From Leptolyngbya ohadii IS1 (GTDB lineage: Bacteria > Cyanobacteriota > Cyanobacteriia > Elainellales > Elainellaceae): a stretch of 64,000 bases of DNA. The notes under the pieces are model-generated. The model worked only from the letters and a program-made list of their open reading frames with translations. It did no database searches and was not told the origin of the DNA. Made by a program: the position numbers and the translations under genes. Numbering within the stretch: the stretch's first letter is position 1; every line of letters begins with the position of its first letter. Of this stretch, positions 1-64,000 are shown piece by piece. The stretch covers positions 3,687,080 through 3,751,079 of the forward strand of contig NZ_NKFP01000006.1 in the NCBI RefSeq assembly GCF_002215035.1, given 5' to 3'.

Positions 1-2590
1 AGAGATGCTTGACACTCTCAGCCGTCAGCACATACAGACCTACGATCGCCCCTAATACCAGCAGAAAATAGAGCGGCAGCGGGGTAAAGCCCAGCAACTT
101 TGCAATCGGCGTAAGCGGTAACAGCAGGGTAATCAGGACGATCGCCAGGGTTGCCCACAGCAGATATTTTCCCGGCTTGCTCTGGGTGATCGACCGGCGA
201 GTGCGAACCACCAGCACAATCAGCGATGCCGAAATCACCGACTCCATAAACCATCCGGTTTGAAACTGGGCGGGTGTCGCTTTAAGCAGCAGAAGCAGTG
301 CGGCAAAGGTGAGGTAATCAAACAGAGAACTGACCAGACCAAAGACGATCATAAAACGGCGAATAAATGCCAGGTTCCAGCGGTGCGGCTGAGCCACAAA
401 CTCGCGATCGACGCGATCGGTAGCGATCGTAATTTCAGGAAAGTCGGTGAGTAAATTGGTGAGCAGAATTTGCTTGGGCAGCAGCGGTAGAAAGGGCAGA
501 AATAGGGAGGCTCCCGCCATGCTAAACATATTGCCGAAGTTGGCGCTGGTTGCCATAAACACATACTTTAGCGTATTCCCAAAGGTTTCCCGCCCCGCCT
601 TCACACCTGCAATCAGAACGTCTAGATTTTGCTGCATCAAAACAATCTCTGCGGCTTCCTTCGCCACATCTACAGCCGTATTCACCGAAATACCCACATC
701 AGCAGCGTGAAGGGCAGAGGCATCGTTTATTCCGTCACCCATATAGCCCACTACGTTTCCGGCTTTCTTGAGGGCGAGGATAATATGCTCTTTCTGGTTG
801 GGTTCAATTTCAGCAAATACGTCAATCCGCTGTACCTGATGAATTAATGCTTCGTCGCTTAGCGATCGCATCTCCTTCCCGGTTAACACCTGCGGATCGG
901 TTAAGCCAACCTGCTGGCTAATGCTTTGGGCAACGGCATGGCTATCGCCTGTAATTATCTTGAGGCTAACGCCCATCTGGGATAGGGTGGCGATCGTGTC
1001 TTGAATGCCGGGCTTGGGCGGATCGTAGAGGGTTAGACCACCCAGGAAGGTCATCTCGCGTTCATCGGTTTTGTTGATGGAGTCAGTCGTTAGCTCCCGG
1101 TAGGCAACGCCCAGAGTGCGAAATCCTTTCAGTCCGAGTTGCTCGAAGCGTTGCTGAATCTGTTCCCGCATTGGCTCCAGTGTGGCAATTTTTCCGTCAC
1201 TTAGTTCGACCTTAGAGCAAATGTCTAGAATGCTTTTAAGTGATCCTTTAGTGATTAACAAATTGTTCTGCTGCGAATTTGATCGATTACCTTCAGACGA
1301 TTCATACTTTTGAGCAACCAGAATACTCAATCGCTTCCGAATAAAATCATAGGGGATTTCGCCTAGCTTTTGGTAAGCCTGTGTATCAAAGGACTGATAG
1401 CCACAAATTGCCTCATCGATCGGATTTGCGTATCCCGATTCTGAAATCGCGTTCAGATAGGCGTAAAACAGAATTTTGTTGGCTTCCGGTAAATTTCCGG
1501 TTGGATTTCTTGATGAATCTCCCGTTGCATTTCTGGTGCGATCGTTTCCTTCCGCATCCACAGCGGCATGAATTTGCACCGTACCGTCCGTTAGCGTGCC
1601 TGTTTTATCTGAGCAAAGCACATTCATACTGCCAAAGTTTTCGATCGCCGGAAGATGTTTCACAATTACCTGCTGTTTTGCCATCTGCCTTGCCCCGTGG
1701 GACAGGTTGACGCTGACGATCGCCGGAAGCAGCTGCGGCGTTAATCCAACGGCTAACGCAAGGGAGAATAAAAAGGAATCTAAAACGGGACGCTGAAGAA
1801 ATACATTGGCGGCAAAGATCAGGATGACCAGAATTAGCGTGACTTCTGCCAGAAAATAGCCAAACCGACGAATGCCCCGCTCAAATTCCGTTTCGGGCGA
1901 TCGGAGCCGCAACCGCTGAGAAATCTGCCCAAACTGCGTTGATTTTCCGATCTGCACCACTACGGCACTGCCCGTCCCGCTGACCACATTCGTACCGAGA
2001 AACAGCGTGTTTGTGCGTTTGCTGAGCGGCGTTTCTGCCGGAAGAATACCAGGCGTTTTGTCTACCGGATAGGTCTCCCCCGTAAGTGCGGCTTCATTCA
2101 CCGCAAGATTTTGTCCCTCCAGCAGCAGACAATCCCCCGGAATTTGGCTTCCTGCCGCAAGCTGAATGATATCTCCCGGAACCACCTGATCTGTCGCAAT
2201 TTCCTGCGCCCTCCCGTCCCGCAGAACCGTCGCCTTTACCTCCACCAGCGCCAGCAGCTTTGACATCGCATCCGCCGCCCCCCGCTCCTGCCAAAACCCC
2301 AAAAGCCCACTCGCCAGCACAATCAGCAGAATGATCACCGTATCGGTGAGATCCTCCAGAAAACCAGACAGAACCGCCGCCACAATCAGGATCAGAATAA
2401 TCGGGCTTTTGAACTGATTCAGCAGCAGACCGACCGTAGACGATCGCGATTTTTCAAACAGACGATCGCTGCTTGACTGGCTGAGGATCTGCTGTGCCTC
2501 GGCGCTGCTCAACCCCTGAGACCGACCATGAAGCTGTTCCAGAAGGCGATCGGCAGGCTGATTCCAGAAAGGAAAGGTGGGTTCTGCCAT
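1..2590 (-). CDS. Magnesium-translocating-type P-type ATPase (MgtA-like), C-terminus cut by window edge
   Basis: Reading the minus strand from the ATG at 2590 gives one open frame of 863 codons that runs off the left edge. It has the P-type ATPase order: cytoplasmic N-terminus, two helices (ILILIVAAVLSGF, DTVIILLIVLASGLLGF), an actuator loop with LTGE, a phosphorylation site CSDKTGTLTDG (about 1555-1620), a TGDS motif, the hinge MGDGINDASALHAADVG (about 730-785), and a C-terminal helix bundle. The stretch around FLPFLPLLPKQILLTNLLTD resembles MgtA-type Mg2+ ATPases more than Ca2+ pumps, so import of Mg2+ across the plasma membrane at the expense of ATP is the likely role. Typical MgtA proteins are about 850-900 residues, so only a few C-terminal residues should be missing. 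It is divergent from the hemerythrin gene. The ion specificity is inferred from overall resemblance and is not certain. Confidence 0.85.
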   Translation of the reverse strand, partial: MAEPTFPFWNQPADRLLEQLHGRSQGLSSAEAQQILSQSSSDRLFEKSRSSTVGLLLNQFKSPIILILIVAAVLSGFLEDLTDTVIILLIVLASGLLGFWQERGAADAMSKLLALVEVKATVLRDGRAQEIATDQVVPGDIIQLAAGSQIPGDCLLLEGQNLAVNEAALTGETYPVDKTPGILPAETPLSKRTNTLFLGTNVVSGTGSAVVVQIGKSTQFGQISQRLRLRSPETEFERGIRRFGYFLAEVTLILVILIFAANVFLQRPVLDSFLFSLALAVGLTPQLLPAIVSVNLSHGARQMAKQQVIVKHLPAIENFGSMNVLCSDKTGTLTDGTVQIHAAVDAEGNDRTRNATGDSSRNPTGNLPEANKILFYAYLNAISESGYANPIDEAICGYQSFDTQAYQKLGEIPYDFIRKRLSILVAQKYESSEGNRSNSQQNNLLITKGSLKSILDICSKVELSDGKIATLEPMREQIQQRFEQLGLKGFRTLGVAYRELTTDSINKTDEREMTFLGGLTLYDPPKPGIQDTIATLSQMGVSLKIITGDSHAVAQSISQQVGLTDPQVLTGKEMRSLSDEALIHQVQRIDVFAEIEPNQKEHIILALKKAGNVVGYMGDGINDASALHAADVGISVNTAVDVAKEAAEIVLMQQNLDVLIAGVKAGRETFGNTLKYVFMATSANFGNMFSMAGASLFLPFLPLLPKQILLTNLLTDFPEITIATDRVDREFVAQPHRWNLAFIRRFMIVFGLVSSLFDYLTFAALLLLLKATPAQFQTGWFMESVISASLIVLVVRTRRSITQSKPGKYLLWATLAIVLITLLLPLTPIAKLLGFTPLPLYFLLVLGAIVGLYVLTAESVKHL

Positions 2591-2774
2591 AGTTGTCGAG
2601 CCAGAATCTCTACCCTCAACATCTAACTGGAGTCGGGTGAAGAAGCCTTCGATCTTCCGCAAGATTAAAGAGTTTCAGAAACAAACAGTCTTTTTTTGAC
2701 TGAATTATTTGCGATCGATTTTGCGATCGATTTTTGACGGATTGATCAAACCTTTTTCTACAGGAGAAATAAAG

Positions 2775-3824
2775 ATGGCAATTGCCCTCGATGATATGAA
2801 GCGACAGTTAATTGGTGAGCGTTTAGCCGATCTGCTTGCCTTTCAAAAAATGATTCTCTCTAACGATCAAAAACTAATCGATGCCTGCCCCTACAACGAT
2901 ATTCGCGATCGGCTGCAAAATATGCTCGAAGACGATCGGAAGAATCTGGGCATTATCGAAACGGTGATTGTGCAGTACGGCATTCAGTCTGAGCCAAGCC
3001 CCGCCACCAGTATCTTTGTCGAAAACTTCGAGAAGATGATGTCCGGCGACGAATTCACCTACTATCAGAAACTCATGCACCATGAGCTGATGAAGCACGG
3101 TCAGGCAATGAGCGGTATTAACATCCACAAAGCAGCTCAGAAAGTGGGTGCGGATATTGAAGTGGCGATCGGACCTCTGAACACGGTGAACTTTGAGGGT
3201 CGGGCACATCAGGAACAGCTGAAAGGAATGCTGGAGCAGGTGGGCGTGCGCGAGATGACCGGCATGGATGCGGATCAGGGAATCTGGGCACGAGTTCAGG
3301 ATGCGGTAGCGGCTCTGTCGGGCGTGGCGGGCAGCGTACTGACCCAGAACACCAATAAGCAGGACATGAACATCCAGACGCTTATCCGCCTGGATCACAA
3401 CAAGGTGAACACCATCTTCACCGAGATTGGCGCGACCAAAGATCCGCAGAAGCTCCAGGAATACTTCGGTCAGCTCTACAAGGATATCCTGGCACACGCC
3501 AAGGCAGAAGAGGAGGTGGTTTATCCCCGGATTCGGTCGTTCTACGGCGACGAAAACACCCAGGAACTCTACGACGAGCAGGCTGAATGGCGACCGATGC
3601 TGGAAGAAATCAAGGCGATCGATCCTGCCACCAACGCCGACCTGTTCCGCTCCAAGATTAAAGACCTGATGGATCACCTGGGCGACCATATCCGTCAGGA
3701 AGAAAGCACCATGTTTGCGTCGATCGACAAGAATTGCAGCACTGCCGAAAAAGAGCAAATGGCAACGCAATTCAAGGAAGTGAAGCGCAAAGTTCAGCAG
3801 GACATGACCGCTGCTGTGCAGTAG
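2775..3824 (+). CDS. Hemerythrin HHE-domain protein with long helical N-terminal domain
   Basis: This encodes 349 residues from the ATG at 2775, which follows a good Shine-Dalgarno (AGGAGA at 2762-2767); the frame is open further upstream, but no start there has a ribosome site. The last ~120 residues form an HHE hemerythrin-like domain with the expected di-iron ligands: LIRLDHNKVNTIF, then HAKAEEEVVYPRI, and HLGDHIRQEESTMF. Such domains bind O2, NO or iron. The first ~215 residues are predicted all-helical and rich in His/Glu (for example YYQKLMHHELMKHG) and could be a second ferritin-like or degenerate four-helix unit. It has no signal peptide, so it is probably cytoplasmic. It stands alone, divergent from the Mg-type ATPase and convergent with hisC. 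The biochemical role is not established by the sequence. Confidence 0.82.
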   Translation: MAIALDDMKRQLIGERLADLLAFQKMILSNDQKLIDACPYNDIRDRLQNMLEDDRKNLGIIETVIVQYGIQSEPSPATSIFVENFEKMMSGDEFTYYQKLMHHELMKHGQAMSGINIHKAAQKVGADIEVAIGPLNTVNFEGRAHQEQLKGMLEQVGVREMTGMDADQGIWARVQDAVAALSGVAGSVLTQNTNKQDMNIQTLIRLDHNKVNTIFTEIGATKDPQKLQEYFGQLYKDILAHAKAEEEVVYPRIRSFYGDENTQELYDEQAEWRPMLEEIKAIDPATNADLFRSKIKDLMDHLGDHIRQEESTMFASIDKNCSTAEKEQMATQFKEVKRKVQQDMTAAVQ

Positions 3825-3841
3825 GTTTAGTGTAATTCTTC

Positions 3842-3880
3842 TGGGGTGGGCATCTTGTCCGCCCGATCGGGTCTACCCCA
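3842..3880. repeat. GGGGTGGGCATCTTG-type interspersed repeat between convergent genes
   Basis: The 76-bp gap between the hemerythrin gene and hisC carries TGGGGTGGGCATCTTG followed by a complementary ACCCCA, giving an imperfect inverted repeat. Related copies occur near 15739-15760, 44181-44211 and 54730-54752. Position between convergent genes suggests it may act as a bidirectional transcription terminator, but that is inference. Confidence 0.5.
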
Positions 3881-3900
3881 CTGGCTATAGAAAATCCGTT

Positions 3901-4962
3901 CTACTTCAGCAGACTGACTAACGCCTCAATCAGCGTTTGATTCTGCTCATCCGTTCCGACCGTAATCCGCAGTTTATCCTCCAGTCCGGACTGCTTGAAA
4001 TAGCGCACCAGAATGCCCCGCTCCTTCAGTGCCAGATAAAGCTGCTCTGCGTTCTTGCCAACGGAGTTAGGCGTCGTTGCCAGCACAAAATTTCCCTGGG
4101 AATTTAGCACCGTGAAACCCAAATTCTTCAGGTCTGCGGTGAGCTGAGTCCGGGAGGCTTTTACCTTTTCCGCACAGGCATTCTTATACGCCTGATCGCG
4201 CATGGCAGCCGCTCCAACGATCGTGGCGATCGCATCAATGTTATAGCTGTCCTTAATTTTGAACAGACCTTCCAGCAGGGACGGCTGAGCCACACCAAAC
4301 CCCATCCGCAGTCCCGCCAGCGAATAGCCCTTCGACAGGGTTCGCAGCACCAGCACATTGTCAAACTCAGACACTAACGGCAGCGCAGTCGATTCGGCAA
4401 AGTCTACATACGCCTCGTCTACCACCAGCACCCCCGAAGTTTGCTGAGCCAGCTGCCGCAAATCCTCCAGCGGTACGGTGTGACCAGAAGGACTATTGGG
4501 CGACGCAATAAACGTAATCGCTCCGTCTGCCTTCACGAGGGCATCGATCGGCAGCGAGAAGTCTTCCGGATAGGGAATTTCCACCACCTTTGCGGGCTGC
4601 ATGGCGGCAAGCGTTCGGTACAGCACATAGGTCGGCATCGGGTAGACCACTTTGCGATCGTCCCCCTCGGCACAGGCACGAATCAGCACATTCAAAATTT
4701 CGTCGCTGCCGTTACCCACAATCACCCAGTCTGCCGGAACGCTCAGCGCTTCACTCACCGCCCGACAGAATTCCTTTGCAAACGGATCGGGGTAGCGGCG
4801 TAGCCATTCGCCATCCAGCTGACGCAGAGCCTCGATCGCCTGAGGAGAGGGGGGATAGGGATTCTCGTTGGTATTGAGTTTAATAATCGGCGTACCGGGC
4901 TTGGGCTGTTCACCGGGAACGTAGCCCGTCATCTGGTCAACGGCTGTGCGGAAGTAGGTCAT
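3901..4962 (-). CDS. hisC: Histidinol-phosphate aminotransferase
   Basis: This is a PLP-dependent class I/II aminotransferase that converts imidazole-acetol phosphate plus glutamate to L-histidinol phosphate in histidine biosynthesis (cytoplasm). The ATG at 4962 gives 353 residues, the usual length; a TTG at 4974 would add four residues, but neither has a strong ribosome site. Recognisable parts are the N-terminal KLNTNENPYPPSP substrate arm, GNGSDEIL, SPNSPSGH, VDEAYVDF (the PLP-pyridine Asp and Tyr), the Schiff-base lysine in TLSKGYSLAGLRMGF, and the C-terminal arginine in LRITVGT that binds the substrate carboxylate or phosphate. It stands alone with no other his gene nearby, as is usual for cyanobacteria, where his genes are dispersed. 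Confidence 0.93.
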   Translation of the reverse strand: MTYFRTAVDQMTGYVPGEQPKPGTPIIKLNTNENPYPPSPQAIEALRQLDGEWLRRYPDPFAKEFCRAVSEALSVPADWVIVGNGSDEILNVLIRACAEGDDRKVVYPMPTYVLYRTLAAMQPAKVVEIPYPEDFSLPIDALVKADGAITFIASPNSPSGHTVPLEDLRQLAQQTSGVLVVDEAYVDFAESTALPLVSEFDNVLVLRTLSKGYSLAGLRMGFGVAQPSLLEGLFKIKDSYNIDAIATIVGAAAMRDQAYKNACAEKVKASRTQLTADLKNLGFTVLNSQGNFVLATTPNSVGKNAEQLYLALKERGILVRYFKQSGLEDKLRITVGTDEQNQTLIEALVSLLK

Positions 4963-5077
4963 GGTCTGTGACAATGGGCTGTGAGAGTGAGAAGAATCGA
5001 TCGCAAAAGCTGATTGATCGCAAAAGCTTTATTGTAAAACACCTGAGCAGTGGGGCGATTGTCCGATTCAGGAGGCT

Positions 5078-7138
5078 TTATTGTCCGACGATCGTGCTGA
5101 GCGTGGTGAGCAAATCCCGAATGGTGAAGGGTTTGGGCAGGAAAGCAGCAACATCCTTTTCGGCGACATTGGAACAGGCTTCACTACTGGATAAACCGCT
5201 GACAGCAACAATACGAACATCGGGATTAATTTCCTTGAGGGCGCGAATCGCTAACGATCCGTCCATTGAGGGCATCATCATGTCCATAATGACCAGATGA
5301 ATATCCTGAGGACGCTGCATATAGAGCGAGATTGCTTCTAGCCCATCATTCGCCGTCAGCGTGCGGTAGCCGTGCGCCTCCAGGGAATTTTTGGTAATGT
5401 CCCGAATGGCAGCTTCATCATCCACAACCAGAATAGTTTCCCCATGTCCGTTGGGCAGGTCGCTCTCTTCGCGGGAAGTGTTTTGCACTGGAGCGATCGC
5501 CGGAAGATAAACGCTAAATCTTGTTCCCCGATCTCCGACTGGCTCACTCCCAACTCCCTCACTCCCAACTCCCTCACTCCCGACTTCCCCACTCCCCACT
5601 CCCCGATCAACTTTACTTTCAACCGTAATAAAACCGCCGTGGCTTTTCACAATGCCAACCACCGTGGAAAGCCCTAAACCTGTGCCTTTGCCAAATTCCT
5701 TCGTCGTGAAGAAAGGCTCGAAGATGCGATCGATAATTTCGGAAGGGATGCCTGTTCCCGTATCGGCGACGGTGAGCCGCAGATAGGCACCTATTTTCGC
5801 TTCGGGATGGAGCTGGACAAATGCTGCATCTGCCTCAACATTCTCAGCGCCCAGGGTGAGTTGACCTCCTTCTGGCATGGCATCCCGTGCATTAACGCAA
5901 AGGTTCATCAACACCTGATGGATCTGGGTAATGTCGCCCAAGACTGCCCAGAGTTTAGGCGAAATGTCAGTCTGGAGCGTAATGGATTTGGGAAAGGTTT
6001 CCGCCACCATCTGCCTGATTTCCCAGAGTAAATGCTCCGGCTGAATCAGCGTCGGTTTGCCTTCCATGCCCCGCACAAACGCCATCACCTGACGGATTAA
6101 ATCTGCACCCCGTTTCGTGTTCGCTTCCAGCAGTTCCAGCCAGCGATGACTCTGCTCATCCTGATATTGCATCTTCAGCAGCTGCACTGACATCAGGATG
6201 GGTGCCAGCACATTGTTGAGATCGTGGGCAATGCCGCTTGCCAGGGTTCCCAGGCTCTCTAGTCGCTGCGATCGCAGAAGCTGTCGTTCAAGCTGTTTAC
6301 GCTCGGTAACATCCTGAACCAGCACATAGGTTCCCCGCACGGTTTGACCATCGAAATCGGGAATATAGTTAATCTCCAGATTCCGCAAATCGCTGTCGCG
6401 AGGAAGCGACTTCTCAAACGTGACACTGTGACCGGATAGGGCAAGCTTGAGTTTAGGCAGCAGTTCCTGATACAGGGATTCCCCCAGCAGATCGCACACA
6501 TGGAGAGTTTGCAGCTCCTCCCGCGATCGCTGATACCAGTCTTCATAGCCGCGATTCACAAACCGATAGCGATGCTCACGATCGATATAAGCAATCATAA
6601 GGGGCAGGGCATCCGTAATCAGCCTCAGCTGTGCCTCCCGCTGCCGCACCGTTTCTTCTGCCTGAATCCGCTCCTGAATTTCCTGTTCCAGGCGGGCGTT
6701 TTGCTCCTGCACCTGGCGCGTCAGATGGCGCAGATTGAGGTGGAGCTGAATCCGAGCCAGCACTTCCTCCTGCTGAAACGGTTTGGTAATGTAGTCCACC
6801 GCGCCCAACTGCAAACCCTTTACCTTATCTTCCGTATCCGAAAGGGCAGTCATGAAGATGATGGGCGTCTCCCGGGTCGAGGGCTGGGATTTGAGGATGC
6901 GGCAGGTTTCAAATCCGTCCATCTCCGGCATCAGGATATCCAGCAGAATGAGATCGGGCTTGGCGTACTCGACCTTTTGCAGGGCACTTTTGCCGCTTTG
7001 GGCAACCAGTACCTTAAATCCCGAATCTCGCAAAAAATCAAACAGAAGGTTCAAGTTGGCGGGGGTATCGTCAACAATCAGAATGGTTGCGGGCTGAGTA
7101 GAAGCGGGCTGAGTTGCCGAAGAGATGACCGTGTTCAT
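5078..7138 (-). CDS. Hybrid sensor histidine kinase, REC-PAS-HisKA-HATPase-REC
   Basis: This encodes 686 residues. The order is: receiver ~18-133 (ILIVDDTPANLNLL, phospho-acceptor region LILLDILMPEMDGF, lysine in ITKPF); coiled coil; PAS ~170-280; HisKA with the phospho-His in GIAHDLNNVLAP; HATPase with N box LMNLCVNARDAM, G1 DTGTGIPSEI and GKGTGLGLSTV; then a second receiver ~563-680 (ILVVDDEAAIRD, LVIMDMMMPSMDGS, FLPKPF). No membrane segment is present, so it is cytosolic and is likely to respond through the N-terminal receiver and the PAS. Its ATG overlaps the stop of the upstream kinase by 4 bp (ATGA), so the two are probably translated from one message with the RsbQ-like gene. A 25-residue glycine/glutamate-rich repeat is inserted just before the last ATPase-domain strand (TRFSVYLPA); see the repeat entry at 5525-5608. 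Confidence 0.9.
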   Translation of the reverse strand: MNTVISSATQPASTQPATILIVDDTPANLNLLFDFLRDSGFKVLVAQSGKSALQKVEYAKPDLILLDILMPEMDGFETCRILKSQPSTRETPIIFMTALSDTEDKVKGLQLGAVDYITKPFQQEEVLARIQLHLNLRHLTRQVQEQNARLEQEIQERIQAEETVRQREAQLRLITDALPLMIAYIDREHRYRFVNRGYEDWYQRSREELQTLHVCDLLGESLYQELLPKLKLALSGHSVTFEKSLPRDSDLRNLEINYIPDFDGQTVRGTYVLVQDVTERKQLERQLLRSQRLESLGTLASGIAHDLNNVLAPILMSVQLLKMQYQDEQSHRWLELLEANTKRGADLIRQVMAFVRGMEGKPTLIQPEHLLWEIRQMVAETFPKSITLQTDISPKLWAVLGDITQIHQVLMNLCVNARDAMPEGGQLTLGAENVEADAAFVQLHPEAKIGAYLRLTVADTGTGIPSEIIDRIFEPFFTTKEFGKGTGLGLSTVVGIVKSHGGFITVESKVDRGVGSGEVGSEGVGSEGVGSEPVGDRGTRFSVYLPAIAPVQNTSREESDLPNGHGETILVVDDEAAIRDITKNSLEAHGYRTLTANDGLEAISLYMQRPQDIHLVIMDMMMPSMDGSLAIRALKEINPDVRIVAVSGLSSSEACSNVAEKDVAAFLPKPFTIRDLLTTLSTIVGQ
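5525..5608 (-). repeat. In-frame G-rich tandem repeat inserted in kinase ATPase domain, flanked by 9-bp direct repeats
   Basis: On the coding strand GATCGGGGA occurs twice, exactly 75 bp apart (plus-strand TCCCCGATC at 5525-5533 and 5600-5608). Between them lie degenerate copies of GGGAGTGAGGGAGTT and GGGGAGTGGGG. Removing one 75-bp period would leave VDRGTRFSVYLPA, the normal end of a HATPase domain; with it the protein gains 25 residues made of VGSEG-like repeats. The repeat belongs to the GGGAGTGGGGAG family found elsewhere in this window at 18682-18730 and 37150-37202. Confidence 0.85.
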
Positions 7139-9867
7139 AGCTGCGCTCGATATTGCGCTTGATACTGACGAATCAGTTCCAGGATTTGCTGCTCCTCGAA
7201 GCCTCGAACCAACTGAGCCAGCGGACGAGTTAAGGAAAGCCAGCGATCGTCTGTCTGTTCCAGATGGCTGATGTAATCCGTAATGCCTTGCAAATCACCC
7301 TGCATGGCAAAATCGAAGAGGGCATCCAGTTCCGTTTGAACGTTCATTGCTGCCAGAACACCCGGAATTCTAGCAGAGACATCCAGTGTAGTTCTCGCAG
7401 GAGTGGAACTGCTTTGCAGTATCGCTGTTTCCGGCTTTTGAGAGGAATTTTGTAACGTTTCTTCAGACGGTTGATTAATCCAGGTCAGGTTGAGGCAGGT
7501 TTGCAGATGCTCTAGCAAATCTTCTTCGCGCACAGGTTTGGGTAAAAAGCCATTGCAGCCTGCCCGCCGACTGGTTTCCTGGTCAAAGTCTAGCGTACTG
7601 GCAGAGACGGCAATAATGGCAATATCCTTCAGGTCGGGGGACGATCGCAGCCGCCGAATTGCCTCAAACCCATCCATATTGGGCATCACCAGATCCATCA
7701 GAATGGCATCGGGATGAAATTCCTGTGCTTTGTTGAGTCCATCCTGTCCGTCCACCGCTTCCATGGTCTCAAATCCTAAAGGCTGCAATAGTCCGACCAG
7801 AACCGCCCGATTTTCCCACTGGTTATCAACTACCAGTACCCTGCGGCGAACACCCAGGTAGCCCACGATATTGGGCGAGATTACATTTGTCACCTGTCTC
7901 TGGTTAGATTCCAGCAGCACAAGGTCGAACCAAAAGGTACTGCCCCGTCCCGGTTGACTGTTAACCTGAATTTCGCTGCCCATTAGCTGCACTAGCTGGC
8001 GGGTAATGGTGAGTCCCAGTCCGGTTCCCTCCATGTGTCGTTGATTTTGTCCTGCCTGCTGAAACGGCAAAAAGATAGTGTTGATTTGTTCTTCGGAGAT
8101 GCCAATTCCCGTATCTTCCACTTCAAATCTCAGCTTCAGTAAGCCTTCCGGAGCGCGATCGAGCGGCTGGACGCGAAAGATAATTTGCCCCTGTTCAGTG
8201 AACTTGATCGCATTGCTCAGCAGGTTCAGCAAAACTTGACGGAGCCGCTTCTCATCTGCCTGAACAAAGGTGGGAAGGGGAGCGATCGGCTCATAGACGA
8301 ATGCCACATCCTGATGGGCACGCACCTTAAACATCTGCACCAGGTTGTGCAGAAACGCCGGAAACTGGAAGTCGTGGGGATGCAGCTCCATCTTGCGGGC
8401 TTCGATCTTAGACAGATCCAGCACATCGTTAATCAGGGTCAGCAAATGTTCGCCGCTGGAGTGAATGATTTCCAGTCCGTTCCGCTGCTGCTCGTTCAGG
8501 TGGGGCGATTTTTTCAGGATTTGGGTATAGCCCAGAATGCCGTTCAGGGGAGTGCGTAGCTCGTGGCTCATATTTGCCAGAAATTCGCTTTTTGCCCGAT
8601 TCGCGGATTCCGCCATGTCCTTCGCCTGCTCGGTTGCCACATCTGCCTGCCATCGCTCAGTAATGTCATCAATGACCCAGAGCCGACCAGGAACGTGACG
8701 CAAATAGATGGGCGTACTGGCAAGACTGAGAACCTGGGCTTGGGGCTGGCTGAAGAACCATCGCCAATCGCGAATTTCGATCTGGGGTTGGGTAAAAAAC
8801 TGTGCTGCCTGCTGGGCAATATCCTGCTGATTGTCTGCCTTGAGCCGCAGATAAGTCATTGCCTGGGCGATCGCCATCGGTTCCACTGCCCCCTCCGGTA
8901 AGCCCAGCTGCCGAGCCGCCACATGGTTCAGCCAGCCCTGTTCGCCGCTCTCATCCACAAACACTACCCCCTGGGGAATGGTTTCCAGAATGGCACGCAG
9001 CCTTGCCTGGGAGCTATCCAGCCGCAGCGTCATATCCTGGAACCGCAGCAGATTACTCATCCCGCCCAGCAAAGACTCTAAAAACCGCTGAAGCGATGCC
9101 GAGAACTGAATGGGATGATACCAGAACAGCACGATCGCACCCCGTACCTGTCCCACCTGAGCCAAGGGCAGCACCGCCACCGATCGCACCCCCTGTCCCA
9201 CCAGCACCGAAACTGCACCGGGATTTTCTGGATAGTCGGCATAGTAAACACAGCGATTTTGGGCGATCGCCTCGGCAAATAAAGCGGGAGTCGTCAGGCG
9301 ATCGGGCAGGGCAGTTTCCGGAAGACAAACGAGGGCTTCCGCCGTGACTTCATCCAACTGGCGCAGCACAATTGCCCCGTCTGAACAGGCAAAGGTTTTG
9401 AGCTGGGTGAGGGCATAGGCGATCGTCTGTTCGGGTGTGGCGGCGGTTTCATGTTGAGTCAGGTTTGCCAGGGTGGTTTGCGTAGCGCTTTGCCATTCCC
9501 AGTCCAGCAAAATCCGGCGCACCAGGGGACTCAATAGCCCGGTGATCCCGATCGCCAGCAGTTGTCGGGTCATCATGCCATCCCAGCTCAGCAGCAGCCA
9601 TACTGCCCACAGGACGAGACTCGTCTGGGCGATCGCCTTAGGCGGGGGATACAGCGTCAACCAAACCAGCAAAACAGGAGCCAGCCACAGCAGGGGCGAA
9701 ACTCCGCTCAGCACTTGCAGCGCAGTCAGGACAGTGGCGAAGCCCCACAGCAAGGGTTCAAAGCTGGGCAGTCGGTTCGGGTGGCAGGGGGGCAGGGCAG
9801 TCTCCTGACTGAAGCGAGTTTGGAGGATCAGGAGGTAATCCCGCAGCAGATTCAGGCGGCTAAGCAT
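7135..9867 (-). CDS. Membrane-associated GAF-PAS hybrid histidine kinase with receiver and C-terminal helical domain
   Basis: This encodes 910 residues. An N-terminal block of hydrophobic helices (~35-130) is followed by a GAF-like domain (~140-275), a PAS (~285-400), HisKA with [19 protein letters not shown], HATPase (LLNLLSNAIKFT, DTGIGISEEQ, GTGLGLTITRQL), a receiver (VLVVDNQWENRAVL, ILMDLVMPNMDGF, FLPKPV) and a ~85-residue helical C-terminal domain that may be a degenerate histidine-phosphotransfer module. The receiver's first acidic cluster is VVDNQ rather than VVDDN, so one of the two metal-binding acids is replaced by Asn. The gene sits between the RsbQ-like hydrolase (16-bp overlap) and the next hybrid kinase (4-bp overlap), a strongly coupled three-gene operon. 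Signal and output are unknown; the operon suggests it works with the hydrolase. Confidence 0.88.
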   Translation of the reverse strand: MLSRLNLLRDYLLILQTRFSQETALPPCHPNRLPSFEPLLWGFATVLTALQVLSGVSPLLWLAPVLLVWLTLYPPPKAIAQTSLVLWAVWLLLSWDGMMTRQLLAIGITGLLSPLVRRILLDWEWQSATQTTLANLTQHETAATPEQTIAYALTQLKTFACSDGAIVLRQLDEVTAEALVCLPETALPDRLTTPALFAEAIAQNRCVYYADYPENPGAVSVLVGQGVRSVAVLPLAQVGQVRGAIVLFWYHPIQFSASLQRFLESLLGGMSNLLRFQDMTLRLDSSQARLRAILETIPQGVVFVDESGEQGWLNHVAARQLGLPEGAVEPMAIAQAMTYLRLKADNQQDIAQQAAQFFTQPQIEIRDWRWFFSQPQAQVLSLASTPIYLRHVPGRLWVIDDITERWQADVATEQAKDMAESANRAKSEFLANMSHELRTPLNGILGYTQILKKSPHLNEQQRNGLEIIHSSGEHLLTLINDVLDLSKIEARKMELHPHDFQFPAFLHNLVQMFKVRAHQDVAFVYEPIAPLPTFVQADEKRLRQVLLNLLSNAIKFTEQGQIIFRVQPLDRAPEGLLKLRFEVEDTGIGISEEQINTIFLPFQQAGQNQRHMEGTGLGLTITRQLVQLMGSEIQVNSQPGRGSTFWFDLVLLESNQRQVTNVISPNIVGYLGVRRRVLVVDNQWENRAVLVGLLQPLGFETMEAVDGQDGLNKAQEFHPDAILMDLVMPNMDGFEAIRRLRSSPDLKDIAIIAVSASTLDFDQETSRRAGCNGFLPKPVREEDLLEHLQTCLNLTWINQPSEETLQNSSQKPETAILQSSSTPARTTLDVSARIPGVLAAMNVQTELDALFDFAMQGDLQGITDYISHLEQTDDRWLSLTRPLAQLVRGFEEQQILELIRQYQAQYRAQL

Positions 9868-10658
9868 TCTGAGATAGTGTGGGTCACAACATCCGGCGCA
9901 CTGATATGGGGGAAATGCCCCTGAGCCTTGATGTTAATTAATTTAGCGTTGGGAATATGAGCTGCCAAATACTCTCCTACCACCTGCGGCACGGCGATGT
10001 CGTTGCTGGATTGCAGAATCGTAGTAGGCACCTTCAACTTCGGCAGCTCTGTCCGGTGATCCGACTGAAAAATTACCCGTGCCACTGCCTGGGCAATATC
10101 GGGACGGATGGCAGATAGCGTACTCGCAAATTCAGTTGCCAGTTCAGGGCGATCGGGGTTACCCATGGCGATCGGCGCAAAACCGCTAACCCAGGCATAG
10201 TAGTTGGAAGACATTGCCGCGTAGAGGGCATCCAGGTCGGCTTGCTCAAAACCGCCAATGTAGTTGCTTGCGGGATCATTCACGTAGCGAGGAGAAGCCC
10301 CGACAAAAATAAGCTGACTGAAGCGGCTGGGATCAATCAGGGCAGCGAGCAAACTCACCATTCCGCTCACCGAATGTCCTACCAGAATTGCCTCTGTGAG
10401 CTTGAGTTCGGCACACAGCTCCAGCAAATCTTCTGCATAGCTGTAGAGGGAGCTGTAGCGACGGGGACTATACGCCGCCATATCGGATTTTCCTGCGCCC
10501 ACATGGTCAAACAACACAATCCGATAATCGGGCTGAAATGCCGCCACCTGCCGCCGCCACGCCGTCTGATCAGACCCAAATCCGTGGGCAAAAATGATGG
10601 TTTGCTTTCCCTGCCCCAGCACTTCAACGTTATTTCGCTTTACGACACTGCTTAACAT
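9852..10658 (-). CDS. rsbQ: RsbQ-like alpha/beta hydrolase (sensor partner of PAS proteins)
   Basis: This encodes 268 residues, the length of Bacillus RsbQ (269), and is alignable with it by eye along its whole length: HGFGSDQTAW, LFDHVGAGKSD, the nucleophile elbow GHSVSG, SDHRTELPKLKVPTTILQ, the acid in SSNDIAVP and the histidine in GHFPHISAP, so the Ser-Asp-His triad is intact. RsbQ activates the PAS-containing phosphatase RsbP in energy-stress signalling of Bacillus, probably by processing or delivering a small hydrophobic ligand; plant D14/KAI2 hormone receptors share this fold. Here it is the first gene of an operon and its last 16 bp overlap a GAF/PAS histidine kinase, so that kinase rather than an RsbP phosphatase is the likely partner. 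The protein is cytoplasmic. The assignment is firm; the ligand is unknown. Confidence 0.87.
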   Translation of the reverse strand: MLSSVVKRNNVEVLGQGKQTIIFAHGFGSDQTAWRRQVAAFQPDYRIVLFDHVGAGKSDMAAYSPRRYSSLYSYAEDLLELCAELKLTEAILVGHSVSGMVSLLAALIDPSRFSQLIFVGASPRYVNDPASNYIGGFEQADLDALYAAMSSNYYAWVSGFAPIAMGNPDRPELATEFASTLSAIRPDIAQAVARVIFQSDHRTELPKLKVPTTILQSSNDIAVPQVVGEYLAAHIPNAKLINIKAQGHFPHISAPDVVTHTISECLAA

Positions 10659-10666
10659 AGTTATCT

Positions 10667-10702
10667 GGCATCAAGAACGGCATCAAGAACAACATCAAGA
10701 AA
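10667..10702. repeat. 12-bp tandem repeat (GGCATCAAGAAC, about 3 copies) just upstream of the rsbQ-like start
   Basis: Two exact copies of GGCATCAAGAAC (10667-10678 and 10679-10690) are followed by a degenerate third copy (AACATCAAGAAA). They begin 9 bp upstream of the ATG at 10658 and therefore occupy the ribosome-binding region and 5' leader of the hydrolase mRNA; no normal Shine-Dalgarno is visible there. Confidence 0.7.
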
Positions 10703-11608
10703 TGCAGCATCAAAGTAAGGGGAGCTGCTGCAAGCAGAACGAGCCACCGCTCTTTAATAGATGCATCATGCACTCTTAATTAATTTTAGAAGGTCGTTCT
10801 TCCAATGACCTGAATTCAAACCAAACTTAATTTCCTGATAATTATCCTGACCAAAATTTTCACCTGTATGATTCACAGATTATTATGAATATCTTTTTGA
10901 ATATCAGCCAAAACATTGGCTCTGAAATTAGGCATTGCCGAACTGAGTATTGAACAGTACAAATCTAGCAGCTGCGTCGCTCTCCAATCTCCCATCCATT
11001 ATTTGCAGCTCCCTGCGAGCAAGGGAAGATTTTGAAACAGCTAAAACAATCTATTACAAGACAAGGGGGTAGCATTGGTTCGATTCCCGCCAGAATTAGG
11101 GGTTAGGATGGCGAATCACACGAGAATTTAGAAACACCCAAAATTATTCATTCTTATTACTTGATTCAATTTTAATTCACGCGATCGTGGCAGAAATTGA
11201 CGAACAGAGATGAACGATCGACTACAAAAACGTATTGCCTGTATAGAACCTGAATAGAAATAGAACTTAAATCGACACTTAAATCGACGAGTTCCAGCCG
11301 ATATTAGGGACAGTTCAAATTGCAACGGCATCTTCGCAGCGATTCTCAAGCAGATGCAACTCCTGAACAATTTTGGCTATCCTGAAACAGAACAAGTGTA
11401 TTATAGGCACCCACATTAGAGACACTAAATCAAATCCTGCCTTCCCCTAAAAGGAAACTGCCTCGCAGCGCCTCCAAATCCCCAAACTTGAGACTTTTGA
11501 TACTGGGCAAACCCGATCGAACTCCCGACAGTAAAATCTAGACACCGTTCAGCCATCCCCCCAGAGGAAAACCCCCCACCCCCCCTGCTCCGTTCCTAAC
11601 TCCCCACC
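10703..11608. other. Long AT-richer intergenic region between divergent rsbQ-like and polA genes
   Basis: About 900 bp with no convincing coding frame. It must contain the promoters of both divergent transcription units. A stretch near 11071-11095 (GGTTCGATTCCCGCC) resembles a tRNA T-arm, but no tRNA can be folded around it. Near 11450-11500 and 11565-11605 there are C-rich runs of the kind seen in the interspersed repeats of this genome. Confidence 0.6.
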
Positions 11609-14551
11609 ATGTCCTCCCAACCCCAGCCCAAACTCATCCTCATCGACGGACACTCCCTCGCGTTTCGCGCCTACTTCGCCTATGCCAAAGGACGAGATGG
11701 CGGTCTGCGGACTTCGACGGGAATCCCCACCAGCGTCTCCTACGGATTTCTCAAAGCCCTGATGGACACGATCGAGGCAGAAAAGCCCGATCACCTTGCC
11801 GTTGCCTTTGACCTGGGCGATCCCACCTTTCGGCATGAGGCTGACGAAACCTATAAGGCGGGCAGACCAGAGACGCCAGAAGACTTTATTCCCGATATGC
11901 ACAACCTGCGGGATCTGCTGACGGCAATGAATCTGCCGATCGTCACTGCACCGGGCTACGAAGCAGACGATGTGATTGGCACGCTGGCGCGAAAAGCTGC
12001 TTCCGAGGGATGGCGGGTGAAAGTGCTGTCGGGCGATCGGGATCTGTTCCAGTTGGTTGACCCGGAGCAATCGGTAACGGTGCTGTACCTGAGTACAACC
12101 TTCGGGAAGGGAACGCCGCCGCCAAAGGAATTTGGGGTGGAGCAGGTCAAGGACAAAATGGGGATTTTGCCGTCGCAAATTGTGGACTTTAAGGCACTCT
12201 GCGGCGATGCGTCGGACAATATTCCGGGCGTGAAGGGCATTGGCGAAAAGACGGCGGCAAGTCTGCTGGGAACTTATGGGTCGCTCGATCGCGTTTATGC
12301 CTCGCTGGATGAAATTAAGGGTGCAGTCAAAAAGAAACTAGAGGAAGGTCGAGACGCGGCGCTGCATTCGCAGTACATGGCGCAAATTCATCTGGATGTG
12401 CCGCTGGATTTGTCGCTAGAAAACTTTAAGCTGAACGGGTTTGAGCCGGGGGCGATCGTCCCGCTGCTGGAAAAGCTGGAATTCCGTCAGTTCCTGAATA
12501 ATCTCAACAAGCTTCAGCGACTTCTGAGCGGCGAGGCGCACGACGGCAGCGAAGCAGCAGATAAGGCGATCGCGGAAGCCAAATTTGCCCCCGGCAAAGG
12601 CAATTCCAGCACCTTCGATGAGCCGGAAACGGACGATATGTGGTTCTTCAGCCCCGAGGAGACCGCCGAAAGTCAGCAAATGAAATCGGCGATCGTGGAG
12701 CCGGAAATTATCGATACGCCGGAAAAACTCAAGTCGCTGGTCGATCGCCTCAAGAAATTCACGAACCCGAATCAGCCTGTTGCCTGGGATACGGAAACGA
12801 CTGCGATCGATCCACTGGACTCGGAGCTTGTGGGAATCGGCTGCTGCTGGGGGGAAAAAGCAAGCGACGTGGCATATATCCCGATCGGACATAGACCGGG
12901 GGGTAATCTCGATCAATCCGTGGCACTGGAGGCATTACGCCCCATTCTCGAAAGTGCGGACTATCCGAAGGCATTGCAGAATGCTAAGTACGATCGCCTC
13001 GTCTTGCTGAAGCAGGGAGTCCATTTGCAGGGCGTGGTGTTTGACACGATGCTGGCAAGCTATGTGCTTAACCCGGAGCAAAGCCACAAACTGAGCGATC
13101 TGGGGATTCGCTATCTGAATTTGCTGTCCCAGGGCTACGAAGATCTGGTTCCTAAGGGCAAGAACATCGCCGATCTGGAAGTGGAACCCGTCGCAGACTA
13201 CTGCGGTACCGATGCCTACATTACCCATCAGCTTGTGTCGAAACTGCGAGCAGATCTACACGATTATCCCGACCTCGATCGCCTGGTAGACAATGTGGAA
13301 GTTCCCCTGGAACCCGTGCTGGCGGAGATGGAATGGACGGGCATCCGCATCGATACGGACTACCTGAAGCAGTTCTCTCAGAAACTCGAAACCGACCTGG
13401 CATTGATCGAAGAACGGGCGTATGAATCGGCAGGACAGAAGTTTAGCCTCGGTTCTCCCAAGCAGTTGAGCGAACTGCTGTTTAACGGGCTGGGACTCGA
13501 TCGCAAAAAGTCGCGCAAAACCAAAACAGGCTATTCCACCGATGCCGCCACGCTGGAAAAACTTCAGGGCGACCATCCCGTCGTCGATGCCATCATCGAA
13601 CACCGGACGTTAACCAAGCTGAAATCGACCTACGTGGATGCGTTGCCAATGCTGGTTCATCCCAGTACGGGCAGGGTTCACACTGACTTTAATCAGGCAG
13701 TTACGACAACCGGAAGACTTTCTTCTTCTAACCCCAACCTGCAAAACATTCCGACACGAACGGCATTTAGCCGCCAAATCCGCGCCGCCTTTATCCCCGA
13801 ATCGGGCTGGTTAATGGTTGCCGCCGACTATTCCCAGATCGAACTGCGCATTCTGGCACACCTGAGCCACGAACCCATTCTCCTGGAGACCTATCAGAAC
13901 GATCGCGACGTTCACACCCTCACCGCCCAGCTTCTCTTCGAGAAAGAGGACATCAGCCCCGAAGAAAGACGACTGGCAAAGGTAATCAACTTCGGCGTCA
14001 TCTACGGCATGGGAGCCTCCCGGTTTGCGAGAGAGTCCGGCTTTTCCACCAGCGATGCACGGGTCTTTATCGATCGCTTTAACCAGCGCTATCCCAAAGT
14101 CTTCGGCTATTTGCAGCAAATGCAGCAGGAGGCGATCGGACAGGGCTATGTCACGACAATTAAAGGGCGTCGCCGCTACTTTAACTTTGGCAGTGATACC
14201 CTGAAGCGATTACGTGGTAAAGATCCGGCAAAGATTGACCTGGATCAAATCCGCCTGCGTGACCAGTACGATGCTCAGTTACTCAGGGCGGCAGCCAATG
14301 CACCGATCCAGGGTTCCAGTGCAGACATCATCAAAATTGCGATGGTGAAACTTCACGATCTGCTGCGCGGCTACCGAGACAAAGCACATCTGCTGCTGCA
14401 AGTCCACGACGAACTCGTGTTTGAAGTCCACCCGGATCTCTGGGAAGAACTCCAGCCCCAAATTAAGGACACGATGGAATCGGCAGTCCAGCTTGATGTG
14501 CCGCTGCGGGTGGAGGTGAAGGCAGGAAAGAACTGGATGGATGCAAAGTAG
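11609..14551 (+). CDS. polA: DNA polymerase I
   Basis: This encodes 980 residues in three domains: an N-terminal 5'-3' exonuclease (~1-300: LILIDGHSLAFRAYFA, PGYEADDVIGTLA, LSGDRDLFQLV, GDASDNIPGVKGIGEKTA); a 3'-5' proofreading domain with its acidic residues intact (AWDTETTAIDPL, NAKYDRLVLL, YCGTDAY); and a family A polymerase (~590-980) with motif A AADYSQIELRILAHLS, the finger helix RRLAKVINFGVIYGMG and motif C LLQVHDELVFEV. It fills gaps in excision repair and removes Okazaki RNA primers. All catalytic residues are present, including the DxE of the proofreading site, which some bacterial Pol I enzymes have lost. It is divergent from the RsbQ operon across a 0.95-kb gap. C-rich sequence replaces an obvious Shine-Dalgarno before the ATG. 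Confidence 0.96.
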   Translation: MSSQPQPKLILIDGHSLAFRAYFAYAKGRDGGLRTSTGIPTSVSYGFLKALMDTIEAEKPDHLAVAFDLGDPTFRHEADETYKAGRPETPEDFIPDMHNLRDLLTAMNLPIVTAPGYEADDVIGTLARKAASEGWRVKVLSGDRDLFQLVDPEQSVTVLYLSTTFGKGTPPPKEFGVEQVKDKMGILPSQIVDFKALCGDASDNIPGVKGIGEKTAASLLGTYGSLDRVYASLDEIKGAVKKKLEEGRDAALHSQYMAQIHLDVPLDLSLENFKLNGFEPGAIVPLLEKLEFRQFLNNLNKLQRLLSGEAHDGSEAADKAIAEAKFAPGKGNSSTFDEPETDDMWFFSPEETAESQQMKSAIVEPEIIDTPEKLKSLVDRLKKFTNPNQPVAWDTETTAIDPLDSELVGIGCCWGEKASDVAYIPIGHRPGGNLDQSVALEALRPILESADYPKALQNAKYDRLVLLKQGVHLQGVVFDTMLASYVLNPEQSHKLSDLGIRYLNLLSQGYEDLVPKGKNIADLEVEPVADYCGTDAYITHQLVSKLRADLHDYPDLDRLVDNVEVPLEPVLAEMEWTGIRIDTDYLKQFSQKLETDLALIEERAYESAGQKFSLGSPKQLSELLFNGLGLDRKKSRKTKTGYSTDAATLEKLQGDHPVVDAIIEHRTLTKLKSTYVDALPMLVHPSTGRVHTDFNQAVTTTGRLSSSNPNLQNIPTRTAFSRQIRAAFIPESGWLMVAADYSQIELRILAHLSHEPILLETYQNDRDVHTLTAQLLFEKEDISPEERRLAKVINFGVIYGMGASRFARESGFSTSDARVFIDRFNQRYPKVFGYLQQMQQEAIGQGYVTTIKGRRRYFNFGSDTLKRLRGKDPAKIDLDQIRLRDQYDAQLLRAAANAPIQGSSADIIKIAMVKLHDLLRGYRDKAHLLLQVHDELVFEVHPDLWEELQPQIKDTMESAVQLDVPLRVEVKAGKNWMDAK

Positions 14552-14679
14552 GGCGAATCTTAATAAATACGTAGTTTAGATAAAGACTCCGCAAACCCCG
14601 ATCGCCTCTTTTATCTATCTCTCTGTAAATCTGCTTAAAATCTAGGCGGAATTTTCCATGCGGACACAGGGGCAGATCG

Positions 14680-15720
14680 ATGAGCGAATCAATGAGCGGA
14701 TCAATGAGCAGCATTGGCGTTGTCGCGATCGGTCGCAACGAGGGAGAACGGCTGATTCGCTGTCTGAACTCGCTGATTGCCCAGCTTCCCCAGGGAACCC
14801 CGATCGTCTATGTAGATTCTGGCTCGACGGATGGTAGTGTGGCGGCGGCGGAAGCGTTGGGTGTACAGGTGGTGGGACTGGATTTGTCGATTCCCTTTAC
14901 GATGGCACGGGGACGCAACGCCGGATTTCGCGATTTAATCGAAAAATTTCCCGACCTGGACTACGTGCAGTTTATTGACGGCGACTGCGAACTGCTGCAA
15001 GGCTGGATTACCCAGGCAGTTTCTTTTCTGGAAAGCAATCCTCAGCTTGCGATCGTCACCGGACGGCGTTTAGAGCGATATCCGGACGCTTCTATCTATA
15101 ACCTGCTGGCAGACCTGGAATGGAATACGGCAGTCGGCGAAGCCACAGAATGCGGCGGCGATATCCTCACCCGCGTCAAGGCAATCCGCGAAGTAGACGG
15201 CTTTAACGAAAGCCTGATCGCCGGAGAAGAACCGGATATGTGCGTACGCCTGCGGCAAAAAGGCTGGAAGATCTGGCGCATTGATGTCAACATGACCCTT
15301 CACGATGCCGCAATGACTAAATTTAGCCAGTGGTGGAAGCGATCGGTGCGGGGCGGATGGGCTGCTGCTGCTGGAGCCAAAATGCACGGTCACTTACCGG
15401 AGAAGTTTCGCGTCCGAGAATTTCGCAGCGGGTGGCTCTGGGGCGTGATTGTCCCGATCCTGGCGATCGCCCTTGCCCCATTCACAAAAGGCTTAAGCCT
15501 GCTCCTACTGCTGGGCTACCCCTACCAGATGTTTCGCATCTACCAATATCGCCGCAACCGAGGAGATAATCCCGCTGCCGCCCGAATTTATAGCTTCTTC
15601 TGTGTGCTGTCTAAATTTCCCCAGGCGATCGGACAGGGAAAATACTGGCTGCAACGATGGCAGGGTAAGCAGGCGACTTTGATTGAGTACAAGGCATCCA
15701 GTCCGCAGGTGAGTGGATGA
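14680..15720 (+). CDS. Family 2 glycosyltransferase, membrane associated
   Basis: This encodes 346 residues. The N-terminal GT-A fold shows GVVAIGRNEGERLIRCL, YVDSGSTDGSVAAA and the DxD-like metal site FIDGDCEL, followed by GAEEPD-type acceptor motifs (IAGEEPDMCVRL) and KRSVRGGWAAA. A hydrophobic segment near the C-terminus (WLWGVIVPILAIALAPF and LSLLLLLGYPYQMF) suggests membrane attachment. Donor and acceptor cannot be read from the sequence; envelope polysaccharide or glycolipid synthesis is plausible. Three in-frame ATG codons lie close together (14680, 14692, 14704) and no ribosome site chooses between them. The stop codon TGA at 15718-15720 lies in the first unit of an 8-bp tandem repeat. 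Confidence 0.85.
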   Translation: MSESMSGSMSSIGVVAIGRNEGERLIRCLNSLIAQLPQGTPIVYVDSGSTDGSVAAAEALGVQVVGLDLSIPFTMARGRNAGFRDLIEKFPDLDYVQFIDGDCELLQGWITQAVSFLESNPQLAIVTGRRLERYPDASIYNLLADLEWNTAVGEATECGGDILTRVKAIREVDGFNESLIAGEEPDMCVRLRQKGWKIWRIDVNMTLHDAAMTKFSQWWKRSVRGGWAAAAGAKMHGHLPEKFRVREFRSGWLWGVIVPILAIALAPFTKGLSLLLLLGYPYQMFRIYQYRRNRGDNPAAARIYSFFCVLSKFPQAIGQGKYWLQRWQGKQATLIEYKASSPQVSG

Positions 15721-15744
15721 GTGGATGGGTGGATGGGTGGATGG
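15713..15744. repeat. 8-bp tandem repeat (GTGGATGG, 4 copies) spanning the glycosyltransferase stop codon
   Basis: GTGGATGA at 15713-15720 is followed by three exact GTGGATGG units (15721-15744). The stop codon of the glycosyltransferase gene is in the first unit. The tract runs into a GGGCATCTTGCTTGCC element of the interspersed family also found at 3842, 44181 and 54730. Confidence 0.8.
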
Positions 15745-15812
15745 GCATCTTGCTTGCCTTTCAGTAGTAATTCCATTCCTCCAGGCTTTAAAGACCACAC
15801 TCCTTAGCGTTT

Positions 15813-15872
15813 AATTTTTTAGGGTTCAATTTTTTAGGGTTCAATTTTTTAGGGTTCAATTCTTTAGGGTTC
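15813..15872. repeat. 15-bp tandem repeat (AATTTTTTAGGGTTC, 4 copies) containing the methyltransferase stop codon
   Basis: Four head-to-tail copies lie at 15813, 15828, 15843 and 15858; the fourth differs at one base. The stop codon of the minus-strand methyltransferase (TAA, plus-strand 15864-15866) is inside the fourth copy. Past the stop, a different minus-strand frame would read LNPKK repeats, so a small frame change at the gene end would add a repetitive tail. Confidence 0.85.
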
Positions 15873-16676
15873 AGTAGTACCTGGACTTTTCCTTGCAATG
15901 ATGCCGACTGTGGCGTAGTAAATTCCCCAGGTTTCCGGGTCTTCTGCAAACTGGCAATACTGCTCAATGTCCTCCTGGGTTGCCGCTCCGGTGGCAATAT
16001 ACTTGTCCGCCAGCTGCATCGCAGACTTTTTCATGACGATCGCAATTCCCGATCCGCCACAGGACAGCGGAGCATCGTTCTCAACGGTTAACTGCTGGAT
16101 ACCGTGCTTTCGTAATAGGGCAGGCAGTCTTGCCCCCAGATCGCCCTGCATCCCCCGCTGCTCAAACATTTTTAGAATGGCACAATTGACGCGATCGGCT
16201 GACAGACAAACCCTATCTTCTCCAACGATCGCTCTTGCGGCAGCAAAGTCTGGTTCTTCCAGGACAAGCCATCCTCCCGGCTTCAGCAGATCCAGCATTC
16301 GCATCAGTGCCACTTCAAAGTCCGGTAAATGAATGAGCACGTAGCGGGCATGAATCAAATCAAAGAAATGATTTTGAAGCGGTAGATGCCGGATGTCTGC
16401 TTTCAAAATTTCAGTGTTAGAAGACTCAAGGCTGGCAACAAACCGAGTATCTAGATCGATCACCACAATCTGACCCGTATCGCCCACGATCGCTGCCATC
16501 CACTGCGTGATTGAACCTGCTCCCGCCCCAACTTCCAGACATCGCCATCCAGCGGCTATTCCTGTTGCTTCGATGCGCTTCTGTGTTGCTGGGTCAAAGA
16601 CTCGTTCGATCGCCTGGAGGCGCTCCAGTTCCTCCGCGTATCGGGCATCCGTGAAAACGTATTGTGATTCAGACAC
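15864..16676 (-). CDS. Class I SAM-dependent methyltransferase
   Basis: This encodes 270 residues. It has the Rossmann SAM-binding motifs in order: LEVGAGAGSITQWMA (motif I), VVIDLDTRFV (acidic residue that binds the ribose), KADIRHLPLQ and HARYVLIHLPD, then LKPGGWLVLEEPD. The substrate is unknown; the layout resembles UbiE/UbiG-like small-molecule methyltransferases but is not specific. It is convergent with the family 2 glycosyltransferase, and the ~140 bp between them is filled with two different tandem repeats. It has no signal peptide and is probably cytoplasmic. Confidence 0.82.
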   Translation of the reverse strand: MSESQYVFTDARYAEELERLQAIERVFDPATQKRIEATGIAAGWRCLEVGAGAGSITQWMAAIVGDTGQIVVIDLDTRFVASLESSNTEILKADIRHLPLQNHFFDLIHARYVLIHLPDFEVALMRMLDLLKPGGWLVLEEPDFAAARAIVGEDRVCLSADRVNCAILKMFEQRGMQGDLGARLPALLRKHGIQQLTVENDAPLSCGGSGIAIVMKKSAMQLADKYIATGAATQEDIEQYCQFAEDPETWGIYYATVGIIARKSPGTTEP

Positions 16677-16866
16677 TTTCTAATTCAAACCCTCAGAATT
16701 TCCTCGATCGGGTTGTCCTGTCGTACTGCTCAAGTCGTCTCAGGAATCAGAGAGGCGGGTAGAGAGGAAAAAGAGCGGATGGATGGAAGTCAGGGAATCA
16801 TAGTCAAGGTGAGGAAGCGCACAGAAACCCATAATTCACCTATCCCCTATCCATCCACTCCTTCAC

Positions 16867-17619
16867 CTATGGATTGATCGGCACTAAGTTCTGCCCCTGG
16901 AAGTTCGGTCCGGTTTCTGCAACCCAGCCGACACGAGACCTGCCGCTAATACCCGTGTAAGTAACCCGCCGCCATCTACGCGTTTCCGCATTTTGTACCT
17001 GTGCCGGATTAACATCGGTGACGATCGAATTTGCTGCCGGACCATCATTCTGAGAGGGTCCTGTTGGCGTTTCGCGAGCAATTAACCCACTCGGAGCCAC
17101 AACTCGGTAGCGGGAGGTGGGCGTTGGGGTAGGCGTACACTGGGTCAGGTTTGTAGCTTCTACGTAACCCACTGCGGGCTGGCTAATCTGCACAAGCTGG
17201 ATTCCGCCAGAGTTGTTGTAGGCAATCACACCCGTCAGGTTCACCCTGGTTCCCGTGGGGAACGATCGGATAAAGTTCTGCCGCCGAACGTCGCTGGAAA
17301 GGTTCAGTTGAGCGGTACTCAGACGGCATACATTAATCCGCTCAACCGATTCAAAAAGTTGAGCCTGACCTGCTGCACTTGCCGGAATTGCACCAGACGC
17401 AGGAGCAGCGGGAGCAGGAGCAGGGGCAGGAGCAGGAGCCGGGGCAGGAGCGGGAGCCGGGGTAGGCGCAGGAGTTTGGGCAGTTAGCGCAGGGCTGCTA
17501 AGTTCAGGGCTGCTTAATTCAACGGTATTGGCATGGGCGATCGGGGCGGCGAGTCCACCCGTGGCGGCAAGGGAAAGAATAAAACCAGTTTTGTACAGCG
17601 TGCTTCTCGTCAAGCGCAT
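16867..17619 (-). CDS. Exported SH3-like domain protein with Pro-Ala linker
   Basis: This encodes 250 residues from the ATG at 17619, chosen because GAGGAG lies 8 nt upstream; a GTG three codons earlier is also possible. The N-terminus is a Sec signal peptide (TGFILSLAATGGLAAPIAHA). A Pro-Ala low-complexity linker follows (repeated PAPAP, coded by GGAGCAGGGGCA-like repeats around 17400-17465). The C-terminal part is SH3-like (YRVVAPSGLIARETPTGPSQ, then RRWRRVTYTGISGRSRVGWV), a type often found in envelope proteins that touch peptidoglycan. It lies between a methyltransferase and a PuuE-type gene and is divergent from the latter. A periplasmic location is a confident inference; the function is unknown. 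Confidence 0.75.
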   Translation of the reverse strand: MRLTRSTLYKTGFILSLAATGGLAAPIAHANTVELSSPELSSPALTAQTPAPTPAPAPAPAPAPAPAPAPAAPASGAIPASAAGQAQLFESVERINVCRLSTAQLNLSSDVRRQNFIRSFPTGTRVNLTGVIAYNNSGGIQLVQISQPAVGYVEATNLTQCTPTPTPTSRYRVVAPSGLIARETPTGPSQNDGPAANSIVTDVNPAQVQNAETRRWRRVTYTGISGRSRVGWVAETGPNFQGQNLVPINP

Positions 17620-17754
17620 TGAAAACACTCCTCTAACAAAAAACTTGCTGGAAGTCTATCACGTCGCAGAATCGGTGGAATTGCTGGCTTTATAGTATTT
17701 TCGGATTGTGCAACAATACTTCACTCCAGCACTGTAAAAGTGGTTTTACTGGCT

Positions 17755-18684
17755 ATGACAAATTCCTATCCCAGAGAATATCCCAGAGATCTGGTGGGCT
17801 ACGGGCGTAAGCCTCCCCATCCCCAGTGGCAGAATCAAGCCCGAATTGCCGTTCAGTTTGTGATCAACTACGAGGAGGGCGGCGAAAACTGCATTCTACA
17901 CGGCGACCCAGCTTCCGAGGCATTTCTGTCGGAGTCGATCGGCGCAACGCCCCTGATGGGAGTTCGCAACATGAATATTGAGTCGGTCTATGAGTATGGC
18001 AGTCGGGCGGGGTTCTGGCGGCTGTACCGGATGTTTACCGATCGCGGTTTGCCCGTCACAATTTACGGAATCGCAATGGCACTGGAGCGCAACCCCGAAG
18101 CAGTTGCAGCCATGCTGGAGGCAGACTGGGAAATTGCCAGCCACGGCTATCGCTGGATTGACTATCAGTATTTTGGGGAGGAGGCGGAGCGGGAGCATCT
18201 TCACAAGGCGATCGAGATTCACACCCGCGTCACAGGCAGTCGTCCGTTGGGCTGGTACACAGGGCGAATCAGTCCTAATACAAGAAAATTAGTCGTAGAG
18301 GCAGGCGGATTTATCTACGATTCAGACAGCTACGCCGACGATTTGCCCTACTGGAACTACGAGTACGGCAAGCCTCATCTGATCATTCCCTATACGCTGG
18401 ACGCCAACGACATGCGGTTTGGTACGCTTCAGGGCTTCAATTCCGGCGATCAGTTTTTTGCCTACCTGCGCGATGCCTTCGATACCCTCTACGCCGAGGG
18501 AGAAACCGCCCCAAAAATGATGAATATTGGGCTTCACTGCCGTCTAGTCGGTAGACCGGGACGCGCCGCAGCCCTGGCAAGATTCCTGGACTATGTGCAG
18601 AAGCACGATCGCGTTTGGGTGTGTCGTCGGATTGATATTGCGCGGCATTGGCATGAGAAGCATCCGCCGATTTTAGGGAAGTAG
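17755..18684 (+). CDS. puuE: Allantoinase PuuE-type polysaccharide-deacetylase-fold enzyme
   Basis: This encodes 309 residues from ATG 17755 (a GTG at 17740 is less likely). It matches the PuuE branch of the polysaccharide deacetylase superfamily in length and sequence: YPRDLVGYGRKPPHPQWQ at the N-terminus, INYEEGGENCILHGD, ESVYEYGSRAGFWRL, ASHGYRWIDYQ, GWYTGRISPNTRKLV, DSDSYADDLPYW and the C-terminal histidine region GLHCRLVGRPGR. PuuE hydrolyses allantoin to allantoate in purine breakdown and differs from the metal-dependent amidohydrolase-type allantoinase. No other purine-degradation gene is next to it. Its stop codon TAG (18682-18684) is the first triplet of a TAGGGAG tandem repeat, so its true C-terminus may have been set by the repeat. 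Confidence 0.85.
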   Translation: MTNSYPREYPRDLVGYGRKPPHPQWQNQARIAVQFVINYEEGGENCILHGDPASEAFLSESIGATPLMGVRNMNIESVYEYGSRAGFWRLYRMFTDRGLPVTIYGIAMALERNPEAVAAMLEADWEIASHGYRWIDYQYFGEEAEREHLHKAIEIHTRVTGSRPLGWYTGRISPNTRKLVVEAGGFIYDSDSYADDLPYWNYEYGKPHLIIPYTLDANDMRFGTLQGFNSGDQFFAYLRDAFDTLYAEGETAPKMMNIGLHCRLVGRPGRAAALARFLDYVQKHDRVWVCRRIDIARHWHEKHPPILGK

Positions 18685-18730
18685 GGAGTAGGGAGTAGGG
18701 AGTAGGGAGTGGGGAGTGGGGAGTGGGGAG
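18682..18730. repeat. 7-bp tandem repeat: TAGGGAG x4 then TGGGGAG x3
   Basis: Seven contiguous heptamers run from 18682 to 18730 without interruption. The first TAG is the stop codon of the puuE-type gene and the last unit ends 7 bp before the start codon of the GNAT gene. Such heptanucleotide repeats (STRRs) are known from cyanobacteria. Members of the same family occur in the kinase gene at 5525-5608 and at the end of birA. Confidence 0.92.
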
Positions 18731-18737
18731 AAACGGG

Positions 18738-19235
18738 ATGAACTGTGTCTATAAGGGGTTTCGGGTGCGGGATTGGCGGGGGGGCGATCGTCAGATTGCG
18801 GCGGGTCTGATTGCTTCGGTGCTGGCAGAGTATGGGCTGGGCAATGAGCCAGACGGGGCGGATCAGGATGTGCTGAACGTGGAGCAAGCCTACTGGGAAA
18901 CGGGAGGGCAGTTCTGGGTGGTGGAGCAGGATGGGCGTCTTGTCGGGACGGCGGGCTTTTATCCAATTGCCAGGGGTAATCATGCCGTTGAGATTCGCAA
19001 GATGTATCTCTTGCCGGAGGTGCGAGGGCAGGGTCTCGGACGATTTTTACTGAAGGCGTTGGAGGAGACGATCGCTTCTCTGGGCTACCGGGAGATCTGG
19101 ATTGAAACGGCAAGTGTACTGAAGGAGGCGGTTCAGCTTTATGAAAACAGCGGCTACGAGCCAACAACGGGGGTAGAAACGGCACGGTGCGATCGGGTTT
19201 ATGTAAAGGCGATCGGCGAAGCAGCCATACAATAA
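18738..19235 (+). CDS. GNAT family N-acetyltransferase
   Basis: This encodes 165 residues. The acetyl-CoA-binding signature is complete: VVEQDGRLVGTAGFYPI (beta-3/4), IRKMYLLPEVRGQGLGRFLL (motif A, R/QxxGxG/A as RGQGLG) and YENSGYEPTTG near the end (motif B). The acceptor cannot be told; the architecture is that of small-molecule or amino-acid acetyltransferases. It follows the puuE-type gene by 53 bp, and that gap is almost wholly the TAGGGAG repeat, so the two may be co-transcribed. The frame starts at ATG 18738; the preceding repeat TGGGGAG could serve as a purine-rich ribosome site. Confidence 0.83.
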   Translation: MNCVYKGFRVRDWRGGDRQIAAGLIASVLAEYGLGNEPDGADQDVLNVEQAYWETGGQFWVVEQDGRLVGTAGFYPIARGNHAVEIRKMYLLPEVRGQGLGRFLLKALEETIASLGYREIWIETASVLKEAVQLYENSGYEPTTGVETARCDRVYVKAIGEAAIQ

Positions 19236-19320
19236 CGGCTAACCCGGATGGCAAAACCCCACACGAGCTATCAAAAGGCTATCCGGCTCAGCTATCAAAT
19301 CTCCGCCCTGGTGTACAAGA

Positions 19321-19344
19321 CTCTCCAATTGCCTTTTGGGAGAG
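19321..19344 (+). promoter_or_regulatory. 5' leader hairpin of the first acidic lipoprotein gene
   Basis: CTCTCC pairs with GGGAGAG across a short loop (19321-19344), immediately after TGTACAAGA and ~34 nt before the start codon at 19378. The paralogous gene downstream has a hairpin at the same place whose stem differs in sequence but still pairs, which argues for selection on the RNA structure. It may be an attenuator or a terminator of the preceding gene, or it may affect translation. Confidence 0.55.
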
Positions 19345-19377
19345 TGAGCTATACCGCACGTTAAGAGATTTAGATCT

Positions 19378-19596
19378 GTGATTAGACCTGTGAAACGAAC
19401 GCTATTCGCCGTTGGACTCCCGATCGCTGCTGGGCTAACCCTCACTCTCACAGGCTGTGGAAATCCTGCGGTGGAGCGAGAAGATGTGCAGCAGCCCGGA
19501 GCCGTTCCGACCCAGATTGGGGATGATGAGGAAGATCGGAATGTGCCCGGTAAGGTCACTGACCAGGACGATGATGAGGATGGGGATAACGACTAA
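19378..19596 (+). CDS. Small acidic lipoprotein, copy 1
   Basis: This encodes 72 residues from GTG 19378; the GTG is chosen because AAGAGA lies 9 nt upstream, the same spacing as the Shine-Dalgarno in the second copy. A lipobox ends the signal sequence (LTLTLTGC, with the cysteine as the lipid anchor). The mature part is short and very acidic: QQPGAVPTQIGDDEEDRN, then a DDDEDGDND tail. It is probably anchored in the membrane and could bind cations, but there is no recognised family. It is a tandem duplicate of the gene at 19796-20026; coding and leader sequences are both duplicated (start-to-start ~410 bp). Confidence 0.75.
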   Translation: MIRPVKRTLFAVGLPIAAGLTLTLTGCGNPAVEREDVQQPGAVPTQIGDDEEDRNVPGKVTDQDDDEDGDND

Positions 19597-19738
19597 ACTG
19601 TCAGCCGCCAGAAAGCCTGCTGCTAGGCGCGTGGAGGGAGATCCTTTAGCAATCTATTCCAGCGCAGACCGTGGGAGCAGGAAACTTGATACTAACTATT
19701 AGAAATAGTTATTCAGTCTCTGCCCCGGTGTACAAGAT

Positions 19739-19758
19739 TCTCAGATAGTCTTCTGAGA
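19739..19758 (+). promoter_or_regulatory. 5' leader hairpin of the second acidic lipoprotein gene, covarying with copy 1
   Basis: TCTCAGA (19739-19745) pairs perfectly with TCTGAGA (19752-19758) across a 6-nt loop, 37 nt before GTG 19796. It follows TGTACAAGA, as in copy 1, and is followed by a run of T (GTGATTTTTT), which would also suit an intrinsic terminator. The stem sequence differs from copy 1 while pairing is kept. Confidence 0.55.
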
Positions 19759-19795
19759 GAGTGATTTTTTACTGCACGTTAGGAGATTTGAACTC

Positions 19796-20026
19796 GTGAA
19801 ACGGACTCTATTCGCCGTTGGACTGCCGATCGTCACTGGATTGAGCTTAACGCTGGCAAGCTGTGGAGGTCCGACTGCTGAGCGAGAAGATGTACAGCAG
19901 CCCGGAGCCGCTCCGACCCAGGTTGGAGACGATGAGGAAGACGACAACGTACCTGGCAATGCCAACAATCAGGATAATGACGAAGACAACGATGAGGACA
20001 ACGACAATGACGGGGATAACGACTAG
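19796..20026 (+). CDS. Small acidic lipoprotein, copy 2
   Basis: This encodes 76 residues from GTG 19796, with AGGAGA 9 nt upstream. MKRTLFAVGLP is identical in copy 1, and the lipobox is LTLASC followed by GGPTAEREDVQQPGA. The acidic tail is longer than in copy 1 (repeated DNDEDND units encoded by GACAACGATGAG-like repeats), so the tail length is evolving by triplet-repeat expansion. It has no homologue I recognise. It is convergent with ribD across a hairpin at 20045-20064. Confidence 0.78.
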   Translation: MKRTLFAVGLPIVTGLSLTLASCGGPTAEREDVQQPGAAPTQVGDDEEDDNVPGNANNQDNDEDNDEDNDNDGDND

Positions 20027-20044
20027 AATGCCGACAAAAGCTCT

Positions 20045-20064
20045 GTAGGGTCGTCAATCCCTAC
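20045..20064. terminator. Hairpin between convergent lipoprotein and ribD genes
   Basis: GTAGGG (20045-20050) pairs with CCCTAC (20059-20064) across an 8-nt loop. A poor T-run follows. Its place, 18 bp after one gene and 20 bp before the end of the convergent ribD, suggests a bidirectional terminator. Confidence 0.4.
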
Positions 20065-20083
20065 TCTTCCCTCGCAGCCTGAC

Positions 20084-21292
20084 TCATTCACCTGTATCAG
20101 ATTCCGGTTGCGATCGCCGGATTGTTCCCTCCAGCAGCAGATCCGAGCCAATCGATCGCCATTTCACTTCCTCTAACTCGATCGCCTCTGTCATTCGCTC
20201 CAGCCCTAAATCCCCAATCGGAGAGGGAGCAGTCGCACCGCCAATAATCTTGGGCGCGATAAAGGCAAGAATTTTTTGCACTGAACCATCTTGGATTGCC
20301 GCTGCCGCCAATGTACCGCCACATTCCCACAGGACGGACAGAAAGCCGCGATCGGATAGGTTTGTCATCACTGCCGCAGGCGTAAGGTCTGCAAGTTCCA
20401 CCACTTCGACGCCGCGATCGAGCAGAAATTTCTGAAACTCTGGTCTGGCTCCCGCTACGGTAAAGACAACGGTGGGCGTATCTGCCACATTCCAGAGCTG
20501 TGCCCCCTGGGACAAATCGAGCGATCGGCTCATCACCACCCGTAACGGATTGTGTCCCTGTCCGTGACTGGTGAGTAAAGGGTTATCCTGCCGCACCGTA
20601 TTGCCGCCAATAATCACCGCATCGCAGCCCGATCGCCAGCCATGCACTAATTTTCGGGATTCCGGCTTGGTGATCCAGGCACTATGCCCGGTTGTGGTAG
20701 CAATCTTGCCATCTAGCGTCATCGCGTATTTAAGGATGCCCAACGGTCGCTGATGCAAAATCCGGTAGATAAATGCCTCATTCAGTTCGCGACAGGCGGA
20801 TTCCTCAACCCCCACCACCACCTCGATTCCGGCATTCCGCAGACGATCGACGCCCGCCCCAGAGACTTTGGGATTTGGGTCAATCATGCCCACCACGACT
20901 CGACTCACCTTTGCGGCAATTAGAGCATCAGCACAGGGAGGAGTCCGTCCAAAGTGGCTGCAAGGCTCTAGGCTGACATAAACGGTGGCTCCCTCCGCTC
21001 GATCGCCTGCGGCTTTCAGGGCAAAGACTTCCGCGTGGGGTTGTCCTGCACCGGGATGGAATCCTTCCCCAACAATCTCCCCGCCCTGAACGACGATCGC
21101 CCCCACCATTGGATTCGGTGCGGTTTGTCCCCTTGCCTGTTTTGCCAGATCCAGGCATCGCTGCATCATCTGGCGATCGAAGGAATTAAATTGATCAGGG
21201 TTAGATCGATCGGGCAAATTACCTGTGTGTCGATCGGGCAGATCGCTTGTATTATGAAACAGCAAATTGTTTTCGAGGGGGTCTTGGGGCAT
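20084..21292 (-). CDS. ribD: Bifunctional riboflavin biosynthesis deaminase/reductase RibD
   Basis: The N-terminal half is a zinc deaminase (PNPMVGAIVVQ, HAEVFAL as the catalytic His-Glu, then LEPCSHFGRTPPCADALI with both zinc cysteines); the C-terminal half is a DHFR-like reductase (GILKYAMTLDGKIATTTG, SRKLVHGWRSGCDAVIIGGNTVRQDNPLLT). Together they convert 2,5-diamino-6-ribosylamino-pyrimidinone phosphate to 5-amino-6-ribitylamino-uracil phosphate. ATG 21292 gives 402 residues; the frame stays open to 21424, but those upstream residues look non-conserved (FPNFLFVVQIIIKN). A short duplicated DLPDR motif lies in the variable N-terminal region. No other riboflavin gene is adjacent. Confidence 0.93.
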   Translation of the reverse strand: MPQDPLENNLLFHNTSDLPDRHTGNLPDRSNPDQFNSFDRQMMQRCLDLAKQARGQTAPNPMVGAIVVQGGEIVGEGFHPGAGQPHAEVFALKAAGDRAEGATVYVSLEPCSHFGRTPPCADALIAAKVSRVVVGMIDPNPKVSGAGVDRLRNAGIEVVVGVEESACRELNEAFIYRILHQRPLGILKYAMTLDGKIATTTGHSAWITKPESRKLVHGWRSGCDAVIIGGNTVRQDNPLLTSHGQGHNPLRVVMSRSLDLSQGAQLWNVADTPTVVFTVAGARPEFQKFLLDRGVEVVELADLTPAAVMTNLSDRGFLSVLWECGGTLAAAAIQDGSVQKILAFIAPKIIGGATAPSPIGDLGLERMTEAIELEEVKWRSIGSDLLLEGTIRRSQPESDTGE

Positions 21293-21711
21293 TGGATCGT
21301 CTGCTCCTTCTGCAAAAAGCCTTTTTGTAGCTGGTCGATGAATGGCGGCTACATTAAGGATATTCTGAGGATTCTTGATAATTATTTGGACAACAAAAAG
21401 AAAATTTGGGAAATTTAAGGACACTCTAAACGGATTTTGCTGGAAGGTTATTTCCTCCCAAAGCTGCCTTCTACCGTAACCGTAGTTAGCAGCGTACTAA
21501 ACATCACCAGGGATAGAGCAACCTTTTGTCTAAACTCCGCAAAACGAAGAATCTCATGAAATTACAGAAATCCGTATAGTAATTAGGCAAGCATTCGTTA
21601 GAATTTATCCCAATGCCGTCTCAGCCCTTTGATCCCCGCTAGCACGACCTAACCAACCCGCCGAATCCAGATGTTCCTATTCGTCACGCCCTTCGCGAGT
21701 TCCCTACGTTC

Positions 21712-23151
21712 ATGACTGCTGTGCCTGCTCCTCGCCAGCCCCAACCGCCCGACTTCACTGGTGGCACTTCACCGCCAGCAGACATTACTCCTGTCTTTGC
21801 GCTGAAGGAACTGGTTTCGCGGCTGCACCGGGAGCAAAACAAGATTCAGGATCTGCTGAGTTCCCTGGGGTTTGCCCTTCGCAGCTTTAAGAATCTCAAT
21901 CAGTTCCTTGAACTGACTCCCCTGATTGCGGCAAGGGTGACGGATGCCGATGGCGGTGCGCTGGTGCTGTTTAAGCCCAATGGTCAGATGCGGCTGGAGC
22001 GGCTTCACTGTCAGGACAACCAGTGCCAGGACGTAAAGATTGCGATCGAGACAGCCACCCGTCAACTCACGGCAGTCGCCAATGCCCACTACAACGGCAA
22101 AATCACGGCGATTCCCAACCGCACGGCAACCCTGGACTATCACGTTAACCATTTCCTCGGACCGTCGGTACAGCTTTTTGGCACAGCAATTCTAACCAAG
22201 AACGTGGAGCGGGGCAGGCTCTATGTCTTTAGCCGCGATCCGGACTACACCTGGACAGAAACCCGGCAAAAACTCGTCCGGCTGGTGGCGGATCAGACCG
22301 CTGTGGCGATCGAAAACGACGAACTGACGGTTGAACTGCGGAAGAAGGAAAGGCTCGATCGGGAGCTGGAAATCGGCGCAGAGATTCAGTATCAGCTTTT
22401 GCCGCGCCAGTGCCCGACGATCGAGGGACTCACGCTGGCGGCTCGCTGTAAGACTGCGAATCGGGTAGGCGGCGACTACTATGACTTTATTCCGGCAAAG
22501 TACGACCAGATTCGCAAGTCCAAATCGGGGCAAATCGAGTCGGATAAGTGGAGTTTGACGATCGGCGATGTCATGGGCAAGGGGGTTCCCGCCGGACTGA
22601 TCATGACCATGCTGCGGGGAATGCTGCGGGCAGAAGTGCTAAACGCCCACTCGCCGTCCAAAATTTTGCAACACCTGAACCACGTCATGTACGCGGATCT
22701 GGAGAATTCCAACCGCTTCGTCACCCTGTTCTACTCTGAGTACGATACCCAAACCCGCACCCTGTCCTTCAGCAACGCCGCCCACCATCCGCCTCTGCTC
22801 TGGCAAGCCTCCACGGGAGCGATCAAACGGCTGGATACGATCGGGGCGCTGATCGGACTCGATATGGACACCAAATACTACGAATCGAAAGTCCAGCTCC
22901 AGCCCGGAGATACCCTGATCTACTACACCGACGGCTTCACCGACGCAGCAAACCAGCAGGGCGATCGCTTCGACGAGGAAAATCTGATGCGCCATTTCCA
23001 GTGGGCGTGCCGTCACTGCGAAACCCCTCAGTCCATCCTGGAATATCTCTTCGATCAGGTACAGCGGTTTGTGGGAGCCGATCGAACGAATGACGATGAT
23101 ATGACGTTAATTGTGATGCAGGTACCGCAGGAACAGGAAGTAGACGGGTAG
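21712..23151 (+). CDS. GAF-PP2C (RsbU/SpoIIE-type) serine phosphatase
   Basis: This encodes 479 residues. A GAF domain (~50-205) is joined by a short helix to a SpoIIE-type PP2C phosphatase (~225-475). Metal-binding and conserved motifs are present: ELEIGAEIQYQLLPRQCP, RVGGDYYDFI, TIGDVMGKGVPAGLIMTM, FVTLFYSEYD, SNAAHHPPLLW, YYTDGFTDAANQQGDRF and RTNDDDMTLIVMQV. Enzymes of this type dephosphorylate anti-sigma-factor antagonists in partner-switching pathways. No antagonist, anti-sigma factor or sigma gene is next to it here, so its partner must be elsewhere. It is cytoplasmic and stands alone, divergent from ribD across 287-420 bp with no clear feature. Confidence 0.88.
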   Translation: MTAVPAPRQPQPPDFTGGTSPPADITPVFALKELVSRLHREQNKIQDLLSSLGFALRSFKNLNQFLELTPLIAARVTDADGGALVLFKPNGQMRLERLHCQDNQCQDVKIAIETATRQLTAVANAHYNGKITAIPNRTATLDYHVNHFLGPSVQLFGTAILTKNVERGRLYVFSRDPDYTWTETRQKLVRLVADQTAVAIENDELTVELRKKERLDRELEIGAEIQYQLLPRQCPTIEGLTLAARCKTANRVGGDYYDFIPAKYDQIRKSKSGQIESDKWSLTIGDVMGKGVPAGLIMTMLRGMLRAEVLNAHSPSKILQHLNHVMYADLENSNRFVTLFYSEYDTQTRTLSFSNAAHHPPLLWQASTGAIKRLDTIGALIGLDMDTKYYESKVQLQPGDTLIYYTDGFTDAANQQGDRFDEENLMRHFQWACRHCETPQSILEYLFDQVQRFVGADRTNDDDMTLIVMQVPQEQEVDG

Positions 23152-23214
23152 AATGCGGGCGTGAGCTAAGATCACAGCAACTCATTCGATCGCCTCAAAA
23201 CCCGCCTCAGAACT

Positions 23215-23841
23215 ATGTACAGACCCGCTGCTTTCCAGGAAGATAGCACCGAAAAACTGGTGTCCTTCATGCGAGCCAACAGCTTTGCGACGCTGGTTTC
23301 GATCGTAGAAGGCATTCCCTTTGCCTCCCATATTCCGCTGGTTGTGGTGCAGGAGGACGATCGCGTAAAGCTTATCGGTCATCTGGCAAAGCAGAATCCA
23401 CAGGCGCAGGTTTTAAGTACGGGAGAATCCCTGGCAATTTTCACGGGGGCACACGCCTACATCTCGCCCAAACTGTACGAAAAGCACGAAAACGTCCCCA
23501 CCTGGAACTACATTGCCGTCCATGCCTACGGAGTAGCGCAACCGATCACGCTCAAGGATTCCCCCGATTCGATGAACGAAATGATCGACGGCATGATTGA
23601 TGCCTACGAAGCTGATTATCGATCGCAATGGCACAGCTTATCGAACGGGTACCGAGAAGGAATGATGAACGGGATTGTGGGTTTCGAGATGACGGTAATG
23701 CGATTAGAAGGGAAATATAAGCTCAGTCAGAATCGCAACCAAGCGGAACAACAAAATGTATCCCGTGTCCTATTAGAAAGTGACGATCCGGCAGCACAGG
23801 CGATCGACTTAGAAATGCAGCAAAGCCTTATGAATCAATAG
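23215..23841 (+). CDS. PaiB-type FMN-binding split-barrel protein
   Basis: This encodes 208 residues. It is recognisable along its length as the PaiB family: MYRPAAFQED at the start, ANSFATLVSI, HIPLVV, LIGHLAKQNPQ, YISPKLYEKHENVPTWNYIAVHAYG, and GMMNGIVGFEMTVMRLEGKYKLSQN. PaiB was described in Bacillus as a negative regulator of sporulation and degradative enzymes and has an FMN-reductase-like split-barrel fold; its activity in cyanobacteria is unknown. It follows the PP2C gene by 63 bp on the same strand and may be co-transcribed. The start MYRP is typical of the family. Confidence 0.87.
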   Translation: MYRPAAFQEDSTEKLVSFMRANSFATLVSIVEGIPFASHIPLVVVQEDDRVKLIGHLAKQNPQAQVLSTGESLAIFTGAHAYISPKLYEKHENVPTWNYIAVHAYGVAQPITLKDSPDSMNEMIDGMIDAYEADYRSQWHSLSNGYREGMMNGIVGFEMTVMRLEGKYKLSQNRNQAEQQNVSRVLLESDDPAAQAIDLEMQQSLMNQ

Positions 23842-23865
23842 AAGTAACTTCAATAGGAGTAACTA

Positions 23866-25713
23866 TTATTTCCACTTTAGCCCCATTCGATCGATGCGTC
23901 CCTTTGCTAAAGCGGTGTATCGCTTCAGATGGGTGAGCGGATTCAGATAGCGCCGAATCAACGTCGAAATATCGCTAATCTGATCGGGATTCGATCGCCA
24001 GATGCCCAAACTTTCCCCATCCCATTGACCATTAAGAAACAAATTCCGGCAGGCGCGACGCTGAATCTTGCCGCTGGGCGTTTTCGGCAAACCTCCGGGC
24101 TTCAGCAAAACGATCGCATAAACATCGACAAAATGTTCCTGAAATAATCGCCAGCGAATTAGCTCTGTGACTTCCCCAATCGAAACGCGATCGCGATAGC
24201 TGCGCTCCACTTCCTGAGCAATCACCAGGCGATCTTCGTTATTCACGGGCACAGAAAACGCTGCGCCGCTATTGGTACGAAAGGCAGGATGGCTCTCCTG
24301 TACCGTTTGTTCCAGGCGATCGGGGTATTGATTGAATCCCCAAAACACCATCACATCGTTCAGCCGTCCCGTAATAAACAGATTGCCGTCCTGCACAAAG
24401 CCCAGATCGCCCGTTTGCAGGAAAGTCCCTTCACTCAAATCCCCCTCTGCCAGGACTGCGCCGAAGGTCTGCTGCGTTAACTCCGGCTGATTCCAGTAGC
24501 CTTTGCCTAAACCCGAACCCGCTACCCAAATTTCGCCAACGCGATCTTCCGCACAGCGGATTTTTGTGACCGGATCGACAATCATCACTTTGCCGTCCAG
24601 CCAGGGTTGCCCACAGGACACCATCGATCGCGTCCGCTTCGCTTTCCCGTCTGCATCCACAATTTGATTTTTCTCCAGGGCAGCTTCATCGATCGTCTTC
24701 ACAATGGGCGGCTCATTCTTTTTGCCCCCTGTAATCAGCAGCGTCGCCTCCGCCATGCCGTAGCAGGGATAAAACGCCTCCCGCCGGAAACCGCATTCCG
24801 CAAATATTTCCGAGAAGCGATCGAGCGTCTCAATCCGGACGGGTTCTGCGCCCGTAAATGCCACCTCCCAGGAACTCAGATCAAGCTGCTGTCGCTGGGC
24901 ATCCGTCACCTGACGGCACAGCAAATCGTAGGCAAAGTTCGGTGCGCCGCTGGTGGTTGCTTTGTACTGCGAAATTGCCTGAAGCCAGCGCACGGGTTTC
25001 TGCACAAAGTCGATCGGCGACATCAGCACACAGGACGCCCCCAGGTAGATCGCTTGCAGCACATTTCCAATCAGCCCCATGTCATGAAACAGTGGCAGCC
25101 AGCCGACGCCGATCGATCGCTCCGTATGACCAAAGGCAAGCTGAAGCATTTTTTGATTCTGCATCAGACAGTCGTGGGTAATCATGACGCCCTTTGGCTT
25201 CCCCGTCGAGCCGGACGTGTATTGTAGAAACGCAAGCTGGTCAGGAGCGATCGCCTGCGGGTTCCAGTTAGCCTCAGCCGACGAGTTAGATAAATTGGCG
25301 GTAATTAGCCATTGCAAACTCTCATCCGGAAGCTGACCCTTGAGCCGATTCATCAGCGATTGAGTTGTTAATCCAATCGTCGCCTCCGCATCTTTACAGC
25401 GATCGGACAGTTCATAAGCCGCATGACGGTTGCGCGGTGGATGGCACGGCACTGCAATCACTCCCGCATACAAACAGCCCAGAAACGCAGCAATAAAATC
25501 GCTCGCTCCTTCGTAGGGATACACCAGCAACGCCCGACTTCCCACCGGAACAGTTTGACTCAGATGAGCCGCGATCGTCCGCGCCCGTCGATCGAGATCC
25601 GCATAGGTAATTCGCTCTGCCTCATTGCCTTCCTTCAGGAAAATAAAGGCATTATCCTGCGGTTGGGCTTGACCTCGGAGAGTGAGGAGATCGACCAGGG
25701 TGGATTGGGGCAT
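23866..25713 (-). CDS. Fatty acyl-AMP ligase (FAAL), free-standing
   Basis: This encodes 615 residues of the ANL adenylate-forming superfamily. Core motifs: LQYTSGSTGKPKGVMITH (A3), GWLPLFHDMGLIGNVLQ (the FAAL-type A4), CYGMAEATLLITGG (A5), TGDLGFVQDGNLFITGRLND (A7-A8) and LPKTPSGKIQRRACR (A10 lysine). The PLFHDMGLIG and GFNQYPDRLE stretches fit FAALs, which make acyl-adenylates and pass them to an acyl carrier protein instead of CoA. No acyl carrier protein, PKS or olefin synthase module is attached or adjacent, which is unusual; a phosphopantetheinyl transferase lies 18 kb away. It is convergent with the PaiB gene (24 bp) and divergent from a large membrane protein (43 bp), with which it may share a pathway. 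Confidence 0.87.
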   Translation of the reverse strand: MPQSTLVDLLTLRGQAQPQDNAFIFLKEGNEAERITYADLDRRARTIAAHLSQTVPVGSRALLVYPYEGASDFIAAFLGCLYAGVIAVPCHPPRNRHAAYELSDRCKDAEATIGLTTQSLMNRLKGQLPDESLQWLITANLSNSSAEANWNPQAIAPDQLAFLQYTSGSTGKPKGVMITHDCLMQNQKMLQLAFGHTERSIGVGWLPLFHDMGLIGNVLQAIYLGASCVLMSPIDFVQKPVRWLQAISQYKATTSGAPNFAYDLLCRQVTDAQRQQLDLSSWEVAFTGAEPVRIETLDRFSEIFAECGFRREAFYPCYGMAEATLLITGGKKNEPPIVKTIDEAALEKNQIVDADGKAKRTRSMVSCGQPWLDGKVMIVDPVTKIRCAEDRVGEIWVAGSGLGKGYWNQPELTQQTFGAVLAEGDLSEGTFLQTGDLGFVQDGNLFITGRLNDVMVFWGFNQYPDRLEQTVQESHPAFRTNSGAAFSVPVNNEDRLVIAQEVERSYRDRVSIGEVTELIRWRLFQEHFVDVYAIVLLKPGGLPKTPSGKIQRRACRNLFLNGQWDGESLGIWRSNPDQISDISTLIRRYLNPLTHLKRYTALAKGRIDRMGLKWK

Positions 25714-25756
25714 AAGGAATAATTCGTGGGACGATCGAAGTTAGTTTAGCGGGGAA

Positions 25757-27634
25757 GTGAATTTGGCGAAAGCAGCAGGAATTTCCAGGCGTTTAAACCA
25801 TCAGCTCAATCATCAGCGTGGAATATGGATCAGTCTACTGATTCCGCTCTGGTTTGGGCTGGTTTCCCTGGCGTATCGGCTCAGCCATCAGCTCATTGTG
25901 CAGGACGATCAGCGGCTCCATCTGGTTTGGCTTCAGCAGTGGATCGATCCGCAGCTTTTCCAGAATGATCTGATTGCCCGGTACTACCAGTCGATTCAGC
26001 CGATCGGCTTTCGGGCATTCTACTGGTTTGCCGCCCAAATTGGGATAGAGCCAGTGGTTCTTGCCGCTGTGCTGCCGCTCATCCTGGCTCTTATCAGCAG
26101 CTTCTTCCTGTATCGGCTTACTTTCCGCCTCTTGCCCCATCCGCTGGCACCGCTGATAGCCGTCCTGCTGTTCAATCAAAATATTTGGTGCAAAGACGAT
26201 CTGGTTTCCGCCTCACCGCGATCCTTTGCCTACCCGCTGCTTATCCTGTTTCTGGATGCGATCACCCGCTTTTCGGTCAATTCGTTGACTGCCCACAGCT
26301 CAAACGGTTCGGGAGTTCCTCAGAATTGGGGGGTTAGGGGGCAGTTCAGAATTCAGCAGTCTCCATTCGTTCTCGCGATCGCCTGTCTCCTCATCCTGAC
26401 CCTCCAGGGTTTGTTCTACCCCCAAATCATGCTGGTCTCGCTGGGCGTACTCTGGCTGCGGCTCCTCTCCTGGCGACAGGGCAAACTCCGCTTGAGCTGC
26501 GATCGGTTCGATTACGGATTAGCGAGCGCCGGACTGATGCTGACCGGAATCATCCTGCTGTTCTTCTCCCAAACTGCCAGCGAATTTGGCGACATCTTCA
26601 GCGCAGAACAGATGCGATCGATGCCCGAATTTTTGCCCGGAGGCAGGCGGGTTTATTTTGGAGTCAGTTCCCTGCGGTTCTGGTTTGCAGGCGCAAGCGG
26701 ACTGCGATTTCCTCTGTTTCCCCCCATTCTATGGGCAGCGGCCGGCTTACCGTTAATCTGTGCTTTCAAAAAGCGATCGGCTTCAGAACAGGTAAGCTCC
26801 CCCAGACCCGAAATTACTGTTCTCGCCCAAGTTCTCCTCGCCCAGGTCATCCTCGCCTCGATCGGACTATTTGCCCTCGCCCATCTCACCTTCCCGCTGC
26901 TGTACCTTCCCAGTCGCTACACCTTCTACAGCTCTAGAGTCGTCCTGCCGATCGCCGCTGGAATCACTCTGACGATTTTGATCGATCGCTTCTGGCAGTG
27001 GCTCCGCCTCCGAAAAACAATCGGTCTAACCCTGCGCGAGCGAATGCTGACTAACCTCGTAGCGCTATTGGCGATCGTCGTCGTGATAGTGCCCGCGATG
27101 CCGCCGCTATTTCTTTCCAATCAGGGCTGGATTACGGGTACGGAAAGCAAGCTCTACTCCTTCCTGTCAGCCCAACCCGAATCTAGCGTGATCGCCTCTG
27201 TAGCCAATGTAACAGACAATATTCCTGCCTTCTCGCAGCGATCGGTCTTATTTAGTCCAGAACTAGCAATGCCCTACCATGCTAATTTCTATCAGCAAAT
27301 GCAGCAGCGAATAACCGATATCATTCAGGCACAGTACAGCCAGAACTTATCAACTGTTAAATCGGTGATTGAGAAATACAAAATCGATCTATGGATTGTC
27401 GAATCAGAAAGTTTCAATTCGGATTACTTATTGTCGCAATCCTGGTTAATGAATAGCTCCATGCGATCGATTGTACAGATAGCAAGTACAGCTCTTCAGC
27501 AACAGGAATCCTTTGTTCTGAGGGAGCTGAGCCAGCAATGTACGGTTTTCTCTGAGGGCTTGCATTCCGTTATAGATGCGGATTGTATTTTGCAACACTC
27601 AATTTCGCAGCGCCCAAACGGCATGAATTCCTAA
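25757..27634 (+). CDS. Large polytopic membrane protein, family not recognised
   Basis: This encodes 625 residues from GTG 25757. Roughly ten hydrophobic segments can be picked out (WISLLIPLWFGLVSLAYRL, VLAAVLPLILALISSFFLY, PFVLAIACLLILTLQG, LASAGLMLTGIILLFF, QVLLAQVILASIGLFALA, NLVALLAIVVVIVPAMPPLF). An early acidic loop (IVQDDQRLH) and the overall plan recall GT-C glycosyltransferases and related polyprenyl-sugar transferases, but I cannot name a family. The C-terminal ~170 residues after the last helix look soluble. A G-rich interspersed-repeat-like stretch (AATTGGGGGGTTAGGGG, 26324-26340) lies in a loop between two helices and is flanked by TCAGAATT direct repeats. It is divergent from the FAAL gene. 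Confidence 0.6.
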   Translation: MNLAKAAGISRRLNHQLNHQRGIWISLLIPLWFGLVSLAYRLSHQLIVQDDQRLHLVWLQQWIDPQLFQNDLIARYYQSIQPIGFRAFYWFAAQIGIEPVVLAAVLPLILALISSFFLYRLTFRLLPHPLAPLIAVLLFNQNIWCKDDLVSASPRSFAYPLLILFLDAITRFSVNSLTAHSSNGSGVPQNWGVRGQFRIQQSPFVLAIACLLILTLQGLFYPQIMLVSLGVLWLRLLSWRQGKLRLSCDRFDYGLASAGLMLTGIILLFFSQTASEFGDIFSAEQMRSMPEFLPGGRRVYFGVSSLRFWFAGASGLRFPLFPPILWAAAGLPLICAFKKRSASEQVSSPRPEITVLAQVLLAQVILASIGLFALAHLTFPLLYLPSRYTFYSSRVVLPIAAGITLTILIDRFWQWLRLRKTIGLTLRERMLTNLVALLAIVVVIVPAMPPLFLSNQGWITGTESKLYSFLSAQPESSVIASVANVTDNIPAFSQRSVLFSPELAMPYHANFYQQMQQRITDIIQAQYSQNLSTVKSVIEKYKIDLWIVESESFNSDYLLSQSWLMNSSMRSIVQIASTALQQQESFVLRELSQQCTVFSEGLHSVIDADCILQHSISQRPNGMNS

Positions 27635-28268
27635 ACGATCTCCTTAGCCCCTAAAAAACGATTGAGGATGAGTCCTCACGAACTCTGCCCTGCGACAGAA
27701 GCAGAGGGGATCGGAGCAGTCCCCGTAGTTCCACAGACGAGCTTTATAAAGACGATCGACCCGCTCGGAAAGTTGCGTCCGACACCTCCGTAGATTCGCC
27801 AAGATCGCCACCTGTAAACTTCAACAAACATAACAAAAATTGCCCTTAAAACCAGTCTCCCAATGCAGAAATCCTGTGTTAGGCTAATACTGAGGAATTT
27901 CAAAAATTCATTCAACCGTTACAACGAACTGGCTACCAGAGCTAGTTCTACTTCGCTTCGCTGATGTACCCAATAAACGTCTGTGCAGTATCGTCTTTCA
28001 TGCGAAAGGTCGTTAGAAGCACGGAGTTTTAGATAGCTAAACCTAGCATTCAGATTTTCTGAAGGTAAGTCATGTCCCTGGATATAAATACTGGGACGAG
28101 TTTAGGTTTAGTGTCAGAAAGCAAGTAGTTCCAATTAACCTGGTTTTGCTGTCTGCTGCTTGTGCAAGCCGTGCAAGTGAGCGATCGGTTTGTCTGTATT
28201 TTCTTCATTCTGTGAGTGGTAACACTCAAAGCTATTTCCGTATCTTTATTTCTAACTGACACCGTCCT
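27635..28268. other. 634-bp intergenic region upstream of a 33-residue membrane peptide gene
   Basis: There is no convincing coding frame longer than ~80 codons, and those present show no family signature. A 6-bp inverted repeat TGAGTG-GTAA-CACTCA (28213-28228) lies 41 bp before the small gene and could be an operator or an mRNA hairpin. Confidence 0.55.
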
Positions 28269-28370
28269 ATGACTTACGATTCTATTCCGCTCATTATTCC
28301 GGTACTGGCAACAGGGTATCTACTCGCAGTGTATTTACTGCTGCGCTTAGCTCAGCGTTCTCGCGCATAG
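28269..28370 (+). CDS. Putative 33-residue single-pass membrane peptide
   Basis: ATG 28269 opens 33 codons ending at TAG 28368-28370. The product is one hydrophobic helix (IPLIIPVLATGYLLAVYLLLRLA) with a short acidic N-terminus (MTYDS) and a basic tail (RLAQRSRA), the look of the tiny subunits of photosynthetic or respiratory complexes. I compared it mentally with PetG/L/M/N, PsbI to PsbZ and PsaI/J/M and it matches none. No clear Shine-Dalgarno lies upstream. Support for it being real: a hairpin terminator-like sequence follows 56 bp later, and a 634-bp region upstream holds nothing else. It could also be fortuitous. Confidence 0.45.
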   Translation: MTYDSIPLIIPVLATGYLLAVYLLLRLAQRSRA

Positions 28371-28426
28371 AAAATCTGCTGAATCCATACCAAATCTCTG
28401 TCAGGAAAAATTCTGTCAAAAAACTG

Positions 28427-28444
28427 GGGCGAGCCTTCTCGCCC
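28427..28444. terminator. Hairpin between the small membrane peptide gene and murI
   Basis: GGGCGAG (28427-28433) pairs perfectly with CTCGCCC (28438-28444) across a 4-nt loop. It is between two convergent genes. The following sequence is only moderately T-rich. Confidence 0.55.
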
Positions 28445-28484
28445 TAATCTGTTCGACAACGTGATCGCTTAGTTCCAATTCAGT

Positions 28485-29366
28485 CTAGTCCGCCAGTTCC
28501 AGCGACATTAACTGCTTCGCCAGTGTTGCCACATCAATCTGCTCAACGATCGGCAAGCAACCCAGCCACTGTACCGAGAGCTGGGCAAAGGCTTCTGGAC
28601 AACCGCTGACACAGAACTGAGTCGGCATTGCCGTGCGCGTGCTTCGTAGACCGAGCATTTCTAGCTCCTTTGACGCTGCCCGTACCAGATAGGCTGCCGG
28701 GTCAATCAATCGAACCGATCGCGGCAGGATAGATTTTAGCACGGGTGCCAGGTGCGGGTAGTGCGTACAGCCGTACACCAGCGTATCAATTTGCTGTTCC
28801 AGCAGCGGCGCGAGGTAGGTCTTGGCAACCTGGCGGGTATAGGGGTCGTGAATCCGGTTCTGCTCAATCAGCGGCACAAACTCAGGACAGCCCTGCTGCC
28901 AGACTTCAATATCCGGGTTAATTTCCTGGATTGCACGTCGATAGGCGTTGCTGGCTGCCGTAGCAGGGGTTGAGATTACGCCAATGCGTCGCCCGTGCTG
29001 AACAGCGGCTCTGGCTCCTGGCAGAATCACCCCCAGGATGGGAATGTCAAACTCCTGCTGCACCTGTTCCAACACCAGCGCAGAACTCGTGTTGCAAGCC
29101 ATAATTACCATTTTGACGCCCTGCTGCTGCATCCAGAGCATGATCTCTCTGACAAATTGCAGGATTTCCGCCTGGGTGCGCGTACCGTAGGGCAGTCGAG
29201 CCGTGTCGCCAAAATAAAGAATCGATTCGTTGGGCAACTGTCGATACAGTTCTCGCAGCACCGTTAAACCACCCACCCCACTATCAAACACACCAATCCG
29301 GGCACGTTGCCGATCGTTGATTTGAATTTGGGTCACAGGCTGAACAGAGGATTGCGGGAATGTCAT
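28485..29366 (-). CDS. murI: Glutamate racemase
   Basis: This enzyme supplies D-glutamate for peptidoglycan by cofactor-independent racemisation. Both catalytic cysteines are present: MACNTSSALV and VYGCTHYPHLAPVL, with the N-terminal IGVFDSGVGGLTVLREL and a conserved ILYFGDTARLPYG. ATG 29366 gives 293 residues, near the family norm; the frame is open with another ATG at 29450, but the extra 28 residues are Ser/Pro/Gln-rich and look non-conserved. No ribosome site resolves this. It is alone, divergent in function from its neighbours, 193 bp downstream of the antiporter gene on the same strand. Confidence 0.93.
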   Translation of the reverse strand: MTFPQSSVQPVTQIQINDRQRARIGVFDSGVGGLTVLRELYRQLPNESILYFGDTARLPYGTRTQAEILQFVREIMLWMQQQGVKMVIMACNTSSALVLEQVQQEFDIPILGVILPGARAAVQHGRRIGVISTPATAASNAYRRAIQEINPDIEVWQQGCPEFVPLIEQNRIHDPYTRQVAKTYLAPLLEQQIDTLVYGCTHYPHLAPVLKSILPRSVRLIDPAAYLVRAASKELEMLGLRSTRTAMPTQFCVSGCPEAFAQLSVQWLGCLPIVEQIDVATLAKQLMSLELAD

Positions 29367-29643
29367 AGGGTGGGATGGGCTTAGGGAAACCTGAGGCAGG
29401 GACGGCTCAGTCTGCTCTTTCTGAACGGAAGTTGGAATCAAAGGTTTCATCCGGGAAGTGCGGTAAAAAAGAGAGCGTTAGCTTAAAGGTCATCAGCGTG
29501 AGTCAGCAGGTGCGAGGAGGTTAAGACGGTTTATATAATAGACGCTACGGATAGCGTTGGATTAGTGACAAAACGTAATCTTACTGTACAGCTAGCGTAC
29601 CAAACGATACGAGAATACCACCTGTGAAGCAAACTGGCAGATT

Positions 29644-31089
29644 TTAACGCGAGTCTTGCACCGACTCCTGACTGCCCGTCTCAGCGATCGCTTCTGCCGC
29701 AGGTTCAGCAGAGGGCATCTGAAAGGCAAGCCGCAGCAACGGCGGAGCCACAAAGGTCGTCAGAATAACCATCACAATAATGGCGGCATTCAGCGATTCC
29801 GAAAGAACACCTGTAGCAGATCCTACGCCAGCAAACACTAGCCCTACTTCCCCCCGTGGAATCATTCCAATCCCGATCGCCAGTCGATTAATTCCCGGTT
29901 GCCCGAAAACTGCCAGCCCCGTGACAATCTTGCCGATGATGGCAACGACCACCAGGAACGCGGCGATGATCAGCCCTTCCCGGTTGCCAGGATCAAAGGG
30001 ATTCAGCACGCTCACATCAGTTTTCGCCCCGACAACGACAAAGAAGATCGGCACAAAGATATCGGCGATCGGGATCACCTGCTCGCTAATGTCGTGTTGC
30101 TTTTCCGTTTCCGCCAGAATTAGTCCGGCAGCGAATGATCCAAGAATTGCCTCAAGCTGAATCGCAGCTCCCAGATATGCCAGCACCAGCGCAAAGGTCA
30201 TTGCAGGCAGGATGAGCTTGCCGCGGGTTTGAATGTTCTCTGTCAACGCCACAAAATAGGGACTCAGCAGCCGCCCCAGGAAGATTGCGCCAATCAGAAA
30301 AACGCAGGCTCCCACAATTAAATAGATGACGTTGCCAACCTGAATTTCTCCCGTCTTTGCCAAACTTGCCACGACCGCCAGCACAATAATGCCCAGCACG
30401 TCATCCAAGACCGCTGCGCCAATGATAATCTGCCCTTCGCGAGTGGTGAGCCGCTGGATCTCGGCAAGCACTTTGGCGGTAATTCCAATACTGGTAGCGG
30501 TCAAGGCTGCCCCGGCAAACACGGCAGGAATCGCAGGAACCCCAAACAGCAGAATTAAGCCCGCCGTGCCGATCGCAAAGGGAACCGCAACCCCAACCAC
30601 CGCAACCACCGCAGCCTGCGGACCCACCTTAATCAATTCCTTGAGATCGGATTCCAGTCCGATTTCAAACAGCAGGATAATCACCCCCAACTCCGACAGG
30701 ACAGAGATGACTTCGCTAATGCCAGAGGCAACGGCAGGGGTCTGCTCTGGAGTCAGTCCCGATGTGGATTGCAGGAAGTCCAGAATTAACGAATTCCAGG
30801 TCTGATCGCCTGCTTGCGGAAACACCAGCAGGTTGAATGCCGAAATGCCCACCACCACCCCGCCAATCAATTCTCCCAGGACGGGCGGCAGGTTCAGACG
30901 GGCACAGAATTCGCCAATCAGCTTGGATGCTAAGTAAATGATTACCAGGCTCAGCAGCACTCCCGCCAGAATCAGCGGGGCATTTTCCGCATCCGGTTCA
31001 GAAGCCGATGCCAGAAGCGGAACCGAAAGCCTAGAGAAGTCAGAAATTGCCCAAGCCGCGTAGTCAACCATGCCGTTGGCAGAACTCAT
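29644..31089 (-). CDS. CPA2-family Na+/H+ (or K+/H+) antiporter
   Basis: This encodes 481 residues with about 12-13 membrane segments. The ion-binding double aspartate of electrogenic antiporters is visible in IIGAAVLDDVLGIIVLAVV, and the first signature is GVLLSLVIIYLASKLIGEFCARLNLPPVLGELIGGVVVGI. Other conserved spots are ALTATSIGITAKVLAEI and GMIPRGEVGLVFAGVG. DD (rather than a single D) suggests electrogenic Na+/H+ exchange as in NapA, but specificity cannot be fixed. The C-terminus is short, without a TrkA-N regulatory domain. It is probably in the plasma or thylakoid membrane. Upstream lies the Nit-type amidase (71 bp). Confidence 0.88.
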   Translation of the reverse strand: MSSANGMVDYAAWAISDFSRLSVPLLASASEPDAENAPLILAGVLLSLVIIYLASKLIGEFCARLNLPPVLGELIGGVVVGISAFNLLVFPQAGDQTWNSLILDFLQSTSGLTPEQTPAVASGISEVISVLSELGVIILLFEIGLESDLKELIKVGPQAAVVAVVGVAVPFAIGTAGLILLFGVPAIPAVFAGAALTATSIGITAKVLAEIQRLTTREGQIIIGAAVLDDVLGIIVLAVVASLAKTGEIQVGNVIYLIVGACVFLIGAIFLGRLLSPYFVALTENIQTRGKLILPAMTFALVLAYLGAAIQLEAILGSFAAGLILAETEKQHDISEQVIPIADIFVPIFFVVVGAKTDVSVLNPFDPGNREGLIIAAFLVVVAIIGKIVTGLAVFGQPGINRLAIGIGMIPRGEVGLVFAGVGSATGVLSESLNAAIIVMVILTTFVAPPLLRLAFQMPSAEPAAEAIAETGSQESVQDSR

Positions 31090-31160
31090 CCAGTCTACTC
31101 TACATGGTTCTTCACATCTTGCAAAATAGCTGTGTGACGGATATGAGGAAATGTAGACGA

Positions 31161-31973
31161 CTAAACAAACACCCGATGATTTAAAGAAGGCATTTGCCGC
31201 CGAACCTGTTCCAGACGGGCTGGCTCGATCGCCGCCAAAGCAATTCCCGGCTGATCCCCCGCATCGGACAAAATAATACCCCAGGGGTCAATAATTACAG
31301 CGTGTCCGTGGGACTGACGCATCGCGTTGTGTTTTCCAGTTTGGGCAGGCGCAATCACGTAGCAGGTATTTTCGATCGCCCTTGCCTGAAGCAGCACCTG
31401 CCAGTGATCTTTTCCGGTGTACGCCGTAAATGCAGCGGGGACAAACAGCACCTCCGCACCCATCTGGGAAAGGTGGCGGTAGAGTTCAGGGAAGCGAACG
31501 TCGTAGCAAACCGAAAGTCCGAGATGTCCCAGTTCCTTTGATGGATAAACGGGCGGCAGACGCATTCCGGCAAGCACAGCTTTGGATTCCTGGTAAGTGT
31601 TGCCATCCGGTAGATTCACGTCAAACAAATGCACCTTTTCATAGCGGGACAGTTCTTCGCCGCTGCTGCCCACCAAGAGAGCCGTATTGTAAACTTTGCC
31701 TGTTTCGCTGGGCACTGGGAAGCCCCCACCCAGGAGGGTAATCTGATAGCGTTGTGCCATCGTCTTCAGGAATTTCTCGCTCCGCTGAGCGATCGTCTCT
31801 GCCTGGTCAAGTTTGGCCTGCTCATCTCCCAGAAACGAGAAGTTTTCAGGCAAACAAACGAGTTCTGCCCCCTGCCGCACTGCCAAATCAATTAGATCTT
31901 CTGCCTGTGCCAGATTTTTCTCCAGATCTGGCTGACTGTTCATTTGCACTGCCGCAGCAAGGTAGGACTTCAT
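31161..31973 (-). CDS. Carbon-nitrogen hydrolase, Nit1/Nit2-like amidase
   Basis: This encodes 270 residues of the nitrilase superfamily with the full Glu-Lys-Cys triad: LVCLPENFSFL, SRYEKVHLFDVNLPDG and LGLSVCYDVRFPELYRHL. The IVDP-like IIDPWGIILSDAGD and the CYVIAPAQTGKH stretch match the branch that includes deaminated-glutathione amidase and omega-amidase, which repair or recycle deaminated glutathione and 2-oxoglutaramate. It is cytoplasmic. It runs in the same direction as the antiporter, 71 bp upstream of it, but the functions are unrelated. Confidence 0.86.
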   Translation of the reverse strand: MKSYLAAAVQMNSQPDLEKNLAQAEDLIDLAVRQGAELVCLPENFSFLGDEQAKLDQAETIAQRSEKFLKTMAQRYQITLLGGGFPVPSETGKVYNTALLVGSSGEELSRYEKVHLFDVNLPDGNTYQESKAVLAGMRLPPVYPSKELGHLGLSVCYDVRFPELYRHLSQMGAEVLFVPAAFTAYTGKDHWQVLLQARAIENTCYVIAPAQTGKHNAMRQSHGHAVIIDPWGIILSDAGDQPGIALAAIEPARLEQVRRQMPSLNHRVFV

Positions 31974-32696
31974 AAAAATAACCAGTTCGTCACGATGATT
32001 GGGTGGGGATCGCCCGGATATCCTCAGTTTAATTGGTTTACGGAGCCAATTAACGGGGGTTGTAATGATTTCAAACTTCGGATTTCCAACGATAGAGGGA
32101 TGCGGTGAGCCGGAGCGAGTTCCCGTTTTGCTAATAGATTACCCCCGCTAGGCAAGGAGTTTACAAAACCTGTAATCCTAACCTGCCCTGGATAAAGTCC
32201 CAGTGAAATCTGATCGCAGCCCATTTGCGAAGCTCCATCCATCGGGTTTAATCTAATTATGTTTCGCTAGGGCAGGGTTAAATCGTGCATCTTGACCTGC
32301 CTCAGCCGCAGAAAGCCCCCCCACCCAGCCTTTTCAGTGAAAGCTCATCACTGAAGGCACAGCATCAAAAGACTATCGCTAATAAAAGCGAGGCAAACCA
32401 GGGAAGCCAATCCTTCGCCCTCAGCATCCGTCTTAGAAGTCACTATGATCGACTTGAGAGACTTAGATAGGGCAGAAGCCGAAAGCACCGCATCACCAAT
32501 TGAATAGCTCAACACCCCTGAATCAGGAGACAGCAAGCTAGCCTACCTATTTTTGGGCTAGGTTCCGTTCGTTCATTGTGCCCATCTAGCTCGATGCCGC
32601 TGCGTTCTTGTCAAGGCTCGACGTTTAGACTGCCACCATCAGGAAGTATGCAATCTGCGCCAGCATCCCTGGCTTTAACCTGTGGTTGTTCAGATT
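31974..32696. other. 723-bp intergenic region upstream of the FHA gene
   Basis: I find no gene with a family signature. A CAGTG...CACTG inverted repeat in the context CCTTTTCAGTG/CACTGAAGG lies near 32330-32360 and could be a structured RNA, but nothing identifies a known ncRNA. The promoters of the divergent amidase and FHA genes should be here. Confidence 0.5.
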
Positions 32697-33242
32697 ATGA
32701 GTAAGATGTCAAACCTGACTCCCTCTACTGCCTTTTTGCGTCCATTAGAATTTCTTCAGCAGCACCCATCCTTATTTGATGCTGTTCTGGCAGACTGCAA
32801 TTATGCCCTCAATGAGGTGTCGCGGCTCATGCAGCCTGCGCTGACTGCCATTGAGCGCTGCCAGCGAACCCCTTACTACATTCAAGCCTTCACGATCGGC
32901 AACACGCGCTTCTTAATGACAAACGCAGCAGAGCAGATGAGCGAAATTACGCCCAATGCTTTGACCTGGATTATTGGTCGCAGTCCCGCCTGTGGCATTT
33001 CAGTCTCCCATCGCACCGTGTCCCGCTGTCATGCCGTCATTGGGTACCATCCAATCCATGAGTTCTACATCACGGACTTAAGCAGCAGCAACGGTACCAG
33101 AGTCAATCATCGGCAGCTTGTCCCCTCAGAACAATATCGGCTACAGGATGGCGACCTGTTGCAGTTGGGCGGACTGCGACTTGAGTTTCTAATGGCGGCT
33201 CAGGACAGAATAGCAACGATCGATGAATCGACCTGCTACTAA
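32697..33242 (+). CDS. FHA domain protein
   Basis: This encodes 181 residues from ATG 32697 (another ATG at 32706 and a GTG at 32682 are in frame). A ~75-residue N-terminal helical region precedes an FHA domain (~95-175) with the phosphothreonine-binding core: IIGRSPACGISVSHRTVSRCHAVI, then FYITDLSSSNGTRVN. FHA domains bind phosphothreonine peptides made by Ser/Thr kinases, so it is probably an adaptor in such a pathway. No kinase or phosphatase is next to it; the RsbU-type PP2C is 10 kb away. A strong bidirectional terminator follows. Confidence 0.82.
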   Translation: MSKMSNLTPSTAFLRPLEFLQQHPSLFDAVLADCNYALNEVSRLMQPALTAIERCQRTPYYIQAFTIGNTRFLMTNAAEQMSEITPNALTWIIGRSPACGISVSHRTVSRCHAVIGYHPIHEFYITDLSSSNGTRVNHRQLVPSEQYRLQDGDLLQLGGLRLEFLMAAQDRIATIDESTCY

Positions 33243-33302
33243 TCGACCTGCGACCCGGAGGCATCTCCCAAAAGCCAAAGAGAGAACTAAAAACAAAAAC
33301 AA

Positions 33303-33327
33303 GGGCACATTCGCTGTGCCCCTTTTT
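33303..33327. terminator. Bidirectional intrinsic terminator between the FHA gene and rpsU
   Basis: GGGCACA (33303-33309) pairs perfectly with TGTGCCC (33315-33321) around a TTCGC loop; CTTTTT follows on the plus strand and an A-rich run (AAAAACAAAAACAA) precedes it, so both directions have a U-tract. It lies between convergent genes. Confidence 0.88.
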
Positions 33328-33445
33328 GATCGTAATGATTTGATCGTAATATTTGCGATTGCCGTACTGCGCTTATCGTGACAGTGGCGATCGTGATGCC
33401 TTGCCCAGTCAGTTCTGACAGAACGGCACTCTAGCGCTGCGGATC

Positions 33446-33625
33446 TTAGCGGAAACGGCGCTTCCGGCGTGCCATGACTGCTTTACGCTTGCGCTTCTCT
33501 AATGGCGTCTCGAAGTGGCGATGGCATTTGACATCTGCCAGAATACCCGCCTTGGATACCTGCCGCTTAAACCGACGCAGGGCTGATTCAATTCCTTCGT
33601 TTTCTCCTAGGACCACTTGGGTCAT
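33446..33625 (-). CDS. rpsU: 30S ribosomal protein bS21
   Basis: This encodes 59 residues on the minus strand: [20 protein letters not shown], then [20 protein letters not shown] and a basic C-terminus ([16 protein letters not shown]). Length, charge and the [13 protein letters not shown] motif identify bS21, which helps mRNA and 16S rRNA pair at initiation. AAAAGGAG lies just upstream of the ATG (33625), and the bidirectional terminator at 33303-33327 ends the transcript. Immediately upstream (33788 onwards) the DNA changes to the murF palindrome. Confidence 0.96.
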
Positions 33626-33787
33626 GCTTACTGCTCCTTTTCTAAGATGTGAATGGGGTCAACAAGAGAATTAGGGGTAAGACGATCGAATCACTATCCG
33701 GGAAAACTGACGTAATTTGGACAGACAGAATAATTCCTGCGTAACCATTCCTCGTCAGCCGAACAACGATGACTGCGATCGCTGCTA

Positions 33788-34288
33788 GACGGGCAATCTG
33801 GGTGAGCAGCGCAATTTCTCCTGCCGCCCGCATCCCCATCTCCACCACTGCAAAGTTATGGTCGGGCGTGAGTTCCAGCAGCGTTTTTGGGACACCAATC
33901 TCGTTGTTATAGTTCGCCTGGGTTTTGAGTACCTTTCCCTGCGTCGCTAAAACTGCCGCAATCAGTTCCTTCGTTGTCGTCTTGCCTACCGAACCCGTTA
34001 CCGCAATCACCGGAATCGAAAACTGCTGCCGCCACCATTGCCCGATCGTCTGATATGCCTGAAGCGCATCCTTCACCACGAGCAGCGGTAAACTCAGCTT
34101 GACAGAATCCCCGACGGGAGGCTTATCCGTAACAGCCGCGATCGCTCCCTGTGCCTGAGCTACCGCCAGGTAATCATTGCCGTCAAACCGCTCTCCCCGC
34201 AGCGCCACAAACAAATCGCCGGACTGCAAACTGCGGCTATCCGTGCTGATCCGAATTGGATGCTGATGCCGCACGGTCTCCAACCCGA
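33788..34288 (-). pseudogene. murF: Inverted, truncated copy of murF (left arm of palindrome)
   Basis: The minus strand from 34288 to 33788 is base-for-base the same as the plus strand from 34289 to 34789, so it encodes the same ~165 residues of MurF (STDSRSLQSGDLFVAL through the P-loop GSVGKTTTKEL to MGMRAAGEIALLTQIAR). Past the junction at 33788 the frame continues into unrelated residues and stops at 33642. It lacks a start codon, the middle and C-terminal domains, and therefore has no MurF activity. Confidence 0.9.
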
Positions 34289-34789
34289 TCGGGTTGGAGA
34301 CCGTGCGGCATCAGCATCCAATTCGGATCAGCACGGATAGCCGCAGTTTGCAGTCCGGCGATTTGTTTGTGGCGCTGCGGGGAGAGCGGTTTGACGGCAA
34401 TGATTACCTGGCGGTAGCTCAGGCACAGGGAGCGATCGCGGCTGTTACGGATAAGCCTCCCGTCGGGGATTCTGTCAAGCTGAGTTTACCGCTGCTCGTG
34501 GTGAAGGATGCGCTTCAGGCATATCAGACGATCGGGCAATGGTGGCGGCAGCAGTTTTCGATTCCGGTGATTGCGGTAACGGGTTCGGTAGGCAAGACGA
34601 CAACGAAGGAACTGATTGCGGCAGTTTTAGCGACGCAGGGAAAGGTACTCAAAACCCAGGCGAACTATAACAACGAGATTGGTGTCCCAAAAACGCTGCT
34701 GGAACTCACGCCCGACCATAACTTTGCAGTGGTGGAGATGGGGATGCGGGCGGCAGGAGAAATTGCGCTGCTCACCCAGATTGCCCGTC
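33788..34789. repeat. Perfect 1002-bp palindrome (two 501-bp inverted arms, no spacer)
   Basis: The axis lies between 34288 and 34289 in CAACCCGA|TCGGGTTG. I compared the ends directly: plus CCCGTC at 34784-34789 mirrors minus GACGGG at 33788-33793, and the next bases differ (C against T). The coding content of both arms is identical for 165 codons. Just outside the ends both flanks share CGATCGCAGT, offset by 3 bp. Such a spacerless palindrome is either a fold-back rearrangement or an artefact of amplification or assembly. Confidence 0.93.
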
Positions 34790-35622
34790 CAACGATCGCA
34801 GTGATTACCAATGTGGGCACGGCGCATATCGGAAGATTGGGTTCGGAGCAGGCGATCGCAGATGCTAAGTGTGAGCTTTTAGCGGAAATGCCTGAGGGGG
34901 GAATCGCAATTTTGAACCACGACAATCCGCGCCTGATGGACACAGCCGATCGGTTGTTTGCAGCCAAAATGGAAGCAGATAAGATCTGGGCAGGCAAAAT
35001 GATTTCCTATGGGCTGACGGGGGGCGATGTCTGGGGGAAAATGGTGGATGCTTCAACGCTGGCAGTCAATGATATGAAGTTCCCGTTGCCGCTGCCAGGA
35101 CAGCACAATGCCCTTAACTATCTGGCGGCTCTGGCAGTGACAAAAGCGCTCAATCTCCCCTGGGAACCGCTTCAGCAGGGCATCACCGTGGATCTGCCGC
35201 AGGGACGGGCACGCCGCATGACCTTACCAGGCGATATTTTGATGCTGGATGAAACCTACAATGCCGGATTGGAATCCATGATTGCTGCGCTGCACCTGCT
35301 GGCGCAAACTCCCGGAGACCGCCGGATTGCCGTTCTGGGCACCATGAAAGAACTGGGCGATCGATCGCCGGAATTCCATCATCAGGTGGGAGCCGTGGTG
35401 CAGCAGCTTGGCTTGGCTTGTTTGCTCATTCTGGCAGACCCACAAGAAAGCGAAGCCCTGGCAGCCGGAGCTTCCCCCGTACCGACAGAGCAGTTTAACA
35501 GTCATGAAGCGGTCATCGATCGGCTCAAGGCGATCATGCAGCCAGGCGATCGAATCCTGTTGAAGGCATCCCGTGCGGTCGGACTCGATCGCGTGGTGGA
35601 GGGCTTGCTCCAGACCGTTTGA
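34294..35622 (+). CDS. murF: UDP-MurNAc-tripeptide--D-Ala-D-Ala ligase, 5' end lost at palindrome axis
   Basis: The enzyme adds D-Ala-D-Ala to the cytoplasmic UDP-MurNAc-tripeptide. Visible parts are ISTDSRSLQSGDLFVALRG, the ATP loop VTGSVGKTTTKELIAAVL, NNEIGVPKTLLEL, HIGRLGSEQAIADAK and, in the C-terminal domain, MLDETYNAGLESM. The first possible initiation codon (TTG 34294, 442 codons) gives a protein short by perhaps 15-30 residues compared with other MurF enzymes; the frame reads upstream only to a TGA at 34264 and has no ATG. The lost segment coincides with the palindrome axis. If the sequence is right, this gene lacks its own start and promoter, which is surprising for an essential function. 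Confidence 0.85.
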   Translation: METVRHQHPIRISTDSRSLQSGDLFVALRGERFDGNDYLAVAQAQGAIAAVTDKPPVGDSVKLSLPLLVVKDALQAYQTIGQWWRQQFSIPVIAVTGSVGKTTTKELIAAVLATQGKVLKTQANYNNEIGVPKTLLELTPDHNFAVVEMGMRAAGEIALLTQIARPTIAVITNVGTAHIGRLGSEQAIADAKCELLAEMPEGGIAILNHDNPRLMDTADRLFAAKMEADKIWAGKMISYGLTGGDVWGKMVDASTLAVNDMKFPLPLPGQHNALNYLAALAVTKALNLPWEPLQQGITVDLPQGRARRMTLPGDILMLDETYNAGLESMIAALHLLAQTPGDRRIAVLGTMKELGDRSPEFHHQVGAVVQQLGLACLLILADPQESEALAAGASPVPTEQFNSHEAVIDRLKAIMQPGDRILLKASRAVGLDRVVEGLLQTV

Positions 35623-35657
35623 TTGGCGAACCTGGTGCGCGGAACGAAGCGGCAAAT

Positions 35658-36818
35658 CTAATTGGCGGCGGGGCGATTGCGTCCGTTTGCCTGTGCCACC
35701 TGGAGTGATTTGACGAACTGCGCCAGGGAATACTCCAGAGCAGAACCCGCATCCATCGCCGTCCAGCCGTCGGGCGTTTTCTTCAGATACTCAAAGTGGA
35801 GGTGTGGTCCGGTAGACATTCCGGTACTGCCGACCAATCCAATCACCTGACCCTGCTGTACTTCCTCGCCCGGCTTGACGAACATCTCAGACAGGTGCGC
35901 GTAAAGAGTTTGGGTGTCTTCGGCATGCTGAAGGATAATCGCTAAGCCATAGCCGCCCATCTCGTCCGCTGCTTCGACCTTACCCGAAAAAGCTGCCAGC
36001 ACTGGAGTCCCCATTGGCGCACCCAAATCCGTGCCGCTATGCAGACGACCCTGCCCAGTAACGGGGTGAATCCGCCAGCCAAACGCCGAGGTAATCACCG
36101 CCGGGATCGAGAGGGGGAACCGCAGACTAACATTGCCTAGCCGAAGCTGCATCGTGGGACGCACGTTGAGATTATAAAATTCTCGTCCGGAAGGCGTGGT
36201 ACGACCGCCCGTGCTGTAGTCTAGACTGACTGCCCTCCAGTTGCCGCCCGACCGTCCCCCATAAGACCCTCCACTTGAAGCGTATTGGGTTGTCGCAGAA
36301 GCAGCGGCAGGAGGACAAATGCTTCCCGGAGCTGACTGACCCGGTTGCAGCACGACTCGGCATCCGGTCGATCGCTCGGACAGAATCACTTCCGGCTGGG
36401 TTGCACCCACACTATAGGCAGTCGGGTCAATGTAGTTTCCCGTCTGGTCAAAGGCAGCAGCAGCGGTGTCCGCCAAATTGGGAGTTACCAGCACCGGAAC
36501 TTCAGGCGCAGCAGGCGCAGAGCCAATGGAATCGATCGCCGATTCCGCCGCAGAAGGTTCGACCGGAGCAGGAGCCGTCTGGCTCAGTTCGCTTGAAACT
36601 TCAGGAGCCGCGATCGGAGCCGCAGGAACTTCAACAGGCAGTGGTTCAGGAGCCACAGGCACAGGATCAGCCGCAGGTTGGACCTCGACTGGAACTACCA
36701 GATCAACGGCAGTTTGAGCAGAGGCAAAATTAGGGTTCAGTCCCCCCATACTGCCCAGGCAGACAACTCCACTGAGCCAGAGCGATCGCTGATAAAAACG
36801 GCTGTGATTCTTCTTCAT
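35658..36818 (-). CDS. Exported M23 family peptidoglycan metalloendopeptidase (LytM/NlpD-like)
   Basis: This encodes 386 residues from ATG 36818 (AAGGA lies upstream). A signal peptide (SLWLSGVVCLGSMGGLNPNFASA) precedes a long Pro/Ala/Val low-complexity region (~35-115), a middle region rich in Gly/Ser, and a C-terminal M23 domain with zinc ligands: HPVTGQGRLHSGTDLGAPMGTP, YAHLSEMFVKPGEEV and STGPHLHFEYLKKTP. It is periplasmic, acting in cell-wall remodelling. It is convergent with murF (35 bp apart). A Ser/Gly-rich segment (YASSGGSYGGRSGGN) just before a TTPSGREFY motif is unusual but probably a linker. Confidence 0.87.
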   Translation of the reverse strand: MKKNHSRFYQRSLWLSGVVCLGSMGGLNPNFASAQTAVDLVVPVEVQPAADPVPVAPEPLPVEVPAAPIAAPEVSSELSQTAPAPVEPSAAESAIDSIGSAPAAPEVPVLVTPNLADTAAAAFDQTGNYIDPTAYSVGATQPEVILSERSTGCRVVLQPGQSAPGSICPPAAASATTQYASSGGSYGGRSGGNWRAVSLDYSTGGRTTPSGREFYNLNVRPTMQLRLGNVSLRFPLSIPAVITSAFGWRIHPVTGQGRLHSGTDLGAPMGTPVLAAFSGKVEAADEMGGYGLAIILQHAEDTQTLYAHLSEMFVKPGEEVQQGQVIGLVGSTGMSTGPHLHFEYLKKTPDGWTAMDAGSALEYSLAQFVKSLQVAQANGRNRPAAN

Positions 36819-37149
36819 TCCAAACATTCCTTGCTGCAAACGGCGAACAAACTGTCCTGCTAGGCGAACAAATAATCGTGCAGCACTCCGGACACATCAT
36901 AATCCGGATACACCCGATTGTCCCCTATTCTGTTCCTAAATATTTCTAATCCGCAGTAGAACCTATGCAGTCAACTCTGCGTACATCTATAGTCTGCGTA
37001 CATCTTGCGTACATTGATGGGTAGACATCCGATCGATCGTCGTTCTATCTAGAGAAATTGTTCCCACATCAGCAGTTTTCCTGACCCCAAGATTTCTGGA
37101 TTAGCCCATAGGAGCATTCTTACAGTTGCCGCCCTCACCGTAGACTCTC

Positions 37150-37202
37150 CTGCCCCCCACTCCCCACTCCCTACTCCCTGCCTCCCACTCTCCCACTCCC
37201 CT
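37150..37202. repeat. GGGAGTAGGGAGTGGGG-type tandem repeat at the 3' end of birA
   Basis: CCCCACTCCCCACTCCCTACTCC-like heptamers run from about 37150 to 37202 (written on the plus strand). On the minus strand this supplies the last residues of BirA (GEQGSGRVGGRE) and its TAG stop (37171-37173), which is inside GGGAGTAGGGAG. Confidence 0.8.
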
Positions 37203-38046
37203 GCTCCCCATACCCCAACCCCACCTCCCCCGGCTTCAAACAAACCTCGACCGGGCACCGTTGCCCGCAGCCCTGCGGGATCGCCTCACTGCTTCCGGGC
37301 TGAAGACTCACTCGCAGTTCTCCAGTAGGGGTAATGCCCAGCACTTGACCAGGAATATTCTGATAAACCACGGATTGTCCCAGGTTCATCAGCAGCGATT
37401 CGTAGGCAGGCAAAAAGGCAGCAATATCCTGCTGCTGCCAGTGGGTGAGACTGATCGAGATGCCCTGAATTACGATCGCGCCCAGTGTCTCCAGTCGATC
37501 GATTGGGGGAATCTGCTGTTCCTGACAGATCCTTTGCAGCGAAATTCCGGTTTCGGGCACTGCGTTTGTCCAGTTGATGCCCACCCCAATCACTGCCTGA
37601 TAGATTCGTCCCTGCCGGATTCGACTTTCCGTGAGAATGCCGCCCAGCTTTCTGCCATCAACCACCAGATCGTTAAGCCATTTGAGCTTCACCGGGATTT
37701 GTTGGTGGCGCAGGGCGATCGCAATTCCCCAGGCACTAGTCAGGGTGAGCAAGAGGGCACGGGAAACGGGCAAATCGAGATGGATTCCCAGCGAAAGGTA
37801 TAGTCCCCCGCTCTCCGACTGCCACTGGTGTCCTCGCTGTCCGCGTCCGGCGGTCTGGCGTTGGGCAATGACGGCGACGTTTTGTGAGGGTTGCGCTTTC
37901 AGAAGCGACCAGGCGATCGAATTGGTAGAGTCTACGGTGTCCAGCAGATGCAGCGCATAGTTGGAGAGACTGCCTGCGATCGAAAAATTGGCTGGGAAAT
38001 AGGTTTGGTTTAGCTCGGATTCCAGCAGGGCGCGATCGAGGGTCAT
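37171..38046 (-). CDS. birA: Biotin--[acetyl-CoA-carboxylase] ligase
   Basis: This encodes 291 residues from ATG 38046, chosen for the strong ribosome site GGAGGAAAGGGAG just upstream; ATGs further upstream are less likely. It lacks the DNA-binding domain of E. coli BirA, so it is a pure ligase. Core motifs: VDSTNSIAWSLL, AVIAQRQTAGRGQRGHQW, LKWLNDLVVDGRKLGGILTES and GVGINWTNAVPET. The C-terminal SH3-like domain (VLGITPTGELRVSL) is interrupted by ~11 residues (AIPQGCGQRCP) from the interspersed repeat at 37252-37284, before VEVCLKPGEVGLGYG where the protein should end. It has a repeat-derived tail of a dozen residues. It is divergent from yfiH. Confidence 0.9.
   Translation of the reverse strand: MTLDRALLESELNQTYFPANFSIAGSLSNYALHLLDTVDSTNSIAWSLLKAQPSQNVAVIAQRQTAGRGQRGHQWQSESGGLYLSLGIHLDLPVSRALLLTLTSAWGIAIALRHQQIPVKLKWLNDLVVDGRKLGGILTESRIRQGRIYQAVIGVGINWTNAVPETGISLQRICQEQQIPPIDRLETLGAIVIQGISISLTHWQQQDIAAFLPAYESLLMNLGQSVVYQNIPGQVLGITPTGELRVSLQPGSSEAIPQGCGQRCPVEVCLKPGEVGLGYGEQGSGRVGGRE
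37252..37284 (-). repeat. Double-hairpin palindromic repeat inside birA (copy 1)
   Basis: The minus strand carries GCGATCCCGCAGGGC and continues with TGCGGGCAACGGTGCCCG: a first hairpin CCCGCAG-GG-CTGCGGG and a second GGGCA-ACGG-TGCCC. The same 33 bp occur at 43351-43383 on the plus strand. It is in frame, adding residues AIPQGCGQRCP to the C-terminal domain of BirA. Confidence 0.88.
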
Positions 38047-38154
38047 AGTCTCCCTTTCCTCCATCATTTCGGTCTTCGTCAATGCGGTATTTTTTGGCGT
38101 AAGCTAGCCTCAGGGCATCTCGTTGTCCAGTTCCCTAACCTCCCGAAATTTCCC

Positions 38155-38982
38155 ATGCATACCTGGCACTGGCAAACCTGGCAAGATCTCCCCTATCTCA
38201 CCTGTGGTCTGCTGCAAGACTGGTCTCACGGTTTCTTTACCCAGCAGTTCTGGGTTCATGCGCCAGAGGATCTGGCAGAAGTGCTACAGCCCACTGCCCA
38301 GGTGTATCGCGTCAAGCAGGTTCACAGCAATACGGTATTAACTGCCGCCGAGATCGATCGCGCTTTTGCAGTTGAAGGGGACTTAGAAACCGTCGCCGAA
38401 TCCGATTCTGCCACGTTCCCCGAAGCAGATGGCATTGTGAGCAACGAAGCGGATCAGGCAGTCTGGGTTTGTACAGCGGACTGTACTCCGGTTTTAATCG
38501 CCGATGCTCAAACGGGTCAGGTGTCTGCCATTCATGCCGGATGGCGCGGGACAGCAACGAAAATTGTGCCTAGGGCGATCGAGCGACTTCAGCAGCAGGG
38601 CAGTCAGCTTTCGGATCTAAAAATTGCGCTGGGTCCGGCGATCGCAGGTGAGGTGTATCAGGTTTCTCGTCCGGTTGCGGCTCAGATTGGCAGCACGGTC
38701 GTTCCCCAGGAAATTTCTCCCCAGTCCACAGATGCCGAGGTAGAGGGGTTGCTGGATGCGTTGAGCCAAATCCCCGATTCTCCCCTATTGCCCGATCCCC
38801 AGCCTGGGCGTGCCCGAATTGACGTGCGGCGAGTGCTTGCCCTCCAGCTAGAGCAGCTTGGTATTGCCCCAGAGCAAATGGCGATCGCGCCTTACTGTAC
38901 CTATCAAAGTCCCGAATATTTCTTTTCCTATCGGCGGGAACGGCTGAAGAAAGTTCAGTGGTCGGGGATTGTTTCAGCCTAA
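38155..38982 (+). CDS. pgeF: YfiH/PgeF-type multicopper-like oxidoreductase (peptidoglycan editing factor)
   Basis: This encodes 275 residues. The zinc/copper-binding and catalytic motifs are intact: VKQVHSNTVLT, ADGIVSNEADQAVWVCTADCTPV, AIHAGWRGTATKIVPRAI and KIALGPAIAGEVYQVS. Bacterial PgeF hydrolyses or prevents incorporation of wrong muropeptide precursors (L-Ser in place of L-Ala); other members act as purine nucleoside phosphorylase or laccase-like enzymes. The exact activity cannot be told by sequence. It is probably cytoplasmic. It is divergent from birA with 108 bp between starts. Confidence 0.86.
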   Translation: MHTWHWQTWQDLPYLTCGLLQDWSHGFFTQQFWVHAPEDLAEVLQPTAQVYRVKQVHSNTVLTAAEIDRAFAVEGDLETVAESDSATFPEADGIVSNEADQAVWVCTADCTPVLIADAQTGQVSAIHAGWRGTATKIVPRAIERLQQQGSQLSDLKIALGPAIAGEVYQVSRPVAAQIGSTVVPQEISPQSTDAEVEGLLDALSQIPDSPLLPDPQPGRARIDVRRVLALQLEQLGIAPEQMAIAPYCTYQSPEYFFSYRRERLKKVQWSGIVSA

Positions 38983-39312
38983 TTTCGGCTTATTATCTCT
39001 GGCTCACTATAATTTTGGCTGACTATTTTTATCACTACTTTTATTTTTGGCTGACCAACGTTCGGCTGACTTACTTCGGCTTACGGGTGTCAGCTTAGAA
39101 CTAGAGGTCTCAAAGTCTCCCACGGGCAGCAACCTCGTACCCCAAACCAACGTCTTGGCGCTAGAGGTCTAGAACATCCCCTAGCCCCCAATTCAAGGGA
39201 GAACTGCCCTTTGTTCTGAATGTACAGAAGGTGTACACATTTGTTTGTATGTACACAGCTGCTTACCAGCCTTGACAGCGACAGGGGAGACTTTGAGAGA
39301 GCAATCCAACCT
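38983..39312. other. 330-bp intergenic region with short dispersed repeats
   Basis: It holds repeated TTGGCTGAC/TTCGGCTTAC-like words (38985-39090), two CTAGAGGTCT words (39101-39110 and 39161-39170) and a CCCCCAATTCAAGGG-like element (39185-39200). No coding frame is convincing. Confidence 0.5.
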
Positions 39313-39687
39313 CTAGGCAGGAACGGCGATTCGGAAAATGCCGCCCAGAAGCGTGAACAGCACGGAATTGATCAGCGTGAGAGCGATCGCGCCCAGGATG
39401 GCACTCCAGATTCCCAGCCGCAACCGGAAACCTTCCACCAGTTTTGCCGACAGACCGAAAATAATAGTGTTGACCACCAACCAGAGGATACCCAGCGTCA
39501 GAACATTCAGAATTGTGGAGCCTGCGATCCAGCCCAGCAGCCAGTTCAGCACACCAAATACAACACCCGCAGTCAGAGCTTTGCCAACCCCATCGACCTC
39601 GACGCCCAGGAAGGAAATCTTAGAAATGAGCAGCAGACTAATTGCCGTAACGACAACGCCAATCAAGAAAGGAATGAGAAAACTCAT
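39313..39687 (-). CDS. Phage-holin-family (DUF/superfamily IV-like) small membrane protein
   Basis: This encodes 124 residues, almost all in four hydrophobic segments: FLIPFLIGVVVTAISLLLIS, ALTAGVVFGVLNWLLGWIAG, TILNVLTLGILWLVVNTIIFGL and IWSAILGAIALTLINSVLFTLL. This pattern is that of the small membrane proteins annotated as holin family in cyanobacterial chromosomes. There is no endolysin, phage structural gene or integrase near it, so a phage origin or lysis role is not supported. A SFLIPF start and GG near the C-terminus are typical. Role unknown. Confidence 0.75.
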   Translation of the reverse strand: MSFLIPFLIGVVVTAISLLLISKISFLGVEVDGVGKALTAGVVFGVLNWLLGWIAGSTILNVLTLGILWLVVNTIIFGLSAKLVEGFRLRLGIWSAILGAIALTLINSVLFTLLGGIFRIAVPA

Positions 39688-40078
39688 AGGGATTTTTATC
39701 TCCTAATTTTTTTGCTTTGTAATGTGAGAAAAACCAAGATTGGAACAGAGCCAGTTCAAAACTCAAAAGAGTCTTGAGCGAATGACATTTGTTAATAAAC
39801 GAGGGTGACGCAACATTCCTGGTGGAACACTGCGATCGGCAGCAGCAAAGCGAAACAACATATCTCTGCCAGAGGAAAAGTTTCAAGATTAGTAAAGGAT
39901 AGAGCCTGGAAGCTGTCAAGCGATCGGATTTACATTGATTCTTAAAAACTATTTCTTGTCGCGAGTTCTCTTGATTCCACTCCCACGATTGGGGTCACAC
40001 TGCGGTAAGCTGATTTAGGCGGAAAAAGCCCTGCCTGACTTAACATTTCGCAGTCTTTCGAGATATCCCTTTACAAAA
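39688..40078. other. 391-bp intergenic region between divergent holin-like and hemC genes
   Basis: It must contain both promoters. No repeat or coding frame stands out; I see no riboswitch or strong hairpin. Confidence 0.5.
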
Positions 40079-41041
40079 ATGGTTGCAAGTCTTCCCCGTT
40101 CCATTCGCATCGGCTCCCGTAAGAGTCAGCTCGCCCTGGTTCAGACCTACTGGGTTCAAGGAGAACTCCAGAAACTCTTCAGCGATCGCAATTTTGAAGT
40201 CCACACCATGAGTACACAGGGCGACAAAATTCTGGATGTAGCGCTGTCTAAAATTGGCGACAAAGGGCTATTCACAAAGGAACTCGAAGTCGGAATGCTG
40301 AACGGAGATATCGACTTTGCCGTTCACTCCCTCAAGGATTTGCCGACCCGTTTGCCGGAAGGTCTGATGCTGGGCTGTGTCACCGAGCGAGAAGATCCGG
40401 CGGATGCACTGGTGGTGCATGAGAACTTTAAGGACAAGCAGCTCGACACCCTGCCAGAAGGGGCGGTTGTAGGAACTTCTTCCCTACGACGACTGGCACA
40501 GCTTCGCCACCACTATCCCCACCTGTCGTTCAAAGACATTCGCGGCAACCTGAACACCCGCCTGCAAAAGCTAGACTCTGGCGAATTCGATGCCATTATT
40601 CTGGCAGTGGCAGGACTGAAGCGTCTGGGCATGGGCGATCGCATCCATCAGGTGATTCCCTCGGAAGTGTCACTTCACGCCGTCGGACAGGGAGCGCTGG
40701 GCATCGAATGCCGCACTAACGATCCGGAAATTCTGAATCTGCTGAAGGCACTGGAGCATCAGCCCACCGCTTACCGCTGCTATGCGGAACGGTCTTTCCT
40801 GCGCGAATTAGAAGGCGGCTGTCAAGTACCGATCGGCGTGAATACGGTTCTCGACGGCGATCATCTAACCCTGACGGGCATGGTTGCCAGCATCGACGGT
40901 CAGCGTCTGATTAAGGACAGCGTGACGGGTGCCGCGACGGATGCAGAAGCGATCGGCATTCAGCTTGCCCATAAGATGCGCGAACAGGGCGCAACAGAAA
41001 TCCTTCAGCAGATCTTCGCTGAGGTTCGCCCAGAGGCTTAG
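40079..41041 (+). CDS. hemC: Porphobilinogen deaminase (hydroxymethylbilane synthase)
   Basis: This encodes 320 residues. It polymerises four porphobilinogens to hydroxymethylbilane, feeding haem, chlorophyll and bilin synthesis. Recognised motifs: [76 protein letters not shown] and the cofactor cysteine in [11 protein letters not shown] that carries the dipyrromethane primer. The Asp of the catalytic VHSLKDLP is present. It stands alone; no neighbouring hem gene. In a phycobilisome-bearing organism this supplies the bilins used by proteins linked by the CpcG genes at the right of this window. Confidence 0.96.
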
Positions 41042-41067
41042 CCACAAGTTTGACAGGTGTAGCTTTC

Positions 41068-41201
41068 CCTAAATCCCCCGCTGATTCATTGCTGCTCCTC
41101 AGGAGCGAGAAGGGGGACTTTGATTTGTAGAACTTTTGTTGCAAATGGTATGCCTGCGACCTTCGGTTCCCCCCTTTCTAGGGGAGGGCTAGGGGGGATC
41201 T
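41068..41201. repeat. CCCTAAATCCCCC / GGGGGACTTT interspersed hairpin elements between hemC and glgA
   Basis: TCCCTAAATCCCCC (from 41066) is complementary to GGGGGACTTT (41112-41121), with an internal CTCCTCAGGAG hairpin; a second unit, CCCCCC (41169-41174) to GGGGGG (41192-41197), contains TTTCTAGGGGAGGGCTA. Related words occur at 26324-26340, 48441-48470 and 63530-63562. Confidence 0.65.
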
Positions 41202-41327
41202 CCAATCGATCGCGGTTTTGTCCCTGGATTGTTGTAGATTGATAAGGACTGTAAAACCTCAATTTCAGGTCATTAGGGAATTGGGAGAAGAAACAGGTTC
41301 TTTCGTTGCAGGGGACACAAAGCGAGT

Positions 41328-42788
41328 ATGCGGATTCTGTTTGTAGCGGCGGAAGCGGCTCCGATTGCCAAAGTGGGCGGCATGGGGGATGTGGTCGGCT
41401 CACTGCCCAAAGTGCTACGGAAAATGGGGCATGATGTGCGGGTCTTCATGCCTTATTACGGCTTTGTTGCAGACAAGATTAAGGTGCCAAAGCAGCCTAT
41501 CTGGAAGGGAACTGCAATGTTTCAGGACTTCCAGGTGTTCGAGTCGAATCTGCCCAACTCCGATGTACCGCTTTACCTGTTTAGTCATCCTTCTTTTGCA
41601 CCACGTCGGGTCTATTTTGGCGACGATGAAGATTGGCGGTTCACCCTCTTTGCCAATGGTGCAACGGAGTTTTGCTGGAACTATTGGAAGCCGGACATCG
41701 TTCACTGCCACGACTGGCACACAGGCATGATTCCGGTCTGGCTGCACGAAACGCCGGACATTAAAACCATTTTCACGATTCATAATCTGGCGTATCAGGG
41801 TCCGTGGCGCTGGCGACTGGAGCAAATTACCTGGTGTCCGTGGTATATGCAGGGGCACAACACAATGGCAGCAGCCGTGCAGTTCGCCGACCTGGTGACA
41901 ACTGTTTCACCCACCTACGCCGAGCAAATCAAAACGCCTGCCTACGGAGAAAAGCTAGAGGGCTTGCTGTCGTTTATTAGCGGCAAACTGACCGGTATTC
42001 TCAACGGCATCGAACTAGATTTGTTTGATCCCAAAACCGATCGCCGCATCCAGGAAAACTACTCGGCTGAAACGCTAGACGACAAGGTGCAAAACAAGAT
42101 TGCCCTGCAAGAGGAACTAGGACTGGAAGTGAATTCCGGCGCATTCCTGGTCGGCATGGTGTCCCGTCTAGTCGAGCAGAAGGGCTTAGATCTGATTATT
42201 CAGGTCATGGATCGCTTTATTTCCTTTACCGACGCGCAATTTGTGGTGCTGGGCACGGGCGATCGCTACTACGAAACTCAGCTCTGGCAGTTGGCTTCCC
42301 GGTTCCCCGGACGGGTGGCGGCTTACCTGCTGCACAACGATACCCTGGCGCGGCGCGTCTATGCCGGAAGCGATGCCTTCCTGATGCCCTCCCGATTTGA
42401 GCCTTGCGGAATCAGCCAGCTCATTGCAATGCGCTATGGCACAGTGCCGATCGTTCGACGTACGGGCGGCTTGGTCGATACCGTAAGCCACAATAACCCG
42501 ATGGAGCATGCGGGGACGGGCTACTGCTTCGATCGCTACGAACCGCTGGATCTATTCACCTCTATGGTGCGGGCATACGAGGCGTATCAGTTTAAGGATC
42601 AGTGGCGAGAGCTACAGCAGCGCGGCATGGCGCAGCATTTCGGCTGGGAAGAGTCGGCGGTTGAATACGATCGGGTGTATCGGCGGGTGCTGGGATTGCC
42701 TGAGCCGGAGGTCAGTGAGCCGAATCCGCAAAATGGGACTGCTGATGCGGAATCCTCGGAGGAGATGCAGCCAGAGCTGATTTCCTAG
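41328..42788 (+). CDS. glgA: Glycogen synthase (ADP-glucose type)
   Basis: This encodes 486 residues. It transfers glucose from ADP-glucose to a growing alpha-1,4-glucan. Motifs: [24 protein letters not shown] (ADP-glucose binding KVGG), [36 protein letters not shown] and the C-terminal GT5 signature [33 protein letters not shown] with catalytic glutamate. Its upstream gap to hemC is filled with interspersed repeats, so it is probably not co-transcribed with hemC. The last ~25 residues ([20 protein letters not shown]) are acidic and not part of the fold. A terminator follows at 42826-42845. Cyanobacteria often have two glgA genes; only one is visible here. Confidence 0.95.
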
Positions 42789-42825
42789 GATTCATTATCC
42801 TGGAGTGGTGTTAAACACCCCATAG

Positions 42826-42845
42826 GGGCGGTTTGCGAGCCGCCC
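42826..42845. terminator. Hairpin terminator between convergent glgA and glycosyltransferase genes
   Basis: GGGCGG (42826-42831) pairs with CCGCCC (42840-42845) over an 8-nt loop and is followed by TTATT on the plus strand. A second smaller hairpin (GGTGT-TAA-ACACC) lies just upstream. Confidence 0.7.
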
Positions 42846-42875
42846 TTATTGATAGAAGCCACCCTTGCAAACGGG

Positions 42876-44141
42876 TCATCGCTTCAGGTTAATTTGCTCC
42901 TCCCAGACCTCCACCAATCGATCGATCGCCCGATCCCAGGAATGCTGTGCGACAAGCGATCGTCCCGATTCACCCATCTGTTGACGAATCTGGGAATGTT
43001 CCAGCAGGAATCTTAGCTTTCGCAGGAAATCGTTGATATTGTCTGGCTCGAAGAGTTCGCCGTTTTGTGCGGGATAGATGCTATCAACAACGCCTCCGGC
43101 ACGGGGGGCAAGAACGGGAATTCCAGCTGCGCCTGCTTCCAGAACAGTCAGACCTTTGGTTTCCTTTTGGGAAGCGGTAATGTGCAGATCGCTGTTGAGC
43201 AGCAGGGCGGGCACGTCTTCGGGGGGAATGCGTCCGAGGAGATGCACTTCGGGCAGGATGGCTTTTAGGCGATCGCAAATTTCGGCTTCCATAGAACCGT
43301 CTCCAGCAATCAAAACGGCAATCGAACTTAAATCTACAGGCGAATTTGCAGCGATCCCGCAGGGCTGCGGGCAACGGTGCCCGATCGTCTCGAATGCTTT
43401 GAGGGTAAATTTCCAGCCCTTATCGGGGGTGAGCCGTCCCAGGAAGGTAAGTTTGGTTTTTGAATCAACTGAGGGCAAGCGGTATTTTTCGGCAAAGAAG
43501 CGATCGTGTTTTAGTTCCGGGCGATATTGGCTTAAGTCAATCCCCAGGAAATCCCCTTGAATAATCTTTTTAATGCCCATTCGCGTTAATTTTTGGCGGG
43601 CGTCATTACTGCCGACTAGCGTTGCATCGTAGGAATTGTAGATACCGCGAACAATGCATCTGGCAATTTGCTGGAGAATTGCGATGATGGGTTTGGGAAG
43701 CGACAGATAATCTTCGATATATTCGATCAGATTGGTATGAAAGAAGCCAATGCAGGGAATGGAATGTTGCTTTGCATACGCCACACCAACCACCTTTTGC
43801 ATACTGAGGTGAAGGCGATCGGGTTCATCGACGTGAATGATTTCGGGCTGGAAGGCGGCAAGATGTCGCATGAGTTCCGGGAAGGCTTTACCGCTGACAT
43901 TGCGCTCAAACTGCAAATCGAGAAACGGTTCACTCTGGAGCGGCACAACCCGCACACCCGGTAGAATTTCGCCCACGTACTGCTGCCACTGGGGATATAC
44001 CGAGGCGATCGGCTGATAGTCCGGGCACAGTACAAGCACCTGATGTCCATCGCGACTCAGTTTTTGCAGTCTGTGCCACACGGTCACGGTTACACCATCG
44101 ACAACGGGTAAAAATCCAGACGTGATAATCGCAATTTTCAT
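42876..44141 (-). CDS. GT4-family glycosyltransferase (SqdX / monoglycosyl transferase-like)
   Basis: This encodes 421 residues with a GT-B fold. N-terminal: KIAIITSGFLPVVDGVTVTVWHRL and IHVDEPDRLHLSMQKV. C-terminal donor site: FLGRLTPDKGWKFTLKAF, VLIAGDGSMEAEI, LGRIPPEDVPALLLNSDLHI and the E-x7-E stretch KETKGLTVLEAGAAGIPVLAP. The start resembles SqdX (sulfoquinovosyldiacylglycerol synthase) and other lipid glycosyltransferases, but I cannot fix the acceptor. Between FETI and NSPVDLS about 10 residues (GHRCPQPCGIA) come from the 33-bp palindromic repeat at 43351-43383, in frame. It is convergent with glgA and about 170 bp from the divergent phosphopantetheinyl transferase. Confidence 0.83.
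   Translation of the reverse strand: MKIAIITSGFLPVVDGVTVTVWHRLQKLSRDGHQVLVLCPDYQPIASVYPQWQQYVGEILPGVRVVPLQSEPFLDLQFERNVSGKAFPELMRHLAAFQPEIIHVDEPDRLHLSMQKVVGVAYAKQHSIPCIGFFHTNLIEYIEDYLSLPKPIIAILQQIARCIVRGIYNSYDATLVGSNDARQKLTRMGIKKIIQGDFLGIDLSQYRPELKHDRFFAEKYRLPSVDSKTKLTFLGRLTPDKGWKFTLKAFETIGHRCPQPCGIAANSPVDLSSIAVLIAGDGSMEAEICDRLKAILPEVHLLGRIPPEDVPALLLNSDLHITASQKETKGLTVLEAGAAGIPVLAPRAGGVVDSIYPAQNGELFEPDNINDFLRKLRFLLEHSQIRQQMGESGRSLVAQHSWDRAIDRLVEVWEEQINLKR
43351..43383 (+). repeat. Double-hairpin palindromic repeat inside the GT4 gene (copy 2)
   Basis: The plus strand here is identical over 33 bp to the minus strand at 37252-37284 (birA). Relative to gene sense it is in the opposite orientation and a different reading frame, so it adds GHRCPQPCGIA here rather than AIPQGCGQRCP. 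No stop codon arises in either. Confidence 0.88.
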
Positions 44142-44311
44142 TTAGGATTGTGGATTGAATAACCTGGAAGAGTGAGATAAACCCGATCGGGCAGGCAATA
44201 TGCCCCACCCACAAGAGGAATACTAGCTTGTTGAATTCTCGTTTATTTAGCGATGAGTGCAGCTTGACTGGAGATTTGCTCGGAGATTTGTTCAGACTAT
44301 CACGGTGATGA

Positions 44312-45037
44312 ATGCTTGACGTTTGTGCCTGGGCGCTGCCGCCCGCCCGTTCTCAACTTTCAGCGCAGGAGGTTCACCTGTGGCAGGCGGATCTGGTTCG
44401 CCCCGATGTTGAGCTGGAAGAACTGACTCCTCTTCTGAGTGAGGATGAACAGCAGCGAGCTTCCCGATTTCGGTTTGAACGCGATCGCCGCAAGTACATT
44501 ATTTGTCGGGGAATTCTGCGAACCCTTCTCAGCCGTTATCTTCAGCGCGATCCGATCGATCTCACGTTTAGCTACAGCAAATACGGCAAGCCTTTCTTAA
44601 ACGAATCTCCGGTGTCCTTCAACCTGGCGCATTCTGGCGATCGTGCCCTTTATGCCGTGGTGCTAAATCATGCGATCGGGGTTGATATCGAACAGTTGCG
44701 ATCGGTGGAACACATCAAACAAATTGTCAGCCGCTATTTTGCTCCGGAGGAACAGCAGGCATTTCAACTCCTTGATCCCGCTCAGCAGCAAATTGCTTTT
44801 TTTCGAGGTTGGACAGCAAAGGAAGCTTTTCTAAAGGCGATCGGCAGTGGACTCTCGCAGTCCCCTCATCAAATTGCCGTGACGCTGTTGCCCGATCAGG
44901 CTGCCAAACTCCTGAGCCTCCCTGCCGAATATTTTGTGAGGGAATGGCAGCTGTTTCAGTTTGTGCCAACCGAGGGTTATATGGGGGCGATCGTGCTACC
45001 GCAAGAGCCGTTACAGCTTCGGTGCTTCCAGATCTAG
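44312..45037 (+). CDS. Sfp/HetI-type 4'-phosphopantetheinyl transferase
   Basis: This encodes 241 residues. It moves the phosphopantetheine arm of CoA onto carrier proteins. The Sfp motifs are all present: FRFERDRRKYIICRGILRTL, FNLAHSGDRALYAV, the magnesium site IGVDIEQLRSV, and FRGWTAKEAFLKAIGSGL with the catalytic WxxKEA. Its length (~240) is the Sfp type, able to act on PKS/NRPS and fatty acid carriers. It has no PKS gene nearby; the closest candidate user is the free-standing fatty acyl-AMP ligase 18 kb away, whose carrier protein is not visible. It is divergent from the GT4 gene. Confidence 0.92.
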   Translation: MLDVCAWALPPARSQLSAQEVHLWQADLVRPDVELEELTPLLSEDEQQRASRFRFERDRRKYIICRGILRTLLSRYLQRDPIDLTFSYSKYGKPFLNESPVSFNLAHSGDRALYAVVLNHAIGVDIEQLRSVEHIKQIVSRYFAPEEQQAFQLLDPAQQQIAFFRGWTAKEAFLKAIGSGLSQSPHQIAVTLLPDQAAKLLSLPAEYFVREWQLFQFVPTEGYMGAIVLPQEPLQLRCFQI

Positions 45038-45081
45038 CTCCCTCTAAATCCTTTTCCGTTATTCTCACTATCTCCTCTTGA

Positions 45082-45132
45082 TTCCTCGTTCCAATACTTT
45101 TCCTCGTTCCAATACTTCCTCGTTCCAATACT
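45082..45132. repeat. TTCCTCGTTCCAATACT tandem repeat, 3 copies
   Basis: Copies at 45082-45098, 45100-45116 and 45117-45132 (one base shorter). They lie 45 bp after the phosphopantetheinyl transferase stop. None has a hairpin that would make it an obvious terminator. Confidence 0.85.
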
Positions 45133-45347
45133 CTGCGTTGGGATGCTGCTGAGAGACTCCGCCTCAGAGTATCGACAGAGTGTGGGCGATATGTGGGCGG
45201 CAGAGCCGCATCCGATCCGCATCTAGGCAGAGCCTAGACACCAGAGTTCAACCCCCTCATCCAAGTGCCAGAAAGCCCACCCATCCTAATCCCGAAGAAT
45301 TCAATATCATAGAAGGAGTGCCTTTCAACCTGGATCGATCTAACCCT

Positions 45348-46469
45348 ATGTCTGCCGTTACTCCGCTCAATCCCAATTCGATCGCCGCTAATCGTCCGTT
45401 GCTGGGCATGACTCAGGCAGAGCTGACGGAATGGGTACAGCAGCAGGGACAGCCCGCCTACCGGGGGAAGCAGCTTTATCAGTGGATTTATCAGCAGGGG
45501 GCGCGATCGATTACGGATATTTCCGTATTTCCGAAGCAGTGGCGAGCCACGGTAGCAGAGACACCGATCGGACGGTCTACGATTCACTATCGATCGGAGG
45601 CGGCAGACGGCACGGTGAAATATTTGCTGCGGCTGGCGGACGGGCACATTATTGAAACGGTGGGAATGCCCACGTACAAATACACCGATCTGCCCGGAAA
45701 TAATGCGGTGCGGCGGGGCAACAGTGAGCGGCTGACAGTCTGCGTATCTTCCCAGGTGGGCTGTCCAATGGCTTGTGATTTCTGTGCAACGGGCAAAGGC
45801 GGACTGCTCCGCAACCTGGAGGCACACGAAATTATCGATCAGGTGTTGACCGTTCAGGAGGATATGGGACAGCGGGTGAGCCACATTGTGTTTATGGGCA
45901 TGGGAGAACCGCTGCTCAATTCGGATAACGTCCTGGCAGCGATTCGATCGCTGAATCAGGATGTGGGCATCGGGCAACGCAACATGACCGTTTCCACGGT
46001 GGGCATTCCCGGACGAATTCGCCGCTTTGCCGAACATCAGCTCCAGGTCACGCTGGCAGTGAGCCTCCATGCCTCCAGTCAGGCGACGCGAGAAAAGCTG
46101 ATTCCTAGTGCAAAGGCTTATCCACTGGACGTTTTGCTGGACGAATGCCGCGAGTACGTCAAGCTAACCGGGCGGCGGGTTTCGTTTGAATACATTTTGC
46201 TGGCGGAACTGAACGATGGTCAGCAGCAGGCGATCGAGCTGGCAAACCATCTGCGCGGCTTTCAGAGCCATGTGAATTTAATTCCCTACAACCCGATTAG
46301 CGAAGCAGACTACCAGCGCCCCAGTGAACAGCGGATTCAAACCTTTGTGAAGGCATTGCAGGACAGGCACATTGCAGTCAGCGTTCGCTATTCCAGAGGC
46401 TTGGATACCGATGCGGCTTGCGGTCAGCTTCGTGCCTCGAAGGTCAACTCGGCGATCGCGAGTTCCTAA
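45348..46469 (+). CDS. rlmN: Dual-specificity RNA methyltransferase RlmN (23S rRNA A2503 / tRNA A37)
   Basis: This encodes 373 residues from ATG 45348; the frame is open 56 codons further upstream, but those residues ([17 protein letters not shown]) look non-coding. It is a radical SAM enzyme: the 4Fe-4S cysteines are in [15 protein letters not shown], the resolving cysteine region near the C-terminus is [11 protein letters not shown], and the substrate-side motifs [37 protein letters not shown] and [18 protein letters not shown] are typical. It methylates C2 of adenine in 23S rRNA and some tRNAs. It is 310 bp downstream of the phosphopantetheinyl transferase and 112 bp before the aldo/keto reductase. 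Confidence 0.95.
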
Positions 46470-46581
46470 AACAGGCAGAATGAGAAGAATCATTCTGTTG
46501 AATCATTCTGTTGAATCAGTCCATCCCAGGGCACGATCGCTATAGTGAAACTCTGACCCATGAAAATTGGGAGAGTGAAAC

Positions 46582-47568
46582 ATGAAAACTAGAAGACTGG
46601 GCGACCAGGGACTCTTTGTTTCGGAACTGGGACTCGGCTGCATGGGCATGTCTGAGTTCTACAGCGGTCGGGATGATGCAGAGTCGATCGCCACAATTCA
46701 TCGAGCAATCGATCTGGAAATTAATTTCCTGGATACTGCGGATATGTATGGTCCCTTTATCAACGAGGAGCTAGTAGGGCGGGCAATCCGCGATCGGCGC
46801 GATCGGGTGATTCTGGCAACCAAGTTTGGCAACGTTCGCACTCCGGAAGGCGGCTTTGCAGGAATTAGCGGTAAGCCGGAATATGTGCGGCAAGCCTGCG
46901 ACGCATCCCTGAAGCGACTGGGCGTAGATATGATTGACCTGTATTATCAGCACCGGGTTGATTCCACTGTGCCCATTGAAGAAACGATCGGCGCAATGGC
47001 GGAACTGGTGCAGCAGGGAAAAGTTCGCTACCTGGGACTGTCCGAAGCCGCACCTGCTACGATCCGACGGGCACACGCCGTCCACCCGATTTCTGCGCTG
47101 CAAACCGAGTATTCCCTGTGGAGCCGTGACCCCGAAGACGAAATTTTGGCAACCGTGCGCGAATTGGGCATTGGCTTTGTGGCATACAGTCCGCTGGGAC
47201 GGGGCTTTTTGTCCGGCGCAATTACCCATCCGGAAGACCTGGCAGAGGATGACTATCGCCGCCATTCGCCTCGCTTTCAGGGAGAAAACTTCCACAGGAA
47301 TCTGGAACTGGTTGAGCGCGTAAAAACGATCGCCCAGGAGAAAGGAGCGACTGCCAGCCAGTTGGCGATCGCGTGGTTGCTGTCCCAGGGCGACGATATT
47401 GTGCCGATTCCCGGAACCAAACGACGCAAATATCTGGAAGAGAACGTCGGTGCAACCGAAATTATCCTTACATCAGACGATTTGCAGCGCATCAACGAAG
47501 TGGCTCCAAAGGGCGGTGCAGCAGGCGATCGATACCCGGCGCAGACGATGGGAACGGTGAATCGGTAA
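46582..47568 (+). CDS. Aldo/keto reductase
   Basis: This encodes 328 residues of the AKR superfamily, TIM-barrel oxidoreductases using NADPH. The catalytic tetrad is intact: [10 protein letters not shown] (Asp, Tyr), LATKFGNV (Lys) and DLYYQHRVD (His), with the cofactor phosphate region [35 protein letters not shown] at the start places it in the AKR branch containing YajO/AKR13-like proteins. The substrate is unknown; carbonyl detoxification is common for the branch. A ribosome site of GGGAG lies upstream. Between rlmN and it there is a 14-bp direct repeat (GAATCATTCTGTTG, 46490-46517). Confidence 0.9.
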
Positions 47569-47648
47569 CGGTTGGGAGGTTCATGGCTGAATCAGCTGAG
47601 CTGCAAGATCTGTGAGCGCAAGTCAACAACGCCCTACTTGAGCCTCCC

Positions 47649-48329
47649 CTATCCCCTCCCTTGTCCATTCAGCCGTTTCAGCGCATTGGCAGCCGCTTCC
47701 TTCTCAGCCTCCTTTTTGCTGCGACCGCTTCCTTCGCCATAAAGCTTCTCCCCGACATACACCCTGGCACTAAATTCTGGGGCATGGTCGGTGCCGCCAA
47801 TCTGCTCTGTTTTGTACTTGGGCTGGGCTGCACCCTGTGCCTGCATGACTTCCTGAAACAGGTTTTTGGCATCCTTAGTTGCCCGATCGACAACCCTCTG
47901 GTGAGGTACCGACTGAAAAATCTCCTCAACCACGACCCGCACTGCCTCAATATCACAGCCTTTGTCAAGGTAATAGGCTCCCACAACTGCTTCAAAGGTG
48001 CTGCTGAGTAAGTTCGGGTTTTGATAGCCCCCCTGTCGGATCACGCCTTTGCCCAATCGCATTCTCAGATCTAGCCCAACTTCGATCGCAAACTGGGCGA
48101 GCTGCGGTTCATCCACCAGAGCCGATCGGCGTCGCGTCAGTTCGTCTTCTGCCAGGTCGGGAAGGGTGCGATAGAGATACTGACCGCTAATGAAATTGAG
48201 CAAAGAATCACCCAAAAATTCCAGTCGTTCGTTGTGTCCCAAGGCATCAGGATGCTCGTTGACATAGGATCGATGGGTTAATGCCTGACACAGTAATACG
48301 TCGTCGTTGAACATCAGAAGTTTGTGCAT
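47649..48329 (-). CDS. rnc: Ribonuclease III
   Basis: This encodes 226 residues. The catalytic domain shows LTHRSYVNEH, NERLEFLGDSLLNFISGQYL (the RNase III signature with catalytic acids) and the second acidic cluster LSSTFEAVVGAYYLDKG, followed by a double-stranded RNA-binding domain (NLFQEVMQAQGAAQPKYKTEQI, ending EKEAAANALKRL). It cleaves dsRNA in rRNA processing and mRNA decay. Cyanobacteria may have an additional mini-RNase III; this one is full length. It is convergent with the aldo/keto reductase. Confidence 0.95.
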   Translation of the reverse strand: MHKLLMFNDDVLLCQALTHRSYVNEHPDALGHNERLEFLGDSLLNFISGQYLYRTLPDLAEDELTRRRSALVDEPQLAQFAIEVGLDLRMRLGKGVIRQGGYQNPNLLSSTFEAVVGAYYLDKGCDIEAVRVVVEEIFQSVPHQRVVDRATKDAKNLFQEVMQAQGAAQPKYKTEQIGGTDHAPEFSARVYVGEKLYGEGSGRSKKEAEKEAAANALKRLNGQGRG

Positions 48330-48638
48330 TTTGGGTGGCGGATCATGGAGTTGGGCTGGTATTTTAGCTTCTGAAGATTTTCCCCGAAAGGCTACATTAT
48401 GCCCAGAAGCCGAGTCTGTGAGTGTTGAAGTTCTTGCAGCTCCCTAAATTCCCCAAGCGTGAGGGAGGGGCTATTCGCGGTTTGTGCCAAAGGTTTATTG
48501 ATTAACCGGAATGACATCTATCAAGACCATAGATATATCCACCGATAGATCTGTATCCGGAGATAGTTGGTTTAAGAGCAGTTTCTTTTCATGCTAGTAG
48601 GGACTGTCTCTGTGAATCTGCGAATCTGCGGTAGTTCC
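48330..48638. other. 309-bp intergenic region between divergent rnc and sensor kinase genes
   Basis: It has one copy of the CCCTAAATTCCCCAAGCGTGAGG-like interspersed family (48445-48465) and an AT-rich part with repeated ATAGATATATCC/ATAGATCTGTATCC words (48528-48560). Promoters of both genes are expected here. Confidence 0.5.
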
Positions 48639-50258
48639 ATGCTGCGAGTGCTGCTCATTGACGACAATATTGACGATCGCACTCTGGTCATTCGCCAGCT
48701 TCGTCAGGCATTTAATCAGGTCGAAGTCATTCAGGTTATCGATCAAGCCAGCCTCGATCGTGCCCTTGCTGCTGCCCATTTTGATATTGCAGTTACGGAC
48801 TATCAGCTTCTCTGGAGCAATGGCTTAACTGTACTGCGGCAGCTAAAAGCCGTTTTTCCCTATTGTCCGGTGATTATGTTCACCAACTCGGCAACGCAGG
48901 AAAATGCGATCGAGGCAATGAAAACTGGACTGGACGACTATGTGCTGAAGTCGCCGCGCCACTATATCCGTTTGACTGCCGCGGTGCGGTTAGCTCTGGA
49001 ACGGGCAGAGGATCGACGCAGGGCAGCCCAGCTTGAAGTTCGGCTTCAGTCTTTGTTAAATCGCCTTAGTGTTGGGGTGTTTCGCGCCACGATCGAGGGG
49101 GAACTGCTGGAGGCAAATACCGCATTTCTGCATCTGGTTGGAGTAAAGGACTTTGCGGAAGCCCGATCGCTTAATATCCACGATCTCTTTCTTCAGTCGC
49201 AGGAACGATCGCTGCTGTGGGAGCAGTTGCAGCAGGAAGGGCAGCTCCTGGGGCGGGAGGTACAGCTTCAGCAGATGAACGGTGAAACCCGATGGGTCTC
49301 CATTAACAAAATCATTACCCAGGAAGGCAGCGATTTATTTGTCGAAGGACTGATTGAGGACATTACGCTTCGCAAGCAGCTTGAAGCCGCCCTGCGCCAC
49401 AAAGCCGAGGAACTGTCCCAGGCAAACCGCCTCAAAGATGAATTCCTCACCACTCTGTATCACGAACTGCGAACGCCGCTGAACGCTATTTTGGGCTGGT
49501 CTCAGATTCTTCAAACCCGCAAAGTTAACGATCAGACTGTGCTGAATCGGGCACTGGAAGCGATCGAACGGAACGCCCTCACCCAGAAGCGCATCGTTGA
49601 GGATATGCTCGATGTGTCTAGCGTCATTCAGGGCAAATTGCGGCTGCATATTACGCCGATTAACCTGAGTACGGTGATTGCTTCAGCGGTAGAGGTTATT
49701 TGTCCAGCAGCCCAGGCAAAATCAATTCGCATTAACATCAGTCTGGCTCCCAGCGTCGGAAAAGTTTTGGGGGATAGTAACCGCTTGCAGCAAGTCCTGT
49801 GGAATCTGCTTGCCAATGCCGTTAAATTCACCCCGATGGGCGGACAGATTCAGGTGCAGCTTGAGCGGGTAGACTGCTACGCCGAAGTCCGAGTCACCGA
49901 TTCGGGAATTGGCATCAGCCCAGCATTTCTGCCCTACGTGTTCGATCGCTTTCGACAGGCAGATGGCTCCACCACCCGCAGCTATGGCGGCATGGGATTG
50001 GGACTCGCGATCGTCCGGCATCTGGTCGAACTGCACGGGGGCACGGTGCAAGCAGAAAGTCCGGGAGAAGGACAGGGCGCAACCTTTGCCATCCGGATTC
50101 CCCTGGAAACAAAACCCGCAGAACCGAGGGAAATTCTGTCCCCTTTACCCAATCAATCATCCCTATCGGAGGCAGCCGAGATTGCCAAGTTTCAGCAGAT
50201 TAGCGACCTACCGTTCTTCATCGACGATCAATCCTTCTCCGATCACTCGTCGCGCTAA
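48639..50258 (+). CDS. Response-regulator/PAS sensor histidine kinase (REC-PAS-HisKA-HATPase)
   Basis: This encodes 539 residues from ATG 48639 (an ATG at 48591 would add 16 non-conserved residues). A receiver (~1-125: VLLIDDNIDDRTLV, IAVTDYQLLWSNGL) lies at the N-terminus, then PAS (~135-250), HisKA ([23 protein letters not shown]) and HATPase (VLWNLLANAVKFTP, VTDSGIGISP, YGGMGLGLAIVRHLVELHGG). The receiver's phospho-acceptor is in TDYQL, so phosphorylation at the N-terminus would act on the kinase. There are no membrane helices. The HisKA region closely resembles that of the kinase at 51061-53142 (LGWS, ERNA, DVS, I.GKL), suggesting a duplication. Neighbouring AlkA is 110 bp downstream. Confidence 0.9.
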   Translation: MLRVLLIDDNIDDRTLVIRQLRQAFNQVEVIQVIDQASLDRALAAAHFDIAVTDYQLLWSNGLTVLRQLKAVFPYCPVIMFTNSATQENAIEAMKTGLDDYVLKSPRHYIRLTAAVRLALERAEDRRRAAQLEVRLQSLLNRLSVGVFRATIEGELLEANTAFLHLVGVKDFAEARSLNIHDLFLQSQERSLLWEQLQQEGQLLGREVQLQQMNGETRWVSINKIITQEGSDLFVEGLIEDITLRKQLEAALRHKAEELSQANRLKDEFLTTLYHELRTPLNAILGWSQILQTRKVNDQTVLNRALEAIERNALTQKRIVEDMLDVSSVIQGKLRLHITPINLSTVIASAVEVICPAAQAKSIRINISLAPSVGKVLGDSNRLQQVLWNLLANAVKFTPMGGQIQVQLERVDCYAEVRVTDSGIGISPAFLPYVFDRFRQADGSTTRSYGGMGLGLAIVRHLVELHGGTVQAESPGEGQGATFAIRIPLETKPAEPREILSPLPNQSSLSEAAEIAKFQQISDLPFFIDDQSFSDHSSR

Positions 50259-50368
50259 AAGACGTGCTAAAAAAGCTAAAAGACGCGCGAAAAGAACGGG
50301 CAGCACTTCCAACGATTGGAGAACGATCGCGGCATGATGGAGATACTGCCTTTCTTGAATTCCCTACA

Positions 50369-51049
50369 ATGTCTTCTGTGATTCCTTCTGGCGTTCCTTC
50401 TGGCGTTCCTTCTGGTGTTCCTCCCACTCCCACCTACGCGATCGCTCTGGAAACGCTCAAAGCCGACCCGGTTCTGGCAAATTTAATCCAGCAGGTGGGC
50501 GAATGCAGACTCGATCGCGAACAGCACAAAGGCGATTTATTTGCCGTGCTGAGCAAATCCATCCTGTCGCAGCAAATTTCCACTAAAGCTGCTGCCGCCA
50601 TCCACAAGCGGTTTGTTGCCCTCTACCCGGAATCGCTTTCGCCCGATCGAGTCCTTGCCACGCCCGACGAAACCCTGCGCGAAGCGGGAATCTCTCGCCC
50701 CAAAATTGTTTACCTCAAGGATCTGGCACAGAGGATTCAGGACGGACTGCCCAGCCTGGAAGACCTGGACGCCCTGGAAGATGAAGCAATTATCCACACC
50801 CTGATTCCCATTAAGGGCATTGGACGCTGGACGGTGCAAATGCTGCTGATCTTTCGGCTGCACCGATGGAATGTCTTACCTGTGGATGATTTAGGGATTC
50901 GGGCAGCAGTCCGGCGAGCTTACAGCCTGACCGATCTTCCCACCCCAAAAGCCGTGCGCGAACGGGGACAATCCTGGCAGCCCTACTGCACGATCGCCTC
51001 CTGGTATCTCTGGCGCAGCCTGGACTTCACTCAGGTTTTGCCGGAATAA
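50369..51049 (+). CDS. DNA-3-methyladenine glycosylase II (AlkA-type HhH-GPD)
   Basis: This encodes 226 residues from ATG 50369. It excises alkylated bases in base-excision repair. The helix-hairpin-helix and catalytic region is intact: LIPIKGIGRWTVQMLLIF followed by VLPVDDLGIRAAVRRAY with the catalytic aspartate, and LSKSILSQQISTKAAAAIHKRF as the GPD-domain core. It lacks the N-terminal TBP-like domain of E. coli AlkA, like the Mag1-type minimal glycosylases. The first residues (SGVPSGVPSGVP) come from three copies of a 12-bp repeat (CCTTCTGGCGTT). It ends 11 bp from the convergent sensor kinase. Confidence 0.88.
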   Translation: MSSVIPSGVPSGVPSGVPPTPTYAIALETLKADPVLANLIQQVGECRLDREQHKGDLFAVLSKSILSQQISTKAAAAIHKRFVALYPESLSPDRVLATPDETLREAGISRPKIVYLKDLAQRIQDGLPSLEDLDALEDEAIIHTLIPIKGIGRWTVQMLLIFRLHRWNVLPVDDLGIRAAVRRAYSLTDLPTPKAVRERGQSWQPYCTIASWYLWRSLDFTQVLPE

Positions 51050-51060
51050 CCGCATTCCCC

Positions 51061-53142
51061 TCAAGCCTGAGCTATTGACCCCTGCACTCGACCGTTAAGC
51101 TGACTATTCACGATCGCCGCCACTTCCGCCAGTAAGCTACTGGGGTCGATCGGTTTAGAAAGGTGCTGCTGAAATCCGGCAGCGAGAATGCGGCTTCGCT
51201 CCTCGGCTCTGGAATAGGCAGTCAGGGCGATCGCCGGAATCGCGGCACAGCAGGGCAGGGTGCGAATCTTTTCGATTAGCGTATAGCCATCCTGATTCGG
51301 CATTCCAATGTCGCTAATCAGCAGATCCGGCTTAGCTGCATTGAGGGCATCCAGGGCAGTATCCACCGAGTCGGCAACCGTTACCGTTGCGCCTGCTTCG
51401 TTCAGCAGAAAGGTGAGCAGTTGACGGGCATCTGCCTCATCATCAACCACCAGCACCTTTAAGCCATCCAGCCGAGAGGGAGCCGATCCCATGCTGGAGG
51501 GCGGATTGGGCGCAGAGCGCAATAGGGGCAGACGCACCGTGAATCGGGAACCCTGATTTTCTCCTTCACTATTTGCCTCGATCGTGCCGTGATGCTGTTC
51601 GACCAGGTGACGCACGATCGCCAATCCCAGCCCTAAGCCATTATGCGATCGGGTAGTGGTACTGTCTGCCTGCCGGAACCGCTCAAAGACGTAGGGCAGA
51701 AACGCTGGACTGATACCCGCTCCGTTGTCGATCACGTCGATTACGACACAGCGATCGGTTTCAAAGGAAACATTTGCCCTGGGGGGTGCGACCTGGGAGA
51801 GGGATGCCATCTTTTCTGGAATCGGTTCGACTGCCAATCGCAGGGTCACGGTTCCCCCTTCCGCTGTAAACTTCACCGCATTCGTCAGCAAATTCCACAT
51901 CACCTGCTGAAGCCGCACCGAGTCGCCCCACACCTGCGCGGTCGTCGTCTCGAAATTGGGAACTAGCTCGATCGCCTTTGCGGTTGCGGCGGGTTGCACT
52001 GCGTTTAGCGCTGCTTCAGCAACGGTCTTCAGGGTGGTAGATGCACAATTAAGCTGAAGCTTGCCGCGAATGATGCGCGAAACATCCAGAATATCGTCAA
52101 TTAACTGTGCCTGCGAGGTGGCATTGCGTTCAATGATTTCCAGGGCGCGGTGGGTTGTTGGCTCGTCGTATTTGCGCGTGCGAAGCAGCCGTGACCAACC
52201 CAGCATTGCGTTTAGGGGTGTCCGCAGCTCGTGAGACAGAATCGCAAGAAACTCGTCCTTCATCCGGTTGCTGGCTTCCGCCTCCTGACGGGCAGCCTGT
52301 TCGCGAATCATCTGTGCCTGCACCGCCTCCGCCTGCTTCTGCTCCGTAATGTCTTCGATCGTTCCCACATAGCCGATCATTTCCCCCTGATCCGATCGCA
52401 TGGGGGCAGAGCGCACACAAACCCAGCGTTCCTCATCTGCCTCAGACGACTGGAAGCGAAACTGCTCAATATAGTCCTCCGACTGCCGCAGGTGAGCCGC
52501 CCAGCTTGCCACTGCCAACCTCTGATCGTCGGGATGCACTGCCTGAAGCCAGCCCTGCTCCAAAGATTCCGTCTCCTGTAAGCCGCAGATGTCCCAGAAG
52601 CGCGGATTGGCATAGGTGCAGTGCCCCTCTGTATCGGTCACGAACACGCCCACCGGGGAACAGGTACTTAGCAGGCGGAATCGCTCCTCCGTTGCCCGTA
52701 GCTCGGCATTCATCGCCTCAAGCCGCAGGGTCTGCTGCCGCAGTGCCTCGGTTTTCTTAAACAGATCAACAAAGACGGCAACCTTAGATTTGAGAATCGC
52801 CGGATCGATCGGCTTAATCAGGTAATCCACCGCACCCAGGGCATAGCCCTTAAACATAAACTGCTCGTTGTTGCTGAATGCCGTCAGAAAAATAATCGGC
52901 GTCTGGCGCGATCGGGCACGGCTGCGGATCAGGGTTGCCGTTTCAAACCCGTCCATATCTGGCATCTGCACATCCAGCAGAATCACCGCAAAATCCTGGC
53001 TGAGCAAACAGCGCAGCGCCTCCGCCCCAGAATGTGCCTGTACCAGATTCTCCCCTAGCGGCTCCAGCAACGCCTCCAGCGCCAAAAGATTCTCCGGCTG
53101 ATCATCGACAAGCAAAATGTTTACGCGGGACTCAGACGGCAT
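51061..53142 (-). CDS. Hybrid sensor histidine kinase, REC-PAS-HisKA-HATPase-REC
   Basis: This encodes 693 residues. Receiver ~6-125 (ILLVDDQPENLLALEALL, VILLDVQMPDMDGF, LIKPIDP); PAS ~150-270 (VGVFVTDTEGHCTYANPRF, with FRFQSSEADEERWV); HisKA ([24 protein letters not shown]); HATPase (VMWNLLTNAVKFTA, DVIDNGAGISP, GLGLGLAIVRHL); receiver ~560-680 (VLVVDDEADARQLL, LLISDIGMPNQDGY, LSKPIDP). All phosphotransfer residues are present, so a phosphorelay His-to-Asp within one protein is possible. It is soluble. It is the last gene of a run cheB-cheR-CHASE3 kinase on the same strand (12 bp after cheB). The HisKA core is close to that of the kinase at 48639. Confidence 0.9.
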   Translation of the reverse strand: MPSESRVNILLVDDQPENLLALEALLEPLGENLVQAHSGAEALRCLLSQDFAVILLDVQMPDMDGFETATLIRSRARSRQTPIIFLTAFSNNEQFMFKGYALGAVDYLIKPIDPAILKSKVAVFVDLFKKTEALRQQTLRLEAMNAELRATEERFRLLSTCSPVGVFVTDTEGHCTYANPRFWDICGLQETESLEQGWLQAVHPDDQRLAVASWAAHLRQSEDYIEQFRFQSSEADEERWVCVRSAPMRSDQGEMIGYVGTIEDITEQKQAEAVQAQMIREQAARQEAEASNRMKDEFLAILSHELRTPLNAMLGWSRLLRTRKYDEPTTHRALEIIERNATSQAQLIDDILDVSRIIRGKLQLNCASTTLKTVAEAALNAVQPAATAKAIELVPNFETTTAQVWGDSVRLQQVMWNLLTNAVKFTAEGGTVTLRLAVEPIPEKMASLSQVAPPRANVSFETDRCVVIDVIDNGAGISPAFLPYVFERFRQADSTTTRSHNGLGLGLAIVRHLVEQHHGTIEANSEGENQGSRFTVRLPLLRSAPNPPSSMGSAPSRLDGLKVLVVDDEADARQLLTFLLNEAGATVTVADSVDTALDALNAAKPDLLISDIGMPNQDGYTLIEKIRTLPCCAAIPAIALTAYSRAEERSRILAAGFQQHLSKPIDPSSLLAEVAAIVNSQLNGRVQGSIAQA

Positions 53143-53154
53143 AGCTTAGCTCAG

Positions 53155-53718
53155 TTAGGGATTGCACAGGCGAATCAGGCAAGGTGCAATTTGGTCAAGG
53201 GGAAGTATCCAGTTTACCGAAACAGAGGCGATCGCCGCTTCGGGCATCACAGGACTATCCGCAGTGCGGGGATCTTGAACGATCGCAACCCCCCCATTGG
53301 CTTTTAGTTTGGACAGCCCCCGGCTTCCATCCTGATTGGCACCCGTCATCACCACCCCGACCACTTGGCTACCGTAGACCTCCGCTGCCGACTCAAACAG
53401 AACATCGATCGACGGACGCGCATAGGACACAGGATCATCGGTAGAAAGGGAAAAATGTCCTGCCTCTACCAGCAAATGATAGTCCGCAGGTGCAAGATAA
53501 ATCCATCCGGGCTGAATTTCATCCTTGTCTTCAACTTCTCGAATCGGTAGGGAAACAAACTGCTGAAGAAAGCAGGGCAAAGTGTGATCCGACTCCTTAT
53601 GACGATGCTGCACGATCGCGATCGGTGCTGGAAAATGTCCTGGTAAACTTCCTAGCACAGTTCGCAGTGCGGACAATCCCCCCAGAGAAGTACCCATTAC
53701 GACTAGCCCTACCCCCAT
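53155..53718 (-). CDS. CheB-type protein-glutamate methylesterase domain, free-standing
   Basis: This encodes 187 residues. Only the methylesterase domain of CheB is present, without the usual N-terminal receiver. The catalytic Ser-His-Asp triad is visible: MGTSLGGLSALR (Ser), AIVQHRHKES (His) and MTGANQDGSRGLSKL (Asp). In chemotaxis CheB demethylates receptors and opposes CheR. No receptor, CheA or CheW is in the window, but the neighbouring CHASE3 kinase may be the target. Its ATG overlaps the cheR stop by 1 bp (TAATG), so translation is coupled. Confidence 0.9.
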   Translation of the reverse strand: MGVGLVVMGTSLGGLSALRTVLGSLPGHFPAPIAIVQHRHKESDHTLPCFLQQFVSLPIREVEDKDEIQPGWIYLAPADYHLLVEAGHFSLSTDDPVSYARPSIDVLFESAAEVYGSQVVGVVMTGANQDGSRGLSKLKANGGVAIVQDPRTADSPVMPEAAIASVSVNWILPLDQIAPCLIRLCNP

Positions 53719-54545
53719 TAGTTCCGCCTCCGGTATAGTTTCTGCCCTTTGGCAATTTCCTCATAGTCTGTCTCATGGGGTGTAAAGCGAATCGATTCCT
53801 GCTTCCCTAGACCGAGAATACCAAATTTGCACAAACTATTATAAAAAAGCTGATGCACCTGCTGTTGCAGGGTGTGATTGAAATAAATCAGAACGTTGCG
53901 ACACAAAATGACGTTGAATTCATTAAACGATCGATCCGTCACAAGATTATGCTGGGCAAAAACCAGATGTTCCTTTAAAGACGATCGAAAGATAGCGTTT
54001 TGATGATCAGCAGTATAGTATTCGGAAAACGATCGCTTGCCGCCCGCCTTCAGGTAAAGCTGGGTGTATTCCTGCATTCTATCCAGCGGAAAAATCCCGC
54101 TCCGGGCGGTCTGCAATACCTGCTCATTCGTGTCTGTAGCATAGATGCGGCAGCGATGGTAAATGCCCTCTTCCTGCAACAGAATTGCCATTGAATAGAC
54201 TTCCTGCCCGGTGGAGCAGCCCGCGTGCCAGATACGGATAAAAGGATAGGTTCGCAGGAGTGGCACTGCCTGTTCCCGAAATGCCGTATAGAAGCTGGGG
54301 TCGCGAAACATACTCGTCGTGTTGACGGTCAGCCCCAGCAGCAGGCGATCGAGACAGGCGCGATCGTGCAGAATCCGTTCCTGGAGTGCCGAAACCGTGT
54401 GCAGCCCCTCATTCTGCATAAAATTCCGAACCCGCCGCTTCAGGGACGAGGCAGCATAGTTGCGAAAATCGTACCCATAATAGCGATGCACTGCTTCCAG
54501 CAGCAGTTGAACCTCGATATCCTCCAGCGTTGGAGCGGTTGTCAT
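53718..54545 (-). CDS. CheR-type protein-glutamate methyltransferase
   Basis: This encodes 275 residues from ATG 54545; the frame stays open to 54761, but those residues do not resemble the family. The N-terminal helical domain (LEDIEVQLLLEAVHRYYGYDFRNYA) and the SAM-binding domain are present: IRIWHAGCSTGQEVYSMAILL (motif I), IYATDTNEQVLQTARSGIF and FNVILCRNVLIYFNHTL (the NVLIYF motif typical of CheR). The enzyme methylates glutamates of receptors with SAM. It is followed directly by cheB (1-bp overlap) and is 267 bp downstream of the CHASE3 kinase. A conserved C-terminal segment (FTPHETDYEEIAKGQKLYRR) follows. The trio looks like a non-motility adaptation module. Confidence 0.93.
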   Translation of the reverse strand: MTTAPTLEDIEVQLLLEAVHRYYGYDFRNYAASSLKRRVRNFMQNEGLHTVSALQERILHDRACLDRLLLGLTVNTTSMFRDPSFYTAFREQAVPLLRTYPFIRIWHAGCSTGQEVYSMAILLQEEGIYHRCRIYATDTNEQVLQTARSGIFPLDRMQEYTQLYLKAGGKRSFSEYYTADHQNAIFRSSLKEHLVFAQHNLVTDRSFNEFNVILCRNVLIYFNHTLQQQVHQLFYNSLCKFGILGLGKQESIRFTPHETDYEEIAKGQKLYRRRN

Positions 54546-54729
54546 GGAAGTTGCCAGAGACACAAATAAATGGGATATGGACAATTTGCTTTGTTTAGTT
54601 TGGCGATCGTTCCTCCAAAAATCCAGCCTCCTGAAGTAGATTTTTGCTCTACCCGAAGTTGAGGACTGCTGAATTCCCACGTAGAGCGTTGAACAAGGAG
54701 AGCCTAGAGGAGTGGGATAGAACCTGATA

Positions 54730-54752
54730 GGCGGGCAAGATGCCCACCCCAC
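54730..54752. repeat. GGCGGGCAAGATGCCCACCCC interspersed repeat
   Basis: A perfect GGGCA-AGA-TGCCC hairpin lies in the intergenic region between the CHASE3 kinase and cheR. Similar words lie at 3842-3880, 15739-15760 and 44181-44211. Confidence 0.6.
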
Positions 54753-54812
54753 CAGAAACACAGCTAATTTTGCTCAGCAAAACAACAATCTCCCCTGCTC
54801 CCCACTCACCGC

Positions 54813-57800
54813 CTACCGATACAGCCAAACCCGCAACAGCGAAACCAACTGCTCCGTATCCACCGGCTTCGTAATATAGTCCGATGCTCCCGCTTCGATA
54901 CACTTTTCCCGATCGCCCTGCATTGCCTTTGCGGTGAGCGCGATGATGGGCAGATTGCGAAATTCGTTAATCTCGCGGATTGCTACTGTGGTTTCGTAGC
55001 CGTCCATCTCCGGCATCATAATATCCATCAACACCACGTTCACGCCAGGATTCGCTTGCAGCATCTCAATTCCATCTCTGCCGTTTTCTGCAAAGATGAT
55101 CTGCATCTGGTATCGCTCTAATAAACTGGTTAGCGCAAAGATATTCCGCACATCATCATCAATAATCAAAACTTTCTTACCAGCCAGCACTGGATCGGTT
55201 TGGCGCAGCTGCTCCAGAATTTCGCGGTTTTCCTGCGATAGGTTTGCCTGAACCCGATGCAAAAACAGGGCAGTTTCATCAAGGAGACGTTCGGGCGATC
55301 GCACGTCTTTAATAATGATGCTTTCGGCAAGGCGGCGAAGCTGGGTTTCCTCCTGGCGCGTCAGTTCCTTTCCGGTGTAGACAATAATTGGCAGGCGGGA
55401 CAGGCGAAGATCTTGCTTGATTTGCTCGATCAGGTCCAACCCGCTCATGTCAGGCAATCCCAGATCCAGCACCACACAGTCAAAAGACTGCGATCGCAGT
55501 AGATTTAATGCCTCTGCGCCTGTTCCCACTGCGGTACTCTGCACGTCCTCGCCTTTGCCGATTAGCTCAATCATGCTGCGTGCCTGAATTGGATCGTCCT
55601 CAATCACCATGAGCTGTTTAACGGGACGATCGACGTAGCTGCGGATATCCTTCAGGCTTTGGGTGAGGGTTTCGGTGGAAATGGGCTTTTGCAGATGGGC
55701 AATCGCTCCCAGATGGAAGCCGCGTGACTGCCGATCCTCCACGGACAGAATGTGAATTGGAATATGGCGAGTGCTGGAATTGTGCTTCAGGCGATCGAGA
55801 ACCGTCCAGCCGTCCATATCGGGCAGGCGAATATCCAGCAAAATCGCGTTGGGCAGAAACTGTTCCGCCAGGGCAATTCCCGGTTTGCCGCGCAGCGCAA
55901 TCAGCACTTTAAAGCCCTGCTGCCGTGCCATGTCGAGCAAAATTCGGGCAAAGTTCACGTCATCCTCAATCACCAGCAAAATGCGATCGCCGGAGTGGAG
56001 GTTGGTGCGATCGTCGTCGATTTCCTGCGAGGGGAGAGGGGGAGTCGGGGAGGGAGGGAGTGGAGGAGTGGGGGAGGAAGCAATCACGGAGGGGGTTAGT
56101 TCGGGAGCAAGCTGGTAGGCAGGGGAAGAGTTGCTGGGGTTAGAGGCGATCGTCTGCTGCCGATTTTGCGATTCCCGACCGGACGATTCCCGACCGAACG
56201 ATTCCCGACTTTGAAATTCCTGACCGGCTATTTCCTCATAGAAGAATGGCTGATCCGACGTGCCCTGATAGATTTCCGGCAGATACAGGGTGAAGATGCT
56301 GCCCTGTCCGGGCTGACTCACCAGAACGATCGAGCCACCGAGCAGCTGTGCCAGCTCCAAACTAATGGAAAGTCCCAGTCCTGTTCCGCCATACTTGCGG
56401 CTGGTGGTGCCGTCTGCCTGCTGGAATGCCTCGAAGATAATGCGCTGCTTGTCTGCGGGAATGCCAATCCCCGTATCGGTGACGGCAAAGGCAATTTGCT
56501 GATTTGCGGCAGGCGTAATCTGAACGGTGACGCTGCCCTGATCCGTGAACTTAAACGCATTCGACAGCAGATTTTTCAGAATTTGCTGCACCCGCTTGGC
56601 ATCAGTGACGATCGATCGCGGTAAAGTTTCAGCCAGTTCGATCGTAAAAGCTAAGCCTTTGCTGAGTGCCACCTGGCGGAAGAGGCGTTCCAGATCGCCC
56701 TTAATTTCCAGGAAGGTCACGGGCTGTGGATCGATCGCCATGGTGCCGGATTCGATCTTCGCCAGATCCAGAATGTCGTTAATTAGCTCCAGCAGATCGG
56801 TTCCCGCCGAATAGATCGTGCGGCTGTATTCCACCTGTTTATCGCTCAGGTTGCCATCGCCGTTGTCGCCCAGCATCTTCGCCAAAATCAGCAAACTGTT
56901 GAGCGGCGTCCGCAGTTCGTGGGACATATTCGCCAGGAATTCCGACTTGTATTTAGAGGACAGGGCAAGCTGTTCCGCCTTTTCCTCGATCGCCTGTCGT
57001 GCCAGATCGATTTCCTGATTTTTGCGTTCTACTTCCCGTTTCTGGGTTTCCAGCAGTTCGGCTTTTTCCTCCAGCTCTTCGTTAAGCTGCTGCAATTCCT
57101 CGTTGGACTGCTGCAATTCTTCCTGCTGCTGTTTCAAAAGCAGTTCCGATTCCTGTAGGGTCTGCGCCTGCTCTGCCAGCTGCTGGTTAGTCTGGATCAG
57201 TTCTTCCTGCTGTTCCTGGAGCTGAACTGTGAGCGATTGGGATTCCTCCAGCAGTTCCCCTGTCCGGGCGTAGGCGGCGATCGCATTCAGCATCACCCCC
57301 AGCTGTGCAGCGGCATCTTCTAAAAGCGTCAAACGCTGAGGCGTAAACCGATAAAGCGACGCAAACTCCATCACCCCCCGTACATCTGCTTCATAGACGA
57401 TCGGCAGCACAATTACGTTAACGGGCTGTACCGCTCCTAAGCCGGACTGAATTTGCGTGTAGTCTCCCGGCACGTCGGTCAGCAAAATTCGCTGCTTTTC
57501 CAGGGCACACTGCCCCACCAGCCCCTCGCCAAGCTGAAACTGATTTGCCAGATGCTTGCGTTCACGGTAGGCATAGCTGCCCAACAGCCTGAGGACAGGC
57601 GAATCTTCGTGGGTATCAAGCAGATAAAATACGCCCTGCTGTGCCTCCACTAGCGGAGCCAGCTTTGCCAGAACTCGCCGCGCCATTTCCGCTAAATTCC
57701 GCTCCCCCTGAAGCAGTTGGGAAAGATCCGCCAGATTTGATTTCAGCCATCGCTGTTCGTCATTACGGGCAATCGTCTCGCGCAGGTTGGCAATCATCTG

Positions 57801-58553
57801 GTTAAAGGTGCGCGTCAGTACCCCAATCTCATCGCGGGACGGATTGTGGGGCAGATCCACGGACAGATCACCCTCCGAAATTTTTTCTGCCACGCCCGAA
57901 AGCTGGGTGAGCGGACGGGAAATACTGCGCGACAGCAAATAGCCAATCAGCGCCAGCAGCACAAAGGATGCCGGAATACCAATACCGATCGATGCAAATG
58001 CCTCTCGTACCGACTGCTGAGTTGCCCCACTGCGCTGCTGCAAAAGCCGCTGTTCTTCTGCCTCTATGGCGCTAAAAACCTGGCGAATTTCGTTGCCAAC
58101 CTGCAACCCTCGATCGCCTGCCAGGATAAACTGCCTCGCCCCCTCAATGCCCTGCGACTGCCGCAGTTCAATTCCCCGCTCCAGGCGGTTAGCCCGCTCT
58201 TCCAGCAACGGTTCCAGCGTTCGGAGCCGCTCCTGCTGCCGGGGATTGTCTGACATCAGCTCTTGCAGCCGATCGAACTGCTGCTGAAGGTTCTGATTCG
58301 CAGCCTCATAGGGTTCTAGAAAACGCCGATCGCCTGTAATCAGATAGCTCCGCTGCCCCGATTCAGCATTACGGATTTGGGCTTCGACCTCTCGCAACTG
58401 TGCCAGCACTGAATAGGTATGGCTTTCCCAGCGGGAATTATCGACCAGATCGCGAGTCGTGCGATAGGCAATTAACCCGATTGTACTAACAGCAGCTAAA
58501 CCCAGCCCGAAGGCAATAGCAATCTTGGTGCGGATTCTCAGACGACTCAACAT
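54813..58553 (-). CDS. CHASE3-HAMP-GAF hybrid histidine kinase with three receivers
   Basis: This encodes 1246 residues. Order: TM1 ([20 protein letters not shown]), CHASE3 sensor (~35-175, periplasmic: [21 protein letters not shown]), TM2 ([17 protein letters not shown]), HAMP ([21 protein letters not shown]), GAF (~280-430), long coiled coil rich in Gln/Glu (~440-545), HisKA ([20 protein letters not shown]), HATPase ([36 protein letters not shown]), a Pro/Ser linker, and three receivers (phospho-acceptors in [25 protein letters not shown] and [12 protein letters not shown]). The Pro/Ser linker is encoded by a G-rich tandem repeat (56029-56085). It heads the cheR-cheB-kinase set. The closest experimentally known relatives are CHASE3 kinases linked to CheR/CheB in multidomain sensory systems. 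Confidence 0.92.
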
Positions 58554-58762
58554 GGAAATCTATGGAAGACAAAGGGGCGTGAACGGGGGTGGAAACAGAA
58601 AAAGATTATCCTGATCCACACCACATTACTGCAACGCCCCCCGAAACCCTACCTCTCTAAGGGTAGGAATTTAGCAGCGTCATCCCGCTTTCTGCTGAGT
58701 TTTGCGACAGCGTTTAGAAGAAATGCTCAAAGAAAGGTTTAAAGGGACGCTCAAAGAAACAT

Positions 58763-60718
58763 TTAGAAGAACAGCCGGGTTCGCACCACGCCGATCACCA
58801 CATCCCGGTTGTCTGCATTGTGATTGGGAGCCGTCAGCCAGATGACCCCCGGCGTGATATCCATGCGATCTGAGAGGCGATAGCGGTAAAAGGCTTCGAT
58901 GTGCAGTGAGGTATCGGGATCGGCTTCCGCATCCGGCACACTGGCATCTACGCGGGTAAGTCGGGGTTCCATCCCCACTAAAATGCCGCCCAGATTACCG
59001 TCACCAAAGAGATCGGGAAACGATAGACTGCCTGCCCATGTCCAGACTTCCCCATCCCCTCTGCCAATATAGCGATGGTGGGAATAGCCAACCCAGCCGC
59101 CAAATGCCAGACCATCAGTAATATCGATCGTGCCGGATATCCCGTAGGAATTCGCAGATACAGGTCTGCCAAAGTCATCGTTTGCCGCATTGCTGCCCGT
59201 TGCCACCCCAAAGCTTGCTGCCTCCGGCGTGTAGGAATTGATATAGGTAAAGCCCACCGTAATCGAATCCGTGGGGTAAACGATAAATTGTGCCAGTGCT
59301 CCGTATTGCCCGTTGAACAGACCTGCTCCCGATTCTGCAATCGAGGCATTCGGCGTCAAATAGCCCAAGTTTAACTCCAGGCGATCGTCAAAGAAGAACT
59401 GCCGCAGACCTAAGCCAGTCCCGAAGGAGTAGTTGTAGATCGGATTTCGCAGTCCAAACAGGGAAACTGCGGTGCCGTCCAGATAGGGCGTGAGTTGGGT
59501 AGAGGCATCCAGATCGACAAAACCATTGCCTGTCCCTGCAATATAAACCGTCGTATCATCGCCGATCGGGAAAGCGTAGCGCAGCAGTGCCAGAATAAGC
59601 TCATTGTCGGTGCTACCATCAAACTCCAGACGTCCTTCGTTGGTTCCCAGAATTTCCGATAGGGGCTGGAAGTTGCCTGCCTGAAGGCGCGTGGTGAGCA
59701 GATCCTCTCCCGTAAAGCTGGTTAACAGATTCAGGCGGACTCGATAGCCAAAGGTAGGGTTACGCGGTGCCTGCTCCCCGTCTGCGGTATCCCCACTCAC
59801 AATGCTGGACAGTCCAAAAATGACTTCTCCTTCAAGCTTCGTTGTGGTGGAAAACTGGTTTGCCTCCAGCTCAGAGGTGCGGGCTTCCAGAGCATCAACC
59901 CGACCCCGCAGGGTACTGAGTTCCGCCGAAAATTCCTCTTGCAGTCGGCGCAGGGTTTCCAGATCTTCCTGGGTTGCCAGATTTGCCGTCGTCGAAGCCA
60001 AAATCTCAGAAATGCGATCGAGGCAGGCATTCAGTCCAGCCGCAAACTCGTAGCGAGTCAGGGCACGATTGCCGCGATAGGTCGAATCTGGATAGCCCAC
60101 AATACAGCCATAGCGCTCTACCAGCGACTGCAATGCCTGAAACGCCCAGTCGGTAGGCTGCACGTCCGAAAGTTGACTGACGGAAGTTACCTGTCCCATT
60201 GTCCCGCTGCCCGCAAAACTATCCGCAGGCTGGCTCATGAGATCATCCACACTGGAGATCGCAGTAGGCGTAGAAGCGATCGGACTGGCTAACGACGGAG
60301 CCGTGGCAGCAGGAACACTGGTGGCAGGAATGGATTGAGCAAGAATAGATTCAGCAGAAATAGATTCAGCAGAAATAGATTCAGCAGAAATAGATTCAGC
60401 AGAAATAGATTCAGGAACAGTCGTAGGAGCAGATTCAGCAATGGCAGAATGGGGCTGAGGCTGCACCGATTCAGAAATCAACTCAGAAATCGTATCCGGA
60501 GCCGGAGCAGAAGCTTCTAGCTCAGAAACCGCCTCAGAAGTCCCCGGTTCAGAAGTCTCCGGTTTAGGAGTTGCCGGATCAACTGTGAACTCAGAGACAG
60601 CTAAATCAGGCGAGACATTGGCGTTAGTCGGTTCACTGTCGATCGCCAGTGCAGGGGCACAGGTCAGGAGTCCGATGGTTAAGCTAAGCAGGGATGAACG
60701 CTGAAAAAATCGTTTCAT
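58763..60718 (-). CDS. SLH-domain OprB-like outer-membrane porin (iron-uptake porin type)
   Basis: This encodes 651 residues. A signal peptide (SSLLSLTIGLLTCAPALA) is followed by a ~130-residue Ser/Glu/Pro-rich region, an SLH domain (~180-245: VSQLSDVQPTDWAFQALQSL, GIVGYPDSTYRGNRALTRYEF-like), a coiled coil (~250-290) and a C-terminal beta-barrel (~300-651) ending with Phe (RTRLFF), the outer-membrane barrel signal. The SLH-coiled-coil-porin plan is common to abundant cyanobacterial porins. The low-complexity region contains five near-identical SISAE units from a 15-bp DNA repeat (60340-60413). SLH should bind the cell wall. It is alone; the 5' gap to the divergent side is 0.86 kb with no gene. 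Confidence 0.88.
   Translation of the reverse strand: MKRFFQRSSLLSLTIGLLTCAPALAIDSEPTNANVSPDLAVSEFTVDPATPKPETSEPGTSEAVSELEASAPAPDTISELISESVQPQPHSAIAESAPTTVPESISAESISAESISAESISAESILAQSIPATSVPAATAPSLASPIASTPTAISSVDDLMSQPADSFAGSGTMGQVTSVSQLSDVQPTDWAFQALQSLVERYGCIVGYPDSTYRGNRALTRYEFAAGLNACLDRISEILASTTANLATQEDLETLRRLQEEFSAELSTLRGRVDALEARTSELEANQFSTTTKLEGEVIFGLSSIVSGDTADGEQAPRNPTFGYRVRLNLLTSFTGEDLLTTRLQAGNFQPLSEILGTNEGRLEFDGSTDNELILALLRYAFPIGDDTTVYIAGTGNGFVDLDASTQLTPYLDGTAVSLFGLRNPIYNYSFGTGLGLRQFFFDDRLELNLGYLTPNASIAESGAGLFNGQYGALAQFIVYPTDSITVGFTYINSYTPEAASFGVATGSNAANDDFGRPVSANSYGISGTIDITDGLAFGGWVGYSHHRYIGRGDGEVWTWAGSLSFPDLFGDGNLGGILVGMEPRLTRVDASVPDAEADPDTSLHIEAFYRYRLSDRMDITPGVIWLTAPNHNADNRDVVIGVVRTRLFF
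60340..60413 (-). repeat. 15-bp tandem repeat (AGAAATAGATTCAGC) coding ISAES units in the porin
   Basis: About five head-to-tail copies, the first and last slightly changed, in frame with the porin gene. The product is (ISAES)n in the linker between signal peptide and SLH domain, so copy-number change would alter linker length without a frameshift. Confidence 0.9.
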
Positions 60719-61541
60719 ATCGATGCAACGGTAACAATAAAATAAAAGCGCGATAGACGATTCGCGATAACGAAAACCGTGACACTAGTTAAAAACTAAT
60801 GCCTGCAATGCCACTCTTTTTTGCTAGAAACGTCGCTAGAAATAGTTGCGGCGATCGAACGTAAAAGCTACTGCAAGCTTTAAAGAATTCGCTTCTATTT
60901 TTCAATAGAGAACTCTAATTCTTCTCCACCCTTTTTCACCTTTTTCTACCCAGCGAGGTTACGAGCAGATACGGATCTGCGCCCTTTTCAAAGAATTCTG
61001 TTTTCAAGAACTTCTAAGAAAAAAGCCGTATCACAAAATAGAATCTTTCGATCGCTAAACAAGAAATAACGCCTGACTAATCCAACTGGATGAATTAAGC
61101 TGGTTTAACCCTACAGTCAGCTTTTCAAAATTTAGGGAAAACTCCAATAAGATGAATTACTACGAAAGTTATCCTTCCAACTTCTGATAAAAAGAATTTC
61201 CAGATATCCCTCCAGGGATAGAAAAGGCATAAAGTGTAAAGGTACTTAACAAATCACGAGTCTCAGCAATTCAAAAAGTCTCTAAAAGCACAATAGGAAG
61301 GGTAAAGCTTTTACGGTAACAGGCTTAATCGAAACCGAACGATCCTAGCCTCAGTGCTTTGCTCCCTACACCAGAACACTAGACTTCAACAAATCTTTCA
61401 GGCTAAAGCCCTCTGTAGAAAGTAGCTTGCTCTCCCCCAGGTAGCCAACGCAAAACTGGGTCTCATTGCTCCCTAATTCAAAACCTTCTGCCTCCGCAAA
61501 AAGCGATCGAATTTAAGGAGTAACCAGACCCAGTTCTTGAA
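60719..61541. other. 823-bp gene-free region between the porin and cpcG genes
   Basis: AT-rich, with no coding frame that I can support. It must hold the porin promoter. A 10-bp inverted repeat AACTGGGTCT (61454-61463) / AGACCCAGTT (61526-61535) spans 82 bp in the region that would be the 3' UTR of the linker operon. Confidence 0.55.
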
Positions 61542-61558
61542 ATCAGCCTGAAGCTGAT
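61542..61558 (-). terminator. Hairpin following the cpcG stop codon
   Basis: ATCAGC (61542-61547) and GCTGAT (61553-61558) pair across 5 nt, 16 bp after the cpcG stop on the minus strand, followed by TTTCAAG in sense direction. It is placed properly for the end of the linker operon, but the T-run is short. Confidence 0.5.
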
Positions 61559-61574
61559 GGGTTAACTCAGCACC

Positions 61575-62336
61575 TTAGCGTCTGCCGCGGTAGGGTACTT
61601 TGTTGAGGTAATCAATGTCAGATGCCCGGATAGACTGAGCATAGTTGCCCGTTGCGGCGATCGAAGAAGCCATATCGCGATACTTGCGGGGGTCGCCTTC
61701 TTGAAGCTGACGCTCCTGGAATTTGCGGCTGTAGAACTTCTCGACCACAAAGCGCCAGTCGGTCTTGACGGTGCCCACGGTTTCGCGGAAGTCTTCGCCG
61801 TAGCGAGGCGTCACCAGATTGAACGGACGACCTTCCATCCGCTTGCGCTGGTAGGGCACGGTGCTATCGCCAAATGCCTGGGTGTACTCGTCGCTGTCCA
61901 GCAGGGCATCAATGAAACCATACAAGCCCTTCGTGGCGATCGTGATCGACCAAGCGATCTTCTCGTCTTGATTGTAGGCAGAACGACCCAGCAGGCGGCG
62001 CAGGCAGACATCCACCAGACGGTAGTTATCGTTTACCTCAACGACCTGGCTGTAGAACCGCTCCGACTTGGCTAAGCCGCGAACAAAATCGCGCACGCTG
62101 ATCGCCCGATTCTTCAGCTGGGATTCCAGCGCAGGCTGGCGGTTAAACCTGAGGGTCTGATGTTCGCTGAACACCTGACGGTAGCAAGCCCAGATGATTT
62201 CCTCCATTTCCGAATTAGAGGCAGCATCTTCAAGGCGATAGATATAGGGGGTATCTTCGTTTTGATCGGACGTGCCAAAGCTCTCGACACGGTGGTTTTG
62301 TGTGGTTGGTCTGTATGCAAGCAAGGGCAATGCCAT
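61575..62336 (-). CDS. cpcG: Phycobilisome rod-core linker polypeptide CpcG
   Basis: This encodes 253 residues. It attaches phycocyanin rods to the allophycocyanin core. The N-terminal linker domain (Pfam PBS_linker_poly, ~20-150) begins [20 protein letters not shown] and contains [32 protein letters not shown] and [18 protein letters not shown]. The C-terminal part is soluble ([15 protein letters not shown]), as in the core-binding CpcG1 type. A strong ribosome site (GAGGGAG) precedes the ATG. Two further linker genes lie upstream on the same strand, so it is the last gene of an operon and is followed by a hairpin. Confidence 0.95.
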
Positions 62337-62527
62337 GCTAGAACTCCCTCATGTAGACTTGGTGGACTATGTAAACGTGATGTGCAAAATCGGGTTTATC
62401 TCAACTGGGGCTGTGCGGTTCAGCGTCCATTAGGCTTATTATCCCGTGGAATGGCGCGATCTGAATAGCTTTCACCATCCTGAAACACGATCGCTTTAGC
62501 CGATTTCAGCTTTCGCTAATTTCAGCT

Positions 62528-63265
62528 TTAACCGATCGCTCCTGTGAGGCTAGAAGCCAGTAGCGTGATCGCACAGAGCAGGAACAGCAGCAGCAAAACG
62601 CCGCTCACCCGACCCCAGTTAATTCCCTTCAGGAATTGTGCCGTGTTAAAGGGCTTGTCGAAGTCCAGCGTGAACCGACCCACCGGAACATAAGCTCTCG
62701 GCTGCGGCAGTTTATCCCGATAGTCTGCGCCATAGCGGGGCGTAAAGCTAAAGGGACGATCGCTCAGGCGTTTCCGCTGATAGGGAACGACCGTATCGCC
62801 GAAGTTGCGCGTATATTCCTCGCTGTCGATTAGAGCATCGACAAACTGATGCCAGCCCTTGGTCGCAATTTGCACCGACCAGGCGATTTCCTCTTCCCGG
62901 TTGTAGGGTGCCCGTCCCAGCAATCGCTTCAGGCACATTTCCACCAGACGGTAGTTATTGTTCGGTTCAACGACCAGACGGTAAAACCGCTCAGACTTTG
63001 CCAGTCCCCGCACGAAGTCGCGCACGCTAATCGATCGATTCTTCAACTGCGTCTCCAGCGTCACCTGACGGTTAAACTGAAGCATTTCCTGCTCGTTAAA
63101 TACCTGCCGATAGGCAGCCCGAATCAGAGCCTCCCGATCGTCGGGCGTGGTCGCGTCTTCCAAGCGGTAAACATAGGGCGAGTCTTCGTTCTGGTCAGCC
63201 GTGCCGAAACTGGACACCCGCTGATTCTGTGTCGTGGGCTTGTACTCCAGCAAAGGTAGGGACAT
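62528..63265 (-). CDS. cpcL: Membrane-anchored linker CpcL (CpcG2-type)
   Basis: This encodes 245 residues. The N-terminal linker domain is like CpcG ([48 protein letters not shown]). Unlike CpcG, the C-terminus is a single membrane helix, [21 protein letters not shown], after a short [14 protein letters not shown] neck. This is the signature of CpcL, which builds core-less rods that deliver energy mainly to photosystem I. AGGAGA lies upstream of the ATG. It is between two CpcG-type genes on the same strand, so soluble and anchored linkers are co-transcribed. Confidence 0.93.
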
Positions 63266-63657
63266 ATAATTCTCCTGATTCTCTAGGTAACTGCGTGATT
63301 CTAGATGTGTGAATCCAGATGTGTGAGTCTAAATGTTCGATGTCGATGAGTTTTGTAGATGAGTCTTGCAGACAGGTCATACATATCTCTTGCGGCGATC
63401 GAATTTTTCTCAAGACAGCAGGCAAGAGATCAGTGAGGAGGTTTCAGCGAGGAGGTTTCAGCTTCTCAAATTTCCCACAGTTAGTTACTGGATTTACCCA
63501 GATTCTTAGTCAGGTGGACTTCACTCCTGAAGCCCCTAATCCCCCAAGCATGGGGGACTTTGAAGCCGCAAGTTTTTTCTGCAAGACAGTTTTTCCTGCG
63601 AGACAGTCTTTCCTGCGAGACAGAGTAGCTTGATTTCGGGCAACTAACCGATCGCCT
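63266..63657. repeat. Repeat-bearing 392-bp gap between linker genes
   Basis: It contains a GGAGGTTTCAG word twice (63439-63449, 63454-63464), a TCCCCC-AAGCAT-GGGGGA hairpin of the interspersed family (63540-63557) and a run of TTTCCTGCGAGACAGTC-like copies (63577-63630). No coding frame is convincing. Such a gap within one operon may cause processing or partial termination that adjusts linker ratios. Confidence 0.6.
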
Positions 63658-64000
63658 CTACCGTACCGGGAAGCTCGCCGTGGGACTGACCGAAACGTAG
63701 GTGTCTGGCTTGCTATCGCGGCTCATATCGGGGATTTGAATGTTCCGCGTACTGACGGGGGTCATTTGCTTCGGCGTCACCTTGATCGATCGCGCCATTT
63801 CCAGGAAGTTCTTCACATCGCCCCACTTATACCGCTCCGACTCCAGACGATCGCGCCAGTAGTCGCCATAGCGAGGCGTTACCAGGTTGAACGGACGATC
63901 CTTATAGCGACGACGCTGGTAGGGCACGGTGTTATCGCCAAAGGCAGTGCTGTACTCTTCGCTGTCTAGCAGGGCATCCGCAAAGCGATCGAATCCCTCG
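63658..64000 (-). CDS. cpcG: Third phycobilisome rod-core linker CpcG, N-terminus beyond window
   Basis: The minus-strand frame is open from the right edge to the stop at 63658-63660 and codes 113 residues: [40 protein letters not shown], then a C-terminal region without a membrane helix ([14 protein letters not shown], ending [15 protein letters not shown]). The linker-domain end ([11 protein letters not shown]) matches CpcG at 61575. It is the soluble type by its tail. It lies 392 bp upstream of cpcL on the same strand. Confidence 0.9.

What the first reader, a model, noticed from the sequence alone, without database searches (positions are those of the whole stretch)
33788..34789. Perfect 1-kb spacerless palindrome that decapitates murF
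Seen: plus-strand 34289-34789 is mirrored exactly by 34288-33788, with the axis in CAACCCGA|TCGGGTTG. The full-length murF begins at the axis and has no ATG; it lacks about 15-30 N-terminal residues, and its upstream region is a reversed copy of itself. A short native palindrome (CCCGATCGGG) at the axis is where a strand could fold back and prime. Both outer flanks contain CGATCGCAGT near the breakpoint. Either the genome has a fold-back duplication that leaves an essential gene without its normal start, or the sequence has an amplification or assembly chimera here.
Basis: partly seen in the sequence, partly recalled or inferred. Interest (0 to 1): 0.75.

Follow-up and report, generated by a model that had tools for sequence, protein, structure and literature searches.

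The report
False palindrome from genome assembly
A perfect 1-kb mirror-image sequence that beheads a cell-wall gene is really in the database record, but it is one of many similar scrambled patches in this cyanobacterial assembly and is almost certainly a product of sequencing or assembly, not of the living cell.

Summary
The closest relative, FACHB-502, has the normal locus: bS21 gene, 284 nt (murF upstream region and, by its likely ATG, codons 1-17), murF. The window has lost those 284 nt and carries an inverted copy of murF instead. The lost stretch has no DNA match elsewhere in the genome; murF is single-copy.

The palindrome is not unique. In 1.96 Mb sampled of this 7.9-Mb genome, 42 pairs of exact inverted arms of 40 nt or more lie at 17 places, 8 pairs spacerless; at the same settings there are none in 400 kb of the relative and none in 674 kb of 80 relatives' murF loci. 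Of six places compared with the relative, five lack a gene end (one weakly), including the HELGH motif of an RseP-type protease. Joins often share 10-13 nt. The assembly has N-runs, some inside a 16S gene at a contig end.

Best reading: a draft-assembly artefact, by gap filling with inverted local sequence or by amplification chimeras. A real fold-back duplication is unlikely, but no reads were available to exclude it.

The parts
33788..34288 (-). Inverted copy of murF codons ~18-184 (left arm of the perfect palindrome); stands where FACHB-502 has the 284-nt murF upstream region and codons 1-17
   Evidence: 100% complementary to 34289-34789; FACHB-502 has different sequence here
34289..34789 (+). 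Native murF segment (right arm of the palindrome)
   Evidence: collinear with FACHB-502 murF
34284..34293 (.). Axis, 10-nt palindrome CCCGATCGGG; FACHB-502 has TCCGATTCGGA at the homologous place
   Evidence: sequence; homologous quasi-palindrome
33788..33790 (.). GAC shared by the native left flank (CTAGAC) and the inverted murF copy at the outer junction
   Evidence: left flank aligns to FACHB-502 through L043:3711, window 33790
33772..33781 (+). ACTGCGATCG in the left flank, 6 nt outside the arm; its reverse complement lies at 34793-34802, 3 nt outside the other arm. A gapped ~19-nt overlap could have made the join (inference)
   Evidence: positions; BLAST extends the inverted match to 33769-34805, beyond the exact arms
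34294..35622 (+). Decapitated murF: best start codon left is a TTG; 442 aa, matches NCBIfam TIGR01143 murF
33642..34283 (-). Chimeric 213-aa ORF: murF N-terminal part read through the outer junction into the left flank; not a gene
33446..33625 (-). Ribosomal protein bS21 (rpsU) gene of the normal left flank, 59 aa
   Evidence: PF01165, E 6.2e-21; aligned to relatives

Best explanation
The palindrome is a draft-assembly artefact. The true genome almost certainly has bS21 gene - about 280 nt (murF upstream region, start codon, first ~17 codons) - murF. That short native stretch was not recovered, and the hole was bridged by the adjacent 0.5 kb of murF in reverse orientation, joined on one side through the near-palindrome at the axis and on the other through a short or gapped match (ACTGCGATCG...GAC). 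Shown: the exact palindrome, the missing segment, its absence elsewhere in the assembly at DNA level, and 16 similar places in 1.96 Mb. Inferred: that the bridging was done by gap-filling software, perhaps on a library of about 500-bp inserts (about 0.6), or by chimeric molecules from whole-genome amplification (about 0.3). In either case the living cell would have an ordinary murF.
For: 42 pairs of exact inverted arms (>=40 nt, spacer <=5 kb) at 17 places in 1.96 Mb sampled; with the same settings 0 in 400 kb of the relative G001 and 0 in 80 related murF loci, 674,093 bases. A looser BLAST comparison of those 80 loci gave 15 inverted matches, the best 92.3% identical. In G000 that comparison gave 40 matches, 29 at 95-100%; by my reading only 4 lie outside the 17 places, at 76-87%, so no graded series of older copies was seen. 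Lost segments without DNA match elsewhere: 284 nt at murF, 467 nt at an rseP-type gene, replaced by scrambled inverted pieces of both flanks. Five of six places compared lack a gene end, one of them weakly. Four of 42 arms are 499-513 nt, none longer. 23 of 45 positive junction overlaps, or 18 of 35 distinct ones, are 10-13 nt. N-runs of 261 and 361 nt, and 44 short N-runs inside a 16S gene near the end of contig C4.
Against: No raw reads or assembly report could be seen, so the process is inferred. The exact shared sequence at this outer junction is only 3 nt (GAC), below the 10-13 nt common elsewhere, unless a gapped overlap with ACTGCGATCG is counted. Turning back at native short palindromes is also what a polymerase would do. 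Cluster 15 has arms broken by scattered mismatches, and 14 of 35 distinct overlaps are under 10 nt. One of six compared places (leucyl aminopeptidase) shows no gene loss. The 220 kb read on contig C1 showed no such place, so they may not be evenly spread.
Confidence: 0.93

Rival explanations
1. Chimeras from whole-genome amplification by a strand-displacing polymerase (MDA): displaced 3' ends re-primed on the nearby opposite strand at short matches, and such molecules dominated low-coverage spots. This is one form of the artefact reading, and its probability is part of the 0.93 given there.
For: In one study 85% of 475 MDA chimeras were inverted with an intervening deletion (PMC1855051, abstract and passages). 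Segment distances peak at 80-280 nt, over 95% of overlaps are 3-13 nt, and after correction for available sites overlaps of 12-13 nt are preferred (PMC5372508, passages). The places here show inverted neighbours, lost intervening sequence and short overlaps.
Against: Uncorrected published overlaps peak at 7 nt and 6 nt (PMC4595205, passages), whereas 18 of 35 distinct overlaps here are 10-13 nt; this is not decisive. Each place needs at least two switches that return to the flank. There is no information that this DNA was amplified.
Confidence: 0.3
2. A real fold-back duplication in the chromosome: the nascent strand turned at CCCGATCGGG, copied murF backwards for about 500 nt and rejoined the left flank, deleting the murF start; murF is expressed poorly from a TTG, or intact copies persist in a polyploid cell.
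For: A near-palindrome at the homologous point of the relative and a short match at the outer junction are what template switching predicts. An alternative TTG start exists. Cyanobacterial polyploidy (recalled) could mask the damage.
Against: Many such events would have to be present with near-identical arms; murF (single-copy) and an rseP-type gene (copy number not tested) have lost N-terminal parts that have no DNA match elsewhere. None was found in the sampled 400 kb of the relative. Long palindromes are unstable in E. coli (recalled; PMC3315005 seen only as a search listing with the start of its abstract).
Confidence: 0.05
3. A programmed inversion or regulatory switch of murF.
For: None beyond the inverted structure itself.
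Against: Recombinase genes and sites were not looked for. But the arm is plain murF coding sequence, the other places adjoin unrelated genes, and the 80 related loci have an ordinary start.
Confidence: 0.01

Closest known systems
Misassembly or false gap filling at scaffold gaps of short-read drafts
   Same: Missing native sequence, replaced by near-identical local sequence joined by short overlaps; N-runs elsewhere in the assembly; many places in one genome
   Different: Program and library are unknown; I found no paper describing inverted filler of this form in the one search made for it
MDA (phi29) inverted chimeras and palindromic reads after whole-genome amplification (PMC1855051, PMC5372508, PMC4595205: passages; PMC6218980, PMC13265396: listing and start of abstract only)
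   Same: Inverted neighbours, intervening deletion, short overlaps
   Different: Overlaps here centre on 10-13 nt rather than 6-7; no arm exceeds 513 nt; amplification not documented
In vivo fold-back template switching / tandem inversion duplication at quasi-palindromes (named from recall and search listing)
   Same: Axis at a native near-palindrome, short match at the outer junction, deleted spacer
   Different: Many near-identical events in one genome, with loss of gene ends, and none in the sampled part of the relative

Membership tests
Draft-assembly artefact | Recurs at many unrelated places of the same assembly | tested here: met
   42 pairs at 17 places in 1.96 Mb
Draft-assembly artefact | Absent from close relatives assembled independently | tested here: met
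   0 pairs in 400 kb of G001 and 0 in 80 loci, 674,093 bases, same settings
Draft-assembly artefact | Native sequence that the cell should have is missing | tested here: met
   murF; rseP-type gene
Draft-assembly artefact | Raw reads contradict the join | not testable with these tools
   No reads available
MDA chimera | Inverted join with intervening deletion | tested here: met
MDA chimera | Overlap lengths as published (peak 6-7 nt; over 95% at 3-13 nt; 12-13 nt preferred after correction) | tested here: inconclusive
   18 of 35 distinct overlaps at 10-13 nt, 14 below, 3 above,
MDA chimera | DNA was amplified before sequencing | not testable with these tools
In vivo fold-back / tandem inversion duplication | Axis at a native quasi-palindrome | tested here: met
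   L043 TCCGATTCGGA; the palindrome at C6:3779401-3779992 has its axis in ATCGATCGAT, and the relative reads ATCGATCG there. Axes of the other six spacerless pairs were not compared
In vivo fold-back / tandem inversion duplication | Compatible with a living cell | tested here: inconclusive
   murF start and the rseP-type N-terminus have no other DNA copy in the assembly, but a TTG start or unassembled copies could rescue; essentiality is recalled, not tested
In vivo fold-back / tandem inversion duplication | Present in genomic DNA by PCR or unamplified long reads | not testable with these tools
   -

The most novel reading that the evidence does not exclude
The lineage really carries dozens of recent fold-back duplications made by template switching at short palindromes (often CGATCG-type, which are frequent here), tolerated because the cell is polyploid and keeps intact copies that the assembly left out.
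Probability: 0.04. Interest if true: 0.75.

Novelty: not a real feature. Interest (0 to 1): 0.12.

Why it matters
As biology it probably does not. It matters as a quality warning: this assembly is rated 100% complete with 0.58 contamination, yet the sampled part carries about nine scrambled places per Mb (17 in 1.96 Mb), some of which behead genes. Claims about palindromes, gene loss or new ORFs from it need checking. A scan for long near-perfect local inverted repeats is a cheap screen for the same fault in other drafts.

Tried and rejected
Chance origin: rejected. A second murF or the missing 5' end elsewhere: not found; the next MurF-like hit in G000 is 29% identical over residues 12-378 and I read it as another Mur ligase. 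A murF that never had a longer N-terminus: rejected, 80 of 80 related loci have the ATG. RNA element in the window: no Rfam match at gathering score. A lineage-wide palindrome: only one other genome of the genus is held, and it is normal. A size ceiling as proof of a ~500-bp insert library: only suggestive, because I chose the 499-513 bin after seeing the arms. A search for FACHB-502 papers gave none. A search for inverted repeats as gap-closing artefacts gave 8 papers, none of which by title and abstract start was on this, so the gap-filling route rests on inference. Which program made the fills was considered from memory only and is not claimed.

Full report
Observation. Window 33788-34288 and 34289-34789 are 501-nt arms, 100% complementary, with no spacer. 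In the whole window the only other inverted pair found at 40 nt or more (seed 14) is 52 nt at 77%, 51 kb apart. Base-shuffled copies of the window gave longest zero-spacer arms of 6-11 nt in 20 trials. The window is G000:C6:3687080-3751079 of a 7,902,459-base genome in 8 contigs.

What the locus should look like. The closest relative found is Cyanobacteria bacterium FACHB-502 (L043). G001, the only other genome of the genus held, is taken to be the same record: its murF locus L004 (4,308 bases) lies letter for letter inside L043 and the contig lengths agree. In L043 the left flank of the window aligns from window 33394 to 33790 (L043:3310-3711, ending CTAGAC), and murF aligns from window 34308 on (L043:4015). 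Carried on without gaps, window 34289 corresponds to L043:3996, so 284 nt (L043:3712-3995) lie between the two flanks in the relative. They hold the murF upstream region, the likely ATG at L043:3941 and 17 codons. In the window that stretch is replaced by the inverted copy of murF. Searching the whole genome with L043:3690-4060 gave 28 matches: the two arms at the axis, 18 nt of the left flank, and 25 weak ones of 15-33 nt. murF itself is otherwise single: apart from the true gene and its inverted arm, the G000 hits are 29-32% identical. The left flank gene is bS21 (PF01165).

Consequence for murF. The frame upstream of residue 12 is open for 20 codons and has no ATG; the TTG at 34294 is the start that the ORF finder takes. 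All 80 related loci examined have an ATG 27-32 codons upstream of the same point (80 kept of 220 found). The gene therefore looks beheaded by about 17-20 residues and has lost its upstream region.

Not a single event. I read 1.96 Mb of G000 in stretches (plus the window), 1.42 Mb of it on C6, 220 kb each on C1 and C4, and 20 kb each on the other five contigs, and scanned for exact inverted repeats of at least 40 nt with a spacer up to 5 kb. There are 42 pairs, which I grouped by hand into 17 places (15 on C6, 2 on C4, none in the C1 stretch or the small contigs); 8 pairs at 8 places have no spacer, with arms of 64, 69, 72, 158, 176, 296, 501 and 513 nt. With the same settings there are 0 pairs in 400 kb of G001 and 0 in 80 relatives' loci of 674,093 bases. 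At the G000 rate about 3.5 and 5.8 places would be expected there (my arithmetic). A looser BLAST self-comparison (inverted matches of 50 nt or more within 6 kb) gave 40 in G000: 12 at 100%, 17 at 95 to under 100%, 11 below 95%; 0 in the 400 kb of G001; and 15 in the 80 loci, the best 92.3%. Of the 11 lower ones in G000 I place 7 inside the 17 places, where alignments run past the exact arms, and 4 outside, at 76-87%. Cluster 15 (C6:4009831-4011883) and, less so, cluster 16 (C6:4021298-4022059) have real scattered mismatches between copies.

Anatomy of the other places. Besides the 42 inverted pairs, 18 direct repeat pairs of 40 nt or more lie within the places (counted by me); inverted partners are up to 1,022 nt apart. 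At C6:2987411-2988868 G001 is collinear on both sides, with 467 nt in between. G000 has instead short inverted pieces of both flanks, from within about 0.55 kb of the gap, and the 467 nt have no counterpart elsewhere in G000 better than E = 0.09. The neighbouring RseP-type protease lacks residues 1-51 of 364, including HELGH, while NtcA on the other side is complete. At C6:3936966-3937660 an Orn/Lys/Arg decarboxylase lacks residues 369-495 of 495; at C6:3779401-3779992 a lipoate-ligase-like protein lacks 1-30 of 257; at C6:2942477-2943261 a DUF218 protein lacks its last 14 of 278, which is weak evidence. At C6:3879752-3881697 the leucyl aminopeptidase is complete (residues 12-515 of the relative's 517-residue ORF). 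With murF that is five of six compared places; the other 11 were not compared. At C6:2942477 the two flanks map to different G001 contigs, and near C6:3779401 and C6:3936966 the G001 contig also changes within several hundred bases of the place, so wrong joins or true rearrangements between the species may be mixed in.

Junction statistics. Repeat blocks within places abut or overlap. Of 77 listed contacts 45 are positive overlaps, 23 of them 10-13 nt; counted as distinct sequences, 18 of 35 are 10-13 nt, 14 shorter, 3 longer. Many of the 32 zero or negative contacts come from single mismatches in cluster 15, the nine zeros include the spacerless axes, and two of the long overlaps come from ordinary short tandem repeats beside places 8 and 15. 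Published MDA chimeras have an overlap peak at 7 nt (PMC5372508, passages) or 6 nt (PMC4595205, passages), but the first also reports that, corrected for available sites, 12-13 nt overlaps are preferred, so the lengths do not decide between software and polymerase. The longest arms are 499, 501, 508 and 513 nt; this suits a ~500-bp library, but I chose that bin after seeing the data. At the murF place the exact shared sequence at the outer junction is only GAC, with ACTGCGATCG a few bases further out on both sides; BLAST bridges the two. This fits a gapped overlap by software and equally an imperfectly annealed 3' end.

The assembly. Sampled G000 contains 182 runs of N: 136 in the first 20 kb of C3, 44 in the first 1.7 kb of C4, and one run each of 261 nt in C2 and 361 nt in C6. 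The C4 runs (618-1725) lie inside a 16S rRNA gene (560-2052), and the contig begins inside the neighbouring 23S gene. The operators may mask stretches as N, so the long runs alone prove little; the scattered single Ns look like unresolved consensus of rRNA copies. This is consistent with a scaffolded draft whose contigs break at repeats.

Mechanism. The evidence supports an artefact with about 0.93 confidence. The more likely route is filling of a scaffold gap by local sequence in reverse orientation; amplification chimeras are the main alternative form. The axis at a native near-palindrome (TCCGATTCGGA in L043) is explained by either route, since a palindrome lets a strand or an overlap turn back on itself. 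A real fold-back is left at about 0.05, because it would require many near-identical events and the loss of gene starts that have no other copy in the assembly.

Verdict. As biology the finding is of low interest; as a warning about this assembly it is useful.

Noticed in passing
G000:C6:3879752-3881697 (L150/L151/L235): Chain of a 389-nt inverted repeat and a 513-nt spacerless palindrome (axis CTCGATCG|CGATCGAG) beside a leucyl aminopeptidase gene.
   Followed up: partly
G000:C6:3779401-3779992 (L145:19402-19993): Second clean spacerless palindrome, 296-nt arms, where a lipoate-ligase-like gene lacks its first 30 residues.
   Followed up: yes
G000:C6:2987411-2988868 (L245): Scrambled patch between ntcA and an rseP-type protease gene that lacks its HELGH motif.
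   Followed up: yes
G000:C6:4009831-4011883 (L157): Patch with many direct and inverted repeats broken by single mismatches about every 35 nt, unlike the perfect arms elsewhere; could be a native repeat gene or an error-rich fill.
   Followed up: no
L133:765-12436 (G000:C3) and L134:618-1725 (G000:C4): Dense scattered single Ns; the C4 stretch lies inside a 16S rRNA gene near the contig end. The C3 stretch was not identified.
   Followed up: partly
G000, 1.96 Mb sampled: CGATCG occurs 4.5 times per kb and GCGATCGC 0.62 per kb, so short palindromes suitable as turning points are common.
   Followed up: no
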